A DNA stretch of 42,203 nt, taken from a virus. The DNA lies in IMG/VR virus record IMGVR_UViG_3300047678_000392, positions 1-42,203 of that record. The stretch is one strand, 5' to 3'. The notes beneath the pieces were generated by a model. It was not told the origin of the DNA and did not search any database. It saw only the letters and a program-made list of their open reading frames with translations. Below are positions 1 through 42,203 of this stretch, in pieces. Each line of letters starts with the position of its first letter. Within the stretch, counting starts at the first letter, position 1. A program made the translations under genes and the position numbers.

Positions 1-21
1 ATCACCCACCGCGACGAATGA
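1..21 (+). other. possible C-terminal tail of a gene cut by the left edge
   Basis: The first 21 bases read as six codons (ITHRDE) and a TGA stop. If the phage map is circular, this is where the end of the terminase large subunit, whose 5' part is at the right edge, would be expected. Six codons cannot identify a family, and all three frames are briefly open here, so this is only a positional suggestion. Confidence 0.2.
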
Positions 22-47
22 AGTTCTAAAAACCCCAGTTTCCGCCT

Positions 48-457
48 ATGCTGGGCCCCATGCCTGAGATTTTCGATCCATCGCCGGATGCGTCCGCTGC
101 CCCCGCCTCGCCCGATCACGCGAGCAAGTCGTCGCTGACGATCGCGCCGGAGACCGAGGACCCGCCGGCGATCAAACCGCGGCCTCGCGCCGCCGTGCGT
201 CCCGTGAAGTTGGCGATCCCGCTCGAACTCTCGCCGGCGAGCTGCCTGCCCGGCTATGCCTCGTCGCGCCTCGATGACGTCACGCTCAATGCGGCGCCGC
301 AGCGGCTGGCCCTCAAGCTGCTCACGTCGTCGCTCGTCGCTTATCGGGCCGAGCTGAATGACGGCGCCCGCAGCACGCCATTCAATGGCTGCTGGATCAG
401 ATCGCGATCGGCCTGCCGAGCGACGTGCTCGTAGTGCTGCTGGCGGAGAACCAATGA
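48..457 (+). pseudogene. hypothetical protein with an apparent -1 frame break near 371
   Basis: The frame starting at ATG 48 (or ATG 60) reads as a Pro/Ala-rich N-terminus and then a plausible folded segment (LDDVTLNAAPQRLALKLL) up to about base 370, after which it becomes Arg/Ser-rich nonsense and stops at 434. The -1 frame from base 371 continues as QHAIQWLLDQIAIGLPSDVL and ends in a TGA at 455-457 that overlaps the ATG of the next gene. Together they make one coherent protein of about 135 residues, probably with an amphipathic C-terminal helix. No classical slippery heptamer is visible (GCGCCCGCAGC), so a one-base deletion or sequencing error is more likely than programmed frameshifting. 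Function unknown; it lies first after the presumed terminase end. Confidence 0.55.
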
Positions 458-861
458 CCGAAGGCGCGAGCAACGTGTACGACCCGAGCGATATTCGCCA
501 CCGGCGATACGCGATCGTTTACATCCCTGAGCGCGAGCTGATGGCCATTCTCAAATGGTATAAGGCTCCCGAGGGATCGTGCATCAGGATCGCCGGCGCG
601 AAGGTACCCGAAGATGCTCGGCTGATGAATATCTTCGTCGATCATACGCGCAATTCATTGGGCATCATCATCGCCCACGAAAGTTTTGACGAAGTTCCGC
701 TCGGGCACGAATACCCGGTTCTGATTGGTGAGCTAGAAATCATTCAGCTGAAACCACCAGTCGTGAGCCTAAGCTATGAAGTTAATTCGCCAGGTGACCA
801 GGTGCCGAGTGATGAGTCGCCGAGCGATTTCTTTCGTCGCGTGATGGGCACCAATGGGTAA
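454..861 (+). CDS. hypothetical protein, 135 aa
   Basis: I do not recognise this family. ATG 454 overlaps the TGA of the preceding gene (ATGA) and its own TAA overlaps the next start at 854, so it is translationally coupled to the ParB-like gene. The middle (residues about 10-115) alternates short hydrophobic strands (YAIVYIP, LGIIIAHE, YPVLIGELEIIQL), suggesting a small alpha/beta or all-beta domain. The C-terminal 20 residues are polar and likely disordered. No signal peptide or transmembrane segment. Coding from 454 is preferred over the in-frame upstream start at 358 because the intervening residues are Arg/Ala-rich and belong to the shadow frame. Confidence 0.7.
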   Translation: MTEGASNVYDPSDIRHRRYAIVYIPERELMAILKWYKAPEGSCIRIAGAKVPEDARLMNIFVDHTRNSLGIIIAHESFDEVPLGHEYPVLIGELEIIQLKPPVVSLSYEVNSPGDQVPSDESPSDFFRRVMGTNG

Positions 862-1501
862 GAAGCAACCGCCAGCAGAAACCACGCAGCTGCTCGCCAC
901 CACGGCCGAGCTCCTCGGCGACGGCGCCAACCCCCGCAAAATCTCCGAAGAGTCGGCCGCCGGCTTGCGGCAGTCGATCAAACGCTTCGGCGACCTGGCG
1001 GGGATCGTTTTCAATCGTCGCACGGGCGAGCTGGTCGCCGGCCATCAACGGATCGAACAGATCCGGGCTGAATACGGCGATCTGCCGATCGAGCTGATCG
1101 ACGAGGCGACCGGCAGCTACGGGATCCGAGTCAGCCCGAGCGAATTCTTCGGCGTTCGTGTCGTCGATTGGACGCCGGCCAAACAGCGGGCCGCGAACGT
1201 GGCGGCCAATAACCCGAAGATCCAGGGGCAGTTCACCGCCGATTTGTCGACGTACCTGCTGTCGGTTGAGGCCGAGCTGCAGGAGGAGCTGCCCGGTGTG
1301 CTCACCGATTGCCTGATGCTTGATCTCTTGGCCAAGGGTCTCGACACAAGCGACGCGACCGAGGACGAAGACGACGGCAAGGAAATCGCGATCAGCGAAA
1401 GTTATCAGGTCATCGTGCAGTGCAACAATGAGGAGCATCAAAAGCAAATTTACGAGCAGCTCACCGGCGAAGGCCTGAGCTGCAAAGTGCTCACGCTCTG
1501 A
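854..1501 (+). CDS. ParB-like (ParB/Srx fold) nuclease-domain protein
   Basis: 215 aa. Residues about 26-72 carry the ParB N-terminal pattern: NPRKI, a helix (SAAGLRQSIKRFG) and the signature GHQRIEQIR, corresponding to the G-H-x-R box that binds nucleotide in ParB/Srx proteins. The helix-turn-helix and dimer domains of true chromosome-partitioning ParB are absent. The C-terminal part is acidic (DATEDEDDGK) followed by a small domain ending in LSCKVLTL. Phage ParB-like proteins of this kind often sit beside DNA methylases or other base-modifying enzymes; here the immediate neighbour is the ABC-GNAT fusion. Known: ParB/Srx domains can be CTPases or nucleases. Inference: it acts with the next gene on phage DNA, for example as targeting or nuclease/nucleotide-binding partner. 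Confidence 0.8.
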   Translation: MGKKQPPAETTQLLATTAELLGDGANPRKISEESAAGLRQSIKRFGDLAGIVFNRRTGELVAGHQRIEQIRAEYGDLPIELIDEATGSYGIRVSPSEFFGVRVVDWTPAKQRAANVAANNPKIQGQFTADLSTYLLSVEAELQEELPGVLTDCLMLDLLAKGLDTSDATEDEDDGKEIAISESYQVIVQCNNEEHQKQIYEQLTGEGLSCKVLTL

Positions 1502-1536
1502 GATTCACTGTAGATCTATTGTAATGACACTGAATC

Positions 1537-2946
1537 ATGCCCACGCATGCCGTCACTGTTGAATGCCCGGTCCCGAGCAGTTTCGCCGTCGACCAGGTCC
1601 GCGGCATGTTCGATTTGCCGGCCGCCGCTACGCTTCGCGAGACGTTCAACGTCGAGCTGCCGGCCGATAACGACGATTGGAAAATCGGCGTCATCGTTGG
1701 GCCCAGCGGTTCCGGCAAAACCACGGTCGCCCGCAGCGCGTACGGTGATCGCTTCGTGGAGGGCGGGTTTCGCTGGGAGAAAAACAAGGCAGTTGTCGAT
1801 CACTTCGGCAAGCTCTCGATTAAGCACGTCACGCAGACGCTTACGAGCGTCGGATTCTCATCGCCACCGGCCTGGCTCAAGCCGCATCACGTGCTGTCGG
1901 GTGGCGAACGATTCCGCTGTGACCTGGCCCGGGCCCTGTTGCGGCCTGGCGACCTGGTGGCGTTCGATGAATTCACGTCGGTTGTCGATCGCACGGTCGC
2001 CCGTATCGGCTCCGCGGCGGTTGCCAAAAGCATCCGCCAGGGACGCATCGGCAAGAAGTTCGTGGCGGTCACGTGCCACTACGACGTGCTCGATTGGCTC
2101 GAACCCGATTGGGTTCTCGACATGGCGACGCAGCAGCTCGCAAGGGGGTGTCTTTACTGTCGGCCGACCATCGAGCTCAAAATCGCTCGTGTCCACCGTA
2201 CGGCCTGGCGCCTGTTTCGGCGTCATCATTATTTGAATCACGACCTGGCCGTCGGCGCGAAGTGTTTTGTTGCGTTCTGGAACGGCGAACCGGTCGCCTT
2301 CAGTTCGTGGATTCATCGCATGACGCGCACCTGCCGGCGGCACGATATGCGCGAACATCGCACGGTCGTGCTGCCCGACTTCCAAGGCATCGGCATCGGA
2401 AATCGTCTCAGCAGTTTCTGCGCGTCGATCTTTGCGAGTGCGGGCGGCCGCGCATTCAGCACGACCTCGCACCCGGGCATGATCCACTACCGTCATCATT
2501 CACCCGATTGGCGAACGCGCCGCTTCGGCATGGCCGCGCCAACCGGGCGAAGCGGAATTATGAGCCGCGGCAAGCGACGATCGCCCGCAATCGATTCCTG
2601 CGGTCGAGTGACCGGTGGGTTTGAGTATGTCGGCCCGAAGATCGATCAGGAAATGGCGGAGAAGTTTCTCGCCGATTCACCCGACGTGTTTGTGCCGGAT
2701 CGTGCCGAGCGGGCCGTGTTGATCGCGATCCTGAAATCGCCCGGTCTCACGTCGATCGCTCGCCTTGCCCGCTTGGCACACTACTCGACAACGCGCGTCG
2801 CGCGCGTGCTCGATCAATATCAAGCGCTGGGGCATACATATAGACAAGCGCTTGGCACGACGCGCGTCGGCTGGGGGCTCACTCTCTCTGGCCGCGAGCG
2901 CTTCGCGGGGCTGGAGCGCATCACCGATTGCGCGCATTTAGCCTGA
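1537..2946 (+). CDS. ABC-type ATPase fused to Mom-like GNAT acyltransferase and winged helix
   Basis: 469 aa, three modules. Residues about 48-210 form an ABC ATPase: Walker A GPSGSGKTT (55-63), signature LSGGERFR (120-127), Walker B with D144-E145 and an H-loop His181. There are no membrane segments and no permease neighbour, so it is not a transporter. Residues about 215-330 form a GNAT fold: RRHHYLNH near its start, the acyl-CoA loop VLPDFQGIGIGNRL (278-291) and TTSHPGMI (309-316). Residues about 383-460 look like a winged helix (RLARLAHYSTTRVARVLDQY). GNAT enzymes of the phage Mu Mom family modify adenine in DNA, and fused or adjacent ABC and ParB-like proteins in phages suggest DNA modification. 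Substrate and modification are inference; a protein or small-molecule acyltransferase is the alternative. Confidence 0.8.
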   Translation: MPTHAVTVECPVPSSFAVDQVRGMFDLPAAATLRETFNVELPADNDDWKIGVIVGPSGSGKTTVARSAYGDRFVEGGFRWEKNKAVVDHFGKLSIKHVTQTLTSVGFSSPPAWLKPHHVLSGGERFRCDLARALLRPGDLVAFDEFTSVVDRTVARIGSAAVAKSIRQGRIGKKFVAVTCHYDVLDWLEPDWVLDMATQQLARGCLYCRPTIELKIARVHRTAWRLFRRHHYLNHDLAVGAKCFVAFWNGEPVAFSSWIHRMTRTCRRHDMREHRTVVLPDFQGIGIGNRLSSFCASIFASAGGRAFSTTSHPGMIHYRHHSPDWRTRRFGMAAPTGRSGIMSRGKRRSPAIDSCGRVTGGFEYVGPKIDQEMAEKFLADSPDVFVPDRAERAVLIAILKSPGLTSIARLARLAHYSTTRVARVLDQYQALGHTYRQALGTTRVGWGLTLSGRERFAGLERITDCAHLA

Positions 2947-2976
2947 TCCGCCAACGCGGCGCGCTCTCTGTTCAAC

Positions 2977-3101
2977 GGCAACCTCTAGCCGGCATGGCCC
3001 GCTGAACTATTTCTGGAATTCCGGCGGAATTCTCGCGTCTGGCCCGCCTTTGCCGGCTAAGGCCTCCCGCGTGCGCGCCAGGCAACCTCTAGCCGGCATG
3101 G
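2977..3101 (+). repeat. 21-bp direct repeats and GCCGGCTAAGGCCT element
   Basis: The 244-base gap between the ABC-GNAT gene and the amidoligase contains a perfect 21-bp direct repeat at 2977-2997 and 3081-3101 whose core is CTCTAGCCGGCATGG. Between them, 3051-3065 reads TGCCGGCTAAGGCCT. Both motifs recur upstream of the terminase genes (40743-40757 exact for the second; 40763-40779 for CTCTAGCCGGCATGGTC). Role unknown: possible packaging, recombination or host-derived repeat. Confidence 0.75.
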
Positions 3102-3190
3102 TCCGAAATCAGCCCGACACCGATCAAACGGTCGACGATATTCGACTTAGACGAATCAAACACGTCACGACTCACACGGAGACAAAAAAC

Positions 3191-4021
3191 ATGAACGCGA
3201 ACGATCTTACTTTTGGCGTCGAAATCGAAACGACCATGCCACGCGGCAGCGTCGCAGTCGGTTCTTATCACTACGGCTACGATCTGACGGCCGCGGGATT
3301 CCCGCAGGGCTGGCAATCGAAAACTGATTGCAGCATTGAAGCCAGCCGCGGCCGGATCGGCGTCGAATTCGTTTCGCCTGTGCTCCGCGGAGCGGCCGGC
3401 GTCGCTAGCGTTCTCGCGATGCTCAAAAAACTGAATGAGCTCGGCGCGAAAGTAAACGCCTCCACGGGCCTGCATATACACGTCGGCTGGAATGGAGACG
3501 CGAAGGCCCTCAAGCGTCTCACGACGCTCGTCGCCAACTTTGAAAAGGCGATCTTTGCCTCGACCGGCACGAAGTCCCGCGAATCGGGCAACTACTGCCG
3601 CCGCATCAGCCATTACGGCAGCCCAGCCAACCCCAACCTCTCCTCGTCACGCTATCATCTGCTCAATCTCACGAATCTGGGCCACGGCCGGAAGAACACG
3701 GTCGAATTCCGCGCGTTCGCGGGAACGCTCAACGCCACCAAGATCGTCGGATATATCCGCCTCTGCCTGGGGCTGGTCGAGCGAGCCCACAAGGCCAAGC
3801 GCGTGACGAATTGGGCCGCGAAGCCCGTCAAGGAATCCTCCCCGATTCATCGCAGCGGCGAAGGGCAAACCGCGCTGACGCGTCTCTTCTATCAACTGGG
3901 CTGGGTCAAGGGTCGCACGAATTACACGTTCGGCGACGTGACTACGGAAGGCGCACCCGACGCCAGCGAAATCCGCAAGGAACTCATGCGACTCGCCAAG
4001 CAATACGATCAACAGCGCTAA
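3191..4021 (+). CDS. amidoligase (glutamine-synthetase-like fold)
   Basis: 276 aa. ATG 3191 is chosen because of a GGAGA Shine-Dalgarno at 3178-3182 and because the family motif FGVEIE comes directly after (residues 8-13); the open frame upstream to 3050 only translates the intergenic repeat. Motifs in order: FGVEIE 8-13, TDCSI 45-49, GVEFVSP 57-63, GLHIHVG 93-99, RYHLLNL 154-160, TVEFRAFAGTL 170-180. These are the acidic/His metal- and ATP-binding strands of the AmidoLig_2 superfamily, ATP-dependent carboxylate-amine ligases related to glutamine synthetase. The next gene is a class II glutamine amidotransferase, which could supply ammonia. This pairing is known in phages and predicted to modify a peptide, cell-wall or nucleotide substrate; the substrate here cannot be told from sequence. 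Confidence 0.88.
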   Translation: MNANDLTFGVEIETTMPRGSVAVGSYHYGYDLTAAGFPQGWQSKTDCSIEASRGRIGVEFVSPVLRGAAGVASVLAMLKKLNELGAKVNASTGLHIHVGWNGDAKALKRLTTLVANFEKAIFASTGTKSRESGNYCRRISHYGSPANPNLSSSRYHLLNLTNLGHGRKNTVEFRAFAGTLNATKIVGYIRLCLGLVERAHKAKRVTNWAAKPVKESSPIHRSGEGQTALTRLFYQLGWVKGRTNYTFGDVTTEGAPDASEIRKELMRLAKQYDQQR

Positions 4022-4034
4022 CCCAATCAACCCC

Positions 4035-4057
4035 GGCGGGGCGCCTGCGGCCCCGCC
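4035..4057 (+). other. 8-bp GC hairpin between amidoligase and GATase
   Basis: Perfect inverted repeat GGCGGGGC / GCCCCGCC with a 7-nt loop, 26 bases upstream of the next ATG. No T-run follows, so it is more likely an mRNA stability or partial-termination element than a strong terminator. Confidence 0.5.
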
Positions 4058-4082
4058 TCTCTCACTCGAAAGGAAAATCATC

Positions 4083-4775
4083 ATGTGCGGAATCTTCGGA
4101 TACGTGGCCGCGAACGGCAAGCAGTTTGATCCTCGCCGACTCGACACAATCGCCAAGGCGACGGAATCGCGGGGGCATCACGCCTTCGGTTTTGCCTGGG
4201 TCGACTCCCGCGGCCGGCTGCGAATGTTCAAGCGCTCGGGGCGAATCTCCGATTATCTCGGCGCGCTATCGATGGCGAAGGATGCTCGCATGCTGATCGG
4301 GCATTGCCGCTTCGCGACGCACGGCAAGCCCGAAAACAACCTCAACAATCATCCGCACCCCTGCGATGGCGGCTGGCTGATCCACAACGGAGTGATCGGC
4401 GACCATGAGGGAATCAATGAAGGCTACATGCTGTCGCCCGTCACGCGCTGCGACAGCGAAACGCTGGCGCTACTGATCGAGGAACTCGACGGCACGCTCG
4501 TCGATCGCTGCCTGCGGGCGTCCAAAATCTGTGCCAATGGCGCGCTCGCAATGATGGCGCTCTGGCGTTCGCCGCAGCGACTGGTAGCGCTTCGCGCCAA
4601 CGGCCAGCCCCTTAATCTCGGCACGAACAGCGAAGGCACGTATCTCGCCAGCCTCACGTGCGGACTGCCGAATCCGCGCTCGCTGGCCGACAACTCGGCC
4701 GTTTCGTTCAGTTTCAAGAATGACGACGTTCGCGTGTTGCGGCATTCGATGTCGAATGTCGACGTGAACGCCTAA
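4083..4775 (+). CDS. class II glutamine amidotransferase (Ntn-type GATase)
   Basis: 230 aa, a stand-alone GATase II domain. Cys2 after the initiator Met (MCGIFGY) is the N-terminal nucleophile. Other active-site elements of the GlmS/PurF/AsnB type are present: R30-G31 (ESRGHHAFG), the GHCRFATHG loop (R76, H80), N102-G103 (LIHNGVIGDHE) and D124 (CDSETLAL). It hydrolyses glutamine and would release ammonia, presumably for the amidoligase just upstream. No synthetase domain is attached (length equals the GATase domain only), so a partner is required. A good AAGGAAA Shine-Dalgarno precedes ATG 4083. Start is fixed by the need for Cys at position 2. Confidence 0.92.
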   Translation: MCGIFGYVAANGKQFDPRRLDTIAKATESRGHHAFGFAWVDSRGRLRMFKRSGRISDYLGALSMAKDARMLIGHCRFATHGKPENNLNNHPHPCDGGWLIHNGVIGDHEGINEGYMLSPVTRCDSETLALLIEELDGTLVDRCLRASKICANGALAMMALWRSPQRLVALRANGQPLNLGTNSEGTYLASLTCGLPNPRSLADNSAVSFSFKNDDVRVLRHSMSNVDVNA

Positions 4776-4801
4776 CCCCTGTTTGCAAAGGAGAATCTGT
4801 C

Positions 4802-5296
4802 ATGGCCCGTTCCAATTCCAGCTTTATCGATGACTCGATCCGCTACCCTCGGGAAACGCATCGGGCGTTGCGCGAGTTTGCCCGCTCGAAACCCTGGCGG
4901 GGTTCCCGCGAAGAGCGAATCGCCAAGTTTCAGGCGGTACACGTGCGACTCTGCGAAATCTATTCGCTCTCGACGCGCCTGCAGTTCAAGGGCAAGCGCG
5001 AACACACGAGCGTCGCGTCTCAATACGATCGGCGGCGCAACACGATCGTGATGCGCGATCGCCTGTCGGTCGTCACGTATCTCCACCTGTTCGCCTACGC
5101 GATCGATTGCCGCGGGGCGGAAGTGGTGAAGTGGAGCGTCAATCTGTTCAAGCGACGCTTCCCGATCAGTTTCGGCCGCTGCCGCTTCGTGGGGCACCTG
5201 CTGGTGCTGGAGAGTGAACAGCAAAACTATCGCCCGGTCGGCCACCTGCACACGGAGTATATCGCCGAGGCCGAGGCCCACGACGCGCAGCAGTAA
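4802..5296 (+). CDS. zincin-like protein with degenerate HExxH, amidoligase operon
   Basis: 164 aa, starting 26 bases after the GATase with an AAGGAG Shine-Dalgarno. Residues about 75-125 (YDRRRNTIVMRDRLSVVTYL, HLFAYAID, then VVKWSVNLFKRRFP) have the order of a minimal zincin metallopeptidase: a beta strand with NTI, an active-site helix, then a Trp/Arg-rich helix. At the expected HExxH position the sequence is H-L-F-A-Y, so the catalytic Glu and second His are missing. I infer an inactive member of the small metallopeptidase family that accompanies amidoligase/GATase genes. Function might be structural or binding. The fold assignment is by pattern only. Confidence 0.5.
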   Translation: MARSNSSFIDDSIRYPRETHRALREFARSKPWRGSREERIAKFQAVHVRLCEIYSLSTRLQFKGKREHTSVASQYDRRRNTIVMRDRLSVVTYLHLFAYAIDCRGAEVVKWSVNLFKRRFPISFGRCRFVGHLLVLESEQQNYRPVGHLHTEYIAEAEAHDAQQ

Positions 5297-5318
5297 TCGC
5301 AATTACATAAAGTCACCC

Positions 5319-5343
5319 GCCGCCGGGGCCCGCGCCCGGCGGC
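5319..5343 (+). other. 9-bp GC hairpin upstream of 5365 gene
   Basis: Perfect inverted repeat GCCGCCGGG / CCCGGCGGC with a 7-nt loop in the 68-base gap. No T-run. It resembles the hairpin at 4035-4057, so each gap in this operon carries a GC stem that may tune downstream expression. Confidence 0.5.
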
Positions 5344-5364
5344 CCAACTTACAGGAATCGAATC

Positions 5365-5787
5365 ATGCCAAAATTCAATGTCTACGAAGTGTACGAGGAA
5401 TCCCGCATCTGGCGACGCCAGTGGGAAGTGGAGGCCGACAGCGCCGACGAAGCACAGGAGCAATGCCAGAACGAAGCCGCACCGCCCCCGCCCGATGGCC
5501 TGATGGGCGACGAAACGTACAGCGAATCAGGCTGGTTCGCGCAGCGGGCCGACGAGAACGACGCGACGGGCTGGGGTGAAGCGATCAGCGATCTGGAACA
5601 AAGACTATTCGACGCGCCGTCGCGCCGCGACTCCGAGCCAACCCCGCCGCCTGAAAATGGAGTGCTCTACGAGAAACAAATCGAGGTGCTGCGGGCGATC
5701 GCCGATCCCGAGCATTGTCTCACGCGCCACACCGTCGACGGCCTCCGCCGACTCGCCCGCGGGGTGCTGGCCGAAATCGCTAGTTAA
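5365..5787 (+). CDS. acidic hypothetical protein, 140 aa
   Basis: Not recognised. Residues 1-40 (MPKFNVYEVYEE, WEVEADSADEAQEQ) look like a short beta-alpha domain of the kind often written as 'xxVYEVyExxxRxWxVEADSxEEA' in phage proteins. The middle (residues 40-100) is Asp/Glu/Pro-rich and probably disordered, and the last 40 residues (LYEKQIEVLRAIADPE, VDGLRRLARGVLAEIAS) are helical. Preceded by ACAGGAA. Last forward gene of the amidoligase operon; it converges with the zinc-ribbon gene with an 8-base overlap. Confidence 0.65.
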   Translation: MPKFNVYEVYEESRIWRRQWEVEADSADEAQEQCQNEAAPPPPDGLMGDETYSESGWFAQRADENDATGWGEAISDLEQRLFDAPSRRDSEPTPPPENGVLYEKQIEVLRAIADPEHCLTRHTVDGLRRLARGVLAEIAS

Positions 5788-5986
5788 GATTCAGCGGCTC
5801 GAGCGTCTCGGGGTTGCAGCATCTCCCCGAGGCGTCGACCGCGAAAGTGAGGGCCGTTTCGAAAGTCTCGCCGTCGAATTCCCAGGGTAGCGTGCAATCT
5901 TCACACTGGTAGCAATCGTAGAGTTGCCCGTCGACGTCGATCTCGCCTGATTTTTCCAATTCGCGTTTACACTTGGGGCACTGCAT
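5780..5986 (-). CDS. small zinc-ribbon protein, 68 aa
   Basis: Starts MQCPKCKRELEKSGE and has a second pair YQCEDC, giving CxxC-x(about 20)-CxxC, a rubredoxin-like zinc knuckle. One extra CC near the C-terminus. One of only two reverse-strand genes supported in this window. Likely a protein- or nucleic-acid-binding accessory; no further function can be assigned. Confidence 0.7.
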   Translation of the reverse strand: MQCPKCKRELEKSGEIDVDGQLYDCYQCEDCTLPWEFDGETFETALTFAVDASGRCCNPETLEPLNLN

Positions 5987-6012
5987 CGCCTCATTCTAAC
6001 GGGAGCCCACGG

Positions 6013-6417
6013 ATGAAAGCCATCACAATCCACCAGCCTTATGCCGAGCTGATCGCCCGCGGCGACAAACAAATCGAAAATCGCACTTGGCGGACGCACC
6101 ACGAGGGCCCGCTGGCAATTCACGCCGCAGGTCTCACCAGTCAGCGACATCGAGAACTCGCCGCGGAATTTGGCGTCGATCTCGAGCGCGTGCCGTTAGG
6201 CGCGATCGTGGCCGTCGCCCAGCGAATCGAATGCGTGAAGATCAGCGACGTGCCCCGCCTGTTGCGACGTTCGCAGGGCGTTCACGCCTTCGGGCCCTGG
6301 TGCTGGATCCTGCACGAAGTACGCCGACTCGATCAGCCTCTCGCGATCGCCGGCAAGCAATCACTCTGGAACGTCCCCGCAGCGATTGCGGCCCAGCTCT
6401 GCGATCAGCCGGTTTAG
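6013..6417 (+). CDS. ASCH-domain protein
   Basis: 134 aa. The N-terminus KAITIHQPYAELIARGDKQI followed by ENRTW and later GPLAIHAA, LGAIVAVAQ and FGPWCWIL are the strand motifs of the ASCH (PUA-like beta-barrel) superfamily. Members bind RNA or modified nucleosides, and some are amidohydrolases on N4-acetylcytidine; phage copies are common. Start at ATG 6013 follows GGGAG (6001-6005). Located at the end of the accessory block, divergent from the zinc-ribbon gene. A role with modified DNA/RNA bases would fit the ABC-GNAT system but is only inference. Confidence 0.85.
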   Translation: MKAITIHQPYAELIARGDKQIENRTWRTHHEGPLAIHAAGLTSQRHRELAAEFGVDLERVPLGAIVAVAQRIECVKISDVPRLLRRSQGVHAFGPWCWILHEVRRLDQPLAIAGKQSLWNVPAAIAAQLCDQPV

Positions 6418-6439
6418 CGGTGCGGCGCCCGCCTAATCC

Positions 6440-6518
6440 GGCGACTCCTCTCAAAAGTCGCCGACTTGCGCCCGACCAGCACAAAATTATTTGTGCCGTC
6501 CTGCTTGATTTGTGCTGG
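6440..6518 (+). promoter_or_regulatory. alternative hairpins upstream of the head operon
   Basis: The 203-base gap before the head genes has no gene. It holds a 7-bp hairpin (GGCGACT 6440-6446 / AGTCGCC 6456-6462), then CCAGCACAAA at 6476-6485. That segment can pair either with TTTGTGC at 6490-6496 (7 bp, 4-nt loop) or with TTTGTGCTGG at 6509-6518 (10 bp). Mutually exclusive stems suggest an attenuator or protein-binding leader; no T-run follows. Confidence 0.45.
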
Positions 6519-6620
6519 GATCGATCGACGTATCGAGTGACCAGCCCCGCGCTCGCCAGGCGACGGCCTGGCCGTTCTGGCGGTCCCCCAAAAACCGACG
6601 TTTCCCGTCGATTCTAGGGC

Positions 6621-6923
6621 ATGGCCCTGCCCGAACTATCAAGCCAACTCAGCTACGGCGCGCTGCTCAAGGCGTTTCAAGACACGAGCGACTATGACCT
6701 CGTGAATTCCGTCGCCCGGGCCCAGATCTACATCCAGGCCGGGCGGATGATGCTGGCGCTCGCGATCCGCCGCACGGGTCAGGCTTCGCGGGCCGAGGAG
6801 ATCGAAGTCGAGCCCGAGATTGTCGAGCGGCAAGTGAACGCGGCGATCCGCTGGCTCCGCTCCCGCAATGCCGCCGCCCTGCCGCCGCGGCAGATCATCC
6901 CCGACGAATGCTGGCGAGATTAA
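6621..6923 (+). CDS. putative head-tail connector, gpW position
   Basis: 100 aa, directly upstream of the portal gene, the place of lambda W (head-tail joining, 68 aa). Helical throughout, with DLVNSVARAQIYIQAGRMML and a C-terminal basic/Pro tail. The sequence resembles no family I can name firmly; assignment rests on position and size. Ends 3 bases before the portal ATG. Confidence 0.5.
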   Translation: MALPELSSQLSYGALLKAFQDTSDYDLVNSVARAQIYIQAGRMMLALAIRRTGQASRAEEIEVEPEIVERQVNAAIRWLRSRNAAALPPRQIIPDECWRD

Positions 6924-6926
6924 CCC

Positions 6927-8519
6927 ATGCCGCGTCCCGCTGAGCCCAGCCTGATCGCTGGCTTCCACGATACGAAGGCCGACTACGAAGCCGCCAAGCG
7001 CTCCGGGCGGTTCGTCCGCCGCCGCCGCGGCGTGCCGGCCAGCGGCGCGGGCGCCGATTACCACTACGCCAGCGAGTCCGACTATCTCTGGATGGGTGAG
7101 ATCGCCCGCGACATGGGCCGCAACGATCCGGTGATCGGCCAGCTCGTCGATCGTGCGGTCGCCAATTGGATCGGCAGCGGCTTCACGCCCGATCCCGATA
7201 CGGGCGACGCGGGGCTCGATCTAGCGCTCAAAGATCGCTGGCAGGAGGAGAGCGAAGATCCCGACCGCTGCGACCTGGCCGGCGAGCTCACGTTTCACGA
7301 GCAGGAGATCATGGTCGCCCGGGAGATGCTGGTCCCCGGCGACGTGTTCGGCGTGTTTACCGATCAGGGGAATACGCAGCTCATCGAGTCCCACCGCTGT
7401 CGTTCGCCGCAACGCACCGCGCGCAACATCGTCCACGGCATCGAGCTCGACCGCATCACGCGGCAACGCTTGCGGGCCTGGTTTACTAAGGAGCCGGTCA
7501 ATCCGCTCACCGCGCAGTCGTCGATCAAGGTTTCCGACTTGAAGCCGTACGACTTTCGTTTCGACGACAACGAATGCCAGGTGATGCACGTCTACTCGCC
7601 CAAGCGGGCCAGCCAGACCCGCGGCGTCACGGCGCTCGCGCCGATCATCACGATGGCCGGCATGTTCGATGACCTGAATTTCGCCACGCTGCTCAAGGCG
7701 CAGCTCTCGGCCTTCTGGCTCACCGTCCGCAAACGCGAAGCGAGCTACTTCGAAAATAACCCCCACGAACAGCCGGTCGGCACGCTCAACACCAACTACG
7801 GCAGCGGCCGGCGCGTCGAGAACCTGGCCCCCGGGAGCGAGCTCTTATCGAACCCGGGCGAGACGATCACGCCCTGGCAGCCGAACGTGCCGAACGCCGA
7901 ATTCTTCGCCCACGCGAAACTGATCCTCACGCTGATCGGCATTAACCTCGGGCTGCCGCTGGTGCTCACACTGCTCGATGCCAGCGAAACCAACTTTTCG
8001 GGCTATCGCGGCGCGATCGATCAGGCCCGGCTCGGGTTCCGCCACAATCAGCGGATCCTCAAGGCCCGATTCCATCGGCCCACCTGGCGATTCAAGCTCC
8101 ACTACTGGGCCGACGAAGACCCGACACTCGCCCGCTCCCGCGAGCGGCTCGGCGAGCGGTACCTCAAGCATAAATGGAACACGCCCGGCTGGCCGTACAT
8201 CGATCCGACAAAAGACGCCCAATCCGATCTGTTGCGGATGGCGCACATGCAGAGCTCGCCGCGGCGGCTGATGGTCGAGCGCGGGGCCGAGTGGCAGGAG
8301 ATCGTCGCCGAGACCGTCACCGATCGCTCGCTGGCGATCAGCTCGGCGATCGCTGCGGCCAAAAACCTCAACGAGCAGCATAGTCTCGAGGGGAACGACA
8401 TGGTTTCGTGGCGCGACCTCGCGCCGCTCCCCACGCCGCAAGGCGTGACGGTTGCCCTCGACGGCCAGGATCCGCCCGAGCCCAATGCTCCCACTCGAAA
8501 CGCAAATCCAGCTGCTTAG
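6927..8519 (+). CDS. phage portal protein, lambda family (gpB-like)
   Basis: 530 aa, matching the length of lambda gpB (533 aa). The portal dodecamer forms the unique capsid vertex through which DNA is packaged and ejected. Diagnostic segments include the early RNDPVIGQLVDRAVANWIGS, the middle VMHVYSPKRASQTRGV, then NFSGYRGAIDQARLGF (residues about 352-367) and GWPYIDPTKDAQSD (about 421-434), all typical of lambda-type portals. Its 3' end overlaps the protease start by 35 bases, as in the compact lambda head operon. Confidence 0.95.
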   Translation: MPRPAEPSLIAGFHDTKADYEAAKRSGRFVRRRRGVPASGAGADYHYASESDYLWMGEIARDMGRNDPVIGQLVDRAVANWIGSGFTPDPDTGDAGLDLALKDRWQEESEDPDRCDLAGELTFHEQEIMVAREMLVPGDVFGVFTDQGNTQLIESHRCRSPQRTARNIVHGIELDRITRQRLRAWFTKEPVNPLTAQSSIKVSDLKPYDFRFDDNECQVMHVYSPKRASQTRGVTALAPIITMAGMFDDLNFATLLKAQLSAFWLTVRKREASYFENNPHEQPVGTLNTNYGSGRRVENLAPGSELLSNPGETITPWQPNVPNAEFFAHAKLILTLIGINLGLPLVLTLLDASETNFSGYRGAIDQARLGFRHNQRILKARFHRPTWRFKLHYWADEDPTLARSRERLGERYLKHKWNTPGWPYIDPTKDAQSDLLRMAHMQSSPRRLMVERGAEWQEIVAETVTDRSLAISSAIAAAKNLNEQHSLEGNDMVSWRDLAPLPTPQGVTVALDGQDPPEPNAPTRNANPAA

Positions 8520-9876
8520 CTCGCGCGAAAACTTCGCCGGCGTGCCGTTCATTGATCAATACGTCGGCTGCTGGTCGATCGTCGAAGAGCACGCCCGTCT
8601 GCTCTTGGGTCGGGCCGAAAATATCAATCTGCAGCTCCACCTCGAGCAGCACGCGACCGGTGAACCCCAAGCCGTGGGCGGCCCGCCGGGCGGCCGCGGC
8701 GAAGAGCTGGCGGTCACGCGCGACGGGATCGCGATCGTCGAGCTCCGCGGCACGCTGATGAAACAGGCGTCGAGCTTCTCCGGCGGCACGTCGACCGTCC
8801 GCGCGCGGCGACTGATGCGCGCGGCCGCGGCCAGCGACGACGTGACGGGCTGCCTGCTGGTGATCGAGTCGCCGGGCGGCACCGTCGCCGGCACGCACGA
8901 GCTCGCGGCCGACATTGCGGCCTTCGCGAGCAAAAAGCCTTGCTTCGCCTATATCGAAGACTTGGGAGCGAGCGCCGCCTATTGGTTCGCCTCGCAGGCC
9001 CAGCGGATCAGCACCGGCCCCGCCAGCCTCGTCGGTTCGATCGGCTGTTTCTCGGCCGTGGTTGATCTGTCGAAGAAAGCCGAGCAAGACGGCGTCAAGG
9101 TTCACGTGGTTCGTTTCGGCAAGTTCAAAGGGGCCGGCACGCCCGGCACCGAGATCACCGAAGAGCAGCTCGCCAAGTGGCAGCGGATCGTCGACGCGCA
9201 TGGCGAAGACTTTGTCGCGGCCGTGGCCCGCGGGCGCAACCTGGCGACCGACGTGGTCCGCGCGCTGGCCGACGGCGACATCCACAAAGGCGCGGCCGCG
9301 AAACAAAAAAGCCTCGTCGATGCGGTTGAATCGAAAGAGGAAGCCTACGCCGCCCTGGTGGCGCAAACCCGAAAATCCAAAACGTCTCCCCGGAGCAAAG
9401 CAATGTCCGAATCGCCTGCCAACGCCGCGGCCGAAATTTCTCAACCCAAGGCCGCCACGCTCGCCGAGCTGCGTGAGCACTGCGTCGGTGCGAGCGACAG
9501 CTTCCTGCTGGGGCAGCTCGAAAAGAACGCGACGCTCGCCGCCGCGATGAAGGCCCACGGGGCCCAGCTGGCCAAGGAACGGGACGAGGCGCTCGCCGAG
9601 AAGCAGGCCGCCGAAGCCAAGGCCGCCGAGCTCGAAAAGAAACCGGTCGCCACCAAGCGCGGCGCGCAGCCGCTCGCGGCCGGCGACGGCTCCGAGGCCG
9701 ACGCCAACGAACAGCCCTGGTCGCTGTTGGGCGCGAACGAATTCGCCAAGGCCGAGATCGAAAAGCGCGTCGCCGCCGGTCAGACCCGCGATCGCGCGGT
9801 GAAGGCCGTGTTCGCCGCCCATGAAGGCCTCCGCGAAGCGATGGTCGCCGAAGCGCCGCCGCGCCGCGGCAAGTAG
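8485..9876 (+). CDS. S49-family capsid maturation protease with C-terminal scaffold (gpC-like)
   Basis: 463 aa. Residues about 75-275 are an SppA/ClpP-like S49 protease: strand IAIVELRGTL (82-91), ESPGGTVAG (128-136), the nucleophile loop DLGASAAYWFASQA with Ser163, and VGSIG (183-187). It cleaves scaffold and portal during prohead maturation. After residue 306 the protein becomes an Ala/Glu/Lys-rich coiled coil, equivalent to lambda Nu3 scaffold fused in frame. ATG 8485 is chosen since it leaves a normal gpC N-terminus (LPLETQIQLL); the extra 11 codons to 8452 translate the portal tail. Overlaps the portal gene by 35 bases. Confidence 0.92.
   Translation: MLPLETQIQLLSSRENFAGVPFIDQYVGCWSIVEEHARLLLGRAENINLQLHLEQHATGEPQAVGGPPGGRGEELAVTRDGIAIVELRGTLMKQASSFSGGTSTVRARRLMRAAAASDDVTGCLLVIESPGGTVAGTHELAADIAAFASKKPCFAYIEDLGASAAYWFASQAQRISTGPASLVGSIGCFSAVVDLSKKAEQDGVKVHVVRFGKFKGAGTPGTEITEEQLAKWQRIVDAHGEDFVAAVARGRNLATDVVRALADGDIHKGAAAKQKSLVDAVESKEEAYAALVAQTRKSKTSPRSKAMSESPANAAAEISQPKAATLAELREHCVGASDSFLLGQLEKNATLAAAMKAHGAQLAKERDEALAEKQAAEAKAAELEKKPVATKRGAQPLAAGDGSEADANEQPWSLLGANEFAKAEIEKRVAAGQTRDRAVKAVFAAHEGLREAMVAEAPPRRGK
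9403..9876 (+). CDS. nested scaffold protein (Nu3-like internal start)
   Basis: An in-frame ATG at 9403 (residue 307 of the protease) is preceded by GGAG at 9392-9395 with 7-nt spacing. It would yield a 157-aa scaffold (MSESPANAAAEIS...) consisting of the coiled-coil, acidic C-terminal part. Lambda uses exactly this C/Nu3 nested arrangement. Inference from the start context; it is not proved that it is used. Confidence 0.65.
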   Translation: MSESPANAAAEISQPKAATLAELREHCVGASDSFLLGQLEKNATLAAAMKAHGAQLAKERDEALAEKQAAEAKAAELEKKPVATKRGAQPLAAGDGSEADANEQPWSLLGANEFAKAEIEKRVAAGQTRDRAVKAVFAAHEGLREAMVAEAPPRRGK

Positions 9877-9925
9877 CACCGATCACCTTATCAGTCACCT
9901 GCCCATAGCCCCGAGCCCATTCATC

Positions 9926-10306
9926 ATGTCCCAACAAATCGACGGCAATTTCAAGCAGTTTCCCGCGTCGGCCGCGATCGCTCAATATGCTCGCGTGGCG
10001 CTGGCCTCCGACGGCACGATCGCCACGGCGGGCCTCACGGCCAAAGAAATCGGCATCGCCCAGAATGCGGCGTTCGCGGCCGGCGACCTGGTCACGGTCA
10101 AGCTCCGTTCGGCCGCCGGCACCCAGAAGGGAATCGCCGCCGGCGCGATCGTCTGCGGCGCGCAAATCTCCACGCAGGCCTCCGGCAAGATCGACGACGC
10201 CGCCACGGCGACCGGCTTCCCGATCGGTCAAGCGCTCGAGACGGCCGGCGCCAACAACGATGTCATCGAGTTTCTCTACAACAACCACGGCGATACCGCT
10301 TTGTAA
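9926..10306 (+). CDS. capsid decoration/cement protein (DUF2190-like)
   Basis: 126 aa between protease/scaffold and major capsid protein, the position of lambda D. The pattern (KQFPASAAIAQYARVALA, TAKEIGIAQNAAFAAGDLVT VKL split by short loops, then AGAIVCGAQI and a C-terminal IGQALE) is that of the DUF2190 family of small beta-rich cement proteins that trimerise on the capsid surface. Start ATG 9926 chosen by homology of the first strand; no strong Shine-Dalgarno is visible. Confidence 0.75.
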   Translation: MSQQIDGNFKQFPASAAIAQYARVALASDGTIATAGLTAKEIGIAQNAAFAAGDLVTVKLRSAAGTQKGIAAGAIVCGAQISTQASGKIDDAATATGFPIGQALETAGANNDVIEFLYNNHGDTAL

Positions 10307-10390
10307 GCCCGCGGAGCCGTTTTTACCGTTCACTTCCCCACTTTTTTTTGATGCTGCCGGTCGCCCGCCGACAACCAAAGGAAACCTGCC

Positions 10391-11362
10391 GTGCCCAGCC
10401 CATCCGCCGCTCTATCGACGCTTCGCCCCGATCTTTCCGCCAGTTTCGAAGCCTTCGATCTGGAAGCCGCCAAGGCCGACTTCGTCGGCACGCGCGTCGC
10501 GCCGGTGATTAACGTCGCCAAGCCGTCGGGCATCTTCGGCAAGATTCCGCTCGATCAACTCTTGCAGAATCGCGACACCGTGCGCGCGCCGGGTTCGGGC
10601 TACTCGCGCGGAAAATTCAATTTCACGCAGGCCACCTTCAACTGCATCGAAAACGGGGCCGAGGAGCCGGTCGATGACAACGAGTCGGAGATGTACGCCG
10701 ACTTCTTCGACGCCGAACGCATCGCGGCCGCCAGGGCGTTTAGCGCCGTGCTCGTGAACATGGAGAAGCGCTGGGCCGCGAAGATCTTCAGCACGACCAC
10801 CTGGACCGGCGCGTCGCTCACGACCGACGTGTCGGGCACGCCCTGGGCGACCGTCGCCTCGGCCGTGCCGCTGACCAACGTCGAGGCGGCGGTACAGAAA
10901 GTGTACGACAACAGTGGCCTCTGGCCGAACGCTCTGATCGTGTCGCGGAAGGTGTTTCGCAATCTGCGCAACACGGCCCAAATCATCGACCGGATCAAAT
11001 ACAGCGGGCACCTCGACCCGCGGGCTGGCAACATTTCGGTAGAAGCGATCTCGCAGGCTTTCGATCTCCAATTGATCGTCGCCGGCGGCACCAAGAACTC
11101 CGCCAACGAAGGCCAGACGGCGACGCCGGCCGAAGTCTGGGGGAGCACGTACGCGATGGTCTGCCGCGTGGCGATGACGGACGATCCCAAAGAGCCCTGC
11201 ATCGCCCGCACGTTCCACTGGTCGGGCGACGGCAGTCAGATCGACGGCCGCTTCGAGTCATATCGCGAAGAGCAGACCCGTAGCGACGTCATCCGCTGCC
11301 GCCACCAGGTCGGCGAGCTCGTCATGTACCCCCAGGCCGGCCACCTGCTCAAGATCGCGTAA
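10391..11362 (+). CDS. major capsid protein (HK97 fold, lambda gpE-like)
   Basis: 323 aa, starting at GTG 10391 with AAAGGAAA 7-10 bases upstream. Features include an N-terminal arm, the E-loop-like basic segment around GSGYSRGKFNF, a spine helix ESEMYADFFDAERIAAARAF, and the P-domain/A-loop region with GLWPNALIVSRKVFRNLRN and WGSTYAMVCRVA. These match the 'major capsid protein E' type of lambda-like phages. Followed by an intrinsic terminator (11387-11421), consistent with high independent expression. Confidence 0.92.
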   Translation: MPSPSAALSTLRPDLSASFEAFDLEAAKADFVGTRVAPVINVAKPSGIFGKIPLDQLLQNRDTVRAPGSGYSRGKFNFTQATFNCIENGAEEPVDDNESEMYADFFDAERIAAARAFSAVLVNMEKRWAAKIFSTTTWTGASLTTDVSGTPWATVASAVPLTNVEAAVQKVYDNSGLWPNALIVSRKVFRNLRNTAQIIDRIKYSGHLDPRAGNISVEAISQAFDLQLIVAGGTKNSANEGQTATPAEVWGSTYAMVCRVAMTDDPKEPCIARTFHWSGDGSQIDGRFESYREEQTRSDVIRCRHQVGELVMYPQAGHLLKIA

Positions 11363-11386
11363 CACGCGGAGAACGAATTCCCCATC

Positions 11387-11421
11387 GCACGAAATGCCGC
11401 CCGGTGTTTCGTGCGTTTTTT
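11387..11421 (+). terminator. intrinsic terminator after major capsid gene
   Basis: Perfect 8-bp stem GCACGAAA (11387-11394) / TTTCGTGC (11407-11414), 12-nt loop, followed by GTTTTTTAT. It lies between capsid and the next gene, so it probably gives partial termination that raises capsid transcript over downstream head-tail genes. Confidence 0.85.
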
Positions 11422-11442
11422 ATTTCCCGAACAAGGAATCCC

Positions 11443-11706
11443 ATGATGGCCAAGACTCGCACCACACCCGACGCTATCGAGCAGCCGAATGCCGACGAGC
11501 GCGCCGACGAGCTCATTCCCAGCCCTGAGCCCGCAGCCCCCAGCACCGTCGAGATCGTTTCCTTCCGCGACGAGCTCCCCTGCGGCGACGGCGTGCTGGC
11601 CCGCGGCCAGAAGCTCGGCACGATCACGCTCGAGCCAGGCGTGCCGCTCGGCTTCTTCACCCGGGCCATCGAAGACTCACTCGCCGGCCAGGCCACCAGC
11701 CTGTAA
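11443..11706 (+). CDS. small head-tail region protein, 87 aa
   Basis: Starts MMAKTRTTPDAIEQPNADER; AAGGAA Shine-Dalgarno precedes. First half is charged and disordered; the second half (VEIVSFRDELPCGDGVLARG, KLGTITLEPGVPLGFFTRAI) looks like a small beta domain. In the position of lambda FI/FII. Family not recognised. Confidence 0.65.
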   Translation: MMAKTRTTPDAIEQPNADERADELIPSPEPAAPSTVEIVSFRDELPCGDGVLARGQKLGTITLEPGVPLGFFTRAIEDSLAGQATSL

Positions 11707-11867
11707 CCGCTGCGCGCACCGAAGTGATGCAATGTGGTGCAAAGTGGTGCGCGCCACCCCAATTTGAGACCTGACCCCACCTAGGGGAAGTTCCCCGGGA
11801 AGTTCCCCGGGAAGTTCCCGAACGGTGCGCGCCACCCCAATTTGAGACCTGACCCCACGGCACGGCG
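11707..11867 (+). repeat. 35-bp direct repeats flanking GGGAAGTTCCC palindromes
   Basis: Gap without a gene. A perfect 35-bp direct repeat lies at 11746-11780 and 11824-11858; its core reads CAATTTGAGACCTGACCCCA. Between the copies, three GGGAAGTTCCC palindromes occur with 13-bp spacing (11783-11819). Just upstream are short GTGGTGC repeats. This resembles a REP/BIME-type or mobile repeat inserted between head and tail genes. Confidence 0.85.
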
Positions 11868-12263
11868 ATGAGCATCCACAGCGACCTGATGATTGCCGGC
11901 ACCGATTTGCTCGTCGCCGTGCAGGGGAACACGGGCGCCGCGGCCCCGGTCGAATACCGGGCGCCCGGCGTCGCCTCTTTTCGCTGGGAAGGCTCCAGCG
12001 TCGGCGCGCAAGCCGGCGGCGTGCTGCCGACCGACGACGGCAGTTTTCTCAAGGTAGCCCGGCTGCCCGTGCAGGGACCGACCGCCGGGATGCTGGCCGC
12101 CGGCGTCGCGCGGCTCGATCGCCAGGCGGTCGTCACCGCCCTCGGCCTCGACTGGTCGGTCGACCTCGATGACAGCCACTTCGGCCCCTCGATGGTGCGG
12201 CTGATGCTGTATCGCCGCGCGATCTCGCAATTCGACGACCGCACCGCCGGCACGGAGAAGTAA
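11868..12263 (+). CDS. head-tail connector-like protein, 131 aa
   Basis: Not assigned to a family. No signal or membrane segment. Beta-rich with Gly/Ala loops (DLLVAVQGNTGAAAPVEYRA). Its TAA overlaps the next ATG (TAATG). By position, one of the head-completion or tail-terminator proteins of the lambda FII-Z-U set. Confidence 0.6.
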   Translation: MSIHSDLMIAGTDLLVAVQGNTGAAAPVEYRAPGVASFRWEGSSVGAQAGGVLPTDDGSFLKVARLPVQGPTAGMLAAGVARLDRQAVVTALGLDWSVDLDDSHFGPSMVRLMLYRRAISQFDDRTAGTEK

Positions 12264-12826
12264 TGCCGCTGTTCGACTTCACCGCCTGCCGCAGCGAAGA
12301 GCCCGCCGCCCTGTACCAGTGCCGCGAGCTGTTGGCCGCCCTCACGGCCACCCAGGAGCTGCTCGAGGTGGGGTCTGCCGACGCGGCCCGTGCGCTGATC
12401 AAAATCGGCCCCGCCGACCCGCCCGAGCAGGGCGACGAATTCACCGTGACCGAGCTCAAGAACAGACACGCCTGGGGCCTCTTGCGCCCCGTCATGGAGC
12501 AAGATTCGCTGCTGGTCTCCCGTTCGATCGCCGTCGCCGCGGTCAGCGAAAAAGAAGGCGTGTTTGCGCTCCACTGGCATCGCCAGGTCCGCGACGTGGA
12601 ATACCACGCCGACGGCGGCCGCGACGATGCGTATTTGTACTTTCTCGACGTAACGAACGCCATTCACGAGCAGCTCGTCGAGGCGGCCGATCTCAACCTG
12701 GCCGTGAGCCAGGTCAAACGACTCCGCGGCCCGTTCTACAATCCCCGCGAAGACTGGCCCGCGCAAGGCCGCTACTTGTGGGCCGACTTCGTCATTGCCT
12801 GGGGCGGCAGCGAACGCGCCGAATAG
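12263..12826 (+). CDS. head-tail/tail terminator region protein, 187 aa
   Basis: Family not recognised. Has a helix-rich first third (ALYQCRELLAALTATQELLE) and a beta-rich rest (GVFALHWHRQVRDVEYHADG; PFYNPREDWPAQGRYLWADF). Translationally coupled upstream, and 3 bases from the next gene. Conserved synteny of such genes suggests head-tail connection, but sequence alone does not show which step. Confidence 0.6.
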   Translation: MPLFDFTACRSEEPAALYQCRELLAALTATQELLEVGSADAARALIKIGPADPPEQGDEFTVTELKNRHAWGLLRPVMEQDSLLVSRSIAVAAVSEKEGVFALHWHRQVRDVEYHADGGRDDAYLYFLDVTNAIHEQLVEAADLNLAVSQVKRLRGPFYNPREDWPAQGRYLWADFVIAWGGSERAE

Positions 12827-12829
12827 TCG

Positions 12830-13324
12830 ATGGCGCTCAAGCTCAAAGTGGTGATCGTCAAGCCGGGCCTCTGGGGGCTGACCAAGAAAGACCTCCGCGA
12901 CGCCGGCCGGGAGGCGATTCAGTATGCCGGGCTGTACTGGCACGAGCACTACAAAGGGCTTCACTTCCAAGTATTCGCGATCCCGAAGTACGGCTACCAG
13001 CGGAACACGCACGACTACGAACGGCGCAAGAAAAGAGAACATCCCGAAGCCGGCGGCCGCCCGATGGTCTACAGCGGCGAAAGCGAGCGCCGCGCGATGG
13101 CCAGCGACAAGGTGCGGGCCACGGCCAAGAGCTGGGAGGCCTTTCATGCCGACGTGGTGATCGACGCGCCGGCCCTCAACTACCGCCGGCTGCACGATCA
13201 GATGACCAAGACCACGCCGGCCGAGGAGCTGGTGCTGGCGAACGAATTCGCCCGCAAATTCACCAGCAACTTTCTGGCGATCGGCGCCAGCCGCATGGAG
13301 ACGATTCGCCTTACGGCGGGCTAG
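12830..13324 (+). CDS. putative tail completion protein (gpZ/gp10-like position)
   Basis: 164 aa, basic, no membrane segment. Contains YHWHEHY-type aromatic/His patch (YWHEHYKGLHFQ), a very basic loop (YERRKKREHP) and a helical C-terminus (LANEFARKFTSNFLAIG). Size, charge and order before the tail tube fit HK97 gp10/lambda Z-type tail completion proteins. Assignment by position. Confidence 0.5.
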   Translation: MALKLKVVIVKPGLWGLTKKDLRDAGREAIQYAGLYWHEHYKGLHFQVFAIPKYGYQRNTHDYERRKKREHPEAGGRPMVYSGESERRAMASDKVRATAKSWEAFHADVVIDAPALNYRRLHDQMTKTTPAEELVLANEFARKFTSNFLAIGASRMETIRLTAG

Positions 13325-13402
13325 CAGCCGCGCACCAAAAAGCCGCAGTGTGCTGCGACGATCGGGGGTCGGCCCCTCACGCCCGAACCCTTTGAGCTCG
13401 CG

Positions 13403-14359
13403 ATGTCGCGCTATCAAATCCACGCCGCCACGCTCCACACGACCGACCTCAACGGCGGCAGCGCGGTCAACATCGGCGGCCATACGTCGATGGAGCTCTC
13501 GACCGGCACCGAGACGATGAGCGACGAATCGGGCTCCATCTACAACGAAGTTCGCTCGCTCGTCAGTCAGCTCCCCGAGGCCACGCTCACCACGAAGTCG
13601 CTCGCCACCTGGCTGACGTACATCGGGCTCGCCGGCTACTGCATTTCGAGCGACGGCTCGCACCCTGGCCTGCGGCTCTTCGCCCAGGTGCTCAACGATT
13701 GCAAAAGCCCGCCCGCGGCCAATACCAATCTCCGCTACACGATCGGCAGGGGCCTCGTCATCCTCGGCCAGCTGCAGGCCAGCAAAGGCCAAGACGCCAC
13801 GCTCTCGCTCAAGGTCCACGCGATCAGCGACGGCACCAATGCGCCGTTTTCGGTCACGTACACCTCGGTGACGCTCCCCACCAGTTTGCTCTCGCAGCAG
13901 TTTACGCTCGGCGTGTGCCGAGTCGGCAATATCCTGCTCACCGATCTGCAATCGCTGACGCTCGACTTCGGGGTCGAGTGCTCCAAGAAAGAGCCAGAAT
14001 GCGGCACGATCTGGCCGGAATCGATCGCCGTTCGCAAGATCGAGCCCGTGGCCACGTTCACCGGTTTCAACCCCACGATTCTCGACGCAGCGAGCATCCC
14101 GCTCGGCGGCAAACAAGCGACCCACGCCCAGACGATTATTCAGCTCAAGAAACGCCAGAACTATGCCAGCTTCGTCCCCGACGGCACCAGCGAGCATATT
14201 CGCCTGACCATGAACGGCTTGGCGACGATCACGCAGGCCTTTAGCGGCAGCGGCAACGGCGAGCTCACCAATGTCTGCCGCGTCGAAGGCGTTCACGACG
14301 GCACCAATGTGCCGATCCTCGCCACGATCGGCAGCACGTACTCGAACACGCCGAGCTGA
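13403..14359 (+). CDS. putative major tail tube protein
   Basis: 318 aa, between completion genes and chaperone/tape-measure genes, the usual place of the tube protein. Beta-strand-rich with many Thr/Ser/Gly (AATLHTTDLNGGSAVNIGGH; TGTETMSDESGSIYNEVRS; the late segment HIRLTMNGLATITQAFSG). Longer than lambda V (246 aa), so an extra domain is possible, and the repeated 'DGTN-PxxxT' motif (residues about 141-150 and 303-312) hints at Ig-like surface modules. No slippage or signal seen. Confidence 0.65.
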   Translation: MSRYQIHAATLHTTDLNGGSAVNIGGHTSMELSTGTETMSDESGSIYNEVRSLVSQLPEATLTTKSLATWLTYIGLAGYCISSDGSHPGLRLFAQVLNDCKSPPAANTNLRYTIGRGLVILGQLQASKGQDATLSLKVHAISDGTNAPFSVTYTSVTLPTSLLSQQFTLGVCRVGNILLTDLQSLTLDFGVECSKKEPECGTIWPESIAVRKIEPVATFTGFNPTILDAASIPLGGKQATHAQTIIQLKKRQNYASFVPDGTSEHIRLTMNGLATITQAFSGSGNGELTNVCRVEGVHDGTNVPILATIGSTYSNTPS

Positions 14360-14739
14360 TGATGGCCAAGAAACCCAAACCACCGGAGTCGCCCGCAGGC
14401 GGCGCAGCTGCCCAGACGCTGCCCGACCCGCTGTCTCGTGAGCAGCGCGCCGCGCGGGTTCTCATTTCGCAAGGGCGGGCGGCCGGGATGCTCGAGGCGA
14501 TGGGCCCCGAACGCATCGCACAACTGGCCGCCTGGACCGCGGCCGACGGCACGATCCTGCCCAGCCGCACCGTGACCGTCACCGACTGCGACGGCACCCG
14601 CGACGAGGAGCTGCCGGTCGGCGTCGGTGTGCAGATGATCCTGGTCGAGTTTTGGAATTTTCTCGAAGACCAGAAGGCGACCGTTGATGCCGACGATCGC
14701 GGCGAGTCGCCCGAGGACCCAACCCCGCCGGCAGCCTGA
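14359..14739 (+). CDS. putative tail assembly chaperone, first gene (gpG position)
   Basis: 126 aa, TGATG overlap with the tube gene. Pro-rich N-terminus, a helix-rich middle (REQRAARVLISQGRAAGMLE; ERIAQLAAW) and acidic C-terminus ending DPTPPAA. Lies where lambda G lies. Family not recognised, so the function is by position. Confidence 0.5.
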   Translation: MMAKKPKPPESPAGGAAAQTLPDPLSREQRAARVLISQGRAAGMLEAMGPERIAQLAAWTAADGTILPSRTVTVTDCDGTRDEELPVGVGVQMILVEFWNFLEDQKATVDADDRGESPEDPTPPAA

Positions 14740-14763
14740 CGCTCCGGCAGCACGGAGCACCGC

Positions 14764-15546
14764 ATGGCCGGATTTCTCTACTTCAAGCCGCATCACGTCG
14801 CGCCTGTCACTCGTCAGCTCATTGCCGAGTGGGGGCTGGGCTATGCCTTTCCCCGCGCCGTGGCGGCGGGCCTCTGCAACTCGAACACGCCGGCCGCCGC
14901 GCCGGGCACCGTCTTCGCCGATCCCGATCTGCAGGGCGACCGGCCGATCAAGATGGATTTCGCCGGCAATGACCCGCCGCAGATCTGGCGCCGCCTGCCC
15001 ATCAGCGATGTCTGGTGCGGCTACTGGCGCGACGCGCCTCCCGAGCCCCACGAGCTGGCCCGCCAACCACAACTGCCAGGCTACCCGGTAGTGCTCGGCG
15101 GCGGCCGCGAATGGCTGATCCCGATCGTGCGGCGGTTCGACCCGGCTCAACAGCAACTGAAATCGAATTTGCCGACTTACATGGTCTGCGACGACGACGG
15201 CAACTGGCACCGTGGGGCCGTCACCGAGATCCACGCCAAGCTGTGGGAAGTCACCACGCCGATCGCCGACGCCATGCTGGCAGAATTCATCGACCAGCGG
15301 CACGTGGAACTCACCGACGCACAGATCCTCGACTGTCTCAGCAATCTCGTACAAGCGAATTACCGCGTCGGCCCGGGGGAGCTGTCGCTAATGCAGGCGT
15401 TCACCAGCGAGTCTGGAACGCATGCCGCCTGCGCGTTGGCATGCGACTGGCCAAACTTTGAAATCTGGGCCGCCGAAATTCAAAAAAAAAGCGACTCCCC
15501 ACCACTCAGCGATGGCTCGACTATGTCCAGTGGCGAAGCCACTTAG
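14764..15546 (+). CDS. tail protein upstream of tape measure, 260 aa zero-frame product
   Basis: First 220 residues form a folded domain rich in Trp/Tyr/Pro (GFLYFKPHHVAPVTRQLI; VWCGYWRDAP; REWLIPIVRRFDP), then a helical C-terminal part (LSLMQAFTSESGTHAACALA, WPNFEIWAAEI). The zero frame ends in a polar tail right after an A9 run. A -1 shift on that run gives a longer 279-aa product (see next entry). Position directly before the tape measure matches GT-type tail assembly chaperones, though the N-terminal domain is not one I recognise. Confidence 0.65.
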   Translation: MAGFLYFKPHHVAPVTRQLIAEWGLGYAFPRAVAAGLCNSNTPAAAPGTVFADPDLQGDRPIKMDFAGNDPPQIWRRLPISDVWCGYWRDAPPEPHELARQPQLPGYPVVLGGGREWLIPIVRRFDPAQQQLKSNLPTYMVCDDDGNWHRGAVTEIHAKLWEVTTPIADAMLAEFIDQRHVELTDAQILDCLSNLVQANYRVGPGELSLMQAFTSESGTHAACALACDWPNFEIWAAEIQKKSDSPPLSDGSTMSSGEAT

Positions 15547-15602
15547 ACCCGCATTACGCGCCCACCTGGGCCGATCGCATGGCCCTCAATCTCGGCTGGT
15601 GA
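15482..15602 (+). other. candidate -1 programmed frameshift site and extension
   Basis: Nine consecutive A at 15482-15490 then G. In the gene's frame this reads CAA AAA AAA AGC, containing the A AAA AAA G slippery pattern. After a -1 shift the frame continues KRLPTTQRWLDYVQW and RSHLDPHYAPTWADRMALNL, ending at TGA 15600-15602, 4 bases before the tape-measure ATG. The zero-frame tail is polar low-complexity (SDSPPLSDGS), whereas the shifted tail is protein-like and Trp-rich. Lambda-like phages use exactly such a -1 shift at this map position. A homopolymer sequencing error is the alternative. Confidence 0.75.
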
Positions 15603-15606
15603 ACTC

Positions 15607-17229
15607 ATGCCCATCCTCAAACTTGACGGCGACGCCCGCGGGGCCGTGAAAGCCACCAGCGACGTGGCCAAGGGCGTGAAGGAGATCCGCGACGAGACCG
15701 ACAAGAGCGCCAAGAGCGCGGACGAGTGGACCCGCAAAGTGACCGACGGCCTCAAGCAGCAGCGCCGCGAAAAGGAAGAGAACCGCCGCCTCGATCGCCA
15801 GCTGGGCGACGAAGCCAAGCGATTGCTGTTGGAAAATGAAACGGCCCAGGAGCGTTACAACCGCAAGATCGCCGACCTGTCGCGGCTGTTCGTCGCCGGC
15901 AAAATCAACCTTGAGCAAATGGATCGGGCGCTGGCCCGCTATAATCTCGATCTCAACCAGGTCGTGCCGGCCCAACAGCAGGCGTTCGGTCCGTCGGCTC
16001 TCGCCAGCGCTCGGGCCTACTTTACGGGGCTGTTTGGCCCGACGGCGCTCGTCGCCAGCGCGGTCGCGATTTTGCGCGAATATCGCAACGAAGTGGACGC
16101 GGTATCGCAGGGCATGCAGGCCAATATCGGCGGGCTCGGTCAGCTGATGACTCTCGCGGCGGTCGAAGCGACGCCGGAAGCGCAGCAGAAAAAGAAAGAC
16201 GCGCTGATCGCCGAGTCGTACAAGATCGCACGCATGGGGGCGGCGCCCGACTTAAATCGTGCTGGCGAATTGGTCTACCAGCTTGAGCAGGCTGGGCTCA
16301 ATCCCGAACAGCGGATGCAGCTCGCCCGCGCGAAAGCCATCGGAGTCCTGCCAGAAGCTCAAAATACGGCGACTTCGATCGCCGCGCTCCGTACCGCCTA
16401 TCCGAACCTCAAGCCTGATCAGGCGTCGGGCATGGGCATTTATGCCGGCATTGTCTCGCCTGGCAGCGTCGATACGCTCGTACAAGACGCCGCGAAAAGT
16501 GCCCAGCAGCTCAAGACCTTGGGCTGGAATCCCGAGGTCGGTCTGGCGGCCACGTCGTTTCTAACCAAGGCCTATCCCGGCAAGGGCCAGGGCGGCACGC
16601 GGCTGGAACAATTCACCAAGCAGCTCGAGCGGTTCGGCTACCAGCACGACCCCGGTTTGCGGAACCTCGACCCGATCGCCACGCTGAAACGCATCGGCGC
16701 GGCAACCCAAGGCGGTGAAGATCGGCCTGCGTTGGAAAAGTACGTCGGCAACCGAGACGAAGCAATCCAAGGTTTCCGCAGCCTTTATCAAAATCGCGAT
16801 CAGTTGCAGCAACTGATTAAGGGCACCGCGCTCGCCGATGGCGGGTTTCTCAAACGTGCGATCGAACTCGCGGAGAACACGCGGGAGATCGATACGGCCC
16901 GCCAGGCCAACGCTTCGCGGACAGGTCGCGCGATCGGACTCACCGGTTCGGCGGAGACACGCCAACTATTTCAGGCGGCGGTGGATGACGAAGTCCGGTG
17001 GCGGCGCGAGCAGGGCGCGAGCGAGCTCATAACTGGTTACGGCCGCCTGAAAACCTGGCTGATGCAGATGATTGAGAGCGATTCTCAGCTGGAAGAGCGG
17101 CTGCGAATCGGCGTCCGCGATAATCAGATCCGCGACCCCGAGCTGCTCGAGACCATTCGCCGGCACCTGGCGTCGATCGACGCCAAGACCAAGGCCGCCC
17201 CGGCCGGTACCGGGCGGCAGGAGCAGTGA
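15607..17229 (+). CDS. tape measure protein
   Basis: 540 aa. N-terminal 130 residues are coiled coil (AKGVKEIRDETDKSAKSADE; QQRREKEENRRLDRQLGDEA), followed by a hydrophobic stretch (ARAYFTGLFGPTALVASAVA, residues about 137-156), then helical repeats. This is the architecture of tape measure proteins, which set tail length at about 0.15 nm per residue; that would give a tail near 80 nm. It is short for the class (lambda H 853 aa), so a short siphovirus tail is expected. Upstream chaperone and downstream hub support the call. Confidence 0.8.
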   Translation: MPILKLDGDARGAVKATSDVAKGVKEIRDETDKSAKSADEWTRKVTDGLKQQRREKEENRRLDRQLGDEAKRLLLENETAQERYNRKIADLSRLFVAGKINLEQMDRALARYNLDLNQVVPAQQQAFGPSALASARAYFTGLFGPTALVASAVAILREYRNEVDAVSQGMQANIGGLGQLMTLAAVEATPEAQQKKKDALIAESYKIARMGAAPDLNRAGELVYQLEQAGLNPEQRMQLARAKAIGVLPEAQNTATSIAALRTAYPNLKPDQASGMGIYAGIVSPGSVDTLVQDAAKSAQQLKTLGWNPEVGLAATSFLTKAYPGKGQGGTRLEQFTKQLERFGYQHDPGLRNLDPIATLKRIGAATQGGEDRPALEKYVGNRDEAIQGFRSLYQNRDQLQQLIKGTALADGGFLKRAIELAENTREIDTARQANASRTGRAIGLTGSAETRQLFQAAVDDEVRWRREQGASELITGYGRLKTWLMQMIESDSQLEERLRIGVRDNQIRDPELLETIRRHLASIDAKTKAAPAGTGRQEQ

Positions 17230-17232
17230 GCC

Positions 17233-17619
17233 GTGGCGTATCTCACCAATTCGATCGGCGCGCATTCGTTCGTCAGCCTCAAGGGCGCGATCCCCTACCG
17301 GCAAGAGGTCGTCGAGACCTGGATCCGCCCGGGCGTGGCCGGTCACGGCCTGCGCCGGCTGGGCGCACACGGCCAGGAGTTCACGCTCACCTCGAAGCAG
17401 TACTTCGCCGACTTCGCGGCCGCAAAAGCGGCCATGCAGCTCTACGATGACCTGTCGGGCTCCAACGCCGTCACCGTCACCCGCAACGGCGTCAACCACG
17501 GCGATTACTTCGTGCTCGAAGTGGTCGAAGCCGAGACCTATCCCTGCCTCAACCCGACCGGCAACGCGACCAGCAGCCACACCGTTTGCCTCGTCGCCAA
17601 GTGGAAACTCCTGAGCTGA
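17233..17619 (+). CDS. small tail protein, 128 aa (distal-tail position)
   Basis: Starts at GTG 17233, 3 bases after the tape measure. Beta-rich (FVSLKGAIPYRQEVVETWIR; VTVTRNGVNHGDYFVLEVVE). Its position between tape measure and hub equals lambda M/L or a distal tail protein. It resembles small OB/beta-sandwich tail proteins, but I cannot name a family. Confidence 0.6.
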   Translation: MAYLTNSIGAHSFVSLKGAIPYRQEVVETWIRPGVAGHGLRRLGAHGQEFTLTSKQYFADFAAAKAAMQLYDDLSGSNAVTVTRNGVNHGDYFVLEVVEAETYPCLNPTGNATSSHTVCLVAKWKLLS

Positions 17620-17623
17620 GCGC

Positions 17624-19816
17624 ATGCCCTCCCTCGTCACCGATCCCGGCCGCATTATTGACGACTGGCCGAACGTCTACCCGGTCGAGACGAGCACCAG
17701 CCTCAAGACGCCGACCTGGACGGCCGTGCCCCATCTGTATTGCGAGCAGCTCATCACCGCCGTCAACGCCAAGGATTCGGCGCGCCTCAGTTACCAGATC
17801 GGCAAGGCGGTGAAGCAGCCGGGCACCACGACCTATGCCGACTACCAGCCACTGGCGATCAAAGGCAAATTCGTGCGAGTGCAGATCACCAACGATCCGG
17901 CCGATCTCTACTGGTACGGCTACGTGCTCGACGACGCGGTGATACGCGAGGCCGTCAACAACGTGGCCGGCGTGAATAAGCTCGTCGGTAAAACCCAACT
18001 GATTCAGTGCGTCGGGCTCGAGTATTTTCTCGACCGCAAGCCGATTACCTCGGCCGTGGTCAAGCGCACCGGCTTTGACCCGGATTTCGTGGAGATCGAA
18101 AGGCCGCTTACGTTCAACGGCGGCCCGACCGCCGCCCTCGATCCCACATCCCATCTCCGCGGCAATCGCAGCCAAGCGGAGACCGTTCTCGGTTACGTGT
18201 TTACCGACAGTTTCGACGGCGCGCCGCTGTGGACGGCCAAACAAATTATCCAGTACCTGTTGTTGCATCATCCAATTAGAAACACGGCGAATGCTCACGT
18301 GCCCATCGCCTGGAGTTTGGATGGCACTGATGCCGATAATTTCCTCGCCGGCTACACGCCCACGATCCGCTCCGAAGGCGTCACGATCTTCGAGATCCTC
18401 AATAAAATCTGCTCGCCGCAGCGGGGGCTCGTGTGGTGGGTCGAGTTCGATACCAATTTCGCCGGCAGCGGCGAGACCTGGGGCATCATCCGCATCGCCA
18501 GCTCCGCCGTCGCGCTGGTCGCGCTCCCCTCGGGCGGCACGCTGGCCGCGAACACGAATCAACAAACGCTCGATTTCGACGGCGAGAACGACGTGACGGG
18601 CGTCACGCTCCAGACCGTGACGAAACGGGATTACGACCAGGTGGTGATTCGCGGCGCGCGGATGACCAGCACCTGCACCGTCGGCATGGCCGACAACACG
18701 ATCATCGGCGACTGGTCGCTGCTCACCGGGCCCAACGATCCGGGGACCGAAAAAAAATACAAAGAGGCCGCCAAGAACGACGCCGACTACGGCGGCCTCA
18801 GCGACGATCAGAAACGCAAGCGCAACGACGCCTTTCGTCGCAACGACGCCTTTCATCGCGTCTATGCCGCCTTTCGAATTCCCAGCGCATGGGACGGCAA
18901 GACGGGCGACGGCGGCACGGGCCAGCGCAACTATGCCCTGCCGATTCTCTCGCAGTCGGGCAGCATCCAGGGCGGCCTGCCGATGCACGTCGCCGGGCTG
19001 CGGATGCTCAACACGCTCCGGCTCAAACGAGGCTGGGACTATTCGCAGCCGAACAATCCCAAATCCGCCACGCCCAGCGGCACGCTCCCCGAGCTGCAAA
19101 AGCCGTTTGTCATCGTCCGCGTCGCCAGCTTGCCCGACCGGTACCAATACGTCGACAAACTGCGGCAGAGTGATTTCGCCATTGGGACGCCCGTAAGTGG
19201 TAAAATCTCAACTACTTACTATCCCTTGATGCAGCAGGGCGTGCCGGGCTTTCTTTTGCAAGCGCATGGCGGCATGCCCCACGCGCTGGCCGGCACGGCC
19301 GCCTGGGCCGGGGCCGAACCCTCCGACACCAGTCCCGAGGTCGACTACGCCACGCTGCGGGCGACGGTCTGCCTCGAAGCCGACGGCTTCTGCGAGGCCA
19401 AGTATCCGCTCGACGTGGACCTGCCCCCCAACAAACCGCTCGAGATCCTCACGATCGAGCTCGGCAACCAGTACCGACTCGACTTCCTGGCTGAGTCGAC
19501 CGTGGTCGGGCTCAACAACGGGCAGCCCGTGCTGGCCGCCCAGGCGGCCGTCCTGCGGGACGACCGGCCGTATTTGCGGGACGCGGCCCGGATGGCCTAC
19601 GAATGGTACCGGGTCGACCGCAACGCGCTGACGGCCAGCTTTCGCCAGATCCGCGGGCTGTTCGAGCTCGGGATGCTGATCACCACGATCGGCACGGGCA
19701 GCACGCAGCAGCAGGTCAATACGGTGCTCTCAAAGATCACCTACGATTTTACCGCCGGCACGACGACGATCGAAACGGCCGACGAAACGCTCGACGTGCG
19801 GAGCCAGCTCGCATGA
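17624..19816 (+). CDS. tail hub / baseplate-like protein
   Basis: 730 aa, the largest tail gene. N-terminal part (SARLSYQIGKAVKQPGTTT; FVRVQITNDPADLYWYGYVL) looks like the hub domains of gp27/gpJ-type tail tips. Segments EILNKICSPQRGLVWWVEFD and VTGVTLQTVTKRDYDQVVIR are typical of phage tail late-control/hub barrels. A local 18-bp tandem duplication at about 18824-18859 encodes NDAFRR/NDAFHR. C-terminal 200 residues (YLRDAARMAYEWYRVDRNAL) are mixed. Hub calls are by pattern and position; no enzymatic motif is seen. Confidence 0.65.
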   Translation: MPSLVTDPGRIIDDWPNVYPVETSTSLKTPTWTAVPHLYCEQLITAVNAKDSARLSYQIGKAVKQPGTTTYADYQPLAIKGKFVRVQITNDPADLYWYGYVLDDAVIREAVNNVAGVNKLVGKTQLIQCVGLEYFLDRKPITSAVVKRTGFDPDFVEIERPLTFNGGPTAALDPTSHLRGNRSQAETVLGYVFTDSFDGAPLWTAKQIIQYLLLHHPIRNTANAHVPIAWSLDGTDADNFLAGYTPTIRSEGVTIFEILNKICSPQRGLVWWVEFDTNFAGSGETWGIIRIASSAVALVALPSGGTLAANTNQQTLDFDGENDVTGVTLQTVTKRDYDQVVIRGARMTSTCTVGMADNTIIGDWSLLTGPNDPGTEKKYKEAAKNDADYGGLSDDQKRKRNDAFRRNDAFHRVYAAFRIPSAWDGKTGDGGTGQRNYALPILSQSGSIQGGLPMHVAGLRMLNTLRLKRGWDYSQPNNPKSATPSGTLPELQKPFVIVRVASLPDRYQYVDKLRQSDFAIGTPVSGKISTTYYPLMQQGVPGFLLQAHGGMPHALAGTAAWAGAEPSDTSPEVDYATLRATVCLEADGFCEAKYPLDVDLPPNKPLEILTIELGNQYRLDFLAESTVVGLNNGQPVLAAQAAVLRDDRPYLRDAARMAYEWYRVDRNALTASFRQIRGLFELGMLITTIGTGSTQQQVNTVLSKITYDFTAGTTTIETADETLDVRSQLA

Positions 19817-20295
19817 CCAACGCCGACCGCATTCGGTTGCTGGAAGACCAGGTCGCTGGCCTCACGGCGCAGATCGCCGGCGTGATCCCGGTCCGCCTGG
19901 CCGACGCGGGGGGCGGGGCAGACGGCGCGGCGGGGTTGTTTCTCTGCACGCTCTCATCGCCGGTGTCGCCGGCGTCGCTCATCACACACACGATGGGAAT
20001 CGGCACAGGCGTGGTTTATAAGATCGACGGCAATGCGTTCACCGGTATCGGCACGAAAACGATCTTCAACCCATATCAGATTTCGCTGCCAGCCACAGCG
20101 GCGACGCACACGATCATCTACACCTGCCAAAAGACAAAGGTCGAAACCGACGGGCAGGAGAAATTCACGATCGTCGGCATCGAACCGCTTCACCTGCTGG
20201 CCAGTCTGTTCGGCTTCCAGGCCGACAAGATTCTCTACACGATTGGCCCGCTCGTCACCGACATTCGCTGGGGGGGCAAGGAGTGCCCGTCGTGA
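19813..20295 (+). CDS. tail tip protein, 160 aa
   Basis: ATGA overlap with the hub gene. A short N-terminal helix (ADRIRLLEDQVAGLTAQIAG, coiled-coil for trimerisation) is followed by a beta-rich domain (SLPATAATHTIIYTCQKTKV). Trimeric fibre-base proteins have this layout. Function inferred. Confidence 0.6.
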   Translation: MTNADRIRLLEDQVAGLTAQIAGVIPVRLADAGGGADGAAGLFLCTLSSPVSPASLITHTMGIGTGVVYKIDGNAFTGIGTKTIFNPYQISLPATAATHTIIYTCQKTKVETDGQEKFTIVGIEPLHLLASLFGFQADKILYTIGPLVTDIRWGGKECPS

Positions 20296-21014
20296 AAGAG
20301 CCCGCCCTCATTGACGGCGAGCCGCTGATTCTGCTCGACGCATTTAGCACTGCGAAGCTGCCAGCCATCGGCGAAGACCCCTGCAAGTGTTGCAAGCAAA
20401 CTTACAATTATTGTCAATGCACCTGCCAGCGATGGCGCGGCAAGTTCCGCACGGGCACCATCACCTTAACGCTCGCCGACGCTTACGATTACACGTGTGC
20501 GATCACCCCTGGATGCCAGACGCCCAATAAACTGTTCCTGTCCGCCCTGAATGGAGCGTATTCATCGCCCGTCGTTAACGGATCGTGGAACCCGATCAAT
20601 CTCGGAGTCCTGGGAAACGTCAATAATCCGGGGCGGCTCCTCCATGAAGGCTACTCAACCTATCAGGGCACTCCTTGCACGTTGTTCCGATCCTACTTCT
20701 GGCAACTCGAATTCTTTTCCATCGAATGCTATACGTCGAATAACACCTCATGGATTGGTCTCGATTTTATCTGCAGATATCAGACGTTTGTCGGCAACAC
20801 GCTCGTGGCGAATGGTTTGTTTCCTGGCCAATTAGGCGTGCAATCGGTGACGCGACCTTGGGGTGATATTTGTCAGGGGGAGGGATCGTCGCTGACACTT
20901 AACAACGATCTGACCTACGTGCCGGCATTTCTCAATTTCGCCGCGGGCTGCGCCCAAACGGAGATTGTCAAAGCCACGGCAGTGCTGCAATGCGTGGAGT
21001 GCGTATGTCCCTAA
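20283..21014 (+). CDS. cysteine-rich tail tip/fibre protein, 243 aa
   Basis: GTG start at 20283 within the 3' end of the previous gene. Residues 34-48 hold a CKCCKQTYNYCQCTC cluster and the C-terminus ends CVECVC, with single Cys between, so metal binding or disulfides are likely. The body is a beta-rich, Asn/Tyr/Trp-rich domain (SSPVVNGSWNPINLGVLGNV) typical of receptor-binding or carbohydrate-binding parts. Base composition is visibly more AT-rich than the neighbours, suggesting a recently exchanged host-range gene. No family recognised. Confidence 0.65.
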   Translation: MPVVKEPALIDGEPLILLDAFSTAKLPAIGEDPCKCCKQTYNYCQCTCQRWRGKFRTGTITLTLADAYDYTCAITPGCQTPNKLFLSALNGAYSSPVVNGSWNPINLGVLGNVNNPGRLLHEGYSTYQGTPCTLFRSYFWQLEFFSIECYTSNNTSWIGLDFICRYQTFVGNTLVANGLFPGQLGVQSVTRPWGDICQGEGSSLTLNNDLTYVPAFLNFAAGCAQTEIVKATAVLQCVECVCP

Positions 21015-21349
21015 GCTGTCGCTTCGAACGGCGCGGCGCGTTCATGGTCTGCGAGCATGGCCTGTTGCAGATCCCGATCGTCGATGATTCGTTACCGCCG
21101 GAGTTATACGCCGGCAGTTGTCAGCCGCGAACTGAGGCTGGGGAGTTTAGCGGCGGCCTCGGCGACTGGGTCGAGCGGCAGCTCGGCCGCATCGGGCTCA
21201 CGCGCTCGCGATATCTCGCGATCAAGCAGCGACTCGGCCTTGCGCCCGTGTGCCGCTGCGACGGGCGAAAGGCCCTGCTCAACCGGTTTGGCGGCTGGTT
21301 GCTCGGGATCTTCGCCCGCCAAAAACCGCCGGCGGCCGGCGACGATTGA
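21005..21349 (+). CDS. small Cys-containing tail protein, 114 aa
   Basis: Start ATG 21005 favoured by GGAG at 20996-20999; overlaps the preceding gene by 10 bases. Has C-x-C pairs (MSLSCRFERR; VCEHGLL; VCRCDGRKALLN). The final third (RYLAIKQRLGLAPVCRCDGR) resembles the short Cys-motif of planctomycete-phage proteins between fibre genes. Function unknown. Confidence 0.55.
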   Translation: MSLSCRFERRGAFMVCEHGLLQIPIVDDSLPPELYAGSCQPRTEAGEFSGGLGDWVERQLGRIGLTRSRYLAIKQRLGLAPVCRCDGRKALLNRFGGWLLGIFARQKPPAAGDD

Positions 21350-21352
21350 GGC

Positions 21353-21571
21353 ATGAGCTCCCTGTTTTGGATTGAAGTCACGCTCGTCGGCGGGCAAAAC
21401 GTGCCCGTTCGAGTGGACGACATCGACTATCCCCTGCCCGAATCAAACGGCGCTACGCTCTATTTCCGCACGCCCCGCCCACCGCTCAAGGTGACCCAGA
21501 CGGCCGAACAAGTCGGCGACCTGATCGCGACCCTCCGCGATGCCTGGCTGACGGCAGTCACCGGCGTGTAA
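21353..21571 (+). CDS. hypothetical small protein, 72 aa
   Basis: Beta-strand N-terminus (LFWIEVTLVGGQNVPVRVDD) and an amphipathic C-terminal helix (QVGDLIATLRDAWLTAVTG). ATG 21353 three bases after the previous stop. Family not recognised; tail operon member. Confidence 0.6.
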   Translation: MSSLFWIEVTLVGGQNVPVRVDDIDYPLPESNGATLYFRTPRPPLKVTQTAEQVGDLIATLRDAWLTAVTGV

Positions 21572-21590
21572 CCCCCAGCCCCCAGCCCCC
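21572..21590 (+). repeat. CCCCCAGCC low-complexity tract
   Basis: ACCCCCAGCCCCCAGCCCCC ends exactly at the next ATG, replacing a recognisable ribosome binding site. One of five related tracts in this window (also 23610-23664, 27369-27402, 27712-27788, 28011-28084). Confidence 0.7.
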
Positions 21591-22994
21591 ATGAACCTGC
21601 TCGCCCCTCGCCCCGCGATCCTCGCGCCGTTCCTCGTGTTCGTGGCCCTGGCCAGCTCGGCCCTGGCCGCCACCAAAACCTACGTCGCCCAGGCGGGCGC
21701 CATCCCGCAGATCGACTCGATCACCGTCGCCAACACCTGGGCCGCCGGCGACACGGCCACCGTGGCGATCGGCAACTCGACGCTGACCGTCACCTGCGGC
21801 AGCGCCACGACCACGACCAGCCAGGTGGCCGACGTTTTGAAACGGGCGATCAACGCCACGCGGATCGACGAGAACCTGGTGGCCGACGAAGCCCGCAACG
21901 GGGCCGGTCAACTGATCGGCGAATTTCGCGACGTGGAGGCGATCATCGATCCCACCAACAGCTCCCGCGTGCTGGTGCGGAGCGTGACGCCCGGCGTCCC
22001 GTTCGGCACGCCCGGCGGCAACATGACCGTGAGCGAAGTCACCGCCGGCAGCGGCACCGTCACCCGGGCGAGCGTGCAGGCGGCGACCGGACCTTGGCAC
22101 TGGAACAACATCAAGAATTGGGACACCGGCAGCGTGCCAGTCAATGACGATGTGGTCGTTTTCAAAGACACGACCAACGGCCCGAAATACGGCCTGCCCA
22201 ACGGCTCGCTCGAGGTGACGCTAAACGTCTATCAGAGTTTTACCGGCACGATCGGCCTGCCGCTGCTAAACGCCAACGGGTACACCGAATATCGCCAAAC
22301 CCATCTGCGACTTGATGACGCGGGCAGCGGCACGAACATCGCTCATCGCTTTGGGCTGGGGCAAACCGGCGCGGGCTCACCGCTCATTAACCTCAAGCAC
22401 ACCGCGCTCAAATGTTCGCCGATCATATACAACACCGGGCAGCCTGTGGCCGCCGGCACCAAGGCGCTCAATCTCTGCTGTACCGTCAATACGTCGACGC
22501 TCGACATCGTCGACGGTAGCGTCAATTGGGGATCGCAAGACGGCGGCACGTCAGCCTTCGTGTCGGTTTCCCAGACCAGTGGCGAATCCGCCGGAATCAA
22601 CGGGTTATACACGACGGCCGCGACGCTGTCGGTGCGCGGCGGTCGGGTGCTGATCGGCGGCACGGGGGCAGTTAATCTGATCAACGTGTTTGACGGCACG
22701 CTGCGGATCGAAAATCAAACCGGCGCAATCAACACGCTGGCGGTGGTTGGTGGCGCTGTGGAATACAATTCGACCGGCACAATTTCGACGCTCAACATGC
22801 TCGGCGGCTTGTTCGATAGTCGACCGGCCGCGGGCGGGTTCACGATCACCGATCTGATCATTTACAAAGGGTCGCGATATCTGGACCCCTATGGCCGCGC
22901 AACCTACACCAATCCGGCGGCGTTGTTTTTTGATCCGTCGCCTGATTTGCAATTCGGTGCCAGCCCGGTGAGCGGCGTCGGGATTATCCCCTAG
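21591..22994 (+). CDS. tail fibre-like beta-repeat protein with Sec signal peptide
   Basis: 467 aa. Residues 1-27 are a classic signal peptide (basic MNLLAPR, hydrophobic LAPFLVFVALASSAL, cleavage after ALA|A). Residues about 30-165 contain a beta-sandwich with regularly spaced TVA/VTV strands; residues about 170-430 repeat 'xLxVxGGxVxxxGxTGxIxxL' units (GGRVLIGGTGAVNLINVFDG; TLRIENQTGAINTLAVVGGA), pointing to a right-handed beta-helix or solenoid like adhesins. Encoded at the end of the tail operon, so a tail spike/fibre; the export signal is unusual for a virion protein assembled in cytoplasm. Confidence 0.7.
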   Translation: MNLLAPRPAILAPFLVFVALASSALAATKTYVAQAGAIPQIDSITVANTWAAGDTATVAIGNSTLTVTCGSATTTTSQVADVLKRAINATRIDENLVADEARNGAGQLIGEFRDVEAIIDPTNSSRVLVRSVTPGVPFGTPGGNMTVSEVTAGSGTVTRASVQAATGPWHWNNIKNWDTGSVPVNDDVVVFKDTTNGPKYGLPNGSLEVTLNVYQSFTGTIGLPLLNANGYTEYRQTHLRLDDAGSGTNIAHRFGLGQTGAGSPLINLKHTALKCSPIIYNTGQPVAAGTKALNLCCTVNTSTLDIVDGSVNWGSQDGGTSAFVSVSQTSGESAGINGLYTTAATLSVRGGRVLIGGTGAVNLINVFDGTLRIENQTGAINTLAVVGGAVEYNSTGTISTLNMLGGLFDSRPAAGGFTITDLIIYKGSRYLDPYGRATYTNPAALFFDPSPDLQFGASPVSGVGIIP

Positions 22995-23034
22995 CGCCCC
23001 AAAATACCCCGGCCGCCGGCGATGCTGGGCGGCC

Positions 23035-23424
23035 ATGAGCCACAACACACTCCGCCAGCCGGCCGCCGCCAAGGTCCCCAAGCGCACCCGCACCGAATGG
23101 GATGAATTCATCCGCCGCCGCGAGACGCTCAACGAAGAGCGCAAACGCCTCGACCGCGAATCAAGCGCGCTCGCGAAGACCGTCGGCGAGATGGACGCCG
23201 AGCTCGAGGCCTGGCTCGACGCCGAGACGGCCGGCCAGCCGGAGCAGCAGCTGACGATGAAGAGCTTCATCCTGTCGTTTGTCTGGCAGGCCCCGTCGGC
23301 GATGGCGATGGCCTTCAAGGCCTTCGGCAAACTCACCTCGGGCGAGAAGGCCGCGATCAAGAGCGAATGCGGCGAGAAGCGTAAACTCGCCATTCAATGG
23401 CGCGACGCGCCGCCGCCGGCATAG
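23035..23424 (+). CDS. coiled-coil hypothetical protein, 129 aa
   Basis: Strong coiled coil at residues 20-62 (EWDEFIRRRETLNEERKRLD; ESSALAKTVGEMDAELEAWL) followed by a helical domain (MKSFILSFVWQAPSAMAMAF). No signal or membrane anchor. End of the tail operon; function unknown. Confidence 0.65.
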   Translation: MSHNTLRQPAAAKVPKRTRTEWDEFIRRRETLNEERKRLDRESSALAKTVGEMDAELEAWLDAETAGQPEQQLTMKSFILSFVWQAPSAMAMAFKAFGKLTSGEKAAIKSECGEKRKLAIQWRDAPPPA

Positions 23425-23431
23425 GATCCCG

Positions 23432-23632
23432 ATGGCCCGCACCAGCGCCCAAATCGAGCAACTACTGTTCGGAGCGATCCGCCACATGCGGGCCAGCCGG
23501 CAGCGCGAGGCCGACGCCGAACGGGGCCAGGTGCCGCAGTGTCCCTGCGGTCGCAAGCTGTGGAGCACCAGCGAGCGCCGCCGCGGCACGTGCGCGACCT
23601 GCAACGCCCGGCCCCCTGCCCCCGGCCCCTAG
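23432..23632 (+). CDS. small zinc-ribbon protein, 66 aa
   Basis: C-P-C-G (QCPCGRKLW) and C-A-T-C (GTCATCNAR) form a CxC...CxxC zinc knuckle after a helical N-terminus (SAQIEQLLFGAIRHMRASRQ). ATG 23432 is 7 bases after the previous stop. The C-terminal PPAPGP comes from the following CCCC tract. Confidence 0.6.
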   Translation: MARTSAQIEQLLFGAIRHMRASRQREADAERGQVPQCPCGRKLWSTSERRRGTCATCNARPPAPGP

Positions 23633-23664
23633 CCTCTAGCCCCCAGCCCCTAGCCCCCAGCCTC
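23610..23664 (+). repeat. CCCCTAGCC/CCCCAGCC low-complexity tract
   Basis: About 55 bases of CCCC(T/C)AGCC words that overlap the 3' end of the zinc-ribbon gene and end at the next ATG (23665). Same family as the tract at 21572. Confidence 0.75.
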
Positions 23665-23925
23665 ATGCGTACCGACTTCAGCAACTTTTACACCGAGCTC
23701 GAAGCTCGGAACCCGATGCTGAGTTTCGCGACGGCGGTCGGGATGCCGGTGGCGACGTTCAAGGAGCTGCTGCTGGCGGCCTTCTCGGCGGGGGCCGTCC
23801 ACCAGGCGGCCGTGAGCCGGCAGCTGGCCCTGGCCGCCCGGCTCGAGGCCCAAGCCGACGCCGAACTGGCGTCCGACTTCGACGCCCACTTCGCGGCCAT
23901 CTTCGGGCCCCAGGCGGCCGAGTAG
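23665..23925 (+). CDS. hypothetical helical protein, 86 aa
   Basis: MRTDFSNFYTELEARNPM then an all-helical, Ala-rich remainder (SRQLALAARLEAQADAELAS). Cytoplasmic. Last gene before the attachment site; function unknown. Confidence 0.55.
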   Translation: MRTDFSNFYTELEARNPMLSFATAVGMPVATFKELLLAAFSAGAVHQAAVSRQLALAARLEAQADAELASDFDAHFAAIFGPQAAE

Positions 23926-23928
23926 AAT

Positions 23929-23968
23929 ACTGCGCAAATCGGATGACGACGCACCACGTTTGCGCAGT
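23929..23968. repeat. 10-bp perfect inverted repeat beside attP
   Basis: ACTGCGCAAA at 23929-23938 and TTTGCGCAGT at 23959-23968, 20-nt loop, starting 4 bases after the last tail-region stop. It could terminate late transcription or be an integrase arm-type site next to the core. Confidence 0.6.
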
Positions 23969-23976
23969 GCTCATAA

Positions 23977-24028
23977 CTCAAAATCCAGTGACCGCAAGGT
24001 CGTGGAGGTTCAAGTCCTCTCTCCGGTA
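23977..24028 (+). other. attP core: 3' half of a class II tRNA-Leu
   Basis: Reads from the anticodon loop CTCAAAA (anticodon CAA, 23977-23983), through the 3' anticodon strand TCCAG, the long variable arm GACC-GCAA-GGTC, the T-arm GGAGG-TTCAAGT-CCTCT (24004-24020) to the acceptor strand CTCCGGT plus discriminator A. The bases 5' of the loop do not complement TCCAG, so no complete tRNA exists. Carrying only the 3' half of a tRNA next to an integrase gene is the hallmark of a phage attachment site that restores the host tRNA on integration. Confidence 0.88.
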
Positions 24029-24134
24029 CTCGCGCGCTGGAGTGTAGTTCATTGCGAACAGTAAATTCCAGAAAAGGCGTGATGCCGCAACGTGTTAGTG
24101 CGAACAGGAACGCGCGCACTTGATTAGTAGTCTT

Positions 24135-24252
24135 GTGCGCGCTGAGTGATCGGGACGCGGCGGTTATTGGTCTGCGGGCTGATAGCCGTCTTTCTGAACG
24201 GTGACGCTCGGAAAAACTTAAGCAATTTGCGTCCCGGTCACTCAGCGCGCAC
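24135..24252. repeat. 24-bp inverted repeat, one mismatch, 70-nt spacer
   Basis: 24135-24158 and 24229-24252 are inverted copies differing at one position (a G-T pair in RNA). The pair begins GTGCGCGCTGAG. In RNA this is a very stable 24-bp stem with a 70-nt loop; in DNA it could be the ends of a miniature inverted-repeat element. No gene lies between the arms. It lies just upstream of a tiny peptide gene. Confidence 0.8.
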
Positions 24253-24280
24253 CCGGCAGAATTGCAGGAAGGAGCCAAGT

Positions 24281-24370
24281 GTGAGCTTCCATCAGCTGCC
24301 TGGCGAGTGGATCGCCCGGGCCATTCTAAAGATAATCGCTGCGCTTTTTATTCGGCGGAAGGGTGAGTAG
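24281..24370 (+). CDS. tiny hydrophobic peptide, 29 aa
   Basis: GTG 24281 follows AGGAAGGAG (24266-24274) at 6-nt spacing, the strongest Shine-Dalgarno in the region. The peptide ends with a hydrophobic/basic amphipathic stretch ARAILKIIAALFIRRKGE. Small membrane-active peptide (type I toxin-like or regulatory leader) is possible. It overlaps the 3' end of the opposite-strand gene by 23 bases. Confidence 0.5.
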   Translation: MSFHQLPGEWIARAILKIIAALFIRRKGE

Positions 24371-25031
24371 ATTTGTTCTCGACGCGATGAGCCTCCATCT
24401 CTTTCGCCGTACGCAACTCGGTATCAAGGATGGTCTCGCCTGGGCGGGGTTGGCGGGACATGACGGCAAACCGGCATCGCTCATTATCGGCGGCGATTTC
24501 GCCCATAAATCCCTTTACGGATTTTCGCAAAATGACTGGCTGAGTCAGATCCTGGGATATCAATCGTTCATCTTTCCGCAAATCGAATATCGTGTTCTGC
24601 GCCCACAGGTACAAATTCCGTGCATCGTCATCAAACGGAATTCTCGCGCAGAGGCGAAATACCTGAACGTCGATATCGCTACCCCAGATACTTCCCGACG
24701 TCGATGCGTATTGGGCTGGCTGCTGCTCTCCGGCGTGTTCGTCGAGCACACGCTGCAACAGCGCGTTTGCTTCTGCAAACTTGGGCTCGATTTCCGCGAG
24801 TCTCCCGCGAGCGGCGATCAGTTCCCGGTGCGATGTCAATTCGGTGATGCCGATACCCAGAAGTACGCCCAACGTAAATCCAAGCATTCCGGTAATTGCA
24901 TAGCGCGTTGGCTTGTCCTCCGGCTGCCGATCGTAACTACGACCTGAGGCGATTGCAAAAAAAATTTGCAAATGGCTAAGTCCAAACCTGCCTAGGAGAA
25001 CCGTCGCGCATCGGCGACGGCAGCGAACCAT
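24348..25031 (-). CDS. membrane-anchored protein, possible lysogenic-conversion gene
   Basis: Up to 227 aa. A transmembrane helix (YAITGMLGFTLGVLLGIGIT, residues about 44-63) follows a short cytoplasmic N-terminus; then a coiled coil (LIAARGRLAEIEPKFAEANA) and a soluble domain containing YLWAQNTIFDLRKDERLISQ. The first 20 residues from ATG 25031 are Arg/Cys-rich, so a downstream TTG (LQIFF...) may be the true start. Reverse orientation between attP and integrase is typical of prophage-expressed morons such as superinfection exclusion proteins; function not known. Confidence 0.65.
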   Translation of the reverse strand: MVRCRRRCATVLLGRFGLSHLQIFFAIASGRSYDRQPEDKPTRYAITGMLGFTLGVLLGIGITELTSHRELIAARGRLAEIEPKFAEANALLQRVLDEHAGEQQPAQYASTSGSIWGSDIDVQVFRLCARIPFDDDARNLYLWAQNTIFDLRKDERLISQDLTQPVILRKSVKGFMGEIAADNERCRFAVMSRQPRPGETILDTELRTAKEMEAHRVENKSTHPSAE

Positions 25032-25046
25032 CGCGCAAAACTCTAG

Positions 25047-25074
25047 TTGACAACCGAAGCGCGCGGGGTATCTT
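25047..25074 (+). promoter_or_regulatory. sigma70-type promoter upstream of integrase
   Basis: TTGACA (25047-25052), 16-nt spacer, TATCTT (25069-25074). Start would be near 25081, giving a leader of about 400 nt to the integrase ATG. In 25081-25487 I see no convincing gene on either strand (a reverse open frame at 25190-25447 lacks protein-like character); excisionase or regulatory elements could hide here. Confidence 0.6.
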
Positions 25075-25487
25075 GGAAGACGCTTACGTTTTTTCAGAGT
25101 GTCGCCTCGACCCCTCTTTCACGCTCGACTCTTCGGGCATTTGAAAGCCGTGGCCAGTGGTGACGCTGGCCGGCCTCGACACTCGGGCTCTAAGCCGGTC
25201 TTTTGATTGTCCGAAATTGCGCCATCGTGCGCCGGTTCCAGCGTGATGCTTCGCGCTGGGCCGTGCGCCGATGTGCATGACACGGAGGGCGTGCAGGATG
25301 CCCCATACGGTAGCGATCAGGCGCGGTTGTGCCTTTTATTTGCAATTTGTTGATCCGCCAATCAGGCTGGTAATTGTTTTTGGCTATGGCGGACGTTCCG
25401 CAGGGAGGCGGGATCGCACGGACGGCAGTGGCGGACCATTCAATCACGACGAGGGTTTAGAAAGAATTGGTCCGTCGGGAGCGACCG

Positions 25488-26462
25488 ATGACGGTTTCAA
25501 TTCGCGAGTTTTACAACGTCACGTATCGCGGCCAGAAGTTTCAGGCCGACGCTCGCCGGAAGACCGACGAGAGTTATCACTGGCAGTTGGTGATCTTCGA
25601 AAATTTCTTTCGCGAGTTTCTTCGGGAGCGCGGCGGCACAGAACGACCGCCCACCTTCGACGATCTGCCGCCCGACGAATTCGCCACCGATCTGGTGGAG
25701 CGGGCCATGCAGTGGCAGGTTCGCCAGGGCAATTCAGCCACGACGGCCAACACGCTCCGTTCCCATTTGAACGCGCTCTGGAATTACGGGTTCAAAAAAG
25801 GGTTGATCGGGGTTCAGCCGCGGAATTCGGCGTATCGCACCAATCTCGAAGTGCCGGTCGCGTTCATGCCCGAGGAGTTCGACGAGGTGCTGCGGGTGGC
25901 CGATCATTGGGACGGCCGGGTGGGCACGCAACCGGCGAATATCTGGTGGGGCGCGATCATTCGCCTAGGACATTGCACGATGGTGCGGCGGCAGGCGCTG
26001 GTGGAATTGCCGACGGGCAATCTCGATCTCGTGCGGGGCACGATCACGGTGATGGGAGCGACGCAGAAACACCGGCAAGGGCAGGTGCTCGATCTGCTCA
26101 AGACGACGATCGATCTGCTCCGCGAACTCAAGCTGCACGAGCGGCGCGTGCCGACCGTGCTAGGCGATTTTCCCTGGGGCGTGCGGACGCTCAATCGCCA
26201 TTTTGCCAAGATTGTGGGGCGGGCCCTGGGCCTGGAACGAGTGCCGCCGTGTCTCAAATGGCATGCCCTGCGGCGGACCGGGGCTTCGGAGATCATTGCC
26301 GAGCATGGCCTGGAATACGCCCGCATTCGGCTCGGTCATTCGACCGTCGAAACCACGAAACGGTACTACGATCCGCGGTACGACCTCCATCGCCGGCCGA
26401 TCAGCCAACTGATGAAAGATCGACCGCGGCACGCTCACGGTCTGCGGGCCTTCGTGGGCTAG
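25488..26462 (+). CDS. int: tyrosine recombinase / phage integrase
   Basis: 324 aa. ATG 25488 has GGGAG at 25477-25481 and is preferred over the upstream TTG 25467. Residues 1-115 are a SAM-like core-binding domain (YHWQLVIFENFFREFLRERG; TTANTLRSHLNALWNYGFKK). The catalytic domain shows Arg167/168 (CTMVRRQALVEL), Lys194 (ATQKHRQGQ), H259-x-x-R262 (KWHALRRTGAS), His284 (RLGHSTVETT) and the nucleophile Tyr293 (KRYYDP), nine residues after His284 as usual. It would recombine the tRNA-Leu attP at 23977-24028 with the host tRNA gene. Confidence 0.95.
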   Translation: MTVSIREFYNVTYRGQKFQADARRKTDESYHWQLVIFENFFREFLRERGGTERPPTFDDLPPDEFATDLVERAMQWQVRQGNSATTANTLRSHLNALWNYGFKKGLIGVQPRNSAYRTNLEVPVAFMPEEFDEVLRVADHWDGRVGTQPANIWWGAIIRLGHCTMVRRQALVELPTGNLDLVRGTITVMGATQKHRQGQVLDLLKTTIDLLRELKLHERRVPTVLGDFPWGVRTLNRHFAKIVGRALGLERVPPCLKWHALRRTGASEIIAEHGLEYARIRLGHSTVETTKRYYDPRYDLHRRPISQLMKDRPRHAHGLRAFVG

Positions 26463-26585
26463 CGCTCTTCGCTGTTGCGAAGACCGGTAATCAATCCGCC
26501 CAGCGTCCGTTCATTCTCCGGTGCCGGCTTGTTGCCAGCGCCCAGCCCGGCGCGCGTTTTGCGCCTCAGCGCGCCTGGCTGTTTT

Positions 26586-26623
26586 GTTAACCACCAAGGC
26601 ACGAAGGCACGAAGGCACGAAGC
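26586..26623 (+). repeat. left copy of GGCACGAA repeat (inverted partner at 27010-27037)
   Basis: AACCACCAAGGCACGAAGGC continues as tandem GGCACGAA units directly before ATG 26625. A reverse-complement copy ends the same gene at 27010-27037, so the gene between is bracketed by inverted repeats of about 27 bp (2-3 mismatches). The same words (AACCACGAAGGCACGAAG) are a familiar intergenic repeat in planctomycete-type genomes. The rest of 26463-26624 is gene-free. Confidence 0.75.
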
Positions 26624-26624
26624 G

Positions 26625-27017
26625 ATGGCAGAGTATCGGCCAGTACCGGTTCAGGCGGCGGAGTATATCGCCAAGACTTTCAACAAGTCGATGGTTGTGG
26701 TCCTTGCATACGATCGCGTCCACGCCAAGACGCACACAACAACGTATGGCGTGTCAGCCATCGAGAAGGAACAAGCGGCCGCCGTCGGCGAGGTATGCAC
26801 CAACACTATCGGGGCGGACCTGTCGCGGAAGATCGTATACGAAGACTTTCACCGCGACTACGATCCCGCGCGGTTCAAGGAATCACTCGAAGTTCTGCAC
26901 GCCGTGAACCGCGCGTTAATTAGTTTGATCGCCGTCCGCGATGGGCTCACGGATGAATTTCTCGTGAAGCTCCGCAATCGTGTGGCGGCTGTCGTCACCC
27001 CCATTGCGGCTTCGTGA
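26625..27017 (+). CDS. hypothetical protein in inverted-repeat cassette, 130 aa
   Basis: Starts MAEYRPVPVQAAEYIAKTF; contains a conserved-looking core MVVVLAYDRVHAKTHTTTYG followed by VSAIEKEQAAAVGE, a pattern seen in small phage and plasmid proteins of unknown function. No signal or membrane segment. Its last two codons and stop lie inside the right inverted repeat, so the C-terminus is supplied by the repeat. ATG 26625 is chosen because upstream codons only translate the repeat. Confidence 0.6.
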   Translation: MAEYRPVPVQAAEYIAKTFNKSMVVVLAYDRVHAKTHTTTYGVSAIEKEQAAAVGEVCTNTIGADLSRKIVYEDFHRDYDPARFKESLEVLHAVNRALISLIAVRDGLTDEFLVKLRNRVAAVVTPIAAS

Positions 27018-27037
27018 CTTCGTGCCTTCGTGGTTAG
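27010..27037 (-). repeat. right copy of GGCACGAA repeat
   Basis: On the reverse strand: CTAACCACGAAGGCACGAAG followed by TCACGAAG. Inverted relative to 26586-26623. Confidence 0.75.
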
Positions 27038-27090
27038 TTTTTCCCTCGACCATCGACCCTCAACCCGCCCCACTCACACAGGACCCAACC

Positions 27091-27309
27091 ATGCCCGCCC
27101 CGTCTCCGGTTGATTTGATCATGATCGCCGATCAGCTCGTGAAGCTCCGCGCGACCTGCCAGGCCGCCGGCCTGGCGATGTACGGTGTCTCGCTCGTCGA
27201 CTTCGTGTGCGGCGACTTGGAAACGATCGCGATCAACTTCCGCCCGCTGCTCTCCAAGTACGACCCGCCGCAACACACACACACACACAGAAACGGCGTG
27301 GCGCGATGA
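27091..27309 (+). CDS. small hypothetical protein, 72 aa, with AC microsatellite
   Basis: MPAPSPVDLIMIADQLVKLR then AGLAMYGVSLVDFVCGDLET; helical/beta small protein. Near its end an (AC)8 run (27273-27289) encodes QHTHTHRN, a place where slippage would change the C-terminus. Family unknown. Confidence 0.55.
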   Translation: MPAPSPVDLIMIADQLVKLRATCQAAGLAMYGVSLVDFVCGDLETIAINFRPLLSKYDPPQHTHTHRNGVAR

Positions 27310-27368
27310 CGACGTCGTCGAGCTGACGCCGGCCGGCCAATCCCAACAACTAACAACTAACAAAACAA

Positions 27369-27402
27369 CCCCTAGCCCCTAGCCCTTAGCCCCCAGCCCC
27401 AA
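27369..27402 (+). repeat. CCCCTAGCCC low-complexity tract
   Basis: CCCCTAGCCCCTAGCCCTTA and following CCCCAGCCCC, ending 9 bases before the next ATG. Preceded by AACTAAC repeats. Same family as 21572 and 23610. Confidence 0.7.
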
Positions 27403-27411
27403 GGATGACCC

Positions 27412-27912
27412 ATGCCCGATTCACCTTCTCCCCCTGTCGCTTCCGTGCCCGTCGTCCAGCATCTGTGCCCGGTGTGTCAGCGGGCCTGGGCCACGCTCGT
27501 GATCTCGCGGCCCGCGCCCTGGCTCGATCTCGACGTGGGGCCCGGGTTCCGCGAATACGCCCAAGTCTGTTCGCGCGAATTCCCGCCGGCGTTCGCGCGA
27601 ATGACCGGACGGCAGCAGCAGGTCGCGATCGCAACGATCTGGGAGCTCATCGATCAAAGCCGCGGGCGGCTGGGCGTCAACAAGTGGCTGCCGACCGTGC
27701 GGCGGAAGCTGGTCGAGGGTCGAGAGTCGAGAGTCGAAGGGGCAACAGCCAGCCCCCAGCCCCCAACCACCGGCCCCCAGCCCCTCGGGCCTCGCGAATC
27801 TTTTGCTCGTGTGCTTTTCGGCCGCGTGTGGCAGGCGGTGCGTCGCCAGTGGACGCAGCGTGTCGCCGCGCCCGCGCCGGCCGTCGTGTTCACCCCGGAG
27901 GATCGCCCATGA
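27412..27912 (+). CDS. hypothetical protein with zinc knuckle and repeat-derived insert, 166 aa
   Basis: N-terminal CPVCQRAW pair (HLCPVCQ) suggests half a zinc finger; residues about 45-98 form a helical domain (MTGRQQQVAIATIWELIDQS). Residues about 100-125 (EGRESRVEGATASPQPPTTG) are encoded by a low-complexity tract of the window-wide family, kept in frame. The C-terminus (FGRVWQAVRRQWTQRVAAPA) is basic. Function unknown. Confidence 0.6.
   Translation: MPDSPSPPVASVPVVQHLCPVCQRAWATLVISRPAPWLDLDVGPGFREYAQVCSREFPPAFARMTGRQQQVAIATIWELIDQSRGRLGVNKWLPTVRRKLVEGRESRVEGATASPQPPTTGPQPLGPRESFARVLFGRVWQAVRRQWTQRVAAPAPAVVFTPEDRP
27712..27788 (+). repeat. low-complexity tract inside a coding region
   Basis: GTCGAGAGTCGAGAGTCGA followed by CCCCCAGCCCCCAACC-type words. 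In-frame within the 27412 gene; same repeat family as the intergenic tracts. Confidence 0.7.
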
Positions 27913-28010
27913 AGTGATTCAGATCCATCTCCTATCAGTAAGCCAGACAGGGGCCGCCGGCGGCGCCGCCGGCGGCCCGGTTGGGCTGCCCAGCGAGTCG
28001 CTCGGCGCGA

Positions 28011-28084
28011 AACCCCCAGACCCCAGACCCCAGACCCCAGACCCCTCAACCCTAGACCCTAGACCCTAGACTCTAGACTCTCAT
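28011..28084 (+). repeat. CCCCAGAC / CCCTAGAC tandem tract
   Basis: About 74 bases of 7-mers (CCCCAGA, then CCCTAGA, then CTCTAGA) ending 1 base before ATG 28086. The whole gap 27913-28085 has no gene that I can support. Confidence 0.75.
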
Positions 28085-28085
28085 C

Positions 28086-29042
28086 ATGGCAGGAAGCCAG
28101 CAAGCGATTGATTTTGTGTGGTGTGAATTCTGCGAGCACCTGCAGCGGTGTGGGCGGTCGCAGTTGCAGGCGCGGCTGGCGGCGCTCGTGCGGCGGGACG
28201 GCGCCGATCGCGAGCTCGGTGGCGAGCGGGTGAAGGTGCTGACGATTTCCAGCCGCCAGGCGGCGACGCTCCTCAAGTGCAACGATCGGTCTGTCCGCGA
28301 TGCGGCTGCGACGTTGGCCCGCGAGGAGTGGTTTCACGTGATCGAGGGCGCGCGCGGCAAGCCGCCGACGTACGTGCTCGACGAGCTCGCGGCCCGATCG
28401 GCCGCGCCGCCCGACCCGCTCGCGCGATTGCGAATCGGGGAAGTTCGGGCAACGCAGGCTGCGGAGTTGGTGCGGGGCGGTGCGGAGTCAGTGCGGGCCT
28501 CTGCGGGCCTCTGCGGGCCACTGCGGGGCGGTGCGGGGTCGACCCCGTGCTCAGAAGATAAACCCAATACAAACCCCGTGCTCAAAACTCAACCCTCAAA
28601 TCACACTCACGGGCACTCCGCACCGCCCCGCACTGCCCCGCACCACTCCGCACCACTCCGCAGTGGCCCGCAGCCGGGCGAGCGGCGGCTGCCGTCGATG
28701 CCATGGCGGATGGGCGAAGTGAGCGACGCCGAGCTGGTCGCGGCCTGCCGCGGCGGCGATTGCGGGCTGCTGCGGCACCTGTACGAGCACGCGCTGCGGC
28801 TGGGCTGGATCGCCGACTCGGCCGATCACTGGCTGCGGTTTCTCACCGCCTGCCATCACGTGGCCACGGCCCGCGTGGCCCGGCGGATGGGCGTGCTGGT
28901 GATGATCGTCAAGCAGGGACTCGAGGTGAGCCGCTGCCGCCAGGCGAGCGAAGACTGGGCCGCGGCCCTGATCCGCAGCGAGCACAAAGACCCGGCGCTC
29001 GTCGCGCTGGGCCGATCGATGCCAGGCAATGAGGAGGTTTAG
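28086..29042 (+). CDS. putative replication initiator with embedded origin (lambda O-like layout)
   Basis: 318 aa in three parts. Residues 1-115 look like a winged-helix DNA-binding domain (VLTISSRQAATLLKCNDRSV; RDAAATLAREEWFHVIEGAR). Residues about 125-200 are a low-complexity linker (GGAESVRASAGLCGPLRGGA; HSAPPRTAPHHSAPLRSGPQ) whose DNA is a phased iteron array. Residues about 205-318 are helical (ELVAACRGGDCGLLRHLYEH; ARRMGVLVMIVKQGLEVSRC). Lambda O has the same plan: DNA-binding N-domain, an origin in the linker-coding DNA, and a C-domain for helicase loading. No helicase or polymerase gene is seen, so host machinery would be recruited. Initiator function is inference. Confidence 0.6.
   Translation: MAGSQQAIDFVWCEFCEHLQRCGRSQLQARLAALVRRDGADRELGGERVKVLTISSRQAATLLKCNDRSVRDAAATLAREEWFHVIEGARGKPPTYVLDELAARSAAPPDPLARLRIGEVRATQAAELVRGGAESVRASAGLCGPLRGGAGSTPCSEDKPNTNPVLKTQPSNHTHGHSAPPRTAPHHSAPLRSGPQPGERRLPSMPWRMGEVSDAELVAACRGGDCGLLRHLYEHALRLGWIADSADHWLRFLTACHHVATARVARRMGVLVMIVKQGLEVSRCRQASEDWAAALIRSEHKDPALVALGRSMPGNEEV
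28460..28672. other. candidate replication origin: phased iterons in inverted arrays
   Basis: Left array: TGCGG at 28460, 28471, 28481, 28492, 28502, 28512, 28522, 28532 (spacing 10-11). Right array, opposite orientation: CCGCA at 28618, 28628, 28638, 28648, 28658, 28668 (spacing exactly 10). Between them, 28540-28615 is AT-richer than the surroundings and holds a 12-bp direct repeat ACCCCGTGCTCA (28542-28553, 28573-28584). A 10-bp period is not a codon multiple, so the order is kept at DNA level, as for a protein binding one helix face. Confidence 0.7.
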
Positions 29043-29044
29043 CA

Positions 29045-29338
29045 ATGGGCGAGTCATGCGTTTGTGGGGGATCGGCTTCGCAGCCGAATCGTGATTGCGA
29101 ACGGTGCTGTTTGCTGGCGGAGATTCGTCGGCTTAAAGAGTTGGCCGAAAAAAAGCTGCCGCAACTGATCGGCCTGGTGGTCCAGCTGCGGGCCGCGCAA
29201 AAGGCCTACTTTCCCACGCATGGCGGTCTCGACGACTGCAAGCGCATCGAGCGGGAAGTCGATCGCTGGCTGTACGCCGAACAGCACCAGGCCCGCGCGG
29301 TGCAAACCGAGTTGTTCGAAGTGCCGCCAGTGGGGTGA
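29045..29338 (+). CDS. Cys-rich coiled-coil protein, 97 aa
   Basis: N-terminal CVCGG and CERCC pairs (possible zinc site) followed by a coiled coil (LLAEIRRLKELAEKKLPQLI). ATG 29045 lies 2 bases after the initiator's stop. Function unknown; probably co-transcribed with the replication gene. Confidence 0.6.
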   Translation: MGESCVCGGSASQPNRDCERCCLLAEIRRLKELAEKKLPQLIGLVVQLRAAQKAYFPTHGGLDDCKRIEREVDRWLYAEQHQARAVQTELFEVPPVG

Positions 29339-29386
29339 ATTACCCGATCTCAATCAACATCCCGAGCAGGACGCTCCCAATGGCAC

Positions 29387-29404
29387 CTATATAACTGACT
29401 CATC
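29387..29404 (+). repeat. CTATATA-GACTCATC box, copy 1
   Basis: CTATATAACTGACTCATC, 16 of 18 bases identical to copy 2 at 30085-30102. The two bracket the 29416 and 29722 genes, and each is followed by the start of a small gene. Confidence 0.65.
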
Positions 29405-29415
29405 AAAGGTGCTTT

Positions 29416-29694
29416 ATGAGTGATGAATGGAAAGACAAGCGACCGCTGCCACAAGAATACCCCGTCGATGAGCGGTTGCTGATTGAGGCGGAGACGATTG
29501 CAAGCGGCGCGGACATCCACGACAGGAACAAATACAGGGTGGGTTATAAGCGGGCAATCGAGGTTTATAAGAAAACCCCGTCGCATCATCAGTGGCACTA
29601 CTGCGTTGACGTAGAGCGTTTGTTGCGGGGCGTTATTGCCGAAGCAAAAGCCGGTCGCAATCGCGGGCGGCGGTTTGATGAGTCAAGTAAGTAG
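29416..29694 (+). CDS. hypothetical protein, 92 aa
   Basis: Charged soluble protein (MSDEWKDKRPLPQEYPVDER; LLIEAETIASGADIHDRNKY; VERLLRGVIAEAKAGRNRGR). No recognised family. More AT-rich than its neighbours. Confidence 0.6.
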   Translation: MSDEWKDKRPLPQEYPVDERLLIEAETIASGADIHDRNKYRVGYKRAIEVYKKTPSHHQWHYCVDVERLLRGVIAEAKAGRNRGRRFDESSK

Positions 29695-29721
29695 TTACCC
29701 TCCCAATTTGAAAGGCACGTT

Positions 29722-30075
29722 ATGTCGACCCAGCAATTAGTCCCGACCGGTTCGGCGGCCGTCACGAACGTCGCGACCGAGTTGCCGGAGCTCGCGAACC
29801 TGAAGACTCTCGTCGCCAGCGGGTGCACGGCGCTCACGCAGTTGCCGGAGCTCGCGAACCTGGAGACTCTCTACGCCAACGGGTGCACGGCGCTCACGCA
29901 GTTGCCGGAGCTCGCGAACCTGAAGACTCTCTACGCCAACGGGTGCACGGCGCTCACGCAGTTGCCGGAGCTCGCGAACCTGGAGACTCTCGTCGCCAAC
30001 GGGTGCACGGCGCTCACGCAGTTGCCGGAGCTCGCGAAGCGTCTACTGGAGCGTGGTGTCGTGGTGTATCGCTGA
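29722..30075 (+). CDS. leucine-rich repeat protein of near-identical 20-aa units, 117 aa
   Basis: After MSTQQLVPTGSAAVTNVATE the protein is four copies of LPELANL-x-TL-xx-x-GCTALTQ plus a partial copy, ending LAKRLLERGVVVYR. The DNA repeats every 60 bp from 29781 to 30020 with only two variable sites: codon AAG/GAG (LKTL or LETL) and GTC/TAC (VAN/S or YAN). The motif fits a short LRR solenoid used for protein binding, as in LRR proteins of amoebal giant viruses. High identity between units implies recent expansion or gene conversion. A GAAAGG Shine-Dalgarno precedes ATG 29722. Confidence 0.8.
   Translation: MSTQQLVPTGSAAVTNVATELPELANLKTLVASGCTALTQLPELANLETLYANGCTALTQLPELANLKTLYANGCTALTQLPELANLETLVANGCTALTQLPELAKRLLERGVVVYR
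29781..30039 (+). repeat. 60-bp tandem repeat, 4.3 copies
   Basis: Units start at 29781, 29841, 29901, 29961 with a partial at 30021; each starts GTTGCCGGAGCTCGCGAAC. In-frame (60 = 20 codons), so copy number can change without frameshift. Confidence 0.95.
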
Positions 30076-30084
30076 GTTTGGTAA

Positions 30085-30102
30085 CTATATACTTGACTCA
30101 TC
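30085..30102 (+). repeat. CTATATA-GACTCATC box, copy 2
   Basis: CTATATACTTGACTCATC; see copy 1 at 29387-29404. TTGACT inside could serve as a -35, but no matching -10 is seen. Confidence 0.65.
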
Positions 30103-30153
30103 GGAATATTCGACCCGCTCGAGAGGACCGGACACAAAGGCGAGAAGTATCCG

Positions 30154-30408
30154 GTGAATCAATATCAGCACACGGTCTCTGACTTTTGCGACGAGATCGA
30201 TTTCCCCGCGGCGATCGCCCAGCCGGCCGTATTAGAGGCGACGAGGGCGGCGATGCTGCGCAACATCTTTGACGAGATCGGTTGCCTGCCCGCGCGGAAG
30301 AAGCCCGATCCGATTCTTCTCGGCCGGATTTACAAGCCGACCGACAGTGTTCGCGAGAGCCCGCTCAGTTTTCTGATCGCGTGGTGGATCGATACGCGGA
30401 GTTTTTAG
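30154..30408 (+). CDS. hypothetical protein, 84 aa, GTG start
   Basis: Begins at GTG 30154 with GGCGAGAAG upstream. Sequence VNQYQHTVSDFCDEIDFPAA, then helical AVLEATRAAMLRNIFDEIGC and SFLIAWWIDTRSF. Soluble; family unknown. Confidence 0.6.
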   Translation: MNQYQHTVSDFCDEIDFPAAIAQPAVLEATRAAMLRNIFDEIGCLPARKKPDPILLGRIYKPTDSVRESPLSFLIAWWIDTRSF

Positions 30409-30469
30409 ACGTTTCACCGGGCGATGGTCGCCCGTGGTTTTGGTGGTTCGTTTGGAAAGGAGTTTGTTG

Positions 30470-30781
30470 ATGAGAAGGGTTTTGAAATTCAGGTTGGCCA
30501 CCATCGCGATCGCGATGGTGGCGCTGGTCGCGGCCGAGGGCTCGGCCGCGTGCTGCGGTGGCCGGGGGCGGATCTTCGGGGGGCGGTTCGCCGCCCGCCG
30601 GGCGGCGCGGTGCGAGGCGCGGTGTGAGACGGGCGGAGCGCGGCCCACCGGCTGCAGCTCATGCGGCCGGGCGCGCGGCTGCAGCTCGTGCTCGGGCGGA
30701 AGCTGTGGAGTGCCAGACGCCACGAGCGACGCGGCCCCGCCGCCGCCGATCGAGGCGGCGCCCGCCGAACCGGCCGTGTAG
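30470..30781 (+). CDS. secreted Cys/Arg/Gly-rich small protein, 103 aa
   Basis: ATG 30470 has GGAAAGGAG (30454-30462) at 7-nt spacing, a very strong ribosome site. Residues 1-26 form a signal peptide (MRRVLKFR basic, LATIAIAMVALVAAEG hydrophobic, SAA cleavage). The mature part is Cys-rich (ACCGG; RCEARCETG; GCSSCGRARGCSSCSGGSC), suggesting disulfides or metal, with a Pro/Ala tail. An envelope-acting effector is possible; no family recognised. A hairpin follows the gene. Confidence 0.65.
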   Translation: MRRVLKFRLATIAIAMVALVAAEGSAACCGGRGRIFGGRFAARRAARCEARCETGGARPTGCSSCGRARGCSSCSGGSCGVPDATSDAAPPPPIEAAPAEPAV

Positions 30782-30799
30782 ATTTTCGTGGAGGTTCTC

Positions 30800-30831
30800 A
30801 GCCGCGCGGGCGCAGGGGCACCCGCGCGGCT
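30800..30831 (+). terminator. 11-bp GC hairpin after the Cys-rich gene
   Basis: AGCCGCGCGGG / CCCGCGCGGCT perfect stem with 10-nt loop, 18 bases after the stop, followed by a short GCTTTC. Terminator-like but with a weak T tract. Confidence 0.6.
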
Positions 30832-30842
30832 GCTTTCACCTG

Positions 30843-30916
30843 AATTGGAGCGCAAATTCAAGCAGTTCCCTCGGGAATATCGAGCGCTCCAATTGCCAGG
30901 CATTTAATTGGAGCGC
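30843..30916. promoter_or_regulatory. three AATTGGAGCGC boxes (operator candidate)
   Basis: AATTGGAGCGC at 30843-30853, its reverse complement at 30884-30894, and again forward at 30906-30916, immediately upstream of the acetyltransferase start (30929). Three 11-bp copies in 74 bases without coding is operator-like. Confidence 0.6.
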
Positions 30917-30928
30917 TTCGGAAAAACC

Positions 30929-31459
30929 ATGATCGACTGCTCGAATGCCGGCATGAAAGTACACGCTGATTGTGCCGCCCCTCGTTTGCCCGTGCATGTT
31001 CGCTGGCTGATTCTCCGGGACATGCCCGAGGTGCTGGCGATCGAGCGGGAGGGTTTCGAGTTTCCCTGGTTCGAGGAGGAATTTATTCGTTGCCTGCGGC
31101 AGCGGAATTGCGTCGGCATGGTGGCCGCCGATCACTGTGCAGACCGTGGCGAGCGCGTGGTGGGCTTTATGATCTACGAGCTCCACAAGACGTGGCTCAG
31201 CGTGTTGAATTTCGCGGTGGCTGCGGGCGTGCGGCGGCGGGGCGTGGGCGGGCAGCTGGCCGCCAAGCTGATCGGCAAGCTGGGACCGCAGCGGCGGACG
31301 CGGATCACGCTCGAGGTACGGGAGACCAACCTGGCCGCGCAATTGTTCTGGCGATCGCAGGGTTTTCAGGCGACCGACGTGCTGCGGGACTTCTACGACG
31401 ATTCGGACGAGGACGCCTACGCCATGGAATACCGGGTGCTGGTGCCGGTGGGATCCTGA
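30929..31459 (+). CDS. GNAT N-acetyltransferase, RimI-like
   Basis: 176 aa from ATG 30929 (ATG 30953 is also possible). GNAT motifs: N-terminal VRWLILRDMPEVLAIEREGF, ERVVGFMIYEL strand, the acetyl-CoA loop VAAGVRRRGVGGQLAAKLI with RxxGxG, and ITLEVRETNLAAQLFWRSQG (E..V...N..A..LY..GF pattern of RimI). RimI acetylates the N-terminus of ribosomal protein S18 in the host; a phage copy may acetylate a host or phage protein. Soluble. Two-base gap style differs from neighbours, with operator-like boxes upstream. Confidence 0.85.
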   Translation: MIDCSNAGMKVHADCAAPRLPVHVRWLILRDMPEVLAIEREGFEFPWFEEEFIRCLRQRNCVGMVAADHCADRGERVVGFMIYELHKTWLSVLNFAVAAGVRRRGVGGQLAAKLIGKLGPQRRTRITLEVRETNLAAQLFWRSQGFQATDVLRDFYDDSDEDAYAMEYRVLVPVGS

Positions 31460-31471
31460 GAGGAGCGGTCG

Positions 31472-31720
31472 ATGGGACGGGGCGGCGGTCGAGTGAAGGC
31501 GATCGAATGCGAGCCGCTCAAGCTGTCAGCCGGCTGCCGCAAGAAGCGGCACGCGACCCGGGATGAGGCCGACCTGGCTCGGCAAAAGACCCATAACAAG
31601 AACCGCCGGCGACGGAGTCGCCGCGGGCGCCTGAATGTGTACTTCTGCACGAGCTGCGACGGCTGGCACGTGGGGCATTATCGCCCCTGGGAGACGAGCA
31701 CGGGCCGGCCGAAACGGTAG
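31472..31720 (+). CDS. basic zinc-knuckle protein, 82 aa
   Basis: GCRKKRHATRDEADLARQKT, then a run of Arg/Lys (RRRRSRRGRL), then YFCTSCDGWHVGHY. The Cys/His set (C..., CxxC, H...H) and charge suit nucleic-acid binding. Small proteins with this layout are frequent in phages and plasmids. Start ATG 31472 is 12 bases after the acetyltransferase stop. Confidence 0.65.
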   Translation: MGRGGGRVKAIECEPLKLSAGCRKKRHATRDEADLARQKTHNKNRRRRSRRGRLNVYFCTSCDGWHVGHYRPWETSTGRPKR

Positions 31721-31774
31721 GCCAACGCCGATTTGTTCTGGGAAAAACCCCGTTATTCTGGCCTAATTGTGGCC

Positions 31775-31990
31775 ATGTTGCCCCTCTCAAGCGACGAGAC
31801 GCCCCGCCAATGGGCGGCGCGGCTCGGCGGCTCGGCCGAGGAGACGGCGCGGCTGCTCAAGTTGCTGCTCTCGTTTCGGGCCGAGCTGGAAGTGATTCAC
31901 CGCGATCGGGTTAAGGGAAACACGACGATCAAGGTCGTGCATCCCGAGGGCCGGATCAAGAAGGCGTTTCTCAACGATCGAGAGATCTGA
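31775..31990 (+). CDS. small putative winged-helix protein, 71 aa
   Basis: MLPLSSDETPRQWAARLGGS, then EETARLLKLLLSFRAELEVI and a beta hairpin (KGNTTIKVVHPEGRIKKAFL). A helix pair plus wing suggests DNA binding. ATG 31775 chosen over TTG 31733. Confidence 0.55.
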   Translation: MLPLSSDETPRQWAARLGGSAEETARLLKLLLSFRAELEVIHRDRVKGNTTIKVVHPEGRIKKAFLNDREI

Positions 31991-32034
31991 CCGCCGCCAG
32001 GGCGGAATGAGCCATACGGGAGACCGCGAACGTC

Positions 32035-32086
32035 GCCCGCCTGCGCTAGTGGACCTGTTCGGGTCCTCGCGCCGGCGGGCTTTTTT
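32035..32086 (+). terminator. intrinsic terminator with inner hairpin
   Basis: GCCCGCC (32035-32041) pairs with GGCGGGC (32074-32080), followed by TTTTTT. An inner stem (GGACC / GGTCC) sits between. It lies 14 bases before the next ATG, so it may act as an attenuator. Confidence 0.8.
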
Positions 32087-32100
32087 CATGGAGTGACGCG

Positions 32101-32334
32101 ATGCAAGCCGCCCAGATTCAGGCCCGGATCAACAAGCATTTTGGGCCCACCAGCGCCTACGAAAAGCAGCTCAAGCGGGTCGAGCAGCTCGAGCGGCAGC
32201 TGGCGGCCGAACGGGCCAAGCTCGAACCGTTGGCCGCCGATCGGCAGCGAATCGAGGCATTCTTCGCGGCCCTGGAACCGGTGGTGGTGGCGCCCGCGGC
32301 CAAAACGGCGAAGCCAGCGGCAAAAAAAAAGTAA
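32101..32334 (+). CDS. coiled-coil protein with Lys-rich tail, 77 aa
   Basis: Residues 18-55 form heptads (AYEKQLKRVEQLERQLAAER); tail AAKTAKPAAKKK is basic. Function unknown. Confidence 0.6.
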   Translation: MQAAQIQARINKHFGPTSAYEKQLKRVEQLERQLAAERAKLEPLAADRQRIEAFFAALEPVVVAPAAKTAKPAAKKK

Positions 32335-32387
32335 GTCGGCCGCGGGCCGCGGCCCGGCCCGCCCCGTCGCCGCCGGCGAGCGAGCTG

Positions 32388-32600
32388 TTGGCGGAGCCGC
32401 CGCCGGAGCTTCCGGAATATCTGCGTCGAGTCGAGGGCCTGCCCTGGGAGCTGGCGCGGCTGGCCGAGGAAGGGGAGTCGCGGCGACTGACGCGGGACGA
32501 GCGGCGGCGGATCGATCGCGGCATCCGCGACGCCTGTCGCCGGGTGCTAACCGCGCGGGCCGCCCGGGACGAGGAGCGAGAGCATCATGGGGAACGGTAA
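32388..32600 (+). CDS. hypothetical protein, 70 aa, TTG start
   Basis: Pro/Glu-rich start, then RRLTRDERRRIDRGIRDACR helical charged segment. No ATG is available upstream; TTG 32388 is the first start codon. Overlaps the next gene by 14 bases. Weakly supported. Confidence 0.45.
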   Translation: MAEPPPELPEYLRRVEGLPWELARLAEEGESRRLTRDERRRIDRGIRDACRRVLTARAARDEEREHHGER

Positions 32601-32937
32601 CAGCGGGCGCGGCGGGCTGCCGCGGGAGAAGCGGCGAGAGATCGAACGGCGGATCCGCGCGGGCCAGCGGAACTCGCAGATTGCGCGGGAGTGTGGGATC
32701 GACGTGAGCACGGTCTCGCGCTACAAGCGGCGGCTGCGCGACGAAGACGCCGGCGTGGTCGACGCGGACGACGACGCGCACGACAAGGAGGCGGTGCGGT
32801 GCGGCACGTGCGGCGGGCTGGTCAAGACGGACTACTGTATCCGCTGCTTTCAAGAGAAGACGATCTTTGCACCGGCGCGGGCGCGGCGGACGAGCGCAAA
32901 AAAACGCCGCAGCCAAAAAGCGCGATTCGCCGCGTAA
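32587..32937 (+). CDS. helix-turn-helix plus zinc-ribbon protein, 116 aa
   Basis: Residues 14-50 form a resolvase-type HTH (EIERRIRAGQRNSQIARECG, then IDVSTVSRYKRRL). Residues 70-87 carry CGTCGGLVKTDYCIRC, a CxxC-x(9)-CxxC zinc ribbon. The tail is Arg/Lys-rich. Likely transcription regulator of the phage; the only clear HTH regulator apart from the initiator. Confidence 0.75.
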   Translation: MGNGNSGRGGLPREKRREIERRIRAGQRNSQIARECGIDVSTVSRYKRRLRDEDAGVVDADDDAHDKEAVRCGTCGGLVKTDYCIRCFQEKTIFAPARARRTSAKKRRSQKARFAA

Positions 32938-32947
32938 CCTCACCAGC

Positions 32948-33100
32948 ATGCAAGCCGATGTCGATGTCACCGTGAAGGTGAAGAAAGAAATCGAGGTCGG
33001 GGTGAAGGTCCAAGCCGACGCGCCCCATGCCGGCGAAGCGATTCGCGCGGCGGTCGAGGCGGCGATCGAGGCCTGTCTGCCCCCGCCCCACAAGTCATAG
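32948..33100 (+). CDS. small protein, 50 aa
   Basis: MQADVDVTVKVKKEIEVGVK, then a helix EAIRAAVEAAIEACLP. Alternating Val/Lys strand plus amphipathic helix. Function unknown. Confidence 0.5.
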   Translation: MQADVDVTVKVKKEIEVGVKVQADAPHAGEAIRAAVEAAIEACLPPPHKS

Positions 33101-33119
33101 AGACCCGCCAGGTGCAACG

Positions 33120-33479
33120 ATGAAAAATGCGTACGAAGTTTTCCGAGACGCCGCGCGGATCTTTAAGAGCGACGAGCCGATCTACAGCAAGAGCTTTTAT
33201 GGCCTGCTGGTTTTGATGGGCGCCGGCGCGCGGGTCGTGCTGTCGTTTTCGCGGTCGGCCACGCCGGAAGAGCGAGCGGAAGTCAAACGCCAGGTGCTGC
33301 AGGCCTGGCACGAGGAAGTCACGGCGATCGATCTGCCGCTGGGCAAACTGGATCTGTTCGAGCCGATCATCGACAACGCGATCGAAATGGCCGTCTCGAG
33401 CGGCTGGGACGTGATCGCCGGCAAGATCGATTCGCTGAATGCCGACATCGATGCGCTGCTAACGAAAGTCGGGGCGTGA
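33120..33479 (+). CDS. hypothetical protein, 119 aa
   Basis: MKNAYEVFRDAARIFKSDEP, FYGLLVLMGAGARVVLSFSR; the rest is helical (EERAEVKRQVLQAWHEEVTA). ATG 33120 fits AGGTG upstream; the upstream open frame is Arg-rich shadow. Starts a chain of overlapping genes to 38079. Confidence 0.6.
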   Translation: MKNAYEVFRDAARIFKSDEPIYSKSFYGLLVLMGAGARVVLSFSRSATPEERAEVKRQVLQAWHEEVTAIDLPLGKLDLFEPIIDNAIEMAVSSGWDVIAGKIDSLNADIDALLTKVGA

Positions 33480-33658
33480 TGAACGCGCGGCGACTGGTGC
33501 TGCACGTGGCGATCGCGCTCGTGCCGGCAATGGCCGGGCTGGCGATTGCCGCGGCGCTGGTCGGGCTGGTCTGTCGCGAGCCGGGCCCGCCGACCGAGGT
33601 CTGCGAGCCGACGCAGGTGATTAACTGGGACGGCACGCCCTACGTGCCGGGTGAGTGA
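33479..33658 (+). CDS. small membrane or lipoprotein-like protein, 59 aa
   Basis: ATGA overlap. One hydrophobic segment (LHVAIALVPAMAGLAIAAAL, residues 8-27), then VGLVC and a short Pro/Glu periplasmic tail. VGLVC resembles a lipobox, so it may be a spanin-like lipoprotein. Inference from size and position. Confidence 0.55.
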   Translation: MNARRLVLHVAIALVPAMAGLAIAAALVGLVCREPGPPTEVCEPTQVINWDGTPYVPGE

Positions 33659-33867
33659 TGCGAATTCTGATCGACGGCCTGACGAAGCTGGTGCGGTCGT
33701 TCACGACCGAGCAGCGGCAGCTGATTAAGAGCACGGTGCATGCCTGCCTCGATAGCTATTCGAAGCTGCCGAGTTTCGTGACGAGCCCGGTCAAGACGGC
33801 GCTCGACAAGATGATCGACCGGTTTTTGGACGATACGCCCGACACGCCCGCCGCGAGCACGCCATGA
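33658..33867 (+). CDS. hypothetical protein, 69 aa
   Basis: ATGA overlap. MRILIDGLTKLVRSFTTEQR, KSTVHACLDSYSKLPSFVTS; helical, cytoplasmic. Function unknown. Confidence 0.55.
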   Translation: MRILIDGLTKLVRSFTTEQRQLIKSTVHACLDSYSKLPSFVTSPVKTALDKMIDRFLDDTPDTPAASTP

Positions 33868-34178
33868 GTGACTTAGTGAATTTGAGCCTGGTTGATGGGG
33901 CGATCCTGGTGGCCACGCTGACGGTGGTCTTGTTGCTCGGGGTGCCGCGGGCGCTGGCCTGGTGGTCGAATCGCCAAGCGGCTGGCGGCGATCCAAACCC
34001 GAGCGGACAAACGACCATCGATGCCGTGGATCCGCGGGAAGGAAGCTCGGCTTCCCTGCGGCAGCTCGCGGATCATATCGAGCTGGTTCCCGCGGACGAA
34101 CAACCGCCGCTACGTGAGGCGCTGTTGGAACTGACCAAACTCTCGGTGTTGGCACCCGGCGAACCGACAAACCAATGA
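33864..34178 (+). CDS. single-TM membrane protein, 104 aa
   Basis: Hydrophobic segment VDGAILVATLTVVLLLGVPR (10-29), basic stop-transfer, then a soluble tail (LRQLADHIELVPADEQPPLR). Candidate for holin/antiholin or spanin subunit on grounds of cluster and topology. Confidence 0.55.
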   Translation: MSDLVNLSLVDGAILVATLTVVLLLGVPRALAWWSNRQAAGGDPNPSGQTTIDAVDPREGSSASLRQLADHIELVPADEQPPLREALLELTKLSVLAPGEPTNQ

Positions 34179-34552
34179 AGCCGTTCACGCGGAACGACAA
34201 AATTGCCGTCGGGCTGCTGGCGGTGATTCTGGTGCTGCATGTCGGGCGGTCGCACGTCGGCCGGCTGGCGCCGCAGCCGACCGCCGCGGTGTACGTGTAC
34301 GAAAAGGACGAGGGGACGCCGCCGGCTGCGATCCTGGCCGGCCTCGACCAGCTCAATCGCCGCGGACTGACGGCCACGACGTTCGAAGACGACAGCATAA
34401 ACGGCCGCGGCGAGATCCCGCGGCAATACAAATCGGCGGTGCCGGCGGCGCGGACCGCCGGTCTGCCCGCCCTGGTGCTCTTGGCCGGCGACAGGGTGCT
34501 GCGGGTGACGAAACCGACGACCGAGACGCAAGTCGCGGAGCTGGCCCGATGA
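34175..34552 (+). CDS. membrane-anchored thioredoxin-fold-like protein, 125 aa
   Basis: N-terminal anchor (KIAVGLLAVILVLHVG), then a beta-alpha-beta domain (TAAVYVYEKDEGTPPAAILA; RGLTATTFEDDSINGRGEIP; GLPALVLLAGDRVLRVTKPT). The order of strands resembles a thioredoxin fold without CxxC. Four-base ATGA-type overlaps with both neighbours. Confidence 0.5.
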   Translation: MKPFTRNDKIAVGLLAVILVLHVGRSHVGRLAPQPTAAVYVYEKDEGTPPAAILAGLDQLNRRGLTATTFEDDSINGRGEIPRQYKSAVPAARTAGLPALVLLAGDRVLRVTKPTTETQVAELAR

Positions 34553-35439
34553 ATTCGTTCACACGGATTGACCCGAAGCTGATCGACGTGCGATTCCCGC
34601 GGCACACGGGCTACCCGGCCCGCCTCGCGCGGGAGGATTCGATCGACGTGCTGCGGCAGGTCTGCGGTGCGGCGACGCGCGACTTCCCTCAAGCCTTGTG
34701 GATCGAGCCGCAGGATTGGGCCGACAAGGCCCGCGACAACGACAAATATCATACGTGGCCGCTGAATTATCTTGATCGGTTCACCAACCAGAATCCGACG
34801 CATGAATGCACGTGTCACAGTTTGCGAGCGAACGCCGAAGCGGCCCGGAATCGATCGCGGGGGATTATCTTCCCCGAGGGGCCGAAGAAAGATTTTCGCT
34901 ACGAGCAGTCGCAGCTCGGGAGCGTGTGGTTGTCGCCGCTGTCGATCTACGCCGAGGCCAATCCCGGCCAGTGGGGCGGCGCGAACGTGCGGCAGGTGAT
35001 GGAGATCGCCGTCAAGCGCGGGTTTCTGCCCGACACGACGCAGCCGCGCGACTACGGACTAAAGCACACGCTGACCGGCACCGCAGGCAAAGGCAACAGC
35101 AACCAGTCGGGTGGCAAGTGGGTCGCGCTCAAGAATTTCCCAGCCGGCTGGGAAGAGACTGCCGCCTGGTTCCGGCCGGCCGAGGTGATCTTCCCCGAAT
35201 CGTGGGAGCAGGCCGTGTGTCTCGTGCTGCACGGCATGGTCGTCAGCGTCGGTCGCAGCGGCCATGCAGTGCCGTGGTCGCAGTGGAACGTCGCCGACCA
35301 GGCGATGATCTATCCCGATAGTTACGATCTGTGCCGGGCCGATTCGTTGGGCACGGTGAAAAGTGCCTGGCGTGGTGCGTTTGCGATCGCCAGCATGTCG
35401 GTGCCCGACAACTGGCTGCAGCCGACAGGAGGCAAATGA
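34549..35439 (+). CDS. papain-like cysteine peptidase (endolysin candidate)
   Basis: 296 aa. Candidate catalytic set of the C1/papain clan: Gln81 (FTNQNP), Cys87/Cys89 (THECTCHSL) on the following helix, His239 (VGRSGHAVPW) and Asp/Asn around 247-250 (WNVADQAMIYPDSY). Other clan features include LSPLSIYAEAN and the late Y-P-D-S-Y segment. No signal peptide. In the membrane/lysis-like cluster beside small membrane genes and before a holin-like gene, so a peptidoglycan-peptide hydrolase is plausible. A virion protease or host-takeover protease are alternatives. Confidence 0.6.
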   Translation: MNSFTRIDPKLIDVRFPRHTGYPARLAREDSIDVLRQVCGAATRDFPQALWIEPQDWADKARDNDKYHTWPLNYLDRFTNQNPTHECTCHSLRANAEAARNRSRGIIFPEGPKKDFRYEQSQLGSVWLSPLSIYAEANPGQWGGANVRQVMEIAVKRGFLPDTTQPRDYGLKHTLTGTAGKGNSNQSGGKWVALKNFPAGWEETAAWFRPAEVIFPESWEQAVCLVLHGMVVSVGRSGHAVPWSQWNVADQAMIYPDSYDLCRADSLGTVKSAWRGAFAIASMSVPDNWLQPTGGK

Positions 35440-36293
35440 TGAATACCAGCGCCGCACGCATGATTCTGATTGCGATGCTTCTAGCGCTCGTCGGGGCCTG
35501 CCTGGTGCGGTGGCTGACCGTGGCCAGCTGGCGGCCCGCGCCCCCAGCGGAGCGGCGAGTGGTCGAAAGCGAGCCGGCGGTGATCAATACGCCGGTCGTT
35601 GATATGCCGGTAAGTGATTCGCCAGTAGTCGAGCCGCCGGTAATCGAACAACCGGTGATCGAGCAGCCGCTGATTGATTTGCCGATCGCCGAGGAGCCGG
35701 CCGCCGACGTGCCAGACTCGAGCTCTGAGCCGTCGCCGTCGGCGACCGACGCAGCGCCGGCAACGGCCACCTATCGCGACGTCGATCTGGCGATCGAGGT
35801 GGCGCGCTCGGCCGGGCTGCCGCTGGTGATCGTCTTTCGGCAGACGGTGTGCGGGCCGTGCGATGACTATGAACGGAACGTGGTCGACAGCCAGGCGGTC
35901 GCGGCCGCGGCCGGTCGGCGGTTCGTATTGTGTGCGATCAACTGCGACGAGGATCCCGCGGCGGCCGCGCGATACGGCGTGCAGCGGACGCCGGGCGTGG
36001 TGATCGTCGCGACCACGGCCGACGGCCAGGGCGAAACCATGCGGCGCTACGTGACCAAAGCATTCCCGGCCCCGGCGACGCCGGCGGCCCTGCTGGCGGA
36101 GTTGGGGCGGCCGAGCGCGGCACGAGCCGCGCGGCGCGAGCCGCGAAATGGCTGCGGTTGTTGTGCGCGCTGCACGGGTCAAGCGGGGTGCGCGTGCGGC
36201 TGCCCAGCGTGCCATTGCGGCGATCGCGAAGCGGCGCCGGCCAAATCTTCGAGCGCAAGCGGCCGGCGGATCCTGGGCGGGTGGCGACGATGA
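35439..36293 (+). CDS. membrane-anchored thioredoxin-like protein with Cys-rich tail
   Basis: 284 aa. AGGAGG (35427-35432) 6 bases before ATG 35439. TM anchor at residues 8-27, a Pro/Val/Glu stalk (PVIEQPVIEQPLIDLPI), then a thioredoxin domain with CGPC at 138-141 (VIVFRQTVCGPCDDYERN) and cis-Pro TPG at 184-186. The C-terminus has nine Cys in 22 residues (239-260: CGCCARC, CACGCPACHC), metallothionein-like. Topology puts the redox domain outside the membrane (periplasm). Likely reduces or forms disulfides in envelope or secreted Cys-rich phage proteins; inference. Confidence 0.75.
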   Translation: MNTSAARMILIAMLLALVGACLVRWLTVASWRPAPPAERRVVESEPAVINTPVVDMPVSDSPVVEPPVIEQPVIEQPLIDLPIAEEPAADVPDSSSEPSPSATDAAPATATYRDVDLAIEVARSAGLPLVIVFRQTVCGPCDDYERNVVDSQAVAAAAGRRFVLCAINCDEDPAAAARYGVQRTPGVVIVATTADGQGETMRRYVTKAFPAPATPAALLAELGRPSAARAARREPRNGCGCCARCTGQAGCACGCPACHCGDREAAPAKSSSASGRRILGGWRR

Positions 36294-36421
36294 GCTGCCT
36301 GTGGTGGACTCTGGCCCAAATTGCCCGCTTCCTGCTGTGGAATCTGCGGTTCGGTTTGTGTGCCGCCAACGCGGTGCATGACTGGGCCGACGCGAAACTC
36401 AAAGCCAGCGGCGACGCATGA
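36290..36421 (+). CDS. small membrane protein, 43 aa
   Basis: ATGA overlaps on both sides. MSCLWWTLAQIARFLLWNLR, FGLCAANAVHDWADAKLKAS; one amphipathic/transmembrane helix rich in Trp. Function unknown; too short for family assignment. Confidence 0.55.
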   Translation: MSCLWWTLAQIARFLLWNLRFGLCAANAVHDWADAKLKASGDA

Positions 36422-36915
36422 GCGATCTCAAACTCATTATGTTCGACGTCTTCGGCACGGTGGTCGATATGTCCGCTGTGGACCGTGACGAAATCCGTGC
36501 TTACATCGAGCACATCCGCAAACCCGAGTGGTCGCCACTCGAGCTGCCAGCCAGCTGGCGCGACCTCCCGCTGCATCCCGATTCCAAAGCCGGCATCGCC
36601 CGGCTGGCGAAAAACTACAAGGTAGTCACCTGCTCGAACGGCAATTTTCAAGTGTTGCAGGGCATCGTGTGCAACCACGAGCTCGCGATGGAAGTCTGCC
36701 CGCTCGAACTCTTTCAAGTCTTCAAGCCAAACGCCTTTGCTTATCTGGCGGTATGCGCGGCCTACCGAGCCGCTCCGGAGCAAGCGATGATGGTGACGGC
36801 CAATAAAACATTCGGTGATCTCGAGGCCAGCGAGCGGCTCGGGATTCGCCCTAAACTTATCCGCGACGAGACTGGACTCACGATCGAGGATCTGGCCGCG
36901 GAGCTCGGATGCTAG
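36418..36915 (+). CDS. HAD-superfamily hydrolase (haloacid dehalogenase type)
   Basis: 165 aa. Motif I FDVFGTVVD with nucleophile Asp10 and the DxFGT pattern of the L-2-haloacid dehalogenase branch; motif II TCSNGN with Ser73; motif III KPNAFAYL with Lys103; motif IV ANKTFGDLEAS with Asp134. The cap between motif I and II is short. It would hydrolyse a phosphate ester or C-halogen bond; the substrate is unknown. Overlaps the lipid desaturase start by 7 bases, so the two may act in one lipid-modifying pathway (inference). Confidence 0.88.
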   Translation: MSDLKLIMFDVFGTVVDMSAVDRDEIRAYIEHIRKPEWSPLELPASWRDLPLHPDSKAGIARLAKNYKVVTCSNGNFQVLQGIVCNHELAMEVCPLELFQVFKPNAFAYLAVCAAYRAAPEQAMMVTANKTFGDLEASERLGIRPKLIRDETGLTIEDLAAELGC

Positions 36916-37451
36916 CGCACGTCATCGCTTGCATTCTGCTAGCTGATTTTCTCACCGGGCTCTTGCACTGGTGGGAGGACACCTACGGGCTGCCGAGCTG
37001 GCCGCTGGTGGGCCGGCTGGTGATCGAGCCCAACATTGAACATCATCTCGACCCGCGGCTGTTCGTGCGGATGGGCACGCTGGTGAGCCGCAGTTATCAG
37101 CTCGTGCTATTGGCCGGCGGCGTCATGGGGCTGGCCTGGCTGTCCGGCTATGGGAGCTGGCAGCTGGTGCTGGTGGCCGCGCTGGCGGCGAGCGGCAATG
37201 AGATCCACGCCTGGTCGCACGGTGCGACGCGGAATCGGCTGGTGCGGCTGCTGCAGGAGATGGCGCTCGTGCAAACGCCGCAGCATCATGCCCGGCACCA
37301 TCGCGGCGACTACAGCGAGCGGTTTTGCACGCTGACCAACTGGCTCAACCCGCTGCTCGATCGACTGTGTTTCTGGCGGCTCTTGGAGCACTGGATCCTG
37401 GTGGCCGGCGTGCCGCCAAAAAGAATGAGTCGCGCGCGACGATGGGTGTGA
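36909..37451 (+). CDS. CarF/PEDS1-type plasmanylethanolamine (lipid) desaturase homologue
   Basis: 180 aa. The family's His-rich metal motifs all appear: DFLTGLLHWWEDTYG (D13, H20, D24), NIEHHLDP (H45, H46), GNEIHAWSH (N97, E98, H100, H104) and TPQHHARHHRGDYSERFC (H126, H127, H130, H131), followed by NWLNPLLDRLCFWRLLEH. Two membrane stretches (residues 5-20, 62-95). Known relatives (animal TMEM189/PEDS1, Myxococcus CarF) are O2-dependent diiron enzymes that make the vinyl-ether bond of plasmalogens. Length is near the bare catalytic domain. ATG overlaps the HAD gene's end. A phage enzyme may remodel host ether lipids; substrate untested. Confidence 0.85.
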   Translation: MLAHVIACILLADFLTGLLHWWEDTYGLPSWPLVGRLVIEPNIEHHLDPRLFVRMGTLVSRSYQLVLLAGGVMGLAWLSGYGSWQLVLVAALAASGNEIHAWSHGATRNRLVRLLQEMALVQTPQHHARHHRGDYSERFCTLTNWLNPLLDRLCFWRLLEHWILVAGVPPKRMSRARRWV

Positions 37452-37801
37452 TGCGAATCACCACGGAACAACGCGCGCGCCTGTATGCCCTCGTCGGCGA
37501 CACCGACACGGAGCACTGTGGTCGCGTCTTTGCGGTGAAGGATAAACGCTGGGCCGCGGACCAGGTGGTCGCCGCCTTCGAGGAGCTCGTGGCCGAGACG
37601 GGAAAACGGCCCGGATACTTCGATCTGCGGGCCAGGGCTCGGTTGAATTTGCAGACCGGCAAAGTATTCGGCCCGACGGGCGAGCCCATTCAAGGGTCGA
37701 TCATTCTGACGGCGATTCTGATGGCGCTGATCGGCTGGGTCACGCGGCTGGTCTTGGACTGGTTGTGGGAGAACTACACGGCCGGCCTGGCGGGAGCCTA
37801 G
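37451..37801 (+). CDS. hypothetical protein with C-terminal TM helix, 116 aa
   Basis: ATGA overlap at 37451. Soluble N-terminal part (MRITTEQRARLYALVGDTDT; RWAADQVVAAFEELVAETGK) and a C-terminal membrane segment (GSIILTAILMALIGWVTRLV). Tail-anchored membrane protein; function unknown. Confidence 0.6.
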   Translation: MRITTEQRARLYALVGDTDTEHCGRVFAVKDKRWAADQVVAAFEELVAETGKRPGYFDLRARARLNLQTGKVFGPTGEPIQGSIILTAILMALIGWVTRLVLDWLWENYTAGLAGA

Positions 37802-37803
37802 CG

Positions 37804-38079
37804 ATGTTTTTGCAAAAGGCTGCCATCGTGGCTGCCGGCACGGCGGCCATCGTGATCGCCGAGACGCCGATCCCCTTTGTCGACGAATTCACCAAGTTTG
37901 GCGTCTGCGGCGCGCTGGTGCTGGTGATTTACTGGCTGATGAATAAACACGAAGGGTCGCTCAAGGATATGGGCGCAAAGCTGGACGGCGTGAAGGACGC
38001 GATTGAACGCAGTTCGGAGCGGCAGTGCGACGTGATGCGTTCTGTACTTACGAGCGAAGAGCGACAGCGAGAACCATGA
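37804..38079 (+). CDS. holin-like two-TM protein, 91 aa
   Basis: Residues 5-20 (AAIVAAGTAAIVIAETPI) and 29-43 (FGVCGALVLVIYWLM) are hydrophobic, followed by a charged coiled-coil (EGSLKDMGAKLDGVKDAIER). Size and topology match phage holins/holin-like proteins. Situated three genes after the peptidase candidate in the same operon. Inference by topology. Confidence 0.65.
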   Translation: MFLQKAAIVAAGTAAIVIAETPIPFVDEFTKFGVCGALVLVIYWLMNKHEGSLKDMGAKLDGVKDAIERSSERQCDVMRSVLTSEERQREP

Positions 38080-38771
38080 TGAAGCATTTGCGAGTACCGG
38101 TTATTCTCACGGCTCTGGTGGCGTTTGTGTCGCCGGTGCGCGCGGCGGATTACAGCGACGACTTCAACCGCGCGAACGGTGCGATCGGCGCATCCTGGAC
38201 GCAGGACAGCGGCACGTGGACGATCGCCAGCAACGTCGCCGGCAAGGCCAGCGCGGCCGGCTTCGACCAGGCGCGGTACGCCTCCGACCTGGGGTCGGCG
38301 GACCATTATTGCGAGATCGAACTTCGCACCAACAATGGCGGCATCGCGGCGGGCCCGGCCGTGCGGATGAGCGCCACGGGCTCCTATGCGCTGTACATAT
38401 TTTCGCCGGACATCTACATCGTCAAAATCGCCAGCGGCAGCCCAACCACGCTCAACCAGACAGCGCAGTCGATCGCGATCGGGCAGGTGCTCCGGTTAGA
38501 AGCACAGGGGACGACGCTCCGGGGCTACGTCGACGGCGTCCTCAAGCTCACGGCGACCGACAGCACGTACACGACGCAGCTGCGCTGCGGAATGTTCCAG
38601 TACGGCAACTCGGGCGGCACGATCGACAACTGGCGCGCGGGCGACCTCGTTCGACGCCGGCTCATCTGGTACGAGTCGTCCGTGCTGCGGACGTCTCCGT
38701 TATTCAGTGCCATGAGCCAGCGCGTTGACCCGCTCAAGCCGCTCGCACCTTGTTTGTTCCTTGCACCTTAA
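38076..38771 (+). CDS. secreted LamG/concanavalin-like protein, 231 aa
   Basis: Signal peptide MMKHLRVPVILTALVAFVSP VRA (cleavage after VRA|A). The mature part (DDFNRANGAIGASWTQDSGT; then GSADHYCEIELRT; later GQVLRLEAQGTTLRGYVDGV) is a beta-sandwich of the laminin-G/DUF1080 kind, which binds sugars. The last 40 residues after DNWRAGDL are Arg/Leu-rich and may be out of the fold. Probably surface adhesin or tail-fibre component. Confidence 0.65.
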   Translation: MMKHLRVPVILTALVAFVSPVRAADYSDDFNRANGAIGASWTQDSGTWTIASNVAGKASAAGFDQARYASDLGSADHYCEIELRTNNGGIAAGPAVRMSATGSYALYIFSPDIYIVKIASGSPTTLNQTAQSIAIGQVLRLEAQGTTLRGYVDGVLKLTATDSTYTTQLRCGMFQYGNSGGTIDNWRAGDLVRRRLIWYESSVLRTSPLFSAMSQRVDPLKPLAPCLFLAP

Positions 38772-38786
38772 CGTCCGCCTCAAACA

Positions 38787-40508
38787 ATGAAGAAACTCAG
38801 TCGCAAACTGCTGTGTCTGCTGCTCACCTGCACGTTCGCCGCGCCATCGTCGGCGATCGAACGCAACGTCAGCGGACAGTATTTGGAAATGATGGTCGTC
38901 GACCGCTCCACGGGCGGGCCGAAGACCGGCGACGCCGCGAATCTGACGTGCTACGTCTCGAAAGACCACGGCACGCTCACCGCGCTCGGCGACACCAGCG
39001 CGACCGAAGTCAGCAGCACCAATGCGCCGGGCGTCTATCGCTTCGACCTGACCCAGGCCGAGACCGACGCCAAACAGCTGTTGTTCACCGGCAAGTCGAG
39101 CACTTCCAACGTCGACGTCATTCGCTGGATCACTCCGACGGTGCCGCCGAACTTTGCGCTGGCGTCGATCGACAGCAACGGGCGCGTGGACGTTGGCAAA
39201 AACCTGGGCTCGGCGATCACGGCAAGTGGTGGGCGGCAGGAGGTAAACATAACTCACTTCGGCGGCACAGCCGGCGCGTTCAGCGGCGGACGTCCGCAAG
39301 TAAACGTGAGCCACTTCGGCGGCGTGGCCGGTGCGTTCGGGTCCGGGAGGCCGGAAGTCAAACTCATGGATGGAGCCCACGGCGGTGGAAGCACGACGAT
39401 CGAATTGGCCCCTGCCCAGGCCGGAGTCGGGAATAACCCAGGCGATATGATGATGTTGCTCACGGCCGCCAAGCAATCGCACGCAACTATCCCACTTGGC
39501 TGGCCATCGGCATTCCATCTTAACTTCAGTAACACGATCGATGGCATCGATGGCGATTTTGTGTGGGTGCCAGACGTTCACGAGTATGCCAAGAACGCTT
39601 CCCCGTGGACATCGAGCGGTAGCTTCCCGTGGATTCGCGAGCCGGGTTACGTTGCTGGACTCGGCTCCGGCGTGGGGTGGGTGGGGCTCGTGCGCGGCGA
39701 TCGCATGGTGCTGGTTATCAACGATGGCGGCGACAACGTGTTTTCCAGCGAAACGTGGTCCTGGAAGTGGAACGGCGCGACGTTTACTAATTTGCAATAC
39801 ACGGGTCACGAGCCGAACTACGCCGGAGATTTCGACAGCAGCGCGCACCCAGTTACATCGCAGGTCTTCTCTGCTTTTGCATTTCCCCGCGCCGAGATCG
39901 ACATCCAGCTGGGCACCATCGGCAATAGCGCCAGCGACGCTGCGAACAATGCGGCCGATGCAGCAGCGAACGCGGCGACCGCAGCGACCAATGCCGAAAC
40001 CGCAGCGGACGCAGCGGGAAATGCGCGCACCGAAGCGACGGCTGCAAAGGTCGCGGCCCAGGGTGTCGACAGCAAGCTCGGCACTCCTGCCGGCGATTCG
40101 ATCGCCGAGGACATTGCGAACATTGAGGCTGGCGGCGGCAGTCTCCTGAATTCCGTCGATAATTGCGAACTGGCCGAGAAGCGAGTGATCGACCTGAGCG
40201 ATCGCCTGGACGGCACGACGGCGGCGACGCGGCCGATTCGAGCGCGAGTCGGCGACGTGCTGCCGTGGTGGATCAACACTAAGCCGATTTGCGGCGGGCG
40301 GTGGATCGCCAGCGTCACGTCTGCAACCAGCGATAACGAGGATGAATGCACCGTCCCGCATAAGGGCGTGAATCGCGAGCTGATCGTGCTGTGGATCGAC
40401 ACCACGAACGCCGTCGCCGGCGAGGAGTATGAGATTGATTTCGTGTTCACGCCCGCTGGCGGACAGGCAATGCCAGGCAAGGTGAAAGTGCAGATCAAGA
40501 ACGATTAA
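38787..40508 (+). CDS. tail fibre/adhesin with signal peptide and Ala-rich coiled coil
   Basis: 573 aa. Signal peptide MKKLSRKLLCLLLTCTFAAP SSA. Residues about 25-120 form an Ig-like domain (SGQYLEMMVVDRSTGGPKTG; NAPGVYRFDLTQAE). Residues 140-195 contain repeats GRxxVN(I/V)(T/S)HFGG (three near-copies), residues about 200-370 a large beta domain (WTSSGSFPWIREPGYVAGLG; VLVINDGGDNVFSSETWSWK), then an Ala/Asn-rich coiled coil (AANNAADAAANAATAATNAE) and a C-terminal beta domain (GEEYEIDFVFTPAGGQAMPG). Trimeric fibre layout. Next to the packaging site at the end of the map. Confidence 0.7.
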   Translation: MKKLSRKLLCLLLTCTFAAPSSAIERNVSGQYLEMMVVDRSTGGPKTGDAANLTCYVSKDHGTLTALGDTSATEVSSTNAPGVYRFDLTQAETDAKQLLFTGKSSTSNVDVIRWITPTVPPNFALASIDSNGRVDVGKNLGSAITASGGRQEVNITHFGGTAGAFSGGRPQVNVSHFGGVAGAFGSGRPEVKLMDGAHGGGSTTIELAPAQAGVGNNPGDMMMLLTAAKQSHATIPLGWPSAFHLNFSNTIDGIDGDFVWVPDVHEYAKNASPWTSSGSFPWIREPGYVAGLGSGVGWVGLVRGDRMVLVINDGGDNVFSSETWSWKWNGATFTNLQYTGHEPNYAGDFDSSAHPVTSQVFSAFAFPRAEIDIQLGTIGNSASDAANNAADAAANAATAATNAETAADAAGNARTEATAAKVAAQGVDSKLGTPAGDSIAEDIANIEAGGGSLLNSVDNCELAEKRVIDLSDRLDGTTAATRPIRARVGDVLPWWINTKPICGGRWIASVTSATSDNEDECTVPHKGVNRELIVLWIDTTNAVAGEEYEIDFVFTPAGGQAMPGKVKVQIKND

Positions 40509-40973
40509 CGTGTAGTGAACGGAGGTAGGCTTAGTGAACGGCCTGTACCTATACGGCCTGTTAGCTAGTGAACGGCCTCCAACTACTGAACGAAGGTAGG
40601 TTTAGTGAACGGCCTGTACCTGAACAGCCGCTAAGCGAATCAAGTCAGGCAAATCAAAACCAAACCAGGCCTATTTATTCCAGCTGGATTATTGCCCAGG
40701 AAAGGTGCGGTTTCAGCTGGCACGTGAGGCCCATCATAGCCGTGCCGGCTAAGGCCTGGCGGCTCTAGCCGGCATGGTCGGAATGGTCGGCCCTAGTCGG
40801 CAAAGGCCTACCGGCTCTAGCCGGCTAGAGGCAAAGGTTGCCATGCGGCAGGTTAGGAGGTTGGGGTCCTTTCGGGGGTAGTACGGGGGCAGGCTTCGCC
40901 TGCGGATCGCCGACTGTTTTCGGTCGGAAAATTTTTTCCGGTAAGTAAGTAATCGCGATTTTTTCACGCCCGC
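40509..40973 (+). other. repeat-rich candidate packaging (cos/pac) region
   Basis: 465 bases with no gene, directly upstream of terminase small subunit, where lambda has cos. Contents in order: a 38-bp imperfect direct repeat (40513-40550, 40584-40621; core TTAGTGAACGGCCTGTACCT); TGCCGGCTAAGGCCT (40743-40757); CTCTAGCCGGCATGGTC (40763-40779); a 16-bp perfect palindrome CTCTAGCCGGCTAGAG (40815-40830); hairpin GCAGGC-TTC-GCCTGC (40889-40903); hairpin CCGAC/GTCGG (40910-40927) followed by GGAAAATTTTTTCC. No terminase site can be defined by sequence alone. Confidence 0.6.
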
Positions 40974-41645
40974 ATGGCCGAGCCCGAGAAGCCGATCACC
41001 GCGACCCGTCAGGCGTTCATCGCGCTCGTGCAATCGGCACTCCGGAAGCAGGCCGCCCGCGAGGCTCTCACGCCGAAGGAATCGCGCGCGATCGATCAAT
41101 GGAATGCCGAGGAGAACGAACGCCGCGGCCGCCTCTGGCTGCGCTCGCTGACGAAAAAACAATACTGCGAGCTGGTCGGCCGGCAGGTCAAAGTCGTGAA
41201 TGATCAGGCCGATCGGTACGGGATCCCGCTTCGCGGCGCAACGGTCGACGCGCTGGAAGTGTTTAAGTGGATCCACGACTTTCTGGCCAAGCACAAACAC
41301 ACGCTGCCGGCGATCATCCACGGCGAGCCCGGCGCAGCGTCCCCCAGCGATCAGCTCAAGCTGGAACAAATCGAAGTCTATCGCCGACGAGTGAAACTGC
41401 TCGAAAATAAGATTGAGCTGGCCGAGGAAACACTGCTTCCGCGCGTCGAGGTGCATGAACTGCTCGCGCAGCTCGCGAAGGTGCTCCGCGGAGCGGGGGA
41501 ACGATTGCACAAGCAGCATGGGCCCCAGGCGGCCAGTATTCTGGAAGTCGCTCTCACGGACTTTGACACGATGATCGAGCAGCTGGCGACAAAAACCGAG
41601 TCGCCGGCGGCATCATCGGAGCATGCCACGCCAGCAAACAATTGA
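40974..41645 (+). CDS. terminase small subunit (Nu1-like)
   Basis: 223 aa. Central winged-helix segment (LTKKQYCELVGRQVKVVNDQ, then RYGIPLRGATVDALEVFKWI) like Nu1-family DNA recognition domains, then a coiled coil (EQIEVYRRRVKLLENKIELA) and a C-terminal helical part (VHELLAQLAKVLRGAGERLH) that contacts the large subunit. It selects the viral DNA at the packaging site. Overlaps the terminase large start by 23 bases. Confidence comes from fold pattern plus neighbour. Confidence 0.8.
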   Translation: MAEPEKPITATRQAFIALVQSALRKQAAREALTPKESRAIDQWNAEENERRGRLWLRSLTKKQYCELVGRQVKVVNDQADRYGIPLRGATVDALEVFKWIHDFLAKHKHTLPAIIHGEPGAASPSDQLKLEQIEVYRRRVKLLENKIELAEETLLPRVEVHELLAQLAKVLRGAGERLHKQHGPQAASILEVALTDFDTMIEQLATKTESPAASSEHATPANN

Positions 41646-42203
41646 CGAGATCCGCTGGCTGTTGCGCGCCTCGCGAGCTCCGAAGATCCGGCCAATCCGG
41701 CAATTCGCCGAAGAGGAGCTCGTCATCCCCGAAGGCAAATTTGAGGGGAGCAAGTATCGCAGCGATACGCTCCCTTGGCAGCGGCTCTATCTCGACGAAA
41801 TCGACAGCGGCCGTTGGTTTCGATTCATTTTGATCGCTTGCGTGCAGGGCGGCAAAACCCTGGTCGGATGGGTGATCCCGATCCTCTGGCATATTTTCGA
41901 ATGGCGAGAGAATTTCGGGGCGGCGGTACCCAACATTTTGCAGGCTTACGATAAATATCGCCTCGAGCTGCTACCGGCGATCGACGCCAGCCCGAATTTT
42001 CGCGAACACAAACCGATTCGCGGGGCAGGATCCAAAGGCGGCAAGTTTGAAGCGATCGAATTCCGACATGGTCCGACGCTGAAATTCTTGAGCGGCCACG
42101 GCGGCGACGAAAAGCGTTCGTCGATTACTCTTCGCGGCAGCGCCGTCACCGAGGCGGATCGACTCGATTCCGCCGGCGAAGCCAGTCGCGAAGCGGCGCC
42201 CAT
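41623..42203 (+). CDS. terminase large subunit, GpA family (5' part only)
   Basis: 193 codons to the window edge, starting MPRQQTIDEIRWLLRASRAP. The GpA-type ATPase begins with the conserved approach VIPEGKFEGSKYRSDTLPWQ and the Walker A-like ACVQGGKTLVGW (VQGGKT). Later, SGHGGDEKRSSITLRGSAVT and EADRLDS approach the Walker B region. Lambda gpA is 641 aa, so about two thirds, including the nuclease domain, is missing beyond the edge. It cuts concatemeric DNA and powers packaging. Confidence 0.9.
   Translation, partial: MPRQQTIDEIRWLLRASRAPKIRPIRQFAEEELVIPEGKFEGSKYRSDTLPWQRLYLDEIDSGRWFRFILIACVQGGKTLVGWVIPILWHIFEWRENFGAAVPNILQAYDKYRLELLPAIDASPNFREHKPIRGAGSKGGKFEAIEFRHGPTLKFLSGHGGDEKRSSITLRGSAVTEADRLDSAGEASREAAP

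Follow-up and report, generated by a model that had tools for sequence, protein, structure and literature searches.

A phage gene for a putative membrane-lipid desaturase of the PF10520 family, outside the PEDS1/CarF group and within a coupled late operon

Eight histidines are common to the whole PF10520 family, and a ninth (H131 of mouse PEDS1, H113 of CarF) marks the plasmanylethanolamine desaturases PEDS1 (TMEM189) and CarF. In mouse PEDS1 the D100A change abolishes activity; loss of the ninth histidine leaves about 7% and F118A 6%, Phe118 being the second most sensitive of the residues mutated (PMC8960569). Homologues from plants and Alphaproteobacteria that lack the ninth histidine failed to complement carF in M. 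xanthus (PMC9131029). The plant enzyme FAD4, the delta-3-trans desaturase of phosphatidylglycerol, is an eight-histidine member without the ninth (PMC8960569, PMC9131029); FAD4 and PEDS1 have been reported to share a fully conserved set of residues, to which Phe118 appears to belong (PMC8960569). Phage-borne desaturases of the stearoyl-CoA desaturase class offer a precedent, with stress tolerance as their proposed benefit; those of Arctic brine viruses (vFAD) are diiron membrane enzymes for which host membrane lipids are the proposed target (PMC7300359).

We analysed a stretch of 42,203 bases (the window), positions 1 to 42,203 of the IMG/VR virus record IMGVR_UViG_3300047678_000392; the genes described below between 33864 and 42201 lie on the plus strand. 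Two open reading frames named in a preliminary description of this DNA are both present, at 36418..36915 (165 aa, HAD fold) and 36909..37451 (180 aa), overlapping by 7 nt. The PF10520 Lipid_desat profile matches the 180-aa protein with an E value of 1.3e-36 and 126.7 bits against a cut-off of 26.4, and portal, protease and major head protein genes lie on the same contig, which bears out the claim of a CarF/PEDS1 homologue on a phage. Its signature reads H20xxED24, N42xxH45H46, H100xxxH104 and H127xxH130H131, so that the eight-histidine set comprises H20, H45, H46, H100, H104, H127, H130 and H131, and Asp24 is the counterpart of the essential aspartate, mouse D100. Among 36 diverse relatives that we aligned, the eight histidines and Asp24 are invariant, and Glu23 and Asn42 likewise. 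The earlier statement that all histidine motifs are present thus applies to the eight family-wide histidines, none of which is lost in the alignment, but not to the ninth histidine of PEDS1/CarF, whose place in a pairwise alignment with human PEDS1 is taken by Met55. The place of mouse Phe118, before the HH motif, is held by Asn42. The human sequence used agrees with the published D99 and F117 numbering and with the expected position of the ninth histidine, 130.

An AF2 model of the 180-aa protein has a pLDDT of 91.9 and a pTM of 0.87. A search of BFVD with this model matched viral lipid-desaturase models, the best named one being a 'lipid desaturase domain' protein. The predicted fold matches the lipid desaturase domain protein of Harvfovirus (UniProt A0A3G5A308; E 1.2e-6, TM 0.68), which belongs to a giant virus of eukaryotes and has 26% identity to the phage protein. 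Foldseek gave no significant match to the model in the PDB; we found no solved PF10520 structure, and PHROGs contains no family that matches the protein. Taking the Pfam match, the residue signature and the model together, positions 36909-37451 probably encode a small, catalytically competent enzyme of the diiron class PF10520 that crosses the membrane several times. It resembles the Arctic brine vFAD in being a phage-encoded diiron membrane desaturase, as we read it, with host membrane lipids as the putative target, and differs in family, vFAD having been modelled on stearoyl-CoA desaturase and not on PF10520 (PMC7300359).

To place the protein within its family, we built a tree that included human PEDS1 and homologues from planctomycetes, containing no myxobacterial CarF and no plant FAD4 sequence. 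The window protein falls in a clade, which we call N-type, sister to the PEDS1 side with support 96/92. Forcing it to the PEDS1 side is rejected by the AU test at p=0.021, a value to be taken as a guide since the groups were defined after the tree was seen. The clade signature is HWxED...PNxxHH, and it comprises 49 distinct phage sequences and 19 genome-derived ones; the eight histidines and the aspartate are found in 68 of the 68 and the ninth histidine in 0 of the 68. Sequences on the PEDS1 side have no Glu beside the Asp, and Phe is usual before the HH motif. The phage protein shares the Pfam domain and the order of the eight histidines and the aspartate with PEDS1/TMEM189 and CarF (NF045946; PF10520), but it lacks the ninth histidine and the N-terminal region, has Asn for Phe118 and an extra Glu beside the Asp, and is placed in the separate clade. 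It differs from FAD4 too in having Asn at the Phe118 place, a comparison made through the published residue set rather than a FAD4 sequence. By these residues and the tree, N-type is a separate, mostly viral PF10520 subfamily with invariant Glu and Asn beside the predicted metal ligands and with the ninth histidine and Phe of PEDS1/CarF replaced. In a partial literature search we found no description of this subfamily; apart from PMC9131029, the papers found to mention PF10520 deal, by title, with plant or algal desaturases.

Relatives of the desaturase occur on at least 120 IMG/VR contigs, at 12 loci in GTDB genomes, in an Erythrobacter phage isolate (vB_EliS-L02, protein UIS25202.1) and in a jumbo phage, and the gene recurs in about 30 lineages. 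Searches for the PF10520 family gave matches in 30 of 294 Planctomycetota genomes, 1 of 195 Verrucomicrobiota and 4 of 190 Alphaproteobacteria (3 over the cut-off). Close pairs of desaturase relatives have dN/dS values of 0.05-0.22, a sign of purifying selection on the protein in these viruses. A single origin of all N-type phage genes is disfavoured by the AU test (p=0.012, again a guide value, the group having been named after the tree was seen), and several transfers are therefore likely.

Because the contig carries portal, head maturation protease, major head protein and terminase genes, we take it to be a genuine tailed phage. The terminase genes stand at the right end of the window: the small subunit at 40974..41645 (phrog_57, E 3.2e-4; 37% identity over 59 aa to a planctomycete prophage) and the large subunit, cut by the window end, at 41623..42201 (PF05876 GpA_ATPase, E 0.0033; 45% identity over 183 aa to TerL of the planctomycete prophage). 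This prophage, which lies in a planctomycete chromosome, is syntenic with the window, with identities of 45% for TerL, 40% for the portal protein, 44% for the protease and 45% for the major head protein. The head genes and the syntenic prophage rule out a bacterial fragment misclassed as a virus, and the prophage makes Planctomycetota the likely host as judged from these sequence matches. Neither the desaturase nor the HAD gene is present in the prophage.

In the window, the desaturase is the seventh gene of a coupled run of ten, from 33864 to 38771, which lies upstream of the terminase and ends with a virion protein. Of its nine junctions, eight are overlaps, of 4 nt in six cases and of 7 or 10 nt in the other two, and the remaining one is a 2-nt gap. 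The run opens with two proteins that each have one N-terminal hydrophobic helix, of 104 aa (33864..34178) and 125 aa (34175..34552). They are followed by a 296-aa protein (34549..35439, joined by ATGA overlaps) that looks like a cysteine peptidase by eye only; it has a homologue at L072:1-432 (E 2e-63), and searches gave it no family match and no convincing sequence relative in the PDB. The next gene, joined through an ATGA overlap (35436..36293), encodes a 285-aa thioredoxin-like protein with a CGPC motif and an N-terminal hydrophobic stretch, presumably membrane-anchored or secreted (PF13899 Thioredoxin_7, E 1.2e-8 on the reading frame from 35331). A 43-aa hydrophobic peptide (36290..36421), with an ATGA overlap on both sides, leads to the HAD gene and the desaturase. 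Downstream, the start of a 119-aa protein with a C-terminal hydrophobic helix (37442..37801; no PHROG match) overlaps the desaturase end by 10 nt, and a 91-aa small membrane protein follows (37804..38079), holin-like in its hydrophobic N-terminal half and charged tail, a role suggested by shape only; it has no Pfam or PHROG match. The last gene (38076..38771, ATGA overlap) encodes a protein with a signal-like N-terminus that matches phrog_2804, 'virion structural protein', with E 1.1e-10. Among the ten we recognised neither a dedicated electron donor nor a gene for lipid synthesis.

This late operon position suggests that the enzyme would act on the membrane during assembly or lysis. In other lineages, too, the desaturase adjoins head, tail or packaging genes, for example a head-tail joining gene in L019, Mu gp36/gpG-like genes in L017, a terminase in L026 and a head protease in L024. 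In L048 the end of the desaturase gene shares 4 nt with a patatin-like lipase gene (L048:10516-11379), and a patatin is present in the sister phage L055 too. Late expression does not hold for all relatives: in the large AT-rich L032, L044 and L089 the gene stands alone, on the strand opposite to its neighbours. In five lineages the gene immediately before the desaturase encodes a secreted trypsin-like protein, identified by Pfam in L019 and L092 and by sequence similarity in L025, L071 and L094; the planctomycete prophage has a trypsin-like gene (by eye) upstream of its terminase, in the slot equivalent to that of the desaturase. Thioredoxin-like genes, recognised by a CxxC motif and context, lie within about 5 kb of the desaturase in L029, L033, L087, L044, L025 and the window (35436-36293), counts that stand without a background rate.

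The gene at 36418..36915 encodes a protein that has a HAD fold without the cap and is of the haloacid dehalogenase type II kind. Its best families include TIGR01428 (E 2.9e-19, with 69.8 of the 125.4 bits required, below the cut-off) and PF00702, and haloacid dehalogenases in the PDB match it with E 7e-10. Like type II haloacid dehalogenases (TIGR01428) it has the D-x-F-G-T nucleophile motif, SNGN, KPN and a C-terminal Asp motif; unlike them it lacks about 60 cap residues, which the alignment to the PDB chains skips between motif I and residue 44, and it misses the curated cut-off. In its motif D10-V-F12, Phe stands at the place of the second Asp of phosphatases, the general acid of DxD. This Phe at D+2, with dehalogenases as the nearest families, leads us to reject the phosphatase-like reading of the preliminary description. 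The protein probably has an accessory role and an active site other than that of a phosphatase. An AF2 model made from three sequences was poor (pLDDT 46.7).

The coupling of the two genes, also noted earlier, is upheld by the 7-nt overlap and by the only HAD relatives found in IMG/VR, those of L038/L042 (two contigs, one lineage), which have 40% identity and are separated by about 0.8 kb from a desaturase, itself only a distant relative of the one in the window. A scan with the window HAD protein alone found no relatives, and scans with the L038 protein and with a two-lineage profile found the L038/L042 lineage only; two further hits of an exact-motif scan, L141 and L142, proved to be chance frames. 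Every virus in which we found the HAD gene has the desaturase as well, which makes a functional link likely, although most desaturase phages are without the HAD gene. The HAD protein also has weak matches in 27 of 199 Planctomycetota genomes; these resemble cellular HADs of the ordinary kind.

We consider it reasonably likely that the 180-aa protein is a late-expressed, catalytically competent membrane-lipid desaturase. By family knowledge it would bind two irons, and it would use O2 and host electrons and, at a late stage of infection, dehydrogenate a chain of one of the host's membrane lipids; the cytoplasmic membrane would thereby be changed during virion assembly and preparation for lysis. 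The preliminary description had gone further and proposed a true plasmanylethanolamine desaturase, through which the infected host would come to contain vinyl-ether plasmalogens. The 33% identity over 171 aa to human PEDS1, the match to the NCBIfam NF045946 CarF model with E 1.4e-22, the complete set of eight histidines and Asp, and the 6-7% activity, rather than zero, of mouse PEDS1 after loss of the ninth histidine or Phe118 (PMC8960569) speak for it. However, the CarF match reaches 80.4 bits against an equivalog cut-off of 500, the substitutions at the ninth histidine and Phe118 extend through the whole clade, the protein groups away from PEDS1, homologues without the ninth histidine do not replace carF (PMC9131029), and we recognised no phage gene for the synthesis of ether lipids. 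The two replacements and the tree position rule out plasmalogen synthesis as the leading reading, and we regard it as quite improbable; the product is probably not the plasmalogen vinyl ether. Modification of membrane lipids nevertheless remains the natural reading, so that the earlier idea of host lipid remodelling survives without its plasmalogen part. We assume desaturation rather than hydroxylation because of the PF10520 family. An oxygenase of another kind on the same diiron scaffold, such as a lipid or sterol hydroxylase whose altered chemistry is marked by Glu23 and Asn42, seems unlikely to us: PF04116 FA_hydroxylase matches weakly over 140 residues (E 2.5e-5, below the cut-off) and the two invariant polar residues beside the ligands are absent from PEDS1-type sequences, but the 25.1 bits of that match compare with the 126.7 of PF10520, and no N-type protein is, to our knowledge, among those whose function has been tested.

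Two other readings concern the benefit of the gene rather than its chemistry. It would be a very improbable accident if a bacterial gene without a role in infection had been picked up by chance: related N-type genes of bacterial genomes can occur on their own, next to LysR or TetR regulators (L012, L013, L023), but the gene recurs across the lineages counted above, including the isolate vB_EliS-L02, its dN/dS values are low, it is like the phage in GC and in codon third positions (GC and third-position GC of the whole operon are those of the rest of the genome), and it is embedded in coupled late operons. Nor is it likely that the membrane change serves the prophage-carrying cell, for instance through superinfection exclusion or stress tolerance, instead of late lytic steps. 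The syntenic prophage in a planctomycete chromosome and the stress tolerance proposed for other phage desaturases (PMC7300359) are in keeping with such a benefit; that same prophage, however, is without the desaturase, and in many lineages the gene sits inside late structural operons. A late-acting desaturase of host membrane lipids thus remains the reading that we prefer.

More tentatively, we suggest as a possibility that N-type forms a class of diiron lipid enzymes, found mainly in viruses, whose active site is set apart by the gain of Glu and Asn and the loss of the ninth histidine and which makes a lipid not known from PEDS1 or FAD4, and that unrelated phages of planctomycetes and other aquatic bacteria may use it to condition the membrane for assembly or lysis. 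If this is true, current phage gene libraries miss a lipid-modifying enzyme of many environmental phages, PF10520 gains a further branch beside PEDS1/CarF and FAD4, and there is a defined target for studying how phages alter host membranes in late infection. It would also caution against calling all PF10520 proteins with eight histidines plasmalogen-forming.

The searches also turned up PF10520 proteins of the PEDS1 type. Cellular proteins in Planctomycetota genomes (L107, L110-L113, L115-L124) have the complete PEDS1/CarF signature of Phe, ninth His, eight His and Asp. Since true CarF homologues beyond myxobacteria are stated to have been reported only in Leptospira (PMC9131029), aerobic plasmalogen synthesis in planctomycetes is worth testing. 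A 595 kb uncultured jumbo phage (LR756511.1) encodes at L011:3965-4423 a PEDS1-side protein on a long branch, with Phe and with His at the ninth-histidine position, for which no IMG/VR relatives were found. Elsewhere in the window, positions 1537-4775, upstream of the portal gene, hold an ATPase/acetyltransferase-like gene (phrog_11143), an amidoligase (phrog_2443) and a GlmS-type glutamine amidotransferase domain, a cassette that may serve to modify peptides or sugars. A 35-bp sequence occurs in two identical copies 78 bp apart at 11746-11858, and tandem 60-bp repeats, the inner copies of which are 96% alike, occupy positions 29720-30079.
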